Positions 1 through 64,000 of a stretch of DNA of 64,000 nucleotides are shown in pieces. Made by a program: the position numbers and the translations under genes. The stretch's first letter is position 1, and every line of letters begins with the position of its first letter. This stretch comes from Pontederia crassipes. Taxonomy: Eukaryota > Streptophyta > Magnoliopsida > Commelinales > Pontederiaceae. The notes beneath the pieces are model-generated. The model saw only the letters and a program-made list of their open reading frames with translations. It did no database searches and had not been told where the DNA came from. The stretch lies in assembly GCA_030549335.1 (NCBI GenBank), contig CM060183.1:35586768-35650767 (forward strand), read 5' to 3'.

Positions 1-94
1 ACTCCGTCTAAACACACCTCCAACTAATATGTCAATTCAACTATGTACCGAGAACTTAGGAGGAACCGTGATTTCGTTCTCAAACGCAACCTTT

Positions 95-1422
95 GGCTGT
101 GTTTGGTTCTAGAACTTGGGCTAGAACTTTACCCAAGTTCTAGAACTTTGGCCAAACACATCACGTGATGTACGGCTGGAACATTTAGCCAAATGTTCCA
201 GCCATAAAGTTCTTGGAAAATTTTTGCTAATAACAAGAACAACCTATTTTTTTTATTCTTTTTGTTATAGGTCTAAAAGTATGTGGAGCTACTTTTAGAC
301 CTATAACTTATTATTTTAATAATATTTTTATATGTATATATTATATTGTATACATATATATATTATATACTTATAATATAATATATATTATATTATATTA
401 TCATAAATTTATAATTTATTTAGGTATAATAACAAAAGAATTACATTTATTATTTATTAAAATTTACTTAGTGTTATTATTGATAATGCCTTGAATCTGA
501 ACCCAATGTGTCTCCATAATGCAATCAGGCGCTTCAGTAGATTTCCCTATGGGGTCTCGTTGCCCGGTCAGCGAGCCTGTGGGGGGTCAAGGGGAGGATC
601 TAGGGGGATCCCCATGCGGGGATTGCAAGGGGGTGGAGCCCCCTCAGCGAAATTTTTTTAGGAGTATTCTGTATGTGATTCGGATTTGATTTATTTCTTT
701 ATCACGAGATATGTGTCTTATTTTTAGAGTATTTAGAGTCTCAGTCGGTCTGTAATTTCTATCATCTGTTAAAGGGAGTGCGTATATAAACTCCCTAGGG
801 GGTCAAAGAGAAATTAATCTGATCTTGTAATCCTTTTCTGTTTCTTCCATTTAATAAAATTCTGGGTCGCCTTAAATTTCTCGCGTTCTCTTGCGGTGCG
901 TAATTTCTCTCGTGCAGAAATCCTAACAGTTATAATAAAATAAAATTTTCCATTATTATTTATTAAGAAAAATATATTTTCTTATTTAAATGTTGACATA
1001 AATATTTTTATTTAGTTTACTTATCATATATCATAATAAAAATTAACTAGTATGATATTAGTATAATATAATTAAATTATTAATTATGGTATTCTAAATA
1101 AGTTACAATTATATAATTATTTTATATAATTACGATGTTAAATTTTCTTTTATATTTCAAGTTTTAGTTATTAATTAGTTTATCTTAATTTTTTTCTTCT
1201 ATATTATGTAATTAATAATATAAAAATAGTTTATAAAATAATAAAATATATATTTACATCTTACTTTTTATTCAAACACTTACCAAAACTTATTTATCAA
1301 ATCAACTTTTTAAATTCTCGTCATAACATTTTTCCATCCAAACACCAATCTAAACTTTTCTATCTAATCGATTAGTTCTCGGGAACTAACTTTTTTCCAA
1401 AATTCTCGTACCAAATACATCC
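95..1422. mobile_element. MITE-like terminal-inverted-repeat element, split by a solo LTR
   Basis: The left end reads GGCTGTGTTTGGT. The right end, read on the minus strand, is GGATGTATTTGGT, an imperfect terminal inverted repeat. Both ends are flanked by TTT (92-94 and 1423-1425), which would fit a 3-bp target duplication. This arrangement resembles Tourist/PIF-Harbinger non-autonomous elements. The interior is AT-rich and has no transposase. A 451-bp solo LTR lies inside it, so the original element would be about 0.87 kb. The family assignment is tentative. Confidence 0.45.
478..928 (+). mobile_element. Solo LTR, Ty1/Copia family
   Basis: A 451-bp segment is flanked by the direct repeat GTTAT (473-477 and 929-933), a 5-bp target duplication. 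It ends in CCTAACA and contains a TATATAAA box near 785. Its opening, with GATAATGCCTTGAAT, matches the start of the Copia LTR at 50361, so it is a related family. A G-rich block is followed by promoter-like and polyadenylation-like sequence, which puts it in plus orientation. No internal domain or second LTR is nearby, so it is a recombination remnant and not a whole element. Confidence 0.75.
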
Positions 1423-2203
1423 TTTGAGAAAAAAGTTCTCGTAAGTTCTTGCTCAAAGTGATAACGAGACTTTTCTTTTTGCTATTTTTTTAATTTCAAT
1501 TATTTAATATATTTTAATTAGTAAAATATTATTAACTACTATTTAATGTTAATATTATTCATTAAACTATTTTATATTAACTTAAATAATAATTAATCAT
1601 AATATTTTATTTATAATAATATATTATTCAGCTTATAATATAAATTCTTTAGCTTAATATAAATATTTTTTTCATATATAATATTAATAACATATGAAAA
1701 AATTAATCAAAATTAATATTAATATATTAAGAGAACTTATTTTTTTAATAAATTATAAATTAATAATTACGTACAATATTTTTATATGCTAGTATTTATT
1801 ATTTTAACAATAATGTGTAAAGATTAAATAGTGCATTAAATTTTATATAATGAGTAGAAATTCAAATGCACATGAAGACTTTATAAATAGAGGTCATGAT
1901 CATCGAAACACACATCTTGATTTTTTAAAAAAAAAACTGTTCCTTTTCTTTTACTTTTCTTATTTTGAAAGAGATCAAAAGCTTTTCGATGTTAGTTATT
2001 TTGAAAGTTTCTTTTCCGTCGAGTCGTTCTTCAAATAAATAATTATAAGTTTATACATTTAAGATTTTAAGTTTCGTAACAATTTTAATATGATTCGATC
2101 AACTTTTATAATTCTAATTTTAATCAATAATATCAAAGTAGAACATTAAAAATTCAATATCAGAGTAGAACATTAAAAAATTTAATCAATAAAAGCATAA
2201 TTG
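1423..2203. other. AT-rich intergenic stretch, no gene seen
   Basis: Only short AT-rich open frames occur here, with no codon pattern, splice sites or recognisable protein. A 62-codon frame at 1850 is rich in Phe, Lys and Ser and looks like chance. Confidence 0.6.
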
Positions 2204-2592
2204 CGATCTGTTTGGCTAAGCTTATAAGTCACTTATAAGCCAACGGTTTTGAAGTTTTCTATCTGTTGATAACTGAAAAAAAGTTGATAAGGACTTATTT
2301 AACTTGTTTATAAGTCAGAAAAAATAAATTGGGAATCTAACTTATTTTGTATGAGAAAAAAATTTGATCACGTACTATTTTGCCCTTAGAATATACATAA
2401 CTTTTGTTCACATATTTTTTCTATTATAATATTAAAGATTTTTTTATCATTTGACTAAAATAATAACTTATAATTTTTTATGTTACTAAACACATAATTG
2501 ATTATTTTTTAAAAATCAACTTCAGCCATTAAACTACTTATCAACACTTTAACTTATTAACTATTTTATATCAGCTAAGGCAAACATGTCCT
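2204..2592. mobile_element. MITE-like element with imperfect terminal inverted repeats
   Basis: The left end reads GATCTGTTTGGCTAAGCTTA and the right end, on the minus strand, GGACATGTTTGCCTTAGCTG. These are similar inverted ends about 390 bp apart around an AT-rich interior without coding capacity. No clean target duplication could be assigned, so the exact limits are approximate. Confidence 0.4.
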
Positions 2593-4400
2593 TTGAAGTT
2601 GATGTGTTAATTAATCTTCCTAAAAATTTAAGTTTGTTAAAAAAGATATTAATAATGCATTGAATTTGAATCCAATTATAATCCTAATTGAATATCTACG
2701 TAATCATATGCTTCAACAATAGGGGCGGTCCCAATTGGAATCATCAATATCCGTCCGAGGATGTAGCACAATTTTAAGGTGAACCTAAAAACTCTAGTGT
2801 GTTCTTAGGATGTCTTTCTTCCTCTTTTCGTAACAAAAAATAAATCAAAAATTTTTTATATTCTTCCTATGTCCAACTCCAAGGTGTTTCCCTTTATTTG
2901 CTCTCGCTATTCTCAGCCTTCTTTTGCATTGCTTAATTTTGAACAAGTAGAAGATGGCTGTAAACTCAACTGTTGTTGTTGAATAATATCGAATGGCCTT
3001 TCATCTATCACAAGTTCTGAAGTACCATCATCAAGTTTTTTTTTTCTTGAGAATAATGACTCAACATGCACTTGCATAAAAAAAAAAAGGTAAATGAATT
3101 GTTGCTATACTTGATGCATGCTGAAACAGTAAACCATGGTCGTCTGTCCATGGTTCGACAACACTAGTCCTAGTGAAACAGTTAACTTTGGAGATGCAAA
3201 ATCCATGACCTCATCGAATAAGATTAATCTTCCCAATTAAACAAACCAATGGCCAAAGAAAACAAAGGCAACCACAACTTCTCATCAGCTCGAGATGTCG
3301 TCTCCCAGGTTTCTCACGCACCTAGCTTTATGCAAATACTCATAACTGATGTGAAACAGGCGCCGATGAGGGATCACATTTTCTACTAATTCATCAAATT
3401 TGAAGCCAAAGAATTTGATTCTGAAAGGGGGATTTAAAAGTTAAAAATTGGTACGAAGAGGAGGCGGACACCTGAGATCGACGTCCTCCATGGGCGGATA
3501 TGGGCGCTCTCATACTACTCCAACTCCCGGAAGCCGTTCACCGTGGATCACGTCCCCTCGGGGACTGGAAACCACCGCTCAGCTGCAAGAGAAGGAGCAT
3601 TTCTGTCACTAAATTGGTGGGGGAGATGGGCAGCAGCGTTGACCATTGGCAGATGTTCCTGTACCATTCGTAGGAGCCGGCGATTTGGATACCTGGTAAG
3701 AGTAAGTGGCCCATCGCTTTGCTTCTCGGCTGTCTCCGGGTAGGCTCTGCTAATCCTCGCCTTTTAACCTTGCTCGGTTTTAAACTCGAATCGAGCATCG
3801 AAACTAAAAAAAAACAGAATTTAACCCAAATTTTATTGGGTAAAGGAAGTATACAAAGAACGTTCATGTTCCTTTGATAAGTTAAAGCATTCATAATTAT
3901 TTTAGGGGAGTATAACTTGATCTCATGAATGAATCGTCCTCTCACCGTTCATAAATAAAAATTTTCAAAATTTATGACGATTCAATAATAATTCATATAT
4001 ATGAATCAAGTTTTACCACATAATCTTTATTCTCATTATTTTATTGAATGAAATTTATTTTTAAAAATAAATAGTTACATGATTGAATATGTGATGTTCC
4101 CCAATTTTATTTTTATAATAAAAGAAAAATAAAAAACACCACATCATCTATTTTTAATATTATATACACACACATAATATATATATATATATATATATAT
4201 CGTCACAAAGTCTGTTAATTAATCACGGAACCTGGCTCTTTAATCCATAGATAATTTCATGGTTATTTAGCATTTTAGAACTTACCAAAATCACAAAAGT
4301 GCTTATTGGCCGTCCCAATCACAAATTTACTGAGGAATAGAGAGAGGTACACAAAGCATATATGAAAAGATGAAGTGAACATGCTGCTCATAACAATATT
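2593..4400. other. Intergenic region downstream of the NECAP-like gene
   Basis: The region is mostly AT-rich with an (AT)n run near 4176-4200. An unexplained GC-rich block lies at about 3470-3790. It holds open frames on both strands (minus 3538-3945, plus 3543-3743), but none has a recognisable family or joins to neighbouring exons. It could be an exon fragment of a lost gene or part of a repeat. Confidence 0.4.
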
Positions 4401-7400
4401 TCAGGAAGCCGCCTGAAAATCACCAAAGTCGTCCTCGGCAACCTCAAAGGCAGTCTTTTCAGTTGCAGAAGTTGATTCTCTGGATGGGAGCTCAAATTTT
4501 GCATCGAAATTAGCATCTTCAGCATTGGATCGGGGTGAACTCGTCGGTGACCTCTGGACAGGAGAAAGAGGCGCCGGTGGAGGTTTAAGGGCGATTAAAC
4601 CATCTTTGGAGTTCATTGTATCAACCAAAGAAAGATTGTCCAGGCCCTGCTGCAAAAGTGAAGATTTTCCTTTTTGCCCTCCTTTCTAGCAAAAATAAAA
4701 GAAGGAATAAAGCACGGCATGATTATCATTTACAAGCCAAAAGATGTTTTATTGTTGTGATACGTCAAAGATAAATTTAGCAAGACGAAAAAGCTAATTA
4801 GATAGCAAAGCAGGCAATGCAAATCATGCCATCGTATTTGTCACACAATGTTTTTCTTTTTCGAGTGTTGGAGCTTACATTTTTAATTTGCAGCACAAGG
4901 GTTTCCCCTTCTTTTAAACTATAATCTATTGATGAAGATGTCTGATAATGCTGCTCCATCTCTTCGGCAGTCTTCTTTTTGTTTAGATATCTAGGCAACT
5001 ATAAAGGGCGAACACATAGAAAACTATAGAAGCATACCCATTGAAAACTAGTTTGCAAGAAATCTTATTCATGATCGAACAGGAAAAAAATAAGTCATGG
5101 TTCAATGAGAAGTAGAGTTCCTAAATTATATGCAGCCTGCATAGTGCATAGATAAAGGATACTTCATATGATCATAGAGTGCAGCTTGAAAATCATATGC
5201 TTCAGTCCTTTCACGAAATCCTATGCCTATAAAGGCATGTCTTCGACGACCACCTGCAGGAATTTTACAATATCAGAGAACAGACATATATAACTGAAAA
5301 GTTGTTGTAATCGATTAATGCATGACCTGTTGTTTCGCTGAGTACTTTATTTTTTAGCCCTCAGGAGGAGTTTACCCTTAAACATTGAGTAAATGCATAG
5401 CATAATGCTCTATTGACTGGTTTGAATTGGATAACCCTATTTCTCAATACAGTGTCTAGAAAAAATAAGTTCTCAAGATGTGGAACAGTTTAGAAACCTA
5501 CTAACTTTGACAAGATTCATCACTAGTAAATCCAATCTAAAAGTTGCTCTACTTCTTTTGAGATTCAAATCTTCATTGGAGACATGGCATACACTAGGAT
5601 ATCAATGGTTGAATCTGTCCTCGGCTGCGAACTTCTAGCAATCTTTCCATTATGGAGGCAGACAAAAAGATGTTAGGGTGTCTGTCTCAAGATATAGACA
5701 GGTACTTCCGGTTGCTGCACTGTGGCCTATTTGGTCTGAAAGGAATGCTGTTACATTCAGGGGGGAAAGATGTTTCGTGGACAATATTACCACACGCATG
5801 CAAAATATGGGCCGGAGATTAAGGATGTTTTCTGAGGTAAAGATTAAGGGTGTTGTTGGGGAATGATTTACCTCTAAAATGTCTCAGTTGTAACTTTTTT
5901 TTTCACCACTTCAATAAAATAGGATAGCTACAACCTTGGTAGCTATCCTTTCACTTCTCACAAAAAAAAAATCTTCATTCTCCTTTCCTTCAAAAAAAAA
6001 AGAACACTTTGTTCTTCTAGTGCTATTGATTAGCATTAAGATGAAATTATTTCAATAAAAACCGTTGCCAAATAGAGTCCAGCAATCAAACTCGATGTAT
6101 CACATCCAGACAATTTTTTGTGGGCTTTAACAATTGTCTTGGATCTGACTTTGATGTAAATATACAATAATCCAATGTAGTAATGACATATCAATACTTA
6201 CGAATTCAAAGTGTAGAGTACAACTGAATGATTCAATTTAGTAGTGCACACACATAATTTATGTTACCAAGAGAGATTCACAACTTGTCTTTTTTTAAAA
6301 GCATGATTCACAACTTGTCTTAACTCTAACACATCTGACATAGTAATGAAATATTAATACTTATAAATTGCCTAAAATGTGCAGTTTGGTTTATATATGT
6401 GCGCTTGTGTAGCATATCTACACATGCTTAGATCCTTTATGAATTAGCCACCAGGGAAATTTTCACTATACTTGCTTCAGTTAATAATGTCTTCCATTTT
6501 TAAAACCTAATCTCCTATGGATGAGCCCAGGGGCTTGGTCCTACAGATATCTGAACTATAAAGTTGGACAGAAATTTGGCACCTAAATCCAACGAATAGC
6601 AATGGCTGGTCTAGATTTTTTTTTTGAGAGCTGGCTGGTCTAGAAGTTGTAAAAACATAACATAACTAGAATCATCTTTGCAAACAATAACTCGTCACTG
6701 AAAAGAAAATGAAAACTTTTACCTATATCCTCTTCGACTCGAAGGACAAAGTATCTGGCATAAATGAAATGATGATTCAGTTAGAAATGTACCAAATATG
6801 GTATAACAAGGGGAAGAATTCAAACGGTTACGAAAATAGCCTGCCTTTAAGCAGTGAGACAAAAAGAGACCTGCTACTATCAATTACAGGCTCCACTGGA
6901 TGTGGCTCTCCTTCTCTCAAGAATGCCCTAGCATATAACTCTCCTGTGTGGAAAATTTTAGATGTCAATAAAATAAAATATCATTACTTTTATTAAGCTG
7001 TCCTGAATTGAAAAGATAACTGAACCTGATGTCTTATCCTCCAGTCTAATAATACATTCCTCCCCCCTGCTAATAACCTTTAGCACTCCTTCCCATGCCC
7101 ATTTGTTGACATTCCACTCATCAGCCCTGCAATTCAATTAAGTTTTACAAGGAACCGATGGCAATATTGCTTAGACGAGTTTCATCAATGATGAACAGTG
7201 CAAAGTGAAACTAAAAAAACTAGCAAATCATTAAGAATCAACATATGGGTTCAAGCATTATCAACGGAAAGCAACCTAAATTCTTTCACATCTCATCATC
7301 CTTTGGAATACTCAATTTTAAGAATATTTGGTACCATTACACAAATAACCAAGAAATCTCCAAAAGCTTAAGGCAAACATCCATTTCCCCAAAGGGTCAG

Positions 7401-7940
7401 AAATCACCCAAATTCCACATGATGCAAAAACGATCCAACTATGCATATGTCAAGTTGTCACGGCTGTGGATTACAGTATTACTGGATGGGTCATTCACTT
7501 ATTGTTACGATCCATATGATGAGGAACCACTCAATTGCACAATCGGCCATCTATATGAACAAAATCTCCAAAACATGAGAACTCGTGGACTTCAATTAGA
7601 AAAAGGGAAAAAAAACATATCATCACAAGTCGATCACACCCATAAGATCCCATTATCACACCAACAGATGCAACGACGGTAAAACAAAGATTTCAAAACC
7701 TGTAAGAAGCTGCGGACATCCTGGGAGGTATCTGTCCAAAAAAAGAAAAATCAGATCAAGAACAAAAATGAGTTAGGAACCGGCAATTGGGGATGGCACA
7801 AGAGAACGGAGACGACTGGATCATGTGACTACCAAGTAGACGTAGCACTCGTTGACGTGAAAGAGCACGAGCTCCACCACTTCGGCTTCCTCGCTCTCGC
7901 CTTGTTCCCCCGGAGGCAGGGGGCGCCCTTCCTCCGCCAT
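4401..7940 (-). CDS. NECAP-1: NECAP-like adaptin-ear-binding coat-associated protein (8 exons, 277 aa)
   Basis: I placed exons at 7940-7833, 7731-7700, 7126-7026, 6943-6871, 6754-6723, 5253-5163, 4990-4879 and 4685-4401. All junctions are GT-AG with matching phases, and together they give 277 residues. The protein opens MAEEGRPLPP and then carries the PH-like NECAP (DUF1681) domain over roughly residues 21-155, with the family blocks ECYVYLIPPR, DEWNVNKWAWEG, DSSRYFVLRVEE and AFIGIGFRERTEAYDFQ. A short linker with LKEGETLVLQIKN follows. The tail is Pro/Ser-rich and ends in DDFGDFQAAS, a DFGDF-type peptide of the kind that binds adaptor appendages. NECAP proteins act with AP-2 in clathrin-mediated endocytosis. 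It is close to the Arabidopsis protein At3g58600 as I recall it. Intron 5 is 1.47 kb and holds a LINE fragment. The start is the only ATG that puts the GC-rich first exon in phase. Assignment is firm; the UTRs were not determined. Confidence 0.93.
5578..5970 (+). mobile_element. 5'-truncated LINE (L1-type) insertion in NECAP intron 5
   Basis: A 57-codon stretch ending at 5866 includes PIWSERNAVTFRG, typical of the C-terminal region of plant L1 ORF2 downstream of the reverse transcriptase. A perfect 10-bp stem with a 9-nt loop follows at 5921-5949, and then an A-run at 5961-5970. The sequence AAATCTTCATT occurs at both borders (about 5567-5577 and 5969-5979), consistent with a target duplication. 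Only the last ~390 bp of the element arrived. It lies antisense to the host gene. Confidence 0.75.
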
Positions 7941-8213
7941 TGCCGCTGCTGCTTGAGCTCCAAGGAATCGAGGGCGGTATCGGACCGGTGGATCGATTCA
8001 CCCACCAGCGGCGGCTTAACGCTTTGGAGTGGTTGGTGCTCGGTATTGGGGATTTGCTATGCTTGTTGTGTAGCAGTCGATCTCTGGGTTTCGAGAAATT
8101 AAAAAAAAAGGTAGTTTGTGGCAACCAGAAAAGAAAAATATTTGTTAATTATGTCCAAGGTTAATTTTGGAATAAAAAATGTTAATACTAGAAACAAAAT
8201 ATATAAAAAAATT

Positions 8214-8283
8214 GCACCAATCGGGAATCGAACCCGGGTCTGTACCGTGGCAGGGTACTATTCTACCACTAGACCACTGGTGC
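8214..8283 (-). tRNA. trnG-GCC: tRNA-Gly (anticodon GCC)
   Basis: The minus strand folds as a full cloverleaf of 70 nt. The acceptor stem is GCACCAG pairing with TTGGTGC. The anticodon stem GTACC/GGTAC encloses the loop CTGCCAC with anticodon GCC. The T loop is TTCGATT. The internal A and B boxes (TCTAGTGGTAG and GGTTCGATTCC) are intact. A run of seven T follows directly downstream on the minus strand, serving as the RNA polymerase III terminator. The outer T-stem pair is C·A where the usual sequence has C-G. There is no intron. The gene sits about 270 bp upstream of the NECAP start. Confidence 0.95.
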
Positions 8284-8824
8284 TGGTGTATTTGACTGGA
8301 CAAATAATAATATATCACCGCATTAATCTCATCTTTCAATTCACCAAACTGCTCGACCAAAAGTTGGCCGTCTTCCTGTAAAAAAAGGGTTCCCGTTTGT
8401 TGAACGCGACGTAACTCCTCTCCTACGCTTTTAACTTTACAATCATAATAGTAATTAAATAACGTAGGTTAATGATCCAAAAAGGAAGCATCAAAGACCA
8501 CAAGGGTTGTTTATGTCCTCTGAGGTGCTTCCAAAGATTAATTGAAGCCCATGAAAAGAAATAATTTTGCAATAGAAACTGCTTGTACCTACATTAAACT
8601 CTGCACATGATCCTCACCACATCAGAACTGTGGAATTGAGTCTTTAATTATTTATGTAGAAAGAAAAAGAATGAAACAGAAAGATCTTCATTACATGGAG
8701 AGTTTGCCGGTACAATTTCCTTCACATGTCAAACTCAGACTGTAAAGACTAAAGAGCACAAATTGAAGTCGAAAAATGTTCAAAAAGAAGAATTACAAGT
8801 TCGATAGGCAAGGAGTGAGAGAAC
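8284..8824. other. Intergenic region between the tRNA and the Lin0512 gene
   Basis: I see no coding sequence or repeat here. It includes the tRNA promoter side and the probable 3' untranslated region of the Lin0512-family gene, whose stop codon is at 8825. Confidence 0.5.
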
Positions 8825-10837
8825 TCAGTAGCCAACATATACTGCAGCATTCACTATGTAGCAATCATCGTTCTTATCTCCCATTGCTTCGAGAGTGACC
8901 CCACTTGAGCATATCATCCCTCCATCTACGACCTCCACGCTGATAATTTTACCGCTACATCAACAGAAAAGAAATGTTTGTTAAGTCTTAGTCTAAATAA
9001 GAAGCCCAATATTAAACCTTTTTGTGTATGCGGCACTCTTAGTTAGAACCTGAGGTTATAGACACGAGTACTACTGAACTGATTGCACGAAAATCAAATA
9101 GGTTAAAGATTAAAATGTCACTAAAGGATGAAATATAAGACTTGCATTTCTCGAAAAAAAATCCAAGGAAATATTTTTGTTGGATTTCATTCTTCGAACA
9201 ACTCGGTAGTTAAGTAAGATTATAGTCATTTATCATCAATGTCATGAAGCCTCCCCGGGCATTTGAATCATGTCATTGTGAAGGCACTAATAAAACGAGT
9301 TATCATGAGAACAGTGATGCGATATCACAGACCTATTCTTATCAAGTTACTAATATTTCCAGACACTGGAACATGCCTACTCAATAGTAGCAGAAATATT
9401 GCCAAATGGGTTTTCCTAGTTTCAGGTCAATGAATGAAAAATCCGCAATCATCACTTTCCTAGTTTCTTATGGTTAACGTGCAGGATTTCACTGAACTCT
9501 AGCATTGCAACATTGGTAAATAACCCACAGGGAGCAGTGTGAAGGTTTTGGAAGCTAGGAGCAATATTCTTGGTATTTAGACACTTCAAATTCTCCTAAT
9601 CGGAGACCCCTGGAAGAAACAATAAACTCATCCAACAATTTGTAATGAAAATATCACATAACTAATTAGAGCAAATAATCCCAGGCAAAAAAGGCTGCTA
9701 TGCCGCCTTCGACTGAAATTTAAAATATTTACAAGATTCCATTGTGTAATTTAGCTTCTAATATGAATAGACTCATTGGGCTTCTCGCACAGGGAAGATC
9801 TCACCAGGTTCAGTTCCTTATTTGCATAATATCCAAATACCACTAAGAAAATATCAGGGCGATTCTTGACAACAAGAAACACGAAGTATTTAATTGGTCA
9901 TCCCAGAGACAGTATCAGCAAGCGATAAGTTAAATGCAGGTATCCGAATATTGGTTTCTTCTGTTGGAGCAGAATTGCATCTTCAGAGTGATAGAACTAA
10001 CTTTTTTTTTTCTATCAAAGAGTGGAACTGCTTAACATTAAATACAAGTATGCGAAGAAGATAGAAAAGAAGGTGCTCACTAAGGAAAGATGGACTTCAC
10101 CCTGTCGATATCAAGGGAACGCTGGGTCGCTCGAGGCACCCCCAGCTTGATCATAAGCTTCATCTGATCGGTACTAACGCCCGGTATCGATCCTGTACAA
10201 CATTCTTCATGGTGAATTAACCAAAAAGATACCTTTTTTTATTTTCAAAGGAAAACTCAGGGGGACGAAATCTCCACCGGAACGCTAAAGAAAACTATCA
10301 CGGAGAGGACAAGAAGGCATCAGAAGAGGAGCGTTAAGTTTTGCACAGAAAGCATCACTCGCCTATGCGGAAGGCGGGAATGGAGTTGGAGGATATGGCG
10401 TCGCGGCAGGCGCGCATAGCAGCAGCCGTGATGTCTTGACTGGAAGCAGAAAACCAATCGAAAAGTGATTCCTGGTTTTCTTCTAGGCGTGCTTATCAAG
10501 ATCCAACTGCGCATCAGAATAAAAAGGTGAAACAGGCCTACCCGTGTTGATCGTAGCCGACGCCCATCTCGACGAAGAGCAGCGTCGTCGCGGGTGACTT
10601 GTCTGCTTCTTGCGCTGTTTCCACGGCCGCGGTTGCCGTTCGTCCGCGCTCTTCCGCCATGGAAACTGGCGTCGACGCACTGAAGACCCTGAGAGACTTG
10701 TCCTTAAGGGAAGGATGGAGTAGCAGGCCGCGGCGGGTTACCGGAAGGTGGAGGCGGCGAGCACGAGAGGAGGAAGAGGATGGAACAAGAAGGGAATGGA
10801 CGCAGGCGGTGGCGATGGTGGACGACGACGACGCCAT
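8825..10837 (-). CDS. Lin0512-family protein, probably plastid-targeted (4 exons, 204 aa)
   Basis: Exons are 10837-10542, 10439-10363, 10192-10081 and 8954-8825, which join in phase to 204 residues. The first ~70 residues are rich in Ser and Arg (MASSSSTIATACVHSLL...) and look like a chloroplast transit peptide. The conserved Lin0512 domain follows, with LLFVEMGVGYDQHGQDITAA, RACRDAISSNSIP, STDQMKLMIKLGVP, VEVVDGGMICSSG and MGDKNDDCYIVNAAVYVGY at the C-terminus. The biochemical role of this family is not known to me. Intron 2 begins with GC instead of GT (ATAG|GCGAGT) and still ends in AG; joining there restores the family sequence. I took the ATG at 10837 because an upstream in-frame TTG is not a plausible plant start. 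Confidence 0.88.
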
Positions 10838-11512
10838 GAATTCGATCAAGCCAACTTTGGGAAGTGCCCTGAAAGCCCAAATGCTGGTTGTTTTGGAGCA
10901 ACTCTAAGCCCATTAAGGCCCATTTGTAGTTTAGCTGGTCTTCAGAACATTATTATCATTCTATTTTCTTGGATAGATTTTTTTTTTTGAAGTGACAATA
11001 AAGTCTCCTATTTTTTTTGTCTTAATTTTATTTGGAACTCGTTTCTAAAAAATTTACATAAAGATAGTGTATTATATTTTTTTTATTTATCATATTTCTC
11101 AATGTTGTGTATCTGAAATCTAGAAACAATAAAGTTTCTTCCCCTTGCATATGTGTTTTCTGTGTAGAACTATTAATTCAATATTTTTACGAAAACAAAA
11201 TAGATGTTACTTTTCTTTATTTCACTTGTATGCTTTCAATAACTCTAAAAGTTTTAAGTATGATCCAGCAAAATTAAATCAAATGAGCTCGCTTAACATC
11301 AAAAGCTTAAATTTATGGACTTTAACTCATTCTTCATTGCACTATTATGGTCTACATATCTAATATAAAGTAATGCTCATAAGAAAAATACAAAGACTAA
11401 AGATCTAGAAAGTAGAAAGATTCATTCTTCATTGCATCTCTGTCTTCTTCTTGCAAACCTATGATAATTCCTAGTCTGTAACTTTTTTTTACTGGGGTGA
11501 CATCTAAGTTCT
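10838..11512. other. Intergenic: promoter side of the Lin0512 gene, 3' side of the GDSL gene
   Basis: The part near 10838-10915 is GC-rich and probably 5' leader. The rest is AT-rich, with T-runs and no supported gene. Confidence 0.5.
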
Positions 11513-12934
11513 TCATATTTCTGATACTTTGCAGGCTGAGAGGAGTGGAGGAGAAGCAAATGGCCCCAATAATATCCCATCGGCAATTCTCCGGTAAGCT
11601 GCTTCAGTCATGTGCATGCCGTCCCAGTTGAAATAGCTTGCGGGATCATCGCAGACAAACGAGTTCTTCGCTCCGCAGGGCACTGAAGGGTTATAATTGT
11701 AAGGGCCGCCATCCCCACAGCAAGCTGCCAAATTGGTATTTCCTGGAACAGGAGCAGAGTTCCCATCATCAAATCAGTATCAGAAATCATGAACTTAATT
11801 TCTGTGCATAAGATAACGTATATGTATGTAGAAGATATGGACCTCCAGTGCTGTTGTACATGCTCATGGCGGCGCCGTAGTAGTCTGCATAGATTATAGT
11901 TACATCAGGGGAGTATATCTTCTGCAGGCGACGCAGCTCCGCCTGAAGCACTTCATTGTGGTACATCGCAAAGTCGTTTAACCAGTTGAGGCAACCGATA
12001 TCTGAGTAGTGGTCGTCTCTGTCGCTAGGGAAAGATGTCAAGTAGGCTGCGTTGCATCCCAATGGGAGGTTCCCGGGGACCAAAAACGTACGAGCCCCCA
12101 TCTCAATCAGCTCCTGGCAGGGAAACGGAAAAGAGAGCATTAAGATTACGAAATGAAAAAATGTTACCCAAACTGTGAAGTTGGATTCATGGTGGTGGCC
12201 CTTACATAAATTACGTTGGCGATGGCGTTAACGACGTCGGGAACATACGACTTGATCTCCGGCAGCTTCTTCCCTTGGAAGAAAGCGTAGTTGTAGTCGT
12301 TTCCTCCGATTTCTCCCAGCATGATGAGAGAATTTGCGAGGATCGTACTGTTTTCTGATTCAGGAATTTTTAAAGAAAACGATTCAAATAGGAAGAACGA
12401 TTAAAGAAATGAGCACAAACTTTTTTCTGTTCTGTAGTTCGTTGCACCTGTGGAGGAGTTGTCTGAAGGTGACCAGGGAGGAGACATCAACAACTCATTC
12501 ATCCATTCCATCTGAACGCTCAGAGAGCTGTTGGAGGTGAGATGAATCCCCTTCTTGGCGAAGTAGGAGGCATCCAACGCCGTCGCTCCGCCGACCGCAA
12601 AGTTCACGCCTCCCTTGACGCAATCTGTCCGCGGAGTGTCAAGATACGGCGGCAGAAGATGATGCCGCACGGCCTGCGCTATGAAGTCCACGACGAGACG
12701 GCCATTGGAGAAGCGGCCGGTGGGGTGCTGGAAATAGGACTGGCCGTAGGGGAGCTGTCCGACGTTGAAGGCGCTCTCGTTGTGGAGAGCACGGAGCAGG
12801 TTGCCGGTGTCGGCGAGCGAGTCGCCGAAGCTGAAGATGGCGGTGAAGCAGGTCTCGTTTGCGGCGTCGGAAGCAAGAAAAAGCGAGACGAGGAAGAGGA
12901 GAAGAGCGCGGAGGTGCAACGACGTCGAATCCAT
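11513..12934 (-). CDS. GDSL esterase/lipase, secreted (4 exons, 378 aa)
   Basis: Exons are 12934-12448, 12354-12206, 12113-11843 and 11742-11513, all GT-AG, giving 378 residues, normal for plant GDSL lipases. Residues 1-24 form a signal peptide with a Leu-rich core. Block I is FSFGDSLADTGN with the nucleophile Ser39. Block II is GVNFAVGGAT near 109-118. Block III is GEIGGNDYN with Asn181. Block V is WDGMHMTEAAY with the Asp343/His346 pair, so all catalytic residues are present. Of the plant GDSL groups it looks most like the acetylajmalan-esterase/At1g28580-type clade. Several NxS/T sites fit secretion. The substrate cannot be read from sequence. Exon 1 is much more GC-rich than the last exon. 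Confidence 0.93.
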
Positions 12935-14861
12935 TCCTTTCCAAGTTAACGGCTCACTATTTTGCTTCCGAGATCTCCTTATTTATTTATTCCTACGTAA
13001 CCAACAAAGCAACAACCCAAAATTAAATACATTATTTATTTCATTTATTTAATTCTTTAAATTCGTTAAATTTAAATGTCAACTGAATATTATATTAATT
13101 TAGAAGGATTTAATCGTTTGTTCAACTATCTAGGGGAAAAAAATATTATCAATCTTTCAAAATATCTTGGCTAATTTGATCTCAAGAATGAAAACTAGAA
13201 CTATTATTTCTCGTCAATTTAAACTTTATTAATTAATTAACTTTGTAATATCAATGTAATTTCAATTTAACTATAAATCCCACTTAGAACGTTCTTGTTA
13301 ATTAATTGACAATTCATATAGTTTATATATGAATAAAATGAAGGTGTTTCCTATCTTTGTTCCTTATTTTCTCCAAGTAGAAAATATCAAAATTGAACCA
13401 TATATATATATAATATTTTCTTTATATATATCGATTAATTACCTCATATGTCATATTTATTAGTTATAATAAGTCAACTACACCATCTTAACTTTCGTTT
13501 GACTTTATCTAAGTATCCGTTAAAGTATAACTGTATATGTATAACCCAAAATATATTATCCTAGTTTTTTTTTTGTTCAGTTTATGTTGATTTATTAGCT
13601 ATAAACTATAAATATCTATAACCTTCAATATTATTTTATTTGTTAGGATGAAATGGTTAGTCACTTCATCAAATATATTATTTGTTTTATTAATAAATAT
13701 TTATCATAATCTAATGAAACTAACATTTATTAACAATGTCTAATTATATTATTATTTGTTCAACATCAGGTTCAATAAATTAAAGGAGGATATACAATTG
13801 TTCAAATTATTAATATTTAGAGGAGCCATCTAACTAAAATAACTATAATTATCAATTAAATATATTGTTATCATAATATGATTGGCTACTTAAATATTGT
13901 ATCAATATTTAAATTATTACACATTTATGGAAGACTAATTTTTGACATGTTGCTTAAGAATAGTAATAACAATAATAATGAGTGAGAACTTAGATATAAT
14001 ATTTAGGTGATTAAGAAAAAAATAACTAATAGATAAACATGAGTGTTACATTTATTTAGCAATTTTTAATCTTTTGATATGATATTTATTTAATATATAA
14101 ATAATATACAATTGCTTTTTTATTTTTTTTAGATGTAAATTTTTTTATAAAATCTGCACATCATGGGAGGCATACCAATAAAGCTTTAAATTATTTACTA
14201 AAAATATATTTAAACGATTATACACATTTCTGTCAAACGATCGCAAACATAAAACAGAGGCAATCTTGATTTTAATTAAAAATATAATTAAAAACATATT
14301 TAATTATCTTGATTTTCTAATTCATGAGAACTAACATGAATTATAGTTCTCAATGCAAAATACTGCCTGAAGTGGCTAAAGTTTAAATCTCAATAATTAT
14401 TGAATCTAGAAAATTGGATTGTTTGGTCAATTCTTAGTAAAATTGTTGTAAACCAATCTTTTCATAAATACTACACAATTTACCCTTGATTTCTTGATAA
14501 TATTACCAGGATTTTTATTTGATTTTTAACATTATAACACATTACATACCTCGTTAATAATGTCCATTTGATAATTGAACATGGGACAATAACAAATGCT
14601 AATTTGTCATTTTAATCAATGATTTAGATAGCGGTTCATTTATCTTTTTTATGAAAGCACAAAACAAGAATGGCAAATAGTTTTTTTTTAAGAAAAAACT
14701 TGACATCAACATCAGAGGATATCTGTCATGTGAAAGTTCTCCAAGATTAATATATGTGGAAGGTAAATAATAATTTCTTAGAACAAATATTATGGATTTT
14801 CTTCTTTGCAATCAACATATATTTCATTTATTATGTCCACTTGAATCATTAAATTATACAT

Positions 14862-14895
<34 letters not shown>

Positions 14896-16999
14896 TACGA
14901 TATAACAAATGTAAACATATGGTTCCATTAAAAAAAAAAGGAAAGAAAAAACGAAAGAAACAAATGTCATGTAAAAGAGTAAAAGCTCCTTGTATTGAGT
15001 AATGTTTTTTTTATAGATATGGTTGTTGTGCACATTTTTAAATGTAAAATGAGTTGTCTACTAAAAACTCTGTAATTTGCAGACTTCGAGCGAAAATAAA
15101 ATATTAATTAAATTGATGATTTCATAAAACCAACACAGGAATATTAACTTATTTTGGTGAATATAATCATGCTAATTAATGCAATTGTGTTAACTTAAAC
15201 CAATAGCCATCTTGACTCAGATATTAAGTTTCACCTTCATCATAAATGACAAAATATGAAATAAGATTAAGTGGGGGAGCTTTGTTTAGATAAGAGGTTA
15301 AGAAGGAATGGAGTAACTTTAGTTAGAATGAGTGGACCTAGAAAGTCAACATCATGCTTCAATATAATTTACAATAAGTTAAATAAAGTTTAATTTGATA
15401 ACGGAAAGTCCATCAAATAAATTAAAACAAAATCCATTAAATAATTAGTTTTTATGAAAATAAAAAAGAGAAAATTGTATATTTAGAGTGTTTAATATAG
15501 AACAAATGTAGAACACTAACTTTACCTATTAAATTAATAAAACAAGTTATGCATTAATTCAAACCATATAGTAAATAATAAATATGATTAAGTTGTATAT
15601 CATCGAATTATCCGACTATCGTAATTAAGCTATTTTAATTAATATGATTAATTCAATGATTATAATTTATTTACCCTTATATGATACTTTTTATATCAAA
15701 TTACCCAATAAATATATATTATTTTATTTAAGAAGTATATAATTAACTTAGTAATAAATTATAATAATTAAATTAATTAAATAATAAGAAATAAGTGATC
15801 TACATCGAAACCTAGAACATGGTTCTACATCTCATTAACTTCAAAATAACTTATGATCCTCTTATCTTATCTTATCTTATCTTTTCTTTTATCGATTAAA
15901 CTAAAGTTAAATAAAATTTAAAATAGGGTTTTTTTTCGTTGACCTCTCTTAAATTATGAATTTTTTCACGTCTCCATCCGTCAACCTTAACTTTCCCATT
16001 AATTTTTTTATTTATAAAATGACCAAACTATCTTTCCTTAGTATAATCTAATTTTGTAAAATATAAAATAATATATTATAAAAAAAATACAAAAAGTATG
16101 CTTCGACACGTGAGAAGAGCGTCGCCCCCCTCTCCGGCGATGAGATCATGGGGGAGGGGGGCCTATGATCTCGAACGATGAGATCGCAGAAGGGAAGGGG
16201 GGACACCCCCTCTATGATCTCATCGCCACCGACGAAAAAAATATTATAATAATTTTAGTTTTTTTTAAAATAAATTGTATTGCTATTCATCACTTTTATT
16301 ATATTTGAAAGTACTAATATGTTTTTACGTTTCCACATGTATTTTTTCTGAAAGGAGAAAATGTATACGTACCTTTTGGATTGCAGAGGATCAATGGACA
16401 TTAAAATTCTAAAATTAACAGTACGAAATAAAAAATACAATAAATGAAAAAGAGATACAAATCTTCGGTGTAAAATGAGTAAATATTAAAAATTTACCAA
16501 CTTTCTGCCGAATTAGTGTCTCCATTAGACATGAATTCTGTTTTCACTTTATTAAAAAAGGTCAAATGAAACAACCATAAACATCAAATTGGCAGGATAC
16601 TTGAGAGAAGAATTAATGATGACGAGATGAAATGGAAACCTTCACACATATAACCAAACTGATGGACTAATCCTGAAACAAGGCCAAATTCAAATAATAA
16701 AAAAATTGGTCTCATCATTTTTCATCACCTTGTCCATTCATACAGTCCAACGATTTAAATATTGCATTGAACAGAAGCATCAGAATTATTGAGAAACCAA
16801 AATAACAATGTATGACTGATAATCACTCAATTGTTCTCAATCATGTAAAGGTTCTCTGAGTTTTCCACTCACAATTTGCACGACTTATTGCAAACATCCA
16901 AGAAAACTAAATGGCTGCACTATATAAAAAAAGATTGAGGCAATTCTCAATCGTGCTTACAAAATTGTGATGGTGTAGGAAAATTGAACATTGATGCAA
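12935..16999. other. AT-rich intergenic DNA with simple repeats
   Basis: About 4 kb with no supported gene. It holds an (AC/AT)n run near 14860-14895 and a short (TTATC)n run near 15858-15885. A small GC-rich foldback at 16085-16235 is listed separately. The last few hundred bases are the 3' flank of the malate dehydrogenase pseudogene. Confidence 0.6.
16085..16235. repeat. GC-rich foldback island in AT-rich DNA
   Basis: The left arm GGCGATGAGATCAT (16136-16149) recurs inverted at about 16212-16227 (ATGATCTCATCGCC), separated by ~60 bp that holds another GATGAGATC copy and G/C runs. Base composition differs sharply from the flanks. I do not recognise a family. Confidence 0.4.
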
Positions 17000-18165
17000 T
17001 TAGTTATTCGCAAATTTGATTACCTTCTCCATAGAGGCTTTCAGCTCAGGTTTGAGATTTTCCAAACCTTCTTTCTCATATTCTGAGAGAGCACCCAATC
17101 CCAAGACTTCCTCAACTCCATTCTTTCCAAGTCTTACCTGAAAGTGTAAAAAAGTATCAGGCACAATATTTAGGTTAGAGAGAAGCATCAAACGTTAAAC
17201 ATTTAAAACCAACAACATAGAATGAAACAACCAAATATACAACATAAAAAACAATTCATTATCATGGTAAAATGAGTAAATAATTCATCAAGACCAGAAA
17301 TCACCCCACTTTTTGTCGATAAAACAAGTCAGGATTACCCAGATGCAACAAATGAAGCTACAGAACATGTTCAAAGCATAGAGTTTAGGCCAATTATCAC
17401 TCTGATGCATAGAATATCCTTCTAATGAAGATAAATTTATAAGTTAACTTTTTTCCCTTGTGCTGCCTTTCATACTTCCAGAAACTTAACAGTTGATTTC
17501 TTTTTATATTATTTTATTTTGTAAAGGGGAGTTCATTTCTTATTTAAGTTTTGCCAGAAGATTGGTTCTTTAATTAAACTTCCCAATGTCTTATTCTACA
17601 ACATTTTAATCAAATGCAAGTTGCTAAAGATAATGCCTCCTCAAAGAAAACCCGCTTTTAAAGGGGTAAGAAGAGTGCTTCACCTTCTGTTGCCTCTGTA
17701 TCATTCACAACCAAGTTATTTCTTCTCAGAATTGCTACTTGAGATTGTTTAAGGAATTAGATAAGTTATTTTTTGTTTCACTTTCCATGGGGAAAAATTG
17801 CTACCTTTCGTTCCAAATTTAGATAGACACAGTCCCAAATTATTGTAAATAAGAAATGAGTAAACAAGACGCAACCAATTTAACAATATGATGGATATGC
17901 TTGTTTCATTTATATTTTTTCATTTACTGCCCACTGGCATTTCACTTTTCATCATATTGCATCAATTGCATTAAATAAAACTTTAATATTTGACAGGACA
18001 ACCCTTTTATAGAAAATAGCTTAAAGAAAACATTCAAAATTTCAGAAGAAAAAATGATGAAGATTCAGTGAAGACTGCCAAATCACCATTATATTGGACA
18101 CATGGAGAGTGACAAGTGAAGAAGACAGGATTAAAGTTATTTTTTCTTTTCCTATTACTCTATAT

Positions 18166-19232
18166 CAAGGTTGTCAAACTTGTATTCTGGTACTTCAACT
18201 CAGACGAGTTTAGGTCAAAAAACCGAATCAACTCACTATAAAATCGGAATCTGGCTAAACTCACATGGAATTCTAATTTAAGCCATTAAAATTGTTACAC
18301 TCGTGCGGTTAACTACTAAACTCGTTGATTCTATGACAAATGCTCCATGTTGACATGGTGGCTGAGGTGATATTAGACATTTGACTGATCACGGGTTCTA
18401 AGCTGGTCATAGACTCCTTTTTTTATTGCTTATCATTCTTTCGTGTTTCTTTTTTTTTGTTATTTCCTTTTCAATTAATTTTTTCATTAATCCCAGTGTT
18501 AAGTCAAATATAAACATAAAAATTGTGACATATTTTATTAATTAAAAATAAATATTATAATGATAACTTTAGTGTGAATGGTCATATTAATATTGATTTT
18601 CTTTCTTTGTTATTTAACCTATTTGGACCAAAAACTTGAAAAATAAATAATATGACAACAAAAATTATTAGAGCAATGCAATATCTATATGAAAATGATT
18701 TGGTCATGACAACACTATGATATTTATAATATTTTATATATTTTTTTCTAATTGGTAATGATGAGATGACTACAAGATCAAGGTATGGAATTATAAGACG
18801 CATCATTGTCTATTCACAAACTCCGCTTATGTTTTATACCCGGTCCCAAGCCCGGATAAAGGAGGAGGGTTGTGTTAGGCCCCGACAGCCAGCGTAAAAC
18901 CCTGTCGAATCTCATAAACATGGATCAACGAATTGGCATCGTATGATCCATGTAGCCGACCCCACCTAGTGGGATAAGGCTTTGTTGTTGTTGTTTTGGT
19001 AATGATGAGATGGTTATGCATGGTTGAATATTTTAATTGTTAAATGCCATGAATAATGTTTGATTTGTGAATTTTTTTTATTCATGAGTTATATTTTTAT
19101 ATTTATAATAAATATATATTTTCATATTTAATATGGTTATTGAATTTATTAGTTTAATTTGCATACCGAATTTACGATCCGATTCTACCCCCTAAAATGA
19201 ATTTTCGTAGAAACTCGAACTTGACAACCTTG
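18166..19232. mobile_element. Non-autonomous hAT element in the last malate dehydrogenase intron
   Basis: It is bounded by CAAGGTTGTCAAACTTG on the left and its near inverse on the right (CGAACTTGACAACCTTG), with the perfect 8-bp target duplication CTCTATAT at 18158-18165 and 19233-19240. The 1067-bp AT-rich interior has no transposase and contains an RTE-like LINE tail. Its first nine bases, CAAGGTTGT, match the larger hAT at 28294, so the same transposase type may have moved it. Confidence 0.85.
18769..18995 (+). mobile_element. RTE-type LINE 3' fragment nested in the non-autonomous hAT
   Basis: The segment ends with CCCACCTAGTGGGATAAGGC and a (TTG)n tail, the 3' end I associate with plant RTE-clade LINEs. 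TTGGTAATGATGAGATG is repeated exactly at 18752-18768 and 18996-19012, a 17-bp target duplication. Only ~230 bp of the element is present and it has no coding sequence. Confidence 0.7.
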
Positions 19233-20333
19233 CTCTATATATCAAACAAATATATGAAATAAAAAATGAAGTAGAAGCACATTTAAAGACTAAAACAGGC
19301 TACTGTGTGCTTTTTGTGAAAATTTTAACAAAAAATCTTTAAAATCCGTAAACAAGAATTTTGACTGGATTACCTTGGATGCAAAGAAAGGAAGTTCTGT
19401 AATGCTTGATTGTACAAATGAACATTCAATGACATCCGGAACACCATTGAGACCTTTCATAGCATGCGTCTGCAAACAGGGCCCCAGCATATCTGCAATT
19501 TTAATTAAGCTTAGTATTGCAGGCAATGTAACAAATGACGTTGTATTTCAAGAGGATATAAAAGTCATTTCCCCTTGTAAAAAAAAATGATATACAACAT
19601 CAACCAAATTAGATGTGGTTGTCACACTGTCAAAGTATTAAACGTTGTGAAATTAAATTTCTTTGTTGACCAAGGGTCATAATCAGAAATCTAGACATCT
19701 GGTTATACATGCACAAAATCAACCTGACAAATACAATTCACATAAGTTGTTTACTTCATTCTGCAAAACAGGAACTAAGTATGCGCCTTATGACCTGTGT
19801 AGCCCTTAAACCAGACATGTCACCTACAAAGAACCATATACATAATGGACAGGATGGAAAAAGATTATTTCAGAACTGATAGATACAATATAATGAACGT
19901 TCGTGTTTGCTTTAATAAAAGGGAAAAGCACATGATTAAGCCTAGCATCATTTTCGTGAAGACTTACGCCATAGACAAGGTTGCAGAGCCTTTGCCTCCA
20001 CGACCTCTGTTCCACCATCTTGTGTCCTTTTGGTGAGGGCCTTAATGTCATCGTGCGACAACGCATTGGTAGCAGGGGTTGCCTTGAGAATATTTTATCC
20101 CATGTTAAGATCCTTCATATGCATACTTACTCAAAGAAACACAAAAAGAACTCCAACCAAAAGCGCTCTGTTTCCACTATTTACCTGGGAGAACAGTGGC
20201 AAGATAGTTATACCAGCATGCCCACCAACAACCGGAACATTGACCTCTGAAATTAATAGTTACATCATCAGACATGAAAAATCCCGAACTCAATCAAGAA
20301 TATTCATCCAAAAACACTTTGCATTTCAGATTA

Positions 20334-23516
<3,183 letters not shown>

Positions 23517-23519
23517 ATA

Positions 23520-26500
23520 TAATACCCATAGAAAAAGGATTCGTCCCCGAATCCTGTAAGGAATAGAACTCACCGAATAAGTGCGGAAACTCTTTGCGCA
23601 TCTCAGACTCGAGTTCCCACGTTGCTTCCCTTCCTTGGTGGTACTTCCATGCGACCTTGACTAGTGGTACCTCTTTGTCCTTCCGATATTGTGTTTTGTA
23701 CTCTAAAATCTTCGTGGGGTACTCTGCGTAGGTCAAGTCTTCCTTCAGATTCGGCTCTTCGATCCTCGCGACGTTGGCGTCGTCGTGCTTGTACTTTCGC
23801 AGCATGGATACGTGGAAGACGTTGTGTACTCTTCCATAGGAAGGAGGTAAAGACAACCTGCAAGCTCCATCGCCAACTAACTCGAGAACCTCGAAGGGGC
23901 CAACAAAATGAGGACTGAGCTTTCCTCGTTTGCTGAACCTCATAACACCCTTCATCGAAGACACCTTCAATAATACCTTATCTCCAGCTCTGAATATCTG
24001 CTCTCGTCTCTTCTTATCAGCATAGTTTTTCTGTCTAGACTGTGCAACATTCATTCTCTTCCGAATTACTTCCACGGTATCAGCATACTCTTGGGCTCTG
24101 ACTGCCAACTCCTCGCTCATAGCTATCCTCTCACCGACCTCGCCCTAGTGTGCAGGCGATCGGCAATGTCTCCCACACATAGCCTCAAAAGGCGTCATGC
24201 CAATGCTGGAGTGGAAGCTGTTATTGTACGAGAACTCGATCAGCGGTAAAGCTCGTCCCAACTGCCGTGCCAATCTAAAGCACATGCTCGGAGCATATCC
24301 TCCAATGTCCGGATCGTCCTCTCGGATTGTCCGTCTGTCTGTGGGTGGAAGGTTGTACTGTAACTCAATCTGGTGCCGAAAGCCTTCTGCAAACTCTTCC
24401 AAAATCTCGATATGAATCAGGGATCACGGTCCGACACGATCGAGACTGGAATCCCATGAAGTCGGATGATCTCACGTACATATACCTCAAGCAGGCTTTC
24501 CACTGACTGCTTCCACTTGATCGGAATGAAGTGGGCTGCCTTCGTCAACCTGTCGACCACGACCCAGATGGCGTCATGGCCCTTCTGTGTCCTGGGCAGA
24601 CCTGAGACAAAATCCATCATGATGTTCTCCCACTTCCATTCCGGTACTCCTAGCGGCTTCATCAGACCATAGGGTCGCTGGTGCTCGGCCTTTACCTGCT
24701 GACATACAAGGCACTTGGAGACGTAGTCCGCTATCTCCCTCTTCATGTCGTGCCACCAAAAGCTGCGTCTGACATCCCTATACATCTTCGTGCTGCCCGG
24801 ATGTATCGCAAACTCTGACTTATGACTTTCATCGAGCACCTCTCGTCTGACTGTAGCATCATTCGGAACCCAAAGGCGATTCCGATACCTAATCTCTCCA
24901 TCATTGCCAACCTTGAAGTCTTCAGGTTCATCCTGACACCTCTTGAACATCTTCGTATACTCGGTATCAACCATTTGTGCTGTGATAATTCTGCTGATCA
25001 TGCTTGGCTGTAACTGGTGCATCATCAGTATTGCTCGGTGTCCTACAGTTCGAGGATTCCACTAGTTAAGTTCCTCAATCATCTCATACCTGCGTAGCTG
25101 AAGGAAAGTCAACGAAGCCTCCCATTTTCGACTGAGAGCGTCGGCCACGAGTTCGCCTTGCCGGGATGATAGTTGATCGCGAACTCGTAGTCTTTGAGGA
25201 ACTCCATCCATCGTCTCTGTCGCATGTTTAGGTCCTTCTGGGTGAAGATGTATTTCAGGCTCTTGTGGTCGATGAACACCTGAAACTCTTCACCATACAA
25301 GTAGTGCCTCCATATCTTCAGAGCGAACACGATCGCTGCAAGCTCCAGATCGTGCGTTGGATAATTCACCTCGTGCTTCTTCAATTGTCGTGAGGCGTAG
25401 GCCACTACCTTCCCGTGCTGCATGAGGACACATCCCAATCCAGTGCCACAAGCATCACTGTAAATCGTGTACCCTCCGCTCCCTGATGGCAGAGTGAGGA
25501 TCGGAGCGGAGGTCAACCTGTTCTTCAGCTCTTGAAAACTGCTCTCGCACTTATCTGTTCAGATGAACTTCTCATTTTTCTTCGTCAAATGAATGAGTGG
25601 AGCTGCAATCTTCGAGAAATTCCGAATGAAATGCCTGTAGTAGCCCGCTAGACCGAGGAAGCTGCGAATCTCCGTCGCATTCTTCGGCCTGACCCAGTTG
25701 GTCACTGCCTCGACCTTCGCTGGGTCTACTACTATGCCTTGTCTGGATACAATGTGCCCCAAGAACATCATCTGCTCCATCCAGAACTCACATTTGGAGA
25801 ACTTTGCGAAAAGTCGATGCTGTCGCAAAGTCTCCAAGATGATCCGTAGGTGCTCTCGGTGCTGCTTTGGGTTGGAGGAGTAGATCAGAATGTCGTCCAC
25901 GAAGACGATCACAAACTGATCCAAATGCTGTTTGAATACCCTGTTCATAAGATCCATGAACGCTGCTGGGGCATTAGTTAGTCCGAAAGGCATAATCGTG
26001 AATTCATAGTGGCCATAGCGCGATCTGAAAGCAGTCTTCGGCACATCTTCTTCTGCGACTCTCAGCTGGTGGTAGCCGCTCCTCAAGTCGATCTTTGAAA
26101 ACACCAAGGCCTTGGACAGTTGGTCAAATAAGTCATCGAACCTGGGCAACGGGTATTTGTTCTTGATCGTGACCTTTTTTAGCATTCGGTAGTCGATGCA
26201 GAGTCGTAGCGATTCGTCCTTCTTCTTGACAAACAGAATCGGAGCACCCCAAGGAGAAACACTAGGTCGGATGAATCCCTTATCGAGTAACTCCTGAATC
26301 TGTTTCTTCAGCTCTAGCATCTCCGCCGAGGCCATGCGGTAAGGAGCCTTGGAGATCGGTGCTGTCCCTGGTTTCAAGTCGATCCTAAAATCGATCTCTC
26401 TCCTCGGCGGTAGTCCGGAGATGTCATCTGGAAAGACATCCGGAAAGTCTCGTACTATGTCAATCTGGTGCAGAGTCGATGTATGTGCGTCGGCTATCGT

Positions 26501-26917
26501 CATGCTCACCAAGTACCCTCGACATCCCTTCTGTAGTAGCTTGTGGGCCTTCATGGCAGATAATATGATTCCACCGTCCGGCTTCGATGTATCTCTGATC
26601 ATCGTCTTCGTATTGCCGTGGTTGCCGATGATAATCTTCTTTTGCTTACATACAATCGATGCATCATGGTATGACAGCCAATTCATACCTAAGATGACAT
26701 CGTAGTCCACCATGGGGATTACAATCAAATTGGCGGAAAATTTTTTTCCATCCACAACAACTGGTACATCGAGAAGGTATTTCGTCGTGTGGAGGGTCCC
26801 CATTAGTGTCTTTACGTTTATACTGTGTTCCATCCCTTTTATAGGTACATTAAGGGTGGAAACACATGCCTCAGAAATAAAAGAGTGCGATGCACCCGAA
26901 TCAAATAGTACAACCAT
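23520..26917 (-). mobile_element. Gypsy pol remnant: protease, RT, RNase H, integrase, chromodomain
   Basis: The aspartic protease motif [10 protein letters not shown] lies near 26900. The reverse transcriptase carries [24 protein letters not shown] and the active-site block [11 protein letters not shown] at about 25.9 kb. RNase H is near 25.1-25.5 kb. The integrase H2C2 zinc-binding part and catalytic core (24.2-25.0 kb) are followed by a chromodomain-like end with KVAWKYHQGREATWE (about 23.6 kb). It is a fossil and is not predicted to make a working polyprotein. Confidence 0.9.
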
Positions 26918-27022
26918 AGGAAGACCTGCTATGAGAAGAGTACCTCGGATAACATCATTATCCTATGGAGCCGCACCTGCTTGGACGTTGTAGAGACGTC
27001 CTGGTACCCCTCCTGCGCCCCT

Positions 27023-28171
27023 CTAATTCTTCGTCGGACAATCTCTGACGAAATGTTTGACCTTATCGCATCCGATGCAGGTGCCGTTCTTCATGCGACA
27101 CTCCCCTCTATGGGGCCTATTGCAGTAGACGCAGTTTGGCACATCCTGTTGCTGAGGTGCAGGTGGTTGTCTTGGAGGTTGCGGAGCAGGTGCATGTCGC
27201 TGTGGTTGTGGCTGGGGTTGGCGAGGTGCGGGCTGGCGGGTCTCGCGTTGTGGCTGTTGGTAGGGCTGATGGCGACGATTGTGGCGTGCGTCTCTGCGAG
27301 CTGGGCGGCGATTTTCCCATCTTGGCTTAGCCGGCTCTGTTGCTCTCGCTGGCTCTTTCTTCAGTTCTTCCTTCCGCATCTGGATCTGTCGTTCGATTCT
27401 GTACGCCATGCGAACAGCACCATGCAAGTCGATCTCAGCTCCATAGACAGCTTTCTCACGAATGGTGTCGTGGAGACCGTCAAGGAACTGCTCAGCGCGA
27501 TCTGTCTCATCCATTTTATCCTTACTATAGCGCTCCAGCTGGATAAAACGAGCATGGTACTCAGCCACCGTCAAGTTGCCTTGGTGTAACTCTTTGAATT
27601 CTTTGGACTTCTCTTTCCTTCTAAAGGAAGGAGCGTACTGAGCTTCAAATAGTTCCTTGAAACTAGTCCAAGGGATAGCCCTCTGATCCGGAAAATTGGT
27701 CGCACGTGCCGTCTCCCACCGGTCGCTGGCCCGACCGATGAGCATGTGGACGGATAACGAACCTTGTTGTCTTCGCTGCATCTGCCAGTGTCGAACAAAT
27801 TCTCCATCCGAGTAAGCCATTGCACTGCTTCTTCATAATTCACTGCCCCCCCTGAAGTAGGGTGGGTGCAATTTCAGGAACTCCTGAATTGTATCCTCTC
27901 TGGGAGGAGCCATCGGTGGTGCTGGTGTAGCTGGAGGAGGAGGTGGTGCCTGGTACATTGGCACTGAGAATGTCGGCTATTGTGAAGGCGGTGGGAGCTC
28001 CGGTTGTTGTACTGGAGGGACCTCCTGCTGCAATTCCTCCCCTACTTGACTCTCAAGAGCAGAGTCAAGTCCATCAGTGACGATCTCTGGGGTAGCCGCA
28101 ATGCGACCACCTCTGCGTCCACGCCCACGACCTCTGCCGCGTCTGGCTACTATGCGTGTCGTGGGAGCCAT
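27023..28171 (-). mobile_element. Gypsy gag remnant
   Basis: The region opens MAPTTRIVARRGRGRGRGRR, a basic N-terminus common in Tekay-type gag. The retrotransposon gag core follows (YAPSFRRKEKSKEFKELHQG), then a Gln/Pro/Arg-rich linker and a CX2C...C knuckle-like end (CIGCDKVKHFVRDC). The gag region is part of the broken coding body. Confidence 0.85.
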
Positions 28172-28407
28172 CTATAAAACATAACAATTCATTTAAATAA
28201 ACAATTCATAACTTTAAAAAAAATCCAAAATACTTCTTACTTTACTTTGTGGCGGTTGAGTGTGGCGGTAGCTCTGGTGGGTGCACATGGACCCAAGGTT
28301 GTTAAAACCGAATCGGACATCGACCCGGCGACTCCTCCGGGTCAGGTCGAACCGGTTGAACCGGTTAAACCGGAGGGTCGAACCGGATATAATAAAATAA
28401 TATTAAA

Positions 28408-28686
28408 CAATAAAGTAATAGCATTTCAAATTTCAAAACATCACATATATATTCAGAATTTCAGATTATAATATCACACACATATTTCAAATTTCAAACT
28501 TGCAATAGATAAACTTGTTTATAGTTTAACAAGATTCATAAGCAATAAAATAGTAGCACTTCAAATTTCAAAACATCACATATATATATTCAGACTTTCA
28601 TATTGTAATATCACACACATATTTCAAACTTCAAAGTTCAAACTTGCAATAGATAAACTTGTTTATAGTTTAACAAGATCCATAAG
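28408..28686. repeat. Two-copy tandem repeat (~134-bp period) in the hAT 3' region
   Basis: The block starting AATAGCATTTCAAATTTC near 28420 is repeated as GTAGCACTTCAAATTTC near 28553. The two copies share CACATATATATTCAGA, ATCACACACATATTTCAAA and AATAGATAAACTTGTTTATA, with small differences. It is non-coding and lies between the transposase stop and the left terminus. Confidence 0.8.
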
Positions 28687-28802
28687 TTGTGTCTTGCAAA
28701 TGATAACAAGGTTTTAATGCCTTCCAAAATAAAGTTATAAATAAACACACCAATGTTTATAAGTTTAAACGTTCACAACTTCATGCTTCCAAAATCACAA
28801 TG

Positions 28803-31293
28803 TCATTTTCTTCTCCAATATTCTTCATCATCACGAGGAAAAGAATCTAAATTAAAATCCAATGCTTCAACATTATCTTCTTGCACATCACCTAAATAAA
28901 ACATATAAAAAAGTTACAATCAAATTCATAATAATTAATCATTCAAAAGCTTTAAAATGATAATTAAATTTTACCTTCATGATTGATATTCTTTGGAACT
29001 TCCAAATCTGTATAAAGCATTTTCTCTATTTCATCATAATCAAGTAATGGAGTGTCATCTTCCTCTGCAATCCATGATTCAATTTTCTCCATGCTCTCAT
29101 AGTCAATAGGATCTAAAAGTGCTTTCTCTTTGTTAAGAGCCCTATAAATATAACAGAATAAATAAGCATGTTTTTAAAAAAGAGTAGATAAGCATACTTT
29201 TTTGTAACTTGTAACAAAGTAAACAAACCTATTTTTCAATCCCAAATTATAATGAACATATACAAGATCATTTAATCTTTTGTGCTCTAATTTGTTTCTT
29301 CTTTTTGAATGTATTCTTTCAAATACACTCCAATTTCTTTCACAACCAGAAGAAGACGCCGTTTGACTTAACAATCGAATTGCCAATTGTGACACTAATG
29401 GAGCACTAAATCCAAAGCTACGCCACCATTGATCTATCATACAAACAATATAAAGAAAGTTAAAAATATCATAAATCTAAGAAAATTATTAACAAAAATT
29501 AAGAAATTTAGAAACTTACCGGGTCTCAATTCCTTAGCCGTCTCAATAGCTAAGTGATTACTAAAACTTTGTAGTCGATCATGATACAACCAACTTTGTT
29601 TTAAAAATTCAGTCTTGTGATTTGTAATAAGAGCATCCAACACCTCAAGCCATCCTTGTTGAACCTCAGGTTTTATACAAAAAGTGTCTTTATCATAATA
29701 GAATGCGGGATTCAAAAAATATGCAGCACAATGAATCTTTTTTCGAAGTTGATTATCCCATCTTTGCTTGATGATTCTTGTATAAGGCTTGTACAAAGAT
29801 TTTCTATTCATCAGTATTCTTTTAATTGTTTTCTTTGCTCTATAAATGTCATCATACACATATCCAAGAGAAGGTCTATCATCACCATCAACAATTCTTA
29901 ATAGACGAACCAAATGTGATACAATTTGCACAATAATACCACAATCATTCCAAAATTTACTATCCAAAACAACATCCATAACAATCTTAGCTTTCTTATC
30001 ACGATAATATCTTGAGCTTGTAAAATCCACACTTGTCACCAAAGCTTGCAAGTCAAGTTTATGATCACTGATACTCTTTAATGCAATAAATGTTGTTGCA
30101 AAACGAGTTGGTCCAGGACGTAAAATTTCAGCCCACTGTGGTCTTTTTCTTAACCATGCAAGCAAAAAAGGATGATTATAAATAGATTGTGTTACCTTAG
30201 ATGCTTTTTCTGTTAAGCTCTTCACAAACTCCATTTTGCCAATATCTGCTAAGATCAAATTCAGACAATGGGCAGCACAAGGAGACCAAAAAATGGAAGG
30301 AAACTTTTCATTCAACAACCTACCAGCAGCTTTATAATTTGCAGCATTATCAGTAACTAAGTGCACAACATTAGAAGCTCCAGCAAATTCAACCAAGTCC
30401 ACAAATAAATTGCAAAGAGTTGCAGCATCCTTAACAACATCAGAAGCATCAACTGATCTGACAAAGCAAATTCCTTTTGGAGAGTAAATAAGAAAATTTA
30501 TTAGCTGTCTATTTTTTTTATCTTGCCAACCATCGCCCATAATAGTGCAACCAGTTTCTTTCCAAGCACTTCTAAATGTTTCAACCAACATTCCAACTTC
30601 CTTCTTAATGTCATACAATAATTTGGTTCTAATGGAATGATAAGAAGGTCCTATATATCCTGGACCAATAGCTGCAATAGCATCTATCATAGGTTGATAA
30701 TAAATAGAATTGACGCAATTAAATGAGATACAACAATCATAAAAAAATCTAGCGACAGCCAAATCAGCTCGATGTATAGCTTCTTTACTTGCCAATGCAC
30801 TTTTAATAGAAGGTTGTGCACCTGGAGTGGTTCTTGGAGCAAAAAAACTATTTATTATCTCTTTGCCCTTCCCCTTAGCTTGACTTGGAATAATTGGAGT
30901 TTCTTGACTTTGCAAAATATGTGTATTCATATCTGATTGCTCACTAGAATTATCTGCTCCTCTTTGATCAAGTGCTCTTTTTTTGGATGCAGACGTAGAT
31001 TTTAGAAGTTCTCCAAGTTGATATCGCACGTCATAGCTAACTTTTGTACAAGCCAATGCATCACCTTTTTGTCCTACAAGATGCATTTTCATCCTATGTA
31101 TTCCTCCACCTTTGAAAATCTTTGCACAATATAAGCATTTCAAAACTTTCTTTCCTTCTGTGTCATAACAAATTTGACAATGCTCCCATGTAGGATCAGA
31201 CTTTAATCTAACTGACTGAGTGCTTGCAACTACCGATTGAGTGCTTGTCGCAATTGATTGTGATTCACCAGCACTACTTCCACCCGAAGCCAT
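28803..31293 (-). CDS. hAT transposase (BED zinc finger, DUF659, hAT dimerisation; 4 exons, 744 aa)
   Basis: Exons 31293-29520, 29433-29229, 29141-28975 and 28891-28803 join with GT-AG introns and matching phases to an uninterrupted 744-residue protein. Residues ~40-100 form a BED-type zinc finger (WEHCQICYDTEGKKVLKCLYC ... MKMHL). A DUF659 block follows, with GCTIMGDGWQDKKNRQLINF and the acidic motif LVTDNAANYKAAG. The C-terminus has the hAT dimerisation region: SAPLVSQLAIRLLSQTASSS, CERNWSVFERIHSKRRNKLE, LNDLVYVHYNL. The tail is acidic. The DDE-type acidic positions appear to be kept. Transcription would start on the high-coordinate side and pass the long palindrome at 31528-31869. Start at MASGGSSAGES; an upstream in-frame ATG (31326) is possible. 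Confidence 0.9.
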
Positions 31294-31527
31294 TTTCTTA
31301 CAAAAGAAATATAAAAGACTAATCAATGCCTCTAATAAAAGTTACTTCAATAACAATGAAATTTACAAACATTTGAATCATGAATTGAAGAAAAAAAGAG
31401 ACAACATGGCGCGGACCACTCTGTCATGGCGGTCGTGCTGCCCCTGCAAAGGCAACGATGAGTTTCGAGTTGCGACCATGGCATAGCTCCGACGCATGCC
31501 GTCAAATGGCGCGGCGGTTGGACGCGA

Positions 31528-31869
31528 TCGTCATGGCGGCCGTGCTGCCCCTGCAAGGTCATCGTCAAGCTGCGGCCATGGCGTAGCTTCGACGCACGGC
31601 GTCGGATGGCGCAACGGTTGGACGAGGGTCGTCATGGCCGCCGTGCTGCCCCTGCAAGGTCACCGACGAGCTCCGACCACGGCGCAGCTCCGACGCATGT
31701 GCGTCGGAGCTGCGCCGTGGTCGGAGCTCGTCGGTGACCTTGCAGGGGCAGCACGGCGGCCATGACGACCCTCGTCCAACCGTTGCGCCATCCGACGCCG
31801 TGCGTCGAAGCTACGCCATGGCCGCAGCTTGACGATGACCTTGCAGGGGCAGCACGGCCGCCATGACGA
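31528..31869. repeat. Perfect 170-bp inverted repeat with 2-nt spacer
   Basis: Positions 31528-31697 are the exact reverse complement of 31700-31869, with only TG between them; the centre reads CGACGCA-TG-TGCGTCG. I compared the arms base by base and found no mismatch. The arms are GC-rich, unlike the AT-rich transposase gene. The left arm together with 31421-31527 consists of tandem units of ~101-108 bp, each starting TCATGGCGG(T/C)CGTGCTG or a close variant. Transcribed from either side it would form a long hairpin. Confidence 0.95.
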
Positions 31870-32434
31870 CCGTCGTCTGGTGATCCAAGCGAAGCTTTGT
31901 TCGCCGTGGCTGACCGTGAAGATAACGATTTGGGAAGCGATTCGAAAATCGGAAAACATACAAGTACAACTTACTTGAGTTGATGGCCGTTGACACGCGA
32001 GATGCACTGCCGGCGAGCAACCACCGGCCGTCAATGAGATCGATGGAACTTGGAAGTCGACAAACACAGAACCAGGCAGCTTCGAAATCCCAATCGGCGA
32101 GGGCGAACGCGAAATCAAAATGAAAAATTAGGGCCGGCTTCACATTTTAATTTTTTTCCCAATTTTGAACCGGCCGGTCGACGTAAAACCGCCGGTTCGA
32201 CGGTTTTATCCGGTTTTAGCCGGGTTTTGACCGGTCTTGACCGGTTCGAAGCGGTCTAAATTCGAATCCGGTTTTGGGGTCGAACCAAACCCGCCTTTAG
32301 TGCCGGGCGACGGTTGGACCGGTCGGACCGGCCGGTCCGGTCCGGTCCAAACAACCTTGCATGGACCATACTTAACATATGCTCTATATCTAGGAAGTCA
32401 AGAGAGTCCTATCGTTAGGCTCTGATACCATAAA

Positions 32435-34941
32435 TGTAACACCCCGAAATTCGACCCCGCCACGTGGCGAGATCTCCTTTCGGTCGTTACTTTCTTTGAT
32501 TTTTCTTTGACTCTTTTATTGATTCAAAGGGTCAATAAGAGTGACACGTAAGCGGAAGACTTAAATAATAAAATATTATACAATGATATAAAGAAATGCG
32601 GAAGCTAAATAAACAAAAGGTACATCAATGTCTCACATAGGCATATAAAGGTCCATGCCATAATACAACACTATAGGTTCCATCCAAATGAAAATACAAC
32701 TCGATATGCTGAAAGATAAAGACTCCATCTAGACCATACGATAACCATGTGCACACGCCATCAAACTGTAGTCGCCGCACAAACATCAACACGGCATGCA
32801 TCCATATCAAGTACCTGTGGGGATCACACAGGGGAGCAAGCTCAATCGTTAGCATAAAGTTAAGTGTGAGTTCGTATAAATCATAGATTAGTTCCATCAG
32901 AATAAAGATGATGTAATCATGGAAATCAAGTATAAGAATGAATCATAGTAGAGGAGTCGATAAGAAGAATCATAGTTCATACTTTTTCATTTTCTTTCTT
33001 TTTCATATACAGTCTCATGTTCATTGTTCATATTCATGTTCATAAGGACAAAGTCCTTTTATTCATCTTTTGTCATTCATGTTATTTCATCATATTTATA
33101 TTTTAGAAGAGCTCTTCTTCTTTTAGGGGAATATCATTGCAGGCACACCAGCGTGCATCTATCTAGACCATGGTGAGCCAGTGGGGGATCAGTGCCACGG
33201 CAAGTGCCCCTCGAGCAAGATGACCTCGCATAAAGCGGAAATATCCGTAGGGAAAAAACTCCCATCTAGATAGGCAATTGATAACCCTCCTTCTTATATT
33301 TCATGGACCTATCTTTTGATCCCTCGGATCAATCAAGACCGTAAGGAGCAGAGGAAGCTCCAAATCATCTTTAGGTCCATATCTTTCATTATTAATCAAG
33401 TGGATAGAAACTTATCGAAATCAAGGTGTTTAGGTTAAAGTCGAAATCTTTCTATCCACAAATCGGACGTCCGAAGGTCGAGCGGTCGTCCGATTGGAGT
33501 TCATTAAGTGGACGTCCGAAAAGAAAGCGAACGTCCATTTATCAATATTTTTTTCAATCGATATGAAGGTGAGCAGTCGTCCGAATTCGGGATTGAACAT
33601 TAGGTATTGGATCCTATCTCTTGAGCATCAAGGAAACTAAGCAAAAGAATAAGCGCACATTGAATCAAACATATATATATAATTCCTTTATCACTACCCT
33701 TACATATTTCCTGCATATGTGATTATAGAATTTATGGAGAAACAATCAAATGATAATTATGTAATAAATTACTTTCTAATTATGTGTAAGATATCATCAT
33801 CAGATATAATAGGAGTATAATAACACTACAAGGACAGATCATTATGTATAATGGTTGAATCATAAGTTAGGTAAATCAATATCATAGGTGTCACTGCCAG
33901 CATTCTTCCCACCATGCAATTTACACATAGCTGTCGACACCACTTTTTCCTTGTTGCCAAATAAACAACTTAAGATTTGTACCCACTCTCTTTATCTCAC
34001 TGACAACCAACGTGACAGCATTCTAATCATAGCATTTCTAACATTTGAAGCCATTTACATGTTACCACCACAACATCATGATTTTTAAGCATATCATTAT
34101 TAACACAGCAACAATGGCTAATCTAGATTTCTAAAAAAAAAACGCAAACATGCATCATATGATCATTTATCATGTTACGGTGCGAAATCATGCATGAGTG
34201 GTAAGGACCAACATGATAGGCCAAATATGCACTTTCTAAAATTAAATTAATATATACAATATGCATGTCTAGGCAGAATAATCATTAAATCAGTAGTACA
34301 TGAATAAGAACAACATCACGACAGATCTCGCGTGATAATGATTATCTTGTGTTAAGCCGTTATCATCACCGACGAGACAAAATGCACAACATATATGTGT
34401 TCCTTGTAGGGTTCAACTCGGTGAAACCAAGCATATAAGTAGAAAGAAGCTCATCACGAAATCTTACAATAAATTCTAAATTTATGCAAGTTCGGTCCAG
34501 ATGATTTTCTACCCATTTCAGCATGGATTTTAAATCTTAAAATTAGTCTTTAAAGCATGCAAATCATTCAGAAATTATCCTATGATCCAGATTCCGAAAA
34601 TACACCTCTTGTAGACAAGTCTCGATCGAATCTCCGAATGATGTCGTGCTAGTTGTGTCTCGCTCTTCCTCCTTGTGCTCTCGTGTCTACAGCGCCTGCA
34701 GGGACTCCTTCCTCTGCCCCAAGTTGTGCCGTGAAGTCAAAACTCAAAAAAAAAAAAAAACAATGAAGCCAAATGATAAATGGAAAGGGACGAGAGAGGA
34801 GAAGTTAAATGGAGCTTTAAATTGCCAGGAGATTTCAACTTTTGAACTCTCTGATCTATGGAGGAAAAAGGGGATAATTGGGTATAATGATGCATTAATA
34901 CAAAGATTTGATTTTTATTTTTTTTAATGCAGTGCGTTACA
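32435..34941 (-). repeat. 5' LTR of the Gypsy element
   Basis: This 2507-bp LTR begins TGTAACACCCCGAAATTCG and ends GTGCGTTACA, followed by the CCGGG duplication. It contains repeated GGACGTCCGA motifs near 33467-33520, shared with the other LTR. Confidence 0.93.
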
Positions 34942-35174
34942 CCGGGAGTGCCGGCGATATCATAGAGCGCAAGGCTGGAGACGAGGGGATTGAGCTTCAT
35001 GAGGAGGGCAAAAGGCTGGCCGATGCCGCCGGCGGCACCGAGGACGGCGACCTTGCGCTCGGGGCCAGCGGCGGAGCCGAAGCCCCTACCGAATAAGTGG
35101 GACGAGGAGGAAGAGGAGACGCCGTTGCCTCGCAGGAGAGCGGACTCGAGAGATCTAAGCGCGAAGGTCCTCAT

Positions 35175-37336
35175 GCTTGTGGGAGGTAGTGGCGAGTCGC
35201 AGATCGATCGGGAGTTCGGCAACGGAAGAGAACACTGCGATCTCCGCTGCAAAATGCAGTAGAAATGGGGGACGGGGAGTTCAATAAGGTGTTCGTTTCG
35301 TTGTTCGAGGACTCCGTCAATTTTGACATTTTTTTACTTTTGATGACATAATAATATAATTTTTTTTACAAAATAGTGGCAATTGATATAAAAAAAATAT
35401 ATTTAAATTACGGGTCAAACCTTTTAATAATCGCGTTTCATTAATTATATTGCATGCAAAAACCATATTGGATTCGTCTTAAAATATTTAAAGACCGACA
35501 ATTAAGAAATATTATAAAAACATGTGGATTAATATATGTATCTTCGAAATGTATGTTTATTACATTGAAATAATTTTTTTTTCATGCTTTTTTAATGAAT
35601 CACGCAAAATAGGCTGACGATGTATTAACAATTGAAATTAATTCGGATTGGATAGAGTAAAAGAAGAATATTCTCGATATTGAAAAAAAAAACTCATGCA
35701 GTATATCATTGTTATTTTTTTATAAAGGTTATTGTTTATTATCGAACAGTGATTTAACTGAAAATAATGATCTAGTTATAAAATAAAAAAGTACATTTGC
35801 TGGTAAATTTAATAAATATAGAGATTAAATTATAATTAAAACAATAAAAAGGATAAGTATATGAATCATTCATTCAGCATCTCATATTCATAATAATTAA
35901 CTTTTAGATAGTAATATCTTTAATTATTACAAAAATGTTGATCATTTTAAGAACAAAATCTTATTTATGTTGAAATAGGTAAAACAGTGGAAAAAGTACA
36001 TATGTATGGCAATTAAATAAAATTTTCATTAGAAAAATGAGAGCATGCTAGAAATAAAATATTAAATCTTTATATTTTATACCTTATAGTGAGAATAATC
36101 TATAGAGTTTTATTTTTTATTTCTAAAATCTTACTTTCAAAACATACTTTAACAAATATTTTACTTAAAAGCTTTGATTTGTTAAAAGAAGTCAATTGAA
36201 TCTGAATAAAATTACAAGTAGATGTTTGAATAAACGTGATTGGATCGGTCACGCGCACCTCTCACAAAGCAGATCTGCATGCACATGAGCACATCTGATG
36301 GGATGTCCCCATAATTAAAATAAGAAAATAATTGTTTGATAAAAAAATTATTGCCAAAATAATTTTTGGTGACGTTCACGTCAGGTAATCTTTTGCGTTT
36401 GAAAAATAATTCTTTAACTTTGATGTGTTTGAACAAAGTGAAATTTTATGATGAAAAATAAGATAATTAAGAAAAAAATAAATTGGCTCAACGTGATAGT
36501 GAGATTGGATATCGGATTGAGAAGTGATATGAATTGAAAATAATAGGACCCCATGTTTGGTATGAATATAATTTAAGACTTTTTAAAACTTCTGATATAC
36601 CACTCATTATATTATAATTTAAATGTGATATCAAATGCATATATAATATATGATGATGATGAAGATGATAATAATAATCACTCGTTGGTCGATTCAATCA
36701 TATAAGGAGGTTTTTATTAATTATCCTTCTTTCTAGTATCAAATGTTTGAGATTAGTCATGCAACAAAAGTGATATAGTATCAAACGAAGGTGAAAGTAC
36801 ACTAGAAAAACCCTTAAGCTTGAATTACTTCCGAAATATTAATATAATAATTTGTTTTTTAAAAAAATATTTTTGAAAATTACCCCAAAAATTGCTATGA
36901 TCAAGGATAAAAAGTCAAACAAAAGTGTGAATACTTTGAGAAATGACAGTAAAGTGATCCCAAGTTCTTGTTGTTCAACTTGAAAATTCTTTATGTATGA
37001 CAAGCTGTTCCACTCATCTTCATCATTTATGTGATGACACACAATTATGAATTAATAAAATAAATAAATCAACAGATGCTCACAGGACAACTATGACTGT
37101 GAAAAAAAATATGATATCAAAATTTATGAATCATATAAAAAAATGCTTGATATAATAACAAAGAAATATGATGATTAAAATAATGATTGGAATCAAGGTA
37201 GTTAAAGAAATATGGCAGTGGTTGAGACCTGATGTCACAGAGAGAGTTGGTGGTCTCTCTGCCAGCGAACAAATTTGTCCGATCCCAAAAGCAATTTCGT
37301 GATCACACGTAGGAATCTTGCGAAAACAGAGACCTT

Positions 37337-37378
<42 letters not shown>

Positions 37379-37690
37379 GCATTACAGAAGAACAGAAAAT
37401 AACAAGAAGGATGACCTCCAATTCCTCACAAGATGAAGTGCTGCACCTTAAATCACAGTTCTAATACATCTTTCTTACGATTCAATTGACATTTTCTATC
37501 GACTTAAAAGCCATCACAAATCAAATCTTATAGATTTTGAAGGGAATTGAAGAATTAATTAACATGAACAATACGCAGTTTATAAACAAGAGAATAATAC
37601 TGTATGGGGATAGGAGAGAGTAGAACGGGCGTTCCTCGTCTCATCTGTATGGGCATGAGATTTGTACAGCAGCAGCAGCAGCAGCAACAG
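35175..37690. other. Intergenic DNA between malate dehydrogenase and TAXIMIN
   Basis: The first ~100 bp are the GC-rich 5' leader of the malate dehydrogenase pseudogene. The rest is AT-rich without a supported gene. A (TC)n run lies at about 37340-37375, and a (CAG)n run at about 37667-37690 sits just past the TAXIMIN stop, so in its 3' untranslated region. Confidence 0.55.
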
Positions 37691-38021
37691 CTAACAGGGG
37701 ATCTTAGAGGTGAACCATCTCATGACATGGAGCGGCGCCTTGATGAGTTCGATGGCCAACTCCACCAGGATCGTCACGCAGAGGCAGCACGGGCAGATGC
37801 AAGACAGCAAGAGCCTGCGAGAATCGCAACCGAATTATTTATTAGGGGCACGTAAACAGCGAATCCGATGGATGGATCGAGAAAAAGAAAACAGAGGGGG
37901 GCATGCACCCGACGATCCAGACGACGACCCCGACGAGGGAGACGAGGAAGGAGAGCAGGGCGAAGGGCAGGCCCAGCAGCCATCCCAGCGGCCGGCACTC
38001 GCAGTCGCACTCGCAGCACAT
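37691..38021 (-). CDS. TAX1: TAXIMIN-type cysteine-rich signalling peptide (2 exons, 78 aa)
   Basis: Exon 1 (38021-37909) and exon 2 (37814-37691) join through a 94-bp GT-AG intron to 78 residues. The protein opens [20 protein letters not shown], continues with a hydrophobic stretch (residues ~13-42), then the block [10 protein letters not shown]. It ends with [16 protein letters not shown]. It has eleven cysteines, at 2, 3, 5, 7, 9, 43, 45, 47, 48, 50 and 78. This is the whole pattern of the TAXIMIN family, conserved plant peptides first described as regulators of specialised metabolism in Taxus cells and later linked to organ separation in Arabidopsis. CTG-type repeats flank it in both untranslated regions (about 37667-37690 and 38254-38272). 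Neither exon is easily found by ORF length alone. Confidence 0.92.
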
Positions 38022-39400
38022 CCTCGTGGAAACTCCGGTCGCCTGCTTGCTCCTGTCGACTTCACGCGACGGTCGGGTCGATATATAAGGCTCCAATGTG
38101 AAGGCAGCGCAAGGGAGGCCGCGACTCCAATAATTAGGACGTCAAGGGGAATAATATGCACGAGACGTGTTCGTATTTATGGCAATAAGAGGAGGAGGAG
38201 GAAGTATCACGATGGAGGTGGAATTGTGATGGGGGCAAGGCGGCGGCGGCGGGCTGCTGCTGCTGCTGCTGCAGGCAAAAGGAAACGAAGCAGGAACACG
38301 GTGCGCCCGTTTAATTGATTGGCCTCCACAAGAAGCAAACGAATTGGCGTTTGGTGACATTGGCGCAGATTGATTGGTTTGCGCACGTTTGAATGGATTT
38401 TAGACGTAACACATGGAATAGACTTGAAAGCAAAGTAATGCATTATTATTATCTTAACTAATTCGAATTGATGTTAATAATGCAATTTTTTTATCTGTTA
38501 GTAAGTTTGCCTTATTTATCTAAAACAAAATTCATATCATATTCTCTTTCTAGTTTGATCCCCAACTTCATCCAGTAAGGCTTCGCTTCCATAATCCTCT
38601 TATTTGACAATCATTCGGTTAATAGTGATCTTGATCTGAATTTCTATCGGAATAAAGAAAAAAAATATTATTTAATATTAAAGATTATGAATTTATACCA
38701 TCGAGAATTTATATTATCGATAATTTTAATTACTTCGATAATCTTAATAATCTAAATAGGAGTTAAGGGAAGTGAATTTTTATATTATCAGTTGCTTCTT
38801 AATAAAAATATTCATCCATTCAAAAGTTTTAATTTTATATATTTTATTATTAAATAAATATTATTTAACTTTATCATTTTTATAATTTATTTTTTTATAA
38901 ATAACTCTTCATTTTCTCTCATCTTCTTTTATCTATATTCATTTTTTATTTTATTTAGTTATAAATGTCATGAAATTTAAATAATTTTAAAAGCATTTTG
39001 ATAATTTAATCTCCATTTATTTCAACTATTACTTATATCAGCAATACTTGTCAAATACTAATTATCGATAACTTAAGTAATAATAATTTATTTAAGTGAT
39101 ATCTAAATTATTAATTAATTAAATCGGTACTAGTCTCTTAGTTTTTTAATGAATTGCTTATATCTATCAAAATACCACAAAAAGTTTAGACGACTGACGA
39201 CGACATCAACAACAAAATCTTATCCCAAAGGTTTAGACATCCTGAAATTTTAAATTCGTAAAACCATCGTTGACATACGTAACAATTTCACTAGTAATTT
39301 AGTGAAGTTCTATCGCACCTTCGGAGCAGTTTCATATTTCATTACAATCAAACGGCCCAACATTAATCAAGCTACCACGGTGTTGAATAATGTGTGGGCA
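38022..39400. other. Upstream region of TAXIMIN, then AT-rich intergenic DNA
   Basis: 38022-38300 is GC-rich and holds (GGC)n and (CTG)n runs, a likely 5' leader or promoter-proximal region. From about 38400 on the sequence is AT-rich with no supported gene. Confidence 0.5.
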
Positions 39401-41240
39401 TGCCTCAATTTACAATGACCAGAAAGAAAGAAATCAAAATGGTCAGAATCTACAACACAATTAAGATGTGTCTGCACAAAAGAGAGTGAAAAAATGATAC
39501 ATAATTAGATTCTTTTTGGACAAAGGAGTCAACCTACTGTCTGCATCCTCTTGAAGCAACAGAATACCTTCCATAGAGACAACTCAATAATAACCAGCTG
39601 GCATCAAAACCTCTCTGACAAGGCAGGTCGCTTAATTTACTTGGGCAAACAGATAAACACAGGTTGATGTAGCCAAGAACATAACCTGCAACCGTAACAA
39701 AGATCAACCATTATGCGGTACATGAATGCAAATGAGTCACATATCATTAACCAATCAAAAGAAAACCAAAGGAATCCGATTGCACAAGTTTTATATAAAT
39801 ACAGGAAATAGGAAGTGAGGAAAAGGAGGAGCGATCAATCTAAATGCTGCGGCAGATTCATGCTTCAAAAGCTGATGACAGCTTCAGCGGTTAGGCTAAG
39901 ATTTTAGAGAAAGGGCATTTAGGCAAAGGTTCACTAGGTAATTTGACCTACAAAATGTGAATAATGCATCATTAAGAACACAAGGATGGTGTTTTCCTTG
40001 AGTAGTATGACACACAAAGTAAGAAGCGGTTCGGGATGACAGGATCCAAACTTCCAAAATTATCATGTTACACGAATCTGGTGCCAAATCATCCAACCAT
40101 TGATGTCACGGAACTCCTACGCTGGCACCGGTCAACTAAAAAGTCCATTTTCAAGAAAAACAATAAAAGTGATGCAATCAGAAACAAGAACAAAGAATCA
40201 GAACATGAATACCATTTACTTTACGGATGGAGCATGTGGATATACCACAAGACTCATACCAGTATATAACTCATATCAAATAGTTGTACATTGTTGTTAA
40301 GGGCAGCCACATGTGTTTTTCATGTATAAACACAAACTCACTCCAATATAGTCATCTCTTGCCTTTCATCCAACTGGATTGTTTAAAAACTAATGCAATA
40401 ATGACGTAATGAACAACCATTTTTCACAAACTCGTGGCAAAGATGCAAAATGTTTGGCAGAGAACGTGACTTCTATTTACCGTTGAGATTGCACTAGTTA
40501 GAATATGATGGATACATGGAGATTTGAAATTCAAATGTAAATAGTTGCTTCTATTAAAGCAACTGGATAACACCTAAACCGGGAAGTAACCAATGATGGA
40601 TAAGAAATGAACCAGCTTTTCCTGCGAATACACAAGTGAATTGCCTTCAAATGAGACATCAAGAATTGATCCAGAAAGGATGATTGCAACCACTTTCAAA
40701 AAAAAAAGAAAAAGAAAAAAAAGATCCACAAAGACAAAGTTGTTCCAGAAGACCATCAAATTACAATACAAATATAGTCACAGTTGGGGTCAGAAAGCAT
40801 TAGGTCTAAATTTCATTTAAAACATGCTGATTCCAAGCATATATTTTGAGAGGGTATAGCACTTTCCTAATCAAAGGCATTAAAAATTACCAATCAGTTA
40901 CATGCAGAGAGTATAGCAATTTGTGTTTAATTAAATTAACAATAATGACCAAGATGTACCTTTTAATTAGGATATTAAAATTGTACTGTAAAGAGCACAC
41001 CCGCATTGGCGGGGCAAAGGGGAAGGCAGCTTATTTGCACATAGCCTTCCCCCCTGCTTTTGGAGATGTTCCTGTGGCTTGAACACATGACCTCCCCGTC
41101 ACTTAGGAAGTGACATAACTATTCTGCTAAGGCTAGCCTTCTAAGAGTTGTATTGTGACCAAATAATAAGATGTCACAAAATAGTGGTATAATCCTGACC
41201 TGCACCTCTCATATCTTCCAGCTTGGCAGACCACATGTGA
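39401..41240. other. 3' flank of the GTE gene
   Basis: No open frame here is supported as coding. The long distance leaves room for 3' untranslated sequence of the GTE gene. A SINE-like segment lies at about 40985-41145. Confidence 0.4.
40985..41145 (-). mobile_element. tRNA-derived SINE-like element
   Basis: Read on the minus strand, the segment has an A-box-like GGCTAGCCTTAGCAGAATAG and, ~45 bp later, GGTCATGTGTTCAAGCC. The latter resembles the B box and T arm of a tRNA-Lys-like gene. A tRNA-unrelated body rich in CCTTCCCC follows. Possible flanking repeats (TTGTACT / TTGTATT) are imperfect. Confidence 0.5.
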
Positions 41241-43303
41241 TCAACACTCCGAGGAACTTTCGCTCCCAGAATCTGTGAACAGCTCACGTGTAAATGGACA
41301 TTAAGAACATATCATATCCGAGGTTGTGAAATTTGCATAGCTGGCTAAATGAATTCGAATAGGAAAGCTATTTAATGTCTGATTCTCATGGTACGAGGAT
41401 ATTACCACTTGAAGATGAACCTGAATCACTGCTAGAACTGCTGGAACCACTTGAGTCACTGCCATCATCACCATTATGTTCTCCTGCAACTTGAGAGGAG
41501 GCCGCAATAGTCTTTGGACCAGAAGCCACTTGAACAATGTCTGCAAAGAGTTCTACTATTTAATGAACAAGACAAAGAAATCCCATTATAATCAGAACAT
41601 TTACCTGTAGTGCTTTCCTTTGGTACTTCAGCATCACCAGGATTAACATTCTGGTACATATGAAAAATCAACAGGAATAAGCTACTTGCAAAACTCTAGC
41701 TTTCTAATTAAAGAATGTAGTTACAAGCTCATACTCTTTCATGCGTTCTTTCTTCATTCCGGTGTTCAGCTTCTGTCCGAGCTTGCATAGCAAGCTCTGC
41801 CTTTCTCTTGTACTTGCTCAAACTCTTCTTATAATTGGTCACAAATCTGTCAAGCTCCCAAAGTGTCTCTGCGTCCATACTATCAATATCCACCTCAATC
41901 TCGTCATCATTTTGGTTCACATTGGAGTTTCTTTTCTTAATTATCTGCACAATGTTATCCAGCTTCTCTGGTGGCAGACTCTGCAACTGACGGCTCAACC
42001 TCTGCTTCTCATCGAAAGTCATATCCCTTTTGTTCAGCTCTTTTGCCTTGGGCTTCTTCAAGGCTGGGGACCTGCCAATGTGCTGTGTCGGATTTACTGG
42101 CTTGGGATTGGAATCCACAGCCATAGGAACTGGATGCACTGTGGAGTCCGACCTCTCTAGTATTTTACTGGTGTCAGAAGGTGATACTTTTTTTGGGGGA
42201 GGACGGGAGACTGACACGCACTCAGCCTCAATGGCTGGCCATCGATCATCAAAGAGCTTAGCCAGATGCTCTGCCATCTTGTAGACGTCCTGCTCTTTAG
42301 GATTGTAGGTCATGGCATTGCGAAAGGTGAGCCTAACATCGGCCGCAAACTCCTTTGGTGTCGCGTACCAGTTCTTAGAAAGTCTGGACTTGACGGTGCC
42401 GAGGTCCATTGGGTGCTTGATGATGGTGAAGTAATCGTAGAGGCCGAGGGCCTTGGTATCCACCGGCTTGTTGAACACCCACCCGAACTCGTGCTTCATG
42501 AGCTTCTGAAGCAAAGCGCTGCAACTCTTGAAGGCGTCGGCGTACAGCTTCTTGTCGAATGTCGGCGTGCTGTGATCCATTTTCCCGGAAGAATGTTTTT
42601 TGCTGCCGCCGGCCTTCGATTTCTTATGGCTTTGGGAGTCCGGCGCAGGAAATTTATCCTTTCCGAGCACGAACTCGGAGTTCTTGTAGTACTGGTTCGC
42701 TTTGGGTGTCCGCTTTTCCTTCTCCATGGACTCCCCGACGCTGTTCTCGGTTCCGACGGCAGGAGGCACCGAGACACTTAGCTGCCGCCGGACAGGCGCC
42801 GGAGTGGTGGACGCCGCCTCGGACACGACGGGAGCCCTCTTCGCCTCGGCGGCGGCAGACGCGTCATTGACGGAAAGCTGCGACGGAGCGCCTCCCTCCC
42901 TGCCGGAGGCGAACTGGAGTTCGTGGGCCTCGAGCCGCTTGACAACCTGCCGTACCCGCTCGAGCTCGGCGGCGAGCTTTCGGCGGAGTTCCCGAACCTC
43001 TTGAGCGGATCGTCCGGAGACACTGAGCGTGATCACGCGGCGGCGAGGGTTGCCCTCTGTCGGCGGAGGTCGATTCAGACTAGAGGCTTCGTCGTCGGAC
43101 GCTCCAGCGTGGTACGGGGCGGCCGGAGGCACGGCCATCTGAGGCGGCTGCTGCTGAAGGGAGGACGGGGGCACTTGAACGGCGGCGGCGGCGGCTGTGG
43201 CTTTCTTTCCAGATGGATTCTTTCCGAGGGATTTGCGGGTGTAGACCTTGCTCTCCGATCGACGAAGTACACCGCTGGATCCGGCGAGACCGCCGGAAGC
43301 CAT
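41241..43303 (-). CDS. GTE-type bromodomain/NET protein (BET family; 4 exons, 593 aa)
   Basis: Exon 1 (43303-41735) encodes 523 residues. Small exons 41650-41605, 41540-41406 and 41272-41241 add an acidic Ser-rich tail; all junctions are GT-AG and in phase. The N-terminus is basic and low-complexity. A coiled coil lies at ~101-130 (VRELRRKLAAELERVRQVVK). The bromodomain spans ~257-360 with HPMDLGTVKSRL and the acetyl-lysine-binding Asn334 in MTYN. The NET domain covers ~430-510 with MTFDEKQRLSRQLQSLPPEK, IVQIIKKR and EIEVDIDSMDAETLWELD. One bromodomain plus NET is the plant GTE layout; these nuclear proteins read acetylated histones and affect transcription. The tail ends DSGSESSSEC. Which GTE number it corresponds to cannot be decided by eye. 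I chose the ATG at 43303; the codon before it is GTG. Confidence 0.94.
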
Positions 43304-44861
43304 CACGACATCAAGATGGAGCAGAATGAGATCGACCAGAATCGATCCTGAGTGAATTGGCGACTGGAATCGAACAAAAAAATCAGAGATTCGTGAAAGG
43401 TTTCGGGCGGGGAGAAGACGGCGGAACGGAGCCCTAATCGCAGAGATCGATTGGTTCCTCCGATTTGGGTCGCCGGAATCTTATCGCCTTTGCCTCTGAC
43501 TCTTCCTCTTCGCTGCGTGGGGATTGATTGGATCTGAAGTCGAGGCGCGTGTTGGGTGGATTCTAAGGAACTGCTTGCAATTGGCCTGAGATTTTAGGGA
43601 TCGGTAGGTGTGGACGCGTGTGATGAGCGCTATCCGCTGGTGAGAAGGTGTTGTGTGTTGTGGGTTTGGTAGCGGTGGGCTTTTTTGGGGGGCCGGCTTT
43701 GGGATGGGACGGATGTGGTGACGGCGTCTGTTGTGGGACGCGATGGTGGAGAGAGAGAGGTCCATGGTTTTTGACTGCTGGTTGGGTGGAACAAGAGAAA
43801 GGAGGAGCGGGACCCATTTAACCTTCCATTATTTTTATGAACGAGTGATTTAAATTAATATATATAATAAACAAAAACAAATAATCGAGAGTCAAAATTA
43901 AGAGGAACTCGTGTAATAAACAATGGAATAGAAGATCTAATTAAGAGGATATTTGGCGACCGAATCGAAGTTTCGTTAAGTTTTTACCAGATATAAATTA
44001 AATGTGATAGGAAATAGTATATGCAATAAATTAATTTTGATGAATGATTGAATTAAAATATATATTAAAAATAAATTATTAATATTGTTTAAAAAATTAG
44101 AATACATAATATAAATTAAAACGAATTATGTCAATAATTTTGTCAAAAATATATTATTTAAATAGAGGGTGTAAATATCTGAATTTCACTCTTTTAAATA
44201 CTTTTTCAGACCTATTACCAATACCGATACTAAGCGACAGTCACAAATTTATAAAAATTAATTTTTTAAATCATTTATATTTAATGAAATACTTAAAATG
44301 AAATAATAAATAGTATTATGTTAATCTTTTATTATTTATATTTTGTATATAATAAAATAAATTAACCTATATAAGAAAAGTTATAAAATAAATGATAAAG
44401 AGAAAAAGTTTGAAAAAGGCAAATCGTCGTTTAAAAAAAGTAAAAAAAAAAGATGTGAGAGCCGGTTCACCAAAATGATGGAAGATAACTTGAAACTACG
44501 ATCACGTGACTTTCAAATATAATATCGCCGAAAGTCGTTTGCAGAATCAGATGGAACCCCACGTGATTTCGCTCGCCAAACGACCCCAAAAAATCTACTC
44601 AATTAAATTCTCGTTTTAATTTTGAGTGCTCTACCGAAACTTTCACATTTAAAAGCAGCACCAATTTACTTTATGTGACTCAATCTAACAGTGAAGAAAC
44701 ATTAATTTCTTGATAGTCAATGGTATAGTTAATTAGTTACTAATCAATAATAATTCTTTATAAAAAGGAATTTTCTGGTGAGAAAAGGTTTCATCTTCGT
44801 TCTTTAATTTCTCATGTATGACAACCTGAAGACAAGCGCCAGGTCATTCTTCATTTGATCG
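43304..44861. other. Upstream region of the GTE gene
   Basis: 43304-43810 is GC-richer and probably includes leader and promoter-proximal DNA. Open frames there (43481-43817 minus) are Pro/His-rich and unsupported. From 43850 on it is AT-rich with no gene. Confidence 0.5.
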
Positions 44862-44917
44862 GATTTGGATGTATTAACATTTGCACTTTGATTTATTATT
44901 TTCAACAGAAAACTTGT

Positions 44918-46441
<1,524 letters not shown>

Positions 46442-47527
46442 CTTTTTCTTGTTATTGAATGTATTTTTATTTTCTTTTTTCATATAATTGTCTTCTCTCA
46501 TAACAAACAGTTAGGTTTTTATTTGCAAGGTTGGATTAGACCGAATTGAATATTCAATTGTTAGGGATGCTTACATGTTAATTTGATGCGTTCATTTTCA
46601 TTCATATGTTCAATTAAATGTCTACATTAGAATTGACCATCTGATGATGTAATTCATGTAATTCAATTAAATGGAAGATACAAATATATTAATGAACCTT
46701 GGAAGTAAGTCCATGCATATTACTTTATTGATTTGGATGTATTAACTTTTGACACTTTGATTTATTCTTTTCAACATAAAACTTGTTCTAGCACCTCACG
46801 ATTTTAATGGATTAAAAGAGAATTTGAGAAGGAATAAGAATATAATTAGAAAATGAATGCAAAGATAAAGAAATGTTATTTCTACTTGGAAAAGAAATTT
46901 GAATTTGAGTAGGATTGAAAGTATTGTTAGAAAGGATAAAATAAAAGAAAGAAACATTAAATCATATTGGGAGTAGGAATCGTGATTAGATTGAGATTAA
47001 AATTTTAAATTTTATTTGAGATAAAAAAAATGTTTAAGTGTTGTTAATGATTATTATATTGATTGATCTTGATTATATAATAATAATTATTATTAGTGAT
47101 TAGTGATAATTGAGTTGTTGTTATAATTGACCATTATGATAATAATCTATCACAAAAGAATTATCATTGAATTGTTATCAATTATTGATAATTGATGTAA
47201 AATTGATTATGAATTTATTGATATATTGTTTAATTGATCATTATGGCCCAAATTGGTAAGAACAAAGATAGACATCATAAAAGATAAGATAAAAGTTAAA
47301 AACTATTAAGAAAATGTCCACTAATTGTCTTGGGACTGATGACATATTCGAGCTGATAGGTACTTGAATTGAATGGAACTGATAGTAGATAATTAACTAT
47401 GATTTATGGTTTCTCGTCCCCCATTATATTCAAACTTATCGAATTGATATGCATGAAAGTAGTATAGTGTTTTTAATAGTAGAGAGCGCTCAAATTGCGT
47501 TCGAAAGGATTGATTGTAATTCCAAAG

Positions 47528-48558
47528 AGGATTTAATGGGTGTGCTACCTATTAAAGTAGGTAGAAAGCTGCTTCCTATATTTGGAGTTGTTGGATCTCA
47601 TATCAACGATGATTAAAAAATTTGGTTCACTGTACAGGCACAATTCAGTTCACAAGTGTCCGGTTAATCTTCTCCCTCCATCGAATACCCTAACCCTCTT
47701 CACTTTCCCCCTTTGTCGATCGTCAACCGATCAAGTCCTTCGCATCGGTGCCACTCGAGCTTGCCTCGCCAATGCCGCCTTCATTGAAACGCCTCACGTC
47801 GCCACCACTCGAGCTCGTCGCCATGCCGCTGAAGTTCATCTTCTCCCTTTGCGTGTTGAACGCCTTAACCCTCTTCATTTTCCCCCTTTTTCGATCGTCT
47901 GCCACCCAAGCTAGCCTCACCACCGCTGCTGCCTTGCCTCACCAACGCCATCGCCGCTGAAGCGCCTCACGTCGCTCCCTTAGCCTCTTCACTTTCCCCC
48001 TTTTCGGTCATCCGCTGATCAAGCCTTTCGGGTCGGCGCCTCCCGAGCTCACCTCACAATCGCTATCGCTATTGCCTCGCCTTGCCAAAGCCATTGTTAG
48101 AAGCGCTTCACGTTGTGCCCTAACCCTCTTCACTTTGGCTTTGTCAGCCATCCGCTAATCGAGTTCTTCGCACTAGCACTGTCCAAGCTTGCTTCGCCTT
48201 GCCAACATCGTCGTCGCTGAAGCAACTCATGTCGCGCCCTAACCCTCTTTGCTTTGGGTTTGCCGACCATCTGCCGATCAAGTCCTTCGCGTCGGCGTCG
48301 CCCTAGCTTACCTTGACTTGCTAACACCAATACCGCTAAAGCACCTCACGTCACCGTCGCTCGAGCTTGTCACCTCGCCTCAAGATCGTTCGGCAGTGAC
48401 CTCGCAAGGGCGTTCTACCGATACTTTGGCCGAACACTCCCGTGAACCAGTGCTCATGAAACGTAAACAAGCTAATGAAAATGTTGAACCGAAGGAATAT
48501 GTCATAGGCCGTTGATTCGTGATCCGACGATCCAAATATAAGGAGCAACCTACTATCC
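47528..48558. repeat. Insert with five degenerate ~120-140-bp minisatellite units
   Basis: The insert is delimited by comparison with copy A; ATTCCAAAG before it and TTCCAAAA after it suggest a ~8-9-bp target duplication. Inside, CCTAACCCTCTTCACTTT or close variants recur near 47690, 47865, 47980, 48120 and 48240. Each is followed by variants of CCGATCAAGTCCTTCGC, CCTCGCCTTGCC and GCTGAAGCGCCTCACGTCGC. It is C-rich on the plus strand. Open frames (47582-47914 and others) come from the repeat. A Mutator-like element would fit the duplication length, but I cannot confirm its termini. Confidence 0.6.
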
Positions 48559-49021
48559 TTCCAAAAATTGAATCGATAAATGAATTGAATTGTTAATCGA
48601 ATTACATCCTAATGACTGATGGATAATTGATATTGTCTTTGTTAGCTGATGGGTAAATTGAAAAATTATTAATAGAATTGAATTGGAAGTTGTTAAATTG
48701 TGGTCTTAGCTAACTTATGATTAATTGATAATTTATTCAAGATAATTAAAAATTATATAGTAATCGATGATATAGATAATCATAATGATTGATCATTATT
48801 ATTTACTATTAATTGATAGTTGTCATGATCAATCATATATTGTTTATAAATAATTGTTATTGATAGTATTCATATTTTATAAATATTCATATATGGTTCA
48901 TATAATTATTGTTATGGGTGATTTGAGTTATATCATTAGATTTTTTTTCATGTACTTGGATTCGTGCAGGACAAGACGATGACAATGGTGAGACAATTGG
49001 TGGCTTTATAATAGGTGACAT

Positions 49022-50313
49022 TGATGCGTGTAGAATTGATAGCAAACGCTAGCAAGTGCACTAGTCGCTCAAGTAATAAAGTGGATGAGTATAAAGTTAT
49101 CGTTCCCATGAGGACGATTAATAACTTAGATTTTATTTTGACCTTGTTAATTGATAAATTCAGAAAATATATGATTTCAGATGTGTATAAAAAGAAAATA
49201 ATAAAAAAAAGAAATGATTACCTGGAGAAATAATGATTTGATGATTAAGACACCTAATTATCACCACTAGAATGTAATGAATTTTCTTAACTTAGAATTA
49301 GTTGAATCAATAATAAAGTGAATTCCCAAAATTAGTTAACCAATGTTTCAGGCTTTAACTACTATCTTATGAATAATTAAAATAAATCAATCCTTTCGAT
49401 TTTTAATTTACTTAATTAAATCATAATATGCATTCAATCGGAATTAATATTAAGGGCTTTCTCAAATCACCTTAATAACTACACAAATTAGGTCTCTTTC
49501 GATTTCCCTAATTGTGGCATGCAATAATTAAAATCAATCCCTAGAAACTATTATGAAAATAATCACTTCTTCTCATATAGCAATCAAATCACAAATCATG
49601 GAATCAAAGAAAAGCATTAAACATGAAATTGCAATGCTATTAAAGATTCAAACCAAACTAATATTGAGAAAGATTTCAAAACATAAATAGGGTTCAACTA
49701 GAATGACCCTAATAAAGAAATAAATCTAAGAATAACAACATCAAATCTAATGAAAAAGATTGAAAAAAGAAAACGAAGAACTCTGGCAGCCACTTTGCAC
49801 GTGCTCTCGCGAGTTTCCGACAGAGCTTCGCTATTGTTTTCGATCTTCTCATCTTTCTAGACTTCAAATGTATGCTCCAGAGATGCTTTTCCAAGTCTTC
49901 TTCTGCCTCCTTTTATAGGTTTTTTTTGTTCTCCAAGGAAATAAACCGAAAATATATTCAAAAAGTAGATAAAAATGGCTTTAAAACGGCCTAAAAGACC
50001 GTCGTCACGGCCGTGAAAGGCTCCGGCACGGCCGTGATAGAATGCTGAAAAGACTGAAAAATACTTAGCCAATTTTCTAAGTGCTGAATCTTTCTGTCAC
50101 GGCCATGACAGTCTTATGAGTTGTTTTAGGCCTTTTCTTGCATTCGTTTCGACATTCTCTCATATTTTGCCACGAATAATTTCAAGATTTAGGTAAAAAT
50201 CAATTCTAAACGAAATTATATGAAAACAAATCAAAACTCCTCTTTTCTAAAATAAAAACATTCTAAAGTGTTATTCAAATGATCCAAACTAATGCATGAT
50301 TTTTCGTGCATCA
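49022..50313. mobile_element. Solo LTR (family undetermined)
   Basis: A 1292-bp block starts TGATGCGTG and ends CGTGCATCA, with the perfect 5-bp target duplication GACAT at 49017-49021 and 50314-50318. It has no coding domains. Near 50000-50110 it carries repeated CACGGCCGTGA-type palindromes. It interrupts copy B, whose sequence continues on either side. Confidence 0.75.
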
Positions 50314-50360
50314 GACATGCACATGAATATAGGATATCTTATTGTATAGATGACCTATAA

Positions 50361-50652
50361 TGTTGATATGCCTTGAATTATGTACCATGTACCCAAAATT
50401 ATGAAAGAAAAAAAATGAAAAATGAGGAAAAATGAGAATCTGTGACGGAAGCGGAAGGCTATGATTTTATATGATGTACATTCTCTTTTGGCTCATAGAA
50501 TAAATTTCTGACGGCGGCCTCCTTTGCCCGTGGATGTTTCTCTCTTGTTCACATTGATCAAGAGAGTTTTACCACGTTAAATCTCTGTGTTCATCTTCTC
50601 TTTTTTTCGTTATTTTGATTATTCATCGATTCTCGGTGTTCTATTCGCAACA
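50361..50652 (+). repeat. 5' LTR of the Copia element
   Basis: This 292-bp LTR is shorter than its partner; the G-rich block seen in the 3' LTR is not represented here. Confidence 0.9.
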
Positions 50653-53600
50653 AACTGGTATCAGAGCCGAGTTTCTTTCCGCGAAGATGACTACAATGAA
50701 GTTCGACGGGAACACAAATTTTAATTTGTGGCATATTCGGATGCATTGCATCTGGTTCAGAATGGGTTGAAGAAGGCGCTGTCGGGTCAAAAGCCTGACG
50801 CCATGGAGGCGTCCGCCTGGGAGGATCTCGATGAGAAGGCCATGTCTGCGATTCAGTTGTGCCTGACGAACGATGTTCTTCAGGAAGTTCTCGCAGAGAA
50901 GACGACGGCCGGTCTTTGGATGAAGTTGGAAACTCTGTATCTGACGAAAACCCTGATGAATTGACTTGTGTTGAAGCAGCGGCTGTACACCTTTCGTATG
51001 ATCGAAGGTACGTCGATCAAATCACATATCAGTGAGTTCATTGCCCTAATCAATGATTTGAAGAACGTAGATGCAAAGGTTGATGATGAAGATCATGTCC
51101 TATTACTTCTTTGTTCTCTGCCATCTTCATGTAAAATCTTTAAGGAGACGATGATCTACGGTAGGGACAAACTCACGTTTGAAGATGTTAAGGGCAGACT
51201 GCTGAGCAAAGAAAATTTGGATAATGAATTGGGATCAAGCAGCAAATCTGATGATCAAGCCTCAGGTCTGATCGCAAGAGGCAGACATCAGATGAAAAAT
51301 CAAAATCAAGATAGATCTAGATCCAAGTCGAGGAACAGAGATAAAGTCTGCAATTATTGCAAGAAGAAGGGTCATATCAAAGCAGAGTGTTATAAATTAC
51401 AGAATAAGAATAAAAAGGATTAACGATGGCAACGAGAAGAGAAATCAGAAGGCTGAAGTTGCAGATGCCGGTGTAGCAGAAAGTGAGAATGAAAATATTC
51501 TGTTGGTAACGGCATCAAACAAATCCAGATCATCAAGTGAATGGATTCTTGATTCTGGATGCTCATACCATATGTGTCCCAATCGAGATTGGTACAAATC
51601 TGTTGAAGGTGGAGTCGTTCTTATGGGCAACAATGCTGTCTGTAAGACTGTTGGTGTTGGGTCCATCTAGATTAAGATGCATGATGGGATTCTTAGGACA
51701 TTATCAGAAGTCAGACATGTTTCTGATCTAAAGAAGAATCTTATCTCTCTCGGTTTCTTAAACTCAAATGGTTGCAAAGTTGTTATTGAGTCTAATGGAA
51801 TGAAAATTTTTCATGGTGCTCTTGTGTTGATGAAAGGCCTCAAAATCGATAGTTTGTATGTTCTCCAAAGTTCGATGGTGATAGGTTCAGCAGCAGTCTC
51901 ATCTACCTCAGAGGAAGATTGCACAAAGGTATGGCACATCCGTTTGGGCCATATGAATGAGAAGGGCATGCAAGTTCTCAGTAACAGAGGTCTTCTTCCT
52001 AGTGCAAAAGTTAGAAAGTTAGAGCTGTGTGAGCATTGTATCTTCGGAAAGCAGAAGAGAGTTAGTTTCTGCTCAGCCATTCATAAGACGAAGGGAATTC
52101 TTGATTACATCCATTCAAATTTATGGGGTCCTTCTCAGGTTCTTTCGAAAGGAGGAAATATGTATTTGCTGACATTTATTGATGATTTCTCTAAAAAAGT
52201 TTGGGTCTATTTTCTAAAGCATAAAGATGATGTATTCGAAACATTCAAGTCATGGAAGACTTTGTTAGAGAAATAGTCTGAAAAAGTTGTGACGAGGCTG
52301 AGGACTGATAATGAACTAGAATTCTGTAATTCTAAGTTCAATAAATTCTGTGACAAAGAAAATATTGCAAGGCATCACACAGTTGTGAGAACTCCACAGC
52401 AGAATGGAGTCGCAGAAAGAATGAACAGAACTCTACTAGAAAGAGCACGATGTATGCTGTTAAATGCAGGACTTGGCAAGGAGTTTTGAACAAAGGCTAT
52501 TAACCTGGCATGTCACTTAGTGAATCGGTCTCATCATCGATCCTTAGTCTTAAAAATCCCTGAAGAAGTGTGGTCAGATAATTCTCCTAATTACTCACAT
52601 TTAAGAGTTTTCGGTTGTCCTGCATATGCACATGTTAATGATGGAAAGCTTGAACTTAGAGTTAGGAAGTGCATATTTCTTGGTTATAAATCTGATGTTA
52701 AAGGTTATAGATTATGGTGTCCTGAAATCAAGAAATTTATTATCAGTAGAGATGTTACTTTTGATGAATTTGTGATGCTTCACTCGAGAAAAGATTTGTC
52801 TATTATTGGTGATACAAAAAAGTAGAAAACTTTGGAGATGGTTAGTCAAGTTCTTCTGATGAAAAGAATGATACTCCTGAAGTTCATACATCACCTCAAG
52901 TTCAACAGCAATACATGTTAGCTCGTGATAGATCAAGGAGAGAAATAAAAGCACCTCAAAAACTCAAATTTGAAGAACTAGTCGTTTATGCATTAAGTGT
53001 TGCTGAAGATATTGAGTTACCTGATCCTTCCTCCTATTTTGAAGCTATTCGAAGTTCTGATTGTAATAAGTGGTTAATAGCAATGCAGGAGGAAATGGAA
53101 TCTCTACAGAAGAATAGCACTTGAGATCTTGTAAAACAACTCGTGAATAAGAAGATTGTTGGCTGCAAATGGGTGTTCAAGAAGAAAGAATGAATCAATA
53201 ATGAAGAGACAAAGTACAAAGCGAGATTGGTGACAAAAGGGTACAGTCAAGTGGAGGGTGTTGATTTTCATGATGTGTTCTCTCTAGTTGTAAAACATAC
53301 TTCTATTCGTACTTTGCTTGCTATTGTTGTTTTGCAGAATCTTGAACTTGAGCAATTAGATGTTAAAACTGCATTCTTACATGGTGATTTAGAAGAAGAT
53401 ATATATATATATGGAGCAGCCAGAGGGTTTTCATGTTGAAGGTAGAGAAGATCAATTTTGCCATATGAAGAAGTCCTTGTATGGACTTAAACAATCTCCT
53501 CAGCAGTGGTATAAAATGTTTGATTCATTCATGTTGAGTATTGGTTATGCTAGAAGCAAATATGATAGTTGTGTTTATTTGAATCAACTTGCCGATTGTT

Positions 53601-54658
53601 CATTCATTTATTTGTTGCTCTATGTTGATGATATATTAATTGCAGCGAAAGATATATCTGAAATTAATATTTTAAAAAATAAGTTAAGTTCTGAATTTGA
53701 GATGAAGGATCTTGGAGCAGCAAAGAAGATTTTGGGAATGAAAATTTCTAGAGATAGAAGTTCAGGAAGATTATTTCTGTCTCAGCAGAAATATATTGAA
53801 AAAGTCTTGGAGCGTTTTGAAATGCAGAATGCTAAGACTGTCAGTACACCGATTGCAGCACACTTTAAACTCTCAGCTTCATGTTCACCTCAATCTGATG
53901 AAGACAAAAGGTATATGTCAAAAGTTCCTTAATGTAGTGCAGTTGGTAGCATTATGTATGCAATAGTTTGCACTCGTCCAGATATATCTCATGCTGTCAG
54001 TGTTGTTAGTAGATATATGTCTAATTCAGGAAAGAAGTACTGTGAAGCTGTTAAGTGGATACTGAGATATTTAAGAGGTACTTATGATGTATGCTTGGAA
54101 TTTGGTAGAAATTCAGCTGTACTGGTTAGCTATGTTGATTCAAATTTTGCAGGAGATCTTGATAGAAGAAGATCCCTAACTGGTTGTGTCTTTACTATTA
54201 CTGATTGTGCTGTGAGTTGAAAAGCTATTTTGCAGGATACAGTAGCATTATCTACTACTGAAACTGAATACATGGCCATCACTGAAGCTGTGAAAGAAGC
54301 TATCTGGTTGAGAGGATTAGTTGGAGAGCTCACTATGAAAGAGGAAGCTACTGTCATATATTGTGATAGTCAAAGTACAATACATCTTACAAAAGATCAA
54401 ATGCATCATGAAAGAACAAAGCATATAGATGTGAGATATCATTTTGTTCGAGATATTGTGGAAAAGCAAGATATTCAAGTTCAGAAGATTAGCACACATG
54501 ACAATCCAGCAGATATGATGACAAAGAGCTTACATGTTGCCAAGTTTGACTATTGTTCAGACTTGGCGGGCGTGACGCAAAGATCAAGCTAGGCCATCGT
54601 GAGCCATCAGGCATTTTATTTTTGAGAGTTTTGTGAAATTAAAGTCAAGGTGGAGATT

Positions 54659-55026
54659 TGTTGATGTGTCTTGAATTATGTACCATGTACCCAAAATTAT
54701 GAAAGAAAAAAATGAAAAATGAGAATATGTGGCGGAAGCGGAGGGCTAGGCCCAAGCCCGTAGCCCGCCACTGATTCTCGTGAGGGGTGCGGGGGGCGAA
54801 GCCCCCGCGGTATGGACCTTTATATATGAGGGTTAGGGTTTTATATGATGTATATTCTCTTTTGGCTCATAGAATAAATTTCTGGCGGCGGCCTCCTTTA
54901 CCCGTGAATGTTTCTCTCTTGTTCACATTGATCAAGAGAGTTTTACCACGTTAAATCTCTGTGTTCATCTTCTCTTTCTTTCGTTGTTTTGATTATTCGT
55001 CGATTCTCGGTGTTCTATTCGCAACA
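54659..55026 (+). repeat. 3' LTR of the Copia element
   Basis: This 368-bp LTR includes a GC-rich block (GGGGCGAAGCCCCCGCGG) and a TTTATATATGAGG box upstream of the shared 3' half. Confidence 0.9.
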
Positions 55027-55699
55027 TATAATCCATAAGGTATTGAATATTATATAAATATCTTTCACATATTATAAATTTTTTTGTAAATGAGTCTTCT
55101 GTTGATATGAAGTCAGTATCTTGACTGGTCAGAGTAAAATGAAAAGTTAAGTTAGATAATTGAGTTATGTCGCTGAGGCAACCTTCTGAACGGACGTATT
55201 TTGGATATTTGTTATTGAATGTATTTTTATTTTCCTTTTCATACAATTGTCTTCTCTCATAACAAGCAGCTAAGTTTTTATTTACAACATCGGATTACAC
55301 TGAGGATTTGATTGTTAGGGATGCTTACATGTTAATTTGATGTGTTCATTTTCATTCATATGCTCAATTAAATGTCAAGAATCGACCATTAGATTATGTA
55401 ATTCAATATGATTTGCTACAATGGATGATAAAAATATATTAATGTATCTTGAAAGTAAGTCCATGCATATTACTTTATTAAGTTATGATTATAATGTGGC
55501 TTAAATAATTGTAATAACTATAAAGTAAGCATTTATTATTTGAATAAAATTCTATTAATTTGAATGTATAATTTAGTGAACAGGGCCAAGGGCAAGCAAG
55601 CTATTATAGAACCTCTCTCTTGTCCCTCAGCTCACTTCGATGGCAATATCTCATCAACCACATTTCTCAGCAATACAAAATGGGAGTTTCACTCGTTAT

Positions 55700-56520
55700 A
55701 AGTTTTGACCAAACATTTCACGACATGAGCTGATGACAATCACTGGATCGACGAAATAATAGCTAGCCCAATAGTTGCTTCCGCAGCTGCAACAACAATA
55801 ATAAATATCGAGAAAAGTCTCCTTTTAATTGACTATTACCGAATATATCAAAGTCATACCCAAAGGTATATGACTAGGCTCGTGTGATAGCATGAAATAT
55901 TCACCTTTTATTTGAGCATTGAGTCAAGTTTCATCTAATAACTCATTTCATGTTCAAAAGATATTCGCAAATTCTTTTTTTTCTAGTCAAATTTATAGAA
56001 TTGAATTGTGAAATAAAAGATAGTAGTATTAAAAATAGAATAGATTCCCTTCCCTTTGTTCTTATGAATAGAATTGATCCATTATTTTCAATGGAACAGA
56101 ATAAATATTAATCGTTATTCATATAAAATCTTGTTCATTTTCGATGCAAGAGCGCTCGACACTCTTTCAAGGGTGGCTACTAGGCAGACCTCATGGCTGC
56201 GATACCAGGTTACAATTATTTCTTTTCCCTCTTTCTTCTTGAGTTTTTTTTAATCTTTTCCGTTCCCCATACATGGTCTTACCAATTTGCAAAGACCTAT
56301 GTTTTTCACTATGACTCCCATTTATGAGGAGGCACCCCTTCTCCTAAAGTTACCAGGTTAGCCTTTCAAAGCAAGAGACATATCCCTCATCCCATGTCAA
56401 ATACCATGGGAGTCACATATGTGGATATCAATTGTGATTTTCCATGAAAGAATAGTAGGATCATAATCTTTTTGCTTTTTATAATAACATTTCCCTTGCT
56501 TAATAGATAACTATTTGCTA
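55700..56520. pseudogene. Degraded plastid DNA insert: ndhE and 23S rRNA fragments
   Basis: On the minus strand at about 55750-55830 the reading IIVVAAAEATIGLAIISSI matches the plastid NADH dehydrogenase subunit ndhE. At about 56145-56205 the plus strand reads GCAAGAGCGCTCGACACTCT, then AAGGGTGGCTACTAGGCAGA, the reverse complement of a plastid 23S rRNA region with deletions. GGAGGCACCCCTTCTCC near 56340 is another 23S block. These fragments lie out of plastid order with AT-rich spacers, as in an old, shuffled nuclear plastid insert (NUPT). Confidence 0.6.
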
Positions 56521-56724
56521 CTAATGGGGGATTACAAGACATGCTCTACAACAACCAAATTCAAAATAATTTGGTTTGATCAAAATCAATTTTTGTTTTT
56601 ATCAAAGAAGTTCTAGATGAATTGTAAATTTACAATATTTTAAACAATGAACATTACCACAAATACAATTAGGACATATACGACTCTCACATAAATAAGG
56701 AGTTGTGTAGAAGCCAACTAGCTA

Positions 56725-56870
56725 ATTAGACGTGAGCCCTCCTCGAGCGAAAATTAGACATGAGCCCTCCTCAGTGTACGGGGTATTAGCAACCGACTTT
56801 CGTTATTGTTCTCCTCCCAAGGACAAGTTCTTATGTGTTCGAGTGGATCCAACTACTTCCTCTCGAATCA
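56725..56870. pseudogene. Degraded plastid 16S rRNA fragment (antisense)
   Basis: GTGTACGGGGTATTAGCAAC, then CTCCTCCCAAGGACAAGTTC, closely follow the reverse complement of the 5' domain of plastid 16S rRNA. The 118-codon frame over it (56732-57088) is therefore accidental. The origin of 56870-57090 was not recognised. Confidence 0.6.
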
Positions 56871-57089
56871 TACTAATATTTGATGATATTATTGAATCAT
56901 TTATTTATCTTGATTTTTTTCTTTTTCTAAACACGTCTTTTTTAGGAGGTCGACAAAGAATTCCATGGTTACGGCAAGCGAATAAAGAAGTCTTTCTCGG
57001 AGGGATGCTGAAGTTGAGGCCTTTTTCGAAATTTTTTTATAATTTGAATAAAATATATATGATTGATATCCGTATGATAAAAACTTAGG

Positions 57090-59137
57090 GATGTTTGATA
57101 AAGGGTTAAGAAATCCCAGAGCAGGAATAATATTGTGTGAGAATATATTTATTTTTGCATAATTTTAAACTTAAAAACATAAAAAAGAACAAAACAAATG
57201 TTCTATGATGTTGTAGATATCAATAAGAGTTAACTAATCCTACATTTTCAATTTTCAAAACACGAACATGGAACAAAATATAAATGATTATATTTGACCA
57301 TGTAAGAGTTACTCTCATGATATTTGGTGGCGTCTATCGAAACATCTTAATCCCATGCTAATACTAAATGGAGAGGTGACTTCAATTATCAATTGGATGA
57401 CGATTTGATAGTGTTCAAAAGATAGAAACACCGATACAATAATCAAACGATCAATATAACAATAGATCGATACAATAATGAATCAATAAATCAGGCTAAG
57501 GTCAGAAGTTCAATCAATAATGATAACAATGATCAATTAATAATTTAACAATGGTTTGATCAATATAGCAATGTTCATTTTAACAATTCCAACTCAATAA
57601 TAAATAGTCATAGGCCAATAACAAATTAGCTCAATTTCAATAAGATAATCGCAATTGTCAACTAATGTCAATATACAAATGACAATAATCTATTGAATTT
57701 AATATTCAATGTTCGGAGTTATCCAATCCAATAGAGAGCATTCATTCAATTAAGAAAAACTCCATGCTTTCAATGGGGGTATCAAGTCCACGGCAAGGCA
57801 ACAACAATAATATCAATTATTCGTGAATGATGGGGGACTACGACCAAATACAAAACACACATAACTTCTCTAAAAGATGGCATCTCAAATATTTAGATAC
57901 ACTATCTGCTCTATACAATTTAATAACAGTATGACCCAAGCTTAGATGCATTTAGAGAATATGGAAACCCAACAACTTTTAGCTTTTATCTTATTTACCT
58001 AGGACATTTATATTTCACGATTTAGTTTAGGTCAAATAAGACCCAATCAAAAGAAAACTAGTAGAACAATTCTATAGTCCATACAAAGGTTAGATTGATA
58101 ATAATAAAATCAATTCTAATGATAATTCGATCATATATGATTATAATAGGATCATGGATGATAATCAAATGATGAAAAATAATTAACCATAATAATAACT
58201 CAATTATCTATAATAAAATACCCAAAAATAGATTTTTGTCACAAAAAATCTGGATCACGTCAATGTTCTGAGCATTACAATATACCTTGGTCAGGACAAA
58301 TCCGAGCCGAGTGTGATGTGAAGCTCGGACAAGTCAGTCTGCTTCATCTCAATTTGATCTATGAATTGAACACATGCCATCATCGGACGAACACGGGCCG
58401 TGTCACCGAGAATTCATGCCACGCTTTCGTGACCTCGAACTATGTCCGAATATGATTTGGTCCAAGTTCTATGGAAACCGAGTCGTGTTGATTTAGAACT
58501 CCGGTCGTGTTGGTTGAAACCCGATTTATGTTGCCAACGAGAATTCATGTTCCGACACAATTTTCCAGCCACCATATCTATAATATATGATATCCAAACG
58601 AGATAAAATATATGCCAATGAAATCTCTATACAAAGGGGAAAAGTACAAGATTCCACGTCATGAGAATAGTACATGATTCCTTCCCCGACGACGTGAGAA
58701 TCCTTCGAAACTCCTAAAGTTGGCGAAAAAACTAACTAAAATTATGTTGTCAATAAAATGCATGAACATAAAACTTTGGCTGACCTTGGCACTCAAACGG
58801 CATCCTGAAGTCCTCGGCTATCATTTGAAAGACGTTCTCCTATATCCAAGCTTCGAATCACCCCACTGGCCACCCTTTGATTCACTTCGGTTCACATGCA
58901 ACAGAAGAGAGAAGTAGGTGTTTGTGGGCAGAAACTCAATTCCTGATTACTCTTTTCCAATTGCCCCCTAAGCCTTATTTATTTGGACTATGATTTTAAT
59001 TTCTATTATGCCTTGAACTCATTTTAAATTAATCATCCTCCATCATTAATTAATCATTTAATTATCCCTCAAATTTAATCAAATTCAAATTAAATTGATT
59101 ATAGCATAACCATCTCTATAACAATTTCATCTTCTCT
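57090..59137. other. AT-rich DNA with an unidentified GC-richer block
   Basis: No gene is supported. 57690-58280 has a style similar to the LTR-like repeat of 44.9-46.4 kb read in reverse and may be a decayed relative. 58260-58950 is GC-richer, repeats forms of CCGAGTCGTG/GGTCGTGTTG, and holds a short plus-strand frame (58720-58917) that I do not recognise. Confidence 0.35.
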
Positions 59138-59154
59138 CACTACAAGAAAATTGC

Positions 59155-59770
59155 CTTTTACCGACGGTCCTAACCGTCGGTAAAATGGCCAGATCCGTCG
59201 AAAATCACCATTTCCGATGGTTCTTTCGACGGACAGTGTCCGTGCGAAAAAGGGGCGTCGCAAACATTTTGCGACGGTTTCTTCTGAACCGTCGGTATTA
59301 CAGACGGTCTAGCTGGCGGGCGCGGCAGTCGAACATTGAGTATCGACGGGACGAACCGTTGATATTATCGACGGTTAGGACCGCCAATATATATCGACGG
59401 TTTGAACCGACAATAGTATTGACGGTTCGTGCCGTCGATATTTATCGACGGCTTAAACCGTCGATAGTATCGGCGGTTCGTGCCGTCGATATCTATCGGT
59501 GGCTTGAACCGTGGATACTATCGACGGTTTTAACCGTTGATATATATTGGCGTCTTAAACCGTCGATAGTATCGACGGTTTAAGTGCCAATAATCTTGTA
59601 TCGATAGTATCGACGGTTCAAACCATCGACAATCTTGTATCGACGGTTTTACTCGTGGGCTACGACCGTCGATAATTCTGTATCGATGGATATAACCGTC
59701 GGTAAGTATCGAAAAAATCCGTTGAATATTGTAATATTTCAGCTGTTTCCGACAGTCAGGACCGTCGAAA
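59155..59770. repeat. CACTA subterminal repeat array
   Basis: More than twenty copies of CGACGGTT or AACCGTCG and near variants occur in both orientations, mostly spaced ~15-35 bp and often paired as small palindromes (CGACGGTTTGAACCGTCG type). Such arrays are the binding sites of the CACTA accessory protein. The 132-codon frame at 59185-59583 is a by-product of the array. Confidence 0.9.
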
Positions 59771-60649
59771 ACATAAATTTTTTTTTAAAAAAATGGTGAA
59801 TTTTAAATGTCCGAACAGATATAATACAACACATTTGATTCACAATTTTAATCAATTCACAGATTCACATCACAGATAATTCAATTACTACACTTAATTC
59901 ACATAATCCAAACATGAAACAAATTAAACATCACATAATCGAACGGCATAACGTCTTCATCACGACGAAGAGCTGAAGTTCAATTCGCATAACGTCTTGG
60001 TCGCAAAACATCACTGCACAAAATTGAAATAGAGTAAAAGTTATAACATATGAAAATGCAAAAAAAACATGAATTCAGATTTGTTTAGTGTTGAAGAGCA
60101 AAATCTAAAGTGCGCACTAATTTGAATCTAAAATCTAAAATATAAAAACATAATTTGAATCTAACATCAACATAATTTGATAAATTCAATAGAAGATGCG
60201 TAAACTAACAAGCTAACGCCGAATCTCAAAATTGAAGCAAAATCGAGCATAATCATCCAAAATAATAGAAAGAGGCATATGAGTTTTAATCATCATTACC
60301 ATTTAAATCCAAAATGCCAAAGTTATCATTAAAATAAGGTTGCTAAGTTTTTTTCCTATGATTTCATGCGGTGATTAGGAAGTATGTTGAAGTTCATGGC
60401 CAATCAGGAAAAAATAGGAAACATAAACTACAAGTATATTTATTTATACTAAGTACTGACATTTACATGATCCAGCTGTCTGCACTCCATTTTCGATGAA
60501 AACTTTGAAAGTCTACAGATCTAACTGAAAGGGATGAAGAGTAAAATCTAAGTTAGTACCCATGTTGATGTCAAAGTGCATATGAATCTAATGAGTACAA
60601 TGAACCTACAGATTAAAGCAAATTCCAAAAATAATTATGTATTATATAT
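59771..60649. other. CACTA non-coding 3' region
   Basis: AT-rich DNA between the subterminal array and the last exon of the Transposase_24 gene; I see no further coding sequence. Confidence 0.5.
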
Positions 60650-62221
60650 AAATCTACCTCGGCGGCGGCGTCGTTCAATTCGCCACGCATGAAGGCACGC
60701 ATCATTTTCTTCATTTCAAGCCTGTTATGACGTTCACGTTTTTCAAATTCCTTTCTGACCTCTTCCCTAATCTTGATGGTCACCTGATCCATAATTTCTT
60801 GCATACTAGAAGGAGATGAACCTGAAGTACTTCGTCGACCATATCCAATATCTGTGTCACTCACAGAAGATCTGATGTCGTAAATGCGACCCTTCTTCAC
60901 ACCGACGTGGTCCGTCTAAAGTTGTCTTGGGATCAACGGTGTGGTCCCCTCCTGCGTGGCTTGCGTAATATGATCAACTTCTTTTGTTTTATAAGACTCT
61001 TGAAATATAAAGAAAATACAATGAAGCGGCAAAAATAATTAACTACAAACGACAACTAGGTGATCGACTTCAAAGTTTTGCTAATTAACTATTAACTTGC
61101 AATTTAGAAAAAAATAAAGGCACAAAAATTTACATACATATGTCTCCCGGGCATAATTCGAAACCCATTCTTTGTTCTTCTTCTGATGGGTTCGGAAAAA
61201 TATTTCGTCCTGAGTAGGTGGTCTATCGTCTCTTTCTCCTACAATGAGATAATATTTTAAAATTTGCAACTTAAAGTATAATATTCTCTTGACACTTACC
61301 ATTTTCTTAAAGTATAATATTCCATCCTGAGTTCGGAGAAAGACCTTACCATTTTCTTAGCAATCGTGCTCGTGGATACACATCCGCCCGAATGCAAGCA
61401 CGCTCCCTGGTCGAACTCTCGACTAGTTTTTGCTTTTTCGCATTTCAATTTGTACTCCTCGGTGGACCACTTTCCTAGCAAATCGATCCAAACGGCCTCG
61501 AGGATCCAATTGGGTCGTTCTCCGTCAGCTCGAGCTTCAGAAAGCATCACGGACAATCTCTTCGAGCACCGAGAGTTAAAAGCCTTTCACATTTTTTCCG
61601 TATGCTCGGGCTCCCACCACACATCAGCCTGTAAGTGTTTAAAAATAATTAATGTATTATGAAAAAAATTTTAATGATCATGTTGGCTTCTAATGATACT
61701 TGAAATTCATTAAATATCATCTGTCTCATGACATAAGGAACTTCCCTCCATGTAAGCCACGCTTCAGTATACCTATGTCGCAACACTTTAGTAACTACCG
61801 CAGCCGCTGATTTCGACGGTACAAACCTGGAAGGACACATAATTATAAAATGTCATGGCTGAATCAAAGCATGAATAAGGATTCAATATACAGAAAATAA
61901 CACTTACCCTAAATTTCCATCTGACTGCACGTATGCTTTGTAAACACGATTTGACGAAGCCTGATCCGAGCCTTTCACGGAACAATGAGCTCTGACGGGT
62001 TGTTGTGGTAATTGTGTATCCAAGTCCGCAATATCAGCGTGAGAGGAAGGATCCGACGGAGAAGAAGAACGTTCTATTATGCAAATGCCCGTGGCTGATC
62101 TAGGAGCCGACGGAGGAGAAGAACGCTCTGTTATGCGAATGCCCGTTACTAATATAAGAGCAGACGAAGTACTGAGAGCTCTAGGGACGACCGACTCCTT
62201 TCCTTTTTTTACTTTTAACAA
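60650..62221 (-). CDS. CACTA Transposase_24 (PTTA/En-Spm) accessory protein
   Basis: Several exons on the minus strand carry the family blocks: a Ser/Pro-rich N-terminal exon (about 62221-61905); a segment with VLRHRYTEAWLTWREVPYVM (about 61827-61690); one with RCSKRLSVMLSEARADGERP, DLLGKWSTEEYKLKCEKAK and GGCVSTSTIAKKM (about 61628-61330); ERDDRPPTQDEIFFRTHQKK...WVSNYARETY (about 61239-61143, clean splice signals); and a coiled-coil C-terminal exon with IREEVRKEFEKRER (about 60940-60650). The order and motifs match the plant Transposase_24 family next to TNP2. A TAG lies in frame near 60917 just before DHVGVKKGR. It may mark an intron acceptor or a real stop, so the exact model there is uncertain. 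Probable role: DNA-binding accessory of transposition. Confidence 0.75.
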
Positions 62222-62715
62222 ATCGATACATCTGCATAGTACAAAATTTATTCCAAGTCAAATTCACAATTGACAAAAAATTCAAATGTCACAACGTCTC
62301 GACCTGACTATGTTCGGCTACGTCTTGTGTTGCATCTTGAGGAACGGAATTGCACGTATAACTCGAGAACCAATTCCTAATATCCGGAGGCGCTTATAAA
62401 AAATAAACAAATTAATTCGAATAAGCTTTTGCGAAAAATTCTTCTGATCATTATTTCAAACACTCACGAGATGGTAGCGAATATAAGAATGCATCATCCG
62501 CGTCAAGCATCCGTCGATCCGATTGTTTGTCCACATGCATTGCTAACGCCTCAAACAAACTATTGCCTCAAACAAAATGAATATGAGTCGTAAATGAACA
62601 ATCCATAAGATGACAACAGTCGTAATAAAATATCCTAGTCGTAAGGTAAAAAAAAATTGATAATTCGTGATGACAAGTAAAGACACCATTACTCATCATC
62701 TGAATTTCCACATGA

Positions 62716-64000
62716 CTAGTACACATCATCATCATCATCATCAGAAGTCGTCATAGTTTCAAATCCATATTCGTCCGAATCATTTTCATTATTTTGTATG
62801 TCAACGTTATCGAAGTCTTCAAATACGTGTTCCGAATCATGTAGATCGTTGACTAATTCGGTGTCGACAATAGAGACCACAGAAGTCTGCGAGTCATCTT
62901 GAAAGGCACATTGCAATGCACCATCAACTTCTATCATGCTTCTTGCCTTCGTCTTTATTACAACACACCATTGTGCTTTGTCTCTGGTCTTCTCCGGATA
63001 TGGCACATAATATACTTGTCTTGTAGAAGACGGAATAATGAAAGGATCAAAACGATCATAACACCTATTGTGACGTATTTCAACTATTTTGAAATCTTTG
63101 TGAACTCGCATCCCTCTCCTTTCCTTTGGATCAAACCAATTACACTCAAATAATGTGACTTTATTACCTCCAGTATATTGCAGCTGAATAATATCTTTGA
63201 GAACACCGTAGTAGTCACGCTCATTTTCTCTGTTCGTGGACCCCACGACACATACTCCACTGTTCACGGTTTTCTTCCCGATCGACCAAGTTTCAGTGTG
63301 AAACTTATAACCATTCACAAAATACACCAGCCAACTTTTCACCTCTCGAGCCGGTCCCCATGCTAAATTATGGAGACCAGACGTCGTGCCGGTATTGAGA
63401 ACCTAATATGAAAATAAATGAGTATAGTAGACGCTGAAGACATCAAATTGTTTAGAATATTTTGAGAATTACCTGTCCCATAAACCACGGTGTGAAATCA
63501 TTCTTGGTTCTATCTTGTACATGTTCTTCAGGGACAATGTAGTATTGCAAGAAAGCACTACATACGAAGTGATGGCTAAATCAAAATGGTATTTGGGAAG
63601 ACGTTAAACAAAAGAACGCATGGATATTAAACTTACTTAATGTAGCATTGCACCTCCGGCGTGTTTAGAAAGACATGATTCGTGGCAGACTTGAATTCTG
63701 CATCACTGAGCCATCTACTCCTTGGCTTCCCAAAATGTCGTCCTAACTGATTGAAGAGCGACAAAGATGTCACATCAGACTATTCTTCTGGAACTTCATC
63801 ATTTCGACGGACTCTGGTCCTCGCACACTTAACATGGGACTCGAAGTAATAAGAACAGAAGTATGAAATCTCCTGAATCATATACGCTTCACAAATGGAT
63901 CCTTCGACACATGCTTTGTTCTTAATCGTCCTTTTTATTCGATTGAGATATCTTTCAAAAGGATACATCCACCTATATTGTACTGGTCCACCTACCATTG
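62716..64000 (-). CDS. TNP2-type CACTA transposase, C-terminal part (DUF4218 and DUF4216)
   Basis: From the window edge the minus strand reads GGPVQYRWMYPFERYLNRIK and then ACVEGSICEAYMIQEISYFC, the DUF4218 region. DUF4216 follows with WLVYFVNGYKFHTETWSIGK, YYGVLKDIIQLQY and ECNWFDPKERRGMRVHKDFK. The last exon is 63402-62716 and ends in a run of Asp before VY. At least two introns separate these blocks. An in-frame TAG follows the PEE codons at about 63780-63782, so this copy is probably defective unless the exon ends earlier. The N-terminal catalytic domain is outside the window. Confidence 0.85.

Follow-up and report, generated by a model that had tools for sequence, protein, structure and literature searches.

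A Family-wide Palindrome in the Leader of a Plant hAT Transposon, with Rearrangements Located at Its Center

The leader of a hAT transposon of Pontederia crassipes contains a long palindrome that probably arose as an inverted duplication and has been inherited since, with arm-to-arm copying maintaining its symmetry in the active lineage of the transposon and with breakage at its center, followed by error-prone rejoining, removing it from daughter copies. This reading comes from a comparison of the copy in the window (the whole 64,000-nucleotide stretch of DNA that was analyzed) with other copies of the same family in the genome of the source plant.

Results

The host of the palindrome is a complete hAT element of 4,066 bp on the minus strand of the window (28294–32359), delimited by its termini and identified by its Pfam domains. 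The features by which hAT elements are recognized are all present: an 8-bp target-site duplication (CATGGACC, at 28286–28293 on the left and 32360–32367 on the right), short inverted termini (10-bp inverted repeats, CAAGGTTGTT/AACAACCTTG), and the domains PF05699, DUF659, and zf-BED. The main exon of the transposase, counted from its ATG, occupies 29437–31293 on the minus strand and includes the zf-BED and DUF659 domains; toward its 3′ end it probably extends into an intron. It is followed by the C-terminal exon region (29177–29434, minus strand), which includes the Dimer_Tnp_hAT domain (PF05699, E = 2.5e-13). When the transposase exon was compared with PDB sequences, just two weak and irrelevant ribosomal matches were obtained (E = 0.4 and 0.53), and in a search of positions 28200–32500 no Rfam family reached its gathering score. 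The insertion site adjoins the gag end of a Ty3-type retrotransposon. Because the transposase is on the minus strand and its ATG is at 31293–31291, the palindrome lies in the transposase leader, upstream of the start codon, where the initial annotation had placed it.

The left arm of the palindrome (31528–31697, plus strand) is the exact reverse complement of the right arm (31700–31869, minus strand), with 170 of 170 bases complementary. The two arms are separated by a TG spacer (31698–31699), the exact 2-nt length of which, in the window copy, rests on one assembly. The perfect palindrome first reported for this region was therefore recovered in full. A single mismatch, at 31527/31870, permits extension of the arms to 173 bp (172/173), and the mismatched base of the window copy, A at 31527, is also found in the left arms of two other copies, L044 and L048. 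The arms have a base composition of 69% G+C and hold ~1.7 units of a 101-nt tandem repeat, in agreement with the earlier description of them as built of repeats: the left arm comprises most of unit U2 together with U3, the right arm comprises U3 and U2 in inverted orientation, and a further unit, U1 (31423–31524, plus strand), lies outside the palindrome. The spacings of the units in the leader are 107 and 101 nt. The rest of the leader and the right end of the element follow at 31870–32359 (minus strand). As minus-strand single-stranded RNA, the segment 31520–31880 has a predicted fold of −429.8 kcal/mol (z = −42.9 as compared with 100 shuffles).

A 5′-UTR intron running from 31974 to 31297 on the minus strand is predicted to contain the entire palindrome. 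Its putative donor, CAA/GTAAGT, and acceptor, TTTTGTAAG/AAAATGG, were judged against the plant splice-site consensus. The donor at 31974 was the only donor-like site found in the leader in a pattern scan, and of 34 scanned sequences 16 contain the donor motif and 24 the acceptor motif. In L034 and three copies closely similar to it the donor is GTAAAT, which is weaker than GTAAGT, so that the site is weakened in the youngest copies. Since splicing would probably remove the palindrome from the transposase transcript, its presence need not prevent translation; a long hairpin acting as a translational block was considered and is less likely given the predicted intron.

Copies of the family were collected from the source plant's own 1.13-Gb genome, with the leader minus the palindrome arms (31870–32359) as the query. 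Among 646 first-look candidates 40 were scored, and all copy counts given here are lower bounds. An identity of at least 83% over at least 445 of the 490 bases was required for inclusion, which gave 28 rows including the window copy; all 28 were classified, and the remaining 12 scored rows, which are more distant or shorter, were left out of the classification. (i) Both arms are kept in six copies, namely the window copy, L046, and L034, L037, L038, and L039. In the last four, designated the L034 group, the right arm contains a gap of 7 bp, and the arms are perfect over 146 bp around a 12-nt spacer. (ii) Six copies (L027, L035, L041, L043, L044, and L047) keep the leader-side stretch of the right arm. 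(iii) The right arm is nearly all gone in another six (L022, L031, L033, L036, L042, and L049). (iv) The left arm is damaged or missing in five (L024, L026, L048, L052, and L054), and L052 additionally lacks the inner right arm. (v) Most of both arms is gone in four, comprising L051, L053, L055, and the copy at 24.47 Mb of C6 (L061 and L062). (vi) L040 has an insertion at the palindrome center.

An inverted unit of at least 26 nt was detected in 18 of the 28 copies, and in all 18 copies with an inverted arm the right arm meets the leader at the same place. Units in both orientations are also present in the more diverged L056, L057, and L058. Among the 15 copies in which both ends were read, nine are each flanked by their own exact 8-bp target duplication, and the copies therefore represent separate insertions. 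The target duplications of L043 and L044 match at seven of eight bases, that of L041 is one base off under the boundary used, and that of L047 shows no match. Because similar palindromes are present elsewhere, several of them with their own target duplications, the palindrome at the level of the family is not an assembly error. The initial annotation had named absence from all other members of the family as evidence against its reading; the comparison of copies shows that the foldback, whole or in part, is present in many of them.

In two additional matches, L059 and L060, the similarity is confined to the final 216 bp of the right end (87% identity) and does not include the palindrome stretch; among the matches listed there are at least nine short ones of this kind. 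From their sequences L059 and L060 look like members of a related hAT family. They were considered as non-autonomous relatives that might show whether the palindrome is required in cis, and were set aside, only 216 bp being common and the family being apparently another. In the leader of one copy, L048, a right-arm segment is tandemly repeated with a period of 137 nt.

The window copy is young. A three-point comparison assigned ~11 substitutions over 3,060 bp to its branch, corresponding to roughly 0.3 million years at 1.3e-8 substitutions per site per year, the rate for rice. At this divergence 1.2 substitutions are expected in the 346 bp of the window arms, with a chance of 0.29 that there would be none, and therefore the arms need no special upkeep after insertion; the one mismatch observed between them is that at 31527. 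The palindrome had been described as either very recent or maintained, and each term turns out to apply to a different part of the history: the insertion is young, whereas the palindrome is old and family-wide and its arms appear to have been homogenized.

Comparison of the copies shows that the two arms change in concert. When the close group was compared with the outgroup copies, with groups chosen after the alignment had been viewed and with "fixed" defined as a 75% majority, three positions differed in the left arms and four in the right arms, and all three left-arm differences were matched by the same bases on the right (P = 7e-6, 152 comparable sites). Because two of these three shared differences are transversions (T/A and G/C), shared deamination is a poor explanation of the paired changes. 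Two other group comparisons gave P = 0.04 and 0.02, with one shared site each. Both arms of the L034 group have two bases that are absent from both arms of the window copy; one of the two, at alignment column 76, recurs outside the group, in L044 in both arms and in L046, L054, and L027 in a single arm each. The one right-arm group difference, among the four, that has no match on the left is at column 5, and this marker is common to the right arms of the outgroup copies and missing from their left arms. The identical outer junction and the restriction of the column 5 marker to right arms argue for a single origin of the palindrome with later exchange between its arms. An AU test of all left arms as one clade gave p = 0.062, with 20 of 25 inner branches unresolved and the bootstrap not settled, and the tree-based rejection of independent arm evolution is therefore only borderline. 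The arms of L034 are identical at 164 of 166 aligned bases apart from the 7-bp gap, those of L046 differ at 18 of 173, and those of older copies are ~10% different. The simple reading of these sequences is that exchange keeps the arms alike in the transposing lineage and that they drift once a copy is no longer refreshed.

A rearrangement of at least ~60 bp is present in the palindrome in 22 of the 28 copies (22 of the 27 besides the window copy). The deletions range in size from 62 to ~545 nt, and all 22 rearrangements touch or span the palindrome center. An endpoint lies within 10, 15, 20, 30, 40, or 50 nt of the center in 9, 12, 13, 17, 17, and 17 of the 22, respectively (P = 1e-3, 2e-4, 9e-4, 1e-4, 0.006, and 0.056 in the same order), under a null of random placement in which each rearrangement still spans the center; the test was repeated at these six cut-offs after an initial one of 28 nt, which had been set when the endpoints had been seen (the widest being 28). 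Five of the 22 have no endpoint near the center. The deletions extend into the right arm in 13 cases and into the left arm in four (P = 0.049), and by manual count the right arm is partly or wholly absent from 18 of the 22 rearranged copies. Eight outgroup deletions were placed on L046 and five others on a reference that is one T short at the center; restoring this T to the reference shifted the nine close-group endpoints by 0–6 nt. The left endpoint of L024 was placed by hand, and within repeats the position of a deletion is ambiguous by a few bases.

Microhomology was measured on nine of the 22 junctions, those of the close group. Seven of the nine have 0–4 nt of microhomology and no filler, and two have 3–4 nt of filler; at the L036 junction the microhomology is 1 nt. 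The endpoints of the 22 rearranged alleles are all distinct, each allele being observed at one locus only, whereas the whole form of the palindrome in the L034 group occupies four loci (five if L040, which has it in part, is counted). The deletion in the window copy was counted apart from the 22: between the arm bases that are separated by 32 nt in L034 it has 2 nt, and thus lacks 30 central nucleotides, near-symmetrically. In L045 and L050, which are outside the 28, the palindrome ends at the center and is followed by unrelated sequence. The insert at the center of L040 is 4.85 kb long (oriented ~3000–7850) and has 275-bp direct end repeats that are 99.6% alike; judged by these repeats alone, it is probably an LTR retrotransposon. 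No target duplication is evident for the insert and part of the right arm is gone, as if it had been captured at a break.

In the 12 close copies, over the 3.06 kb of element body that was compared, an indel of at least 20 bp is present in one copy (L035), and a deletion of at least 20 bp is present in the 0.38-kb palindrome in eight of the 12 (manual count; the near-identical L034 group makes up four of the 12). As judged from these alignments, the palindrome is a hotspot of rearrangement.

Discussion

The features of the family would be explained by the following history. Part of the 101-nt tandem array in the leader of an ancestral hAT element would have been inverted and duplicated once, and the resulting palindrome would have been carried by the transposing lineage ever since. 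Now and then one arm may have been copied onto the other, which would give near-identical arms that change together. In daughter copies the palindrome would extrude a hairpin or cruciform and break at or near its center, and the broken end would be resected mainly into one arm and joined again through little or no homology. In the window element, a young copy, just the 30 central nucleotides would have been lost, and the perfect 170-bp palindrome is what remains. On this account the palindrome probably has no function of its own.

Independent formation of the palindrome within the various subfamilies, through template switching that copies the left arm, would account directly for the symmetric changes, arm identity then being a record of repeated formation. 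A small hairpin (CCGACGC-ATG-GCGTCGG or near) is present in U2 and in U3 of L034, where it is at the inner end of the arm, and not in U1, a distribution that favors such switching. The right-hand junction is nevertheless identical in all 18 copies with an inverted arm, and the column 5 marker is common to the right arms of the outgroup, so that we regard repeated formation as distinctly unlikely. A snap-back origin from the U2/U3 hairpin was also considered and not adopted: the fuller center of L034 is a few bases beyond the hairpin, and the first event is undated. As the source of the deletions, replication slippage, whether from unit to unit or over a hairpin, is a minor possibility beside center breakage. 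The tandem units could act as slippage partners, the microhomologies at the junctions are short, and slippage over a hairpin could yield similar deletions without a break. Slippage between units, however, would remove ~101 nt in register, whereas the observed sizes are spread over the range given above and the events cluster at the center; L045 and L050 also end there with unrelated sequence beyond, and L040 has its probable retrotransposon at the same place. That the window palindrome is an artefact of assembly or read foldback is extremely improbable. Its precise center is known from one assembly only, but homologous palindromes with separate target duplications are present at other loci, the right flank in the window continues to the terminal repeat, and the center differs from that of L034 by a 30-nt deletion and not by a read fold.

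The palindrome could also be a built-in fragile site that is required by the active lineage, such that only its bearers transpose and center breakage retires the others; we consider this improbable. The main exon is open in all five whole-palindrome copies and in three of nine other close copies (P = 0.03), a difference that is confounded with age. This comparison covers 14 close copies, of which four of the five whole ones are near-identical, with L024, L026, and L051 left out; the main exon was read to the first stop only, and reading lengths of 618 and 706 codons differ in the apparent intron. Distinct rearranged alleles and a multiplied whole form leave room for a requirement in cis, and a master-copy model explains them equally well.

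The initial annotation proposed that transcription of the leader would give a long hairpin RNA, from which Dicer would produce small RNAs that silence the family, in the manner of Mu killer. The palindrome is predicted to be within the transcribed leader, its RNA would fold perfectly with the energy given above, and some inverted arm is retained in 18 of the 28 copies. Differences of the C-to-T type, compared between the left arm plus U1 and the element body with small counts and as an indirect proxy for small-RNA methylation, are more frequent in the left arms at CG (7/676 versus 1/659, P = 0.07), the direction expected of a small-RNA methylation hotspot, but are less frequent there at CHH (0/654 versus 52/7,270, P = 0.02) and not in excess overall (12/1,643 versus 75/8,945 C/G site-copies, P = 0.77); the values at CHG are 5/313 and 22/1,016 (P = 0.65). 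In addition, the copies that are most alike and have multiplied recently (L034 and L037–L039) have whole palindromes. Mu killer of maize, as described, is a single rearranged locus with inverted transposase coding sequence that acts as a dominant silencer (PMC3440606). It shares with the present case an inverted duplication in a DNA transposon family, whereas the inverted sequence of the hAT element is non-coding leader and is present in many copies. The arms lie outside the transposase exons; because no transposase sequence is inverted, the palindrome is not a Muk-type locus, and because the arms are leader, RNAs made from them would reach just leader or promoter homology. With arms of non-coding leader and no overall C-to-T excess, the proposed silencing hairpin is not borne out, and we judge it unlikely. 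The family does offer material in which to test whether hairpins of transposons give rise to silencing in plants.

The suggestion that no known feature type explains the palindrome was too strong, as rearrangement by center breaks and conversion between arms are both already known. The original work on center breaks is that of two papers, from 1997 and 2003, cited in PMC8701086. In mouse germ-line and cell transgene palindromes, rearrangements at the center, mostly deletions, are described as breaking the symmetry and stabilizing the palindrome (PMC8701086). The hAT palindrome resembles these in the central position of its rearrangements and in end-joining junctions with little homology. It differs in being natural, in residing in a plant transposon, and in being present in many copies, and its deletions are larger than those described for the transgenes and mostly one-sided. 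The human palindromic AT-rich repeat (PATRR) found at translocation breakpoints is reported to break at its center, and deletion-shortened alleles are present in the population (PMC4940405). Shortened alleles and apparent breakage at the center are features of the hAT palindrome also; as compared with the PATRR as portrayed in that paper, its arms are GC-rich, it has been spread by transposition, and no reciprocal translocation is shown.

The palindromes of sex chromosomes have arms that are far larger than those described here. Conversion is reported to keep their arms alike while both evolve (PMC3723533, PMC8981503, PMC7023750). The hAT arms are likewise near-identical within a copy and change together, but they are 170-odd bp in length, contain no genes, and are within a mobile element. 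An inverted repeat associated with a hAT element has been described previously, namely a Ds with an adjacent 598-bp inverted repeat that was proposed to have arisen at transposition (PMC1978519). That repeat, from its description, is outside the terminal repeat, whereas the palindrome of the window element is internal and inherited. Elements of the foldback type have long terminal inverted repeats built of repeats. The window element was considered as one of these and rejected, its palindrome being internal, ~490 bp from the right end, and its termini being 10 bp. The ends of Tam3 contain hairpins that have been linked to gap repair. These ends are also reported to be methylated.

Among the open-access matches listed, no paper described a plant hAT element with such a palindrome throughout its family. 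The component processes are known, and what is new is their combination in a dispersed and datable plant transposon family. In the papers examined, long palindromes have been studied mostly at single human loci, on sex chromosomes, and in engineered constructs; here transposition has spread one palindrome to 28 or more sites of a single plant genome. Because the copies can be dated by substitutions and target duplications, the natural rates of breakage and copying, their polarity, and the types of junction are measurable without experiment.

Several minor observations were made on the family and on the window. A bias toward C-to-T changes, including at CHG, is expected of methylated plant transposons. 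In the bodies of nine close copies, 75 of 116 differences from the majority are of the C-to-T type, with the highest rate at CHG. L037 (C5:22.38 Mb, minus strand) and L038 (C5:21.02 Mb, plus strand) differ at one base in 4,096, and their target duplications are swapped (CCCGTCAC/CCAAAGAA and the reverse), a pattern that would indicate inversion of the 1.36 Mb separating the two, either real or an assembly error. One of these two sites, with its outer flanks joined, has 18 other uninterrupted matches with 81–87% identity over at least 398 of 400 bases. Elsewhere in the window, positions 59341–59581 contain a tandem array whose 25/51-nt unit forms a palindrome in its own right (TATCGACGGTT..AACCGTCGATA), amounting to ~9.5 copies of the 25-nt unit, and positions 45204–45342 contain two adjoining perfect trinucleotide runs, 18 repeats of ATT followed by 29 of TTG.
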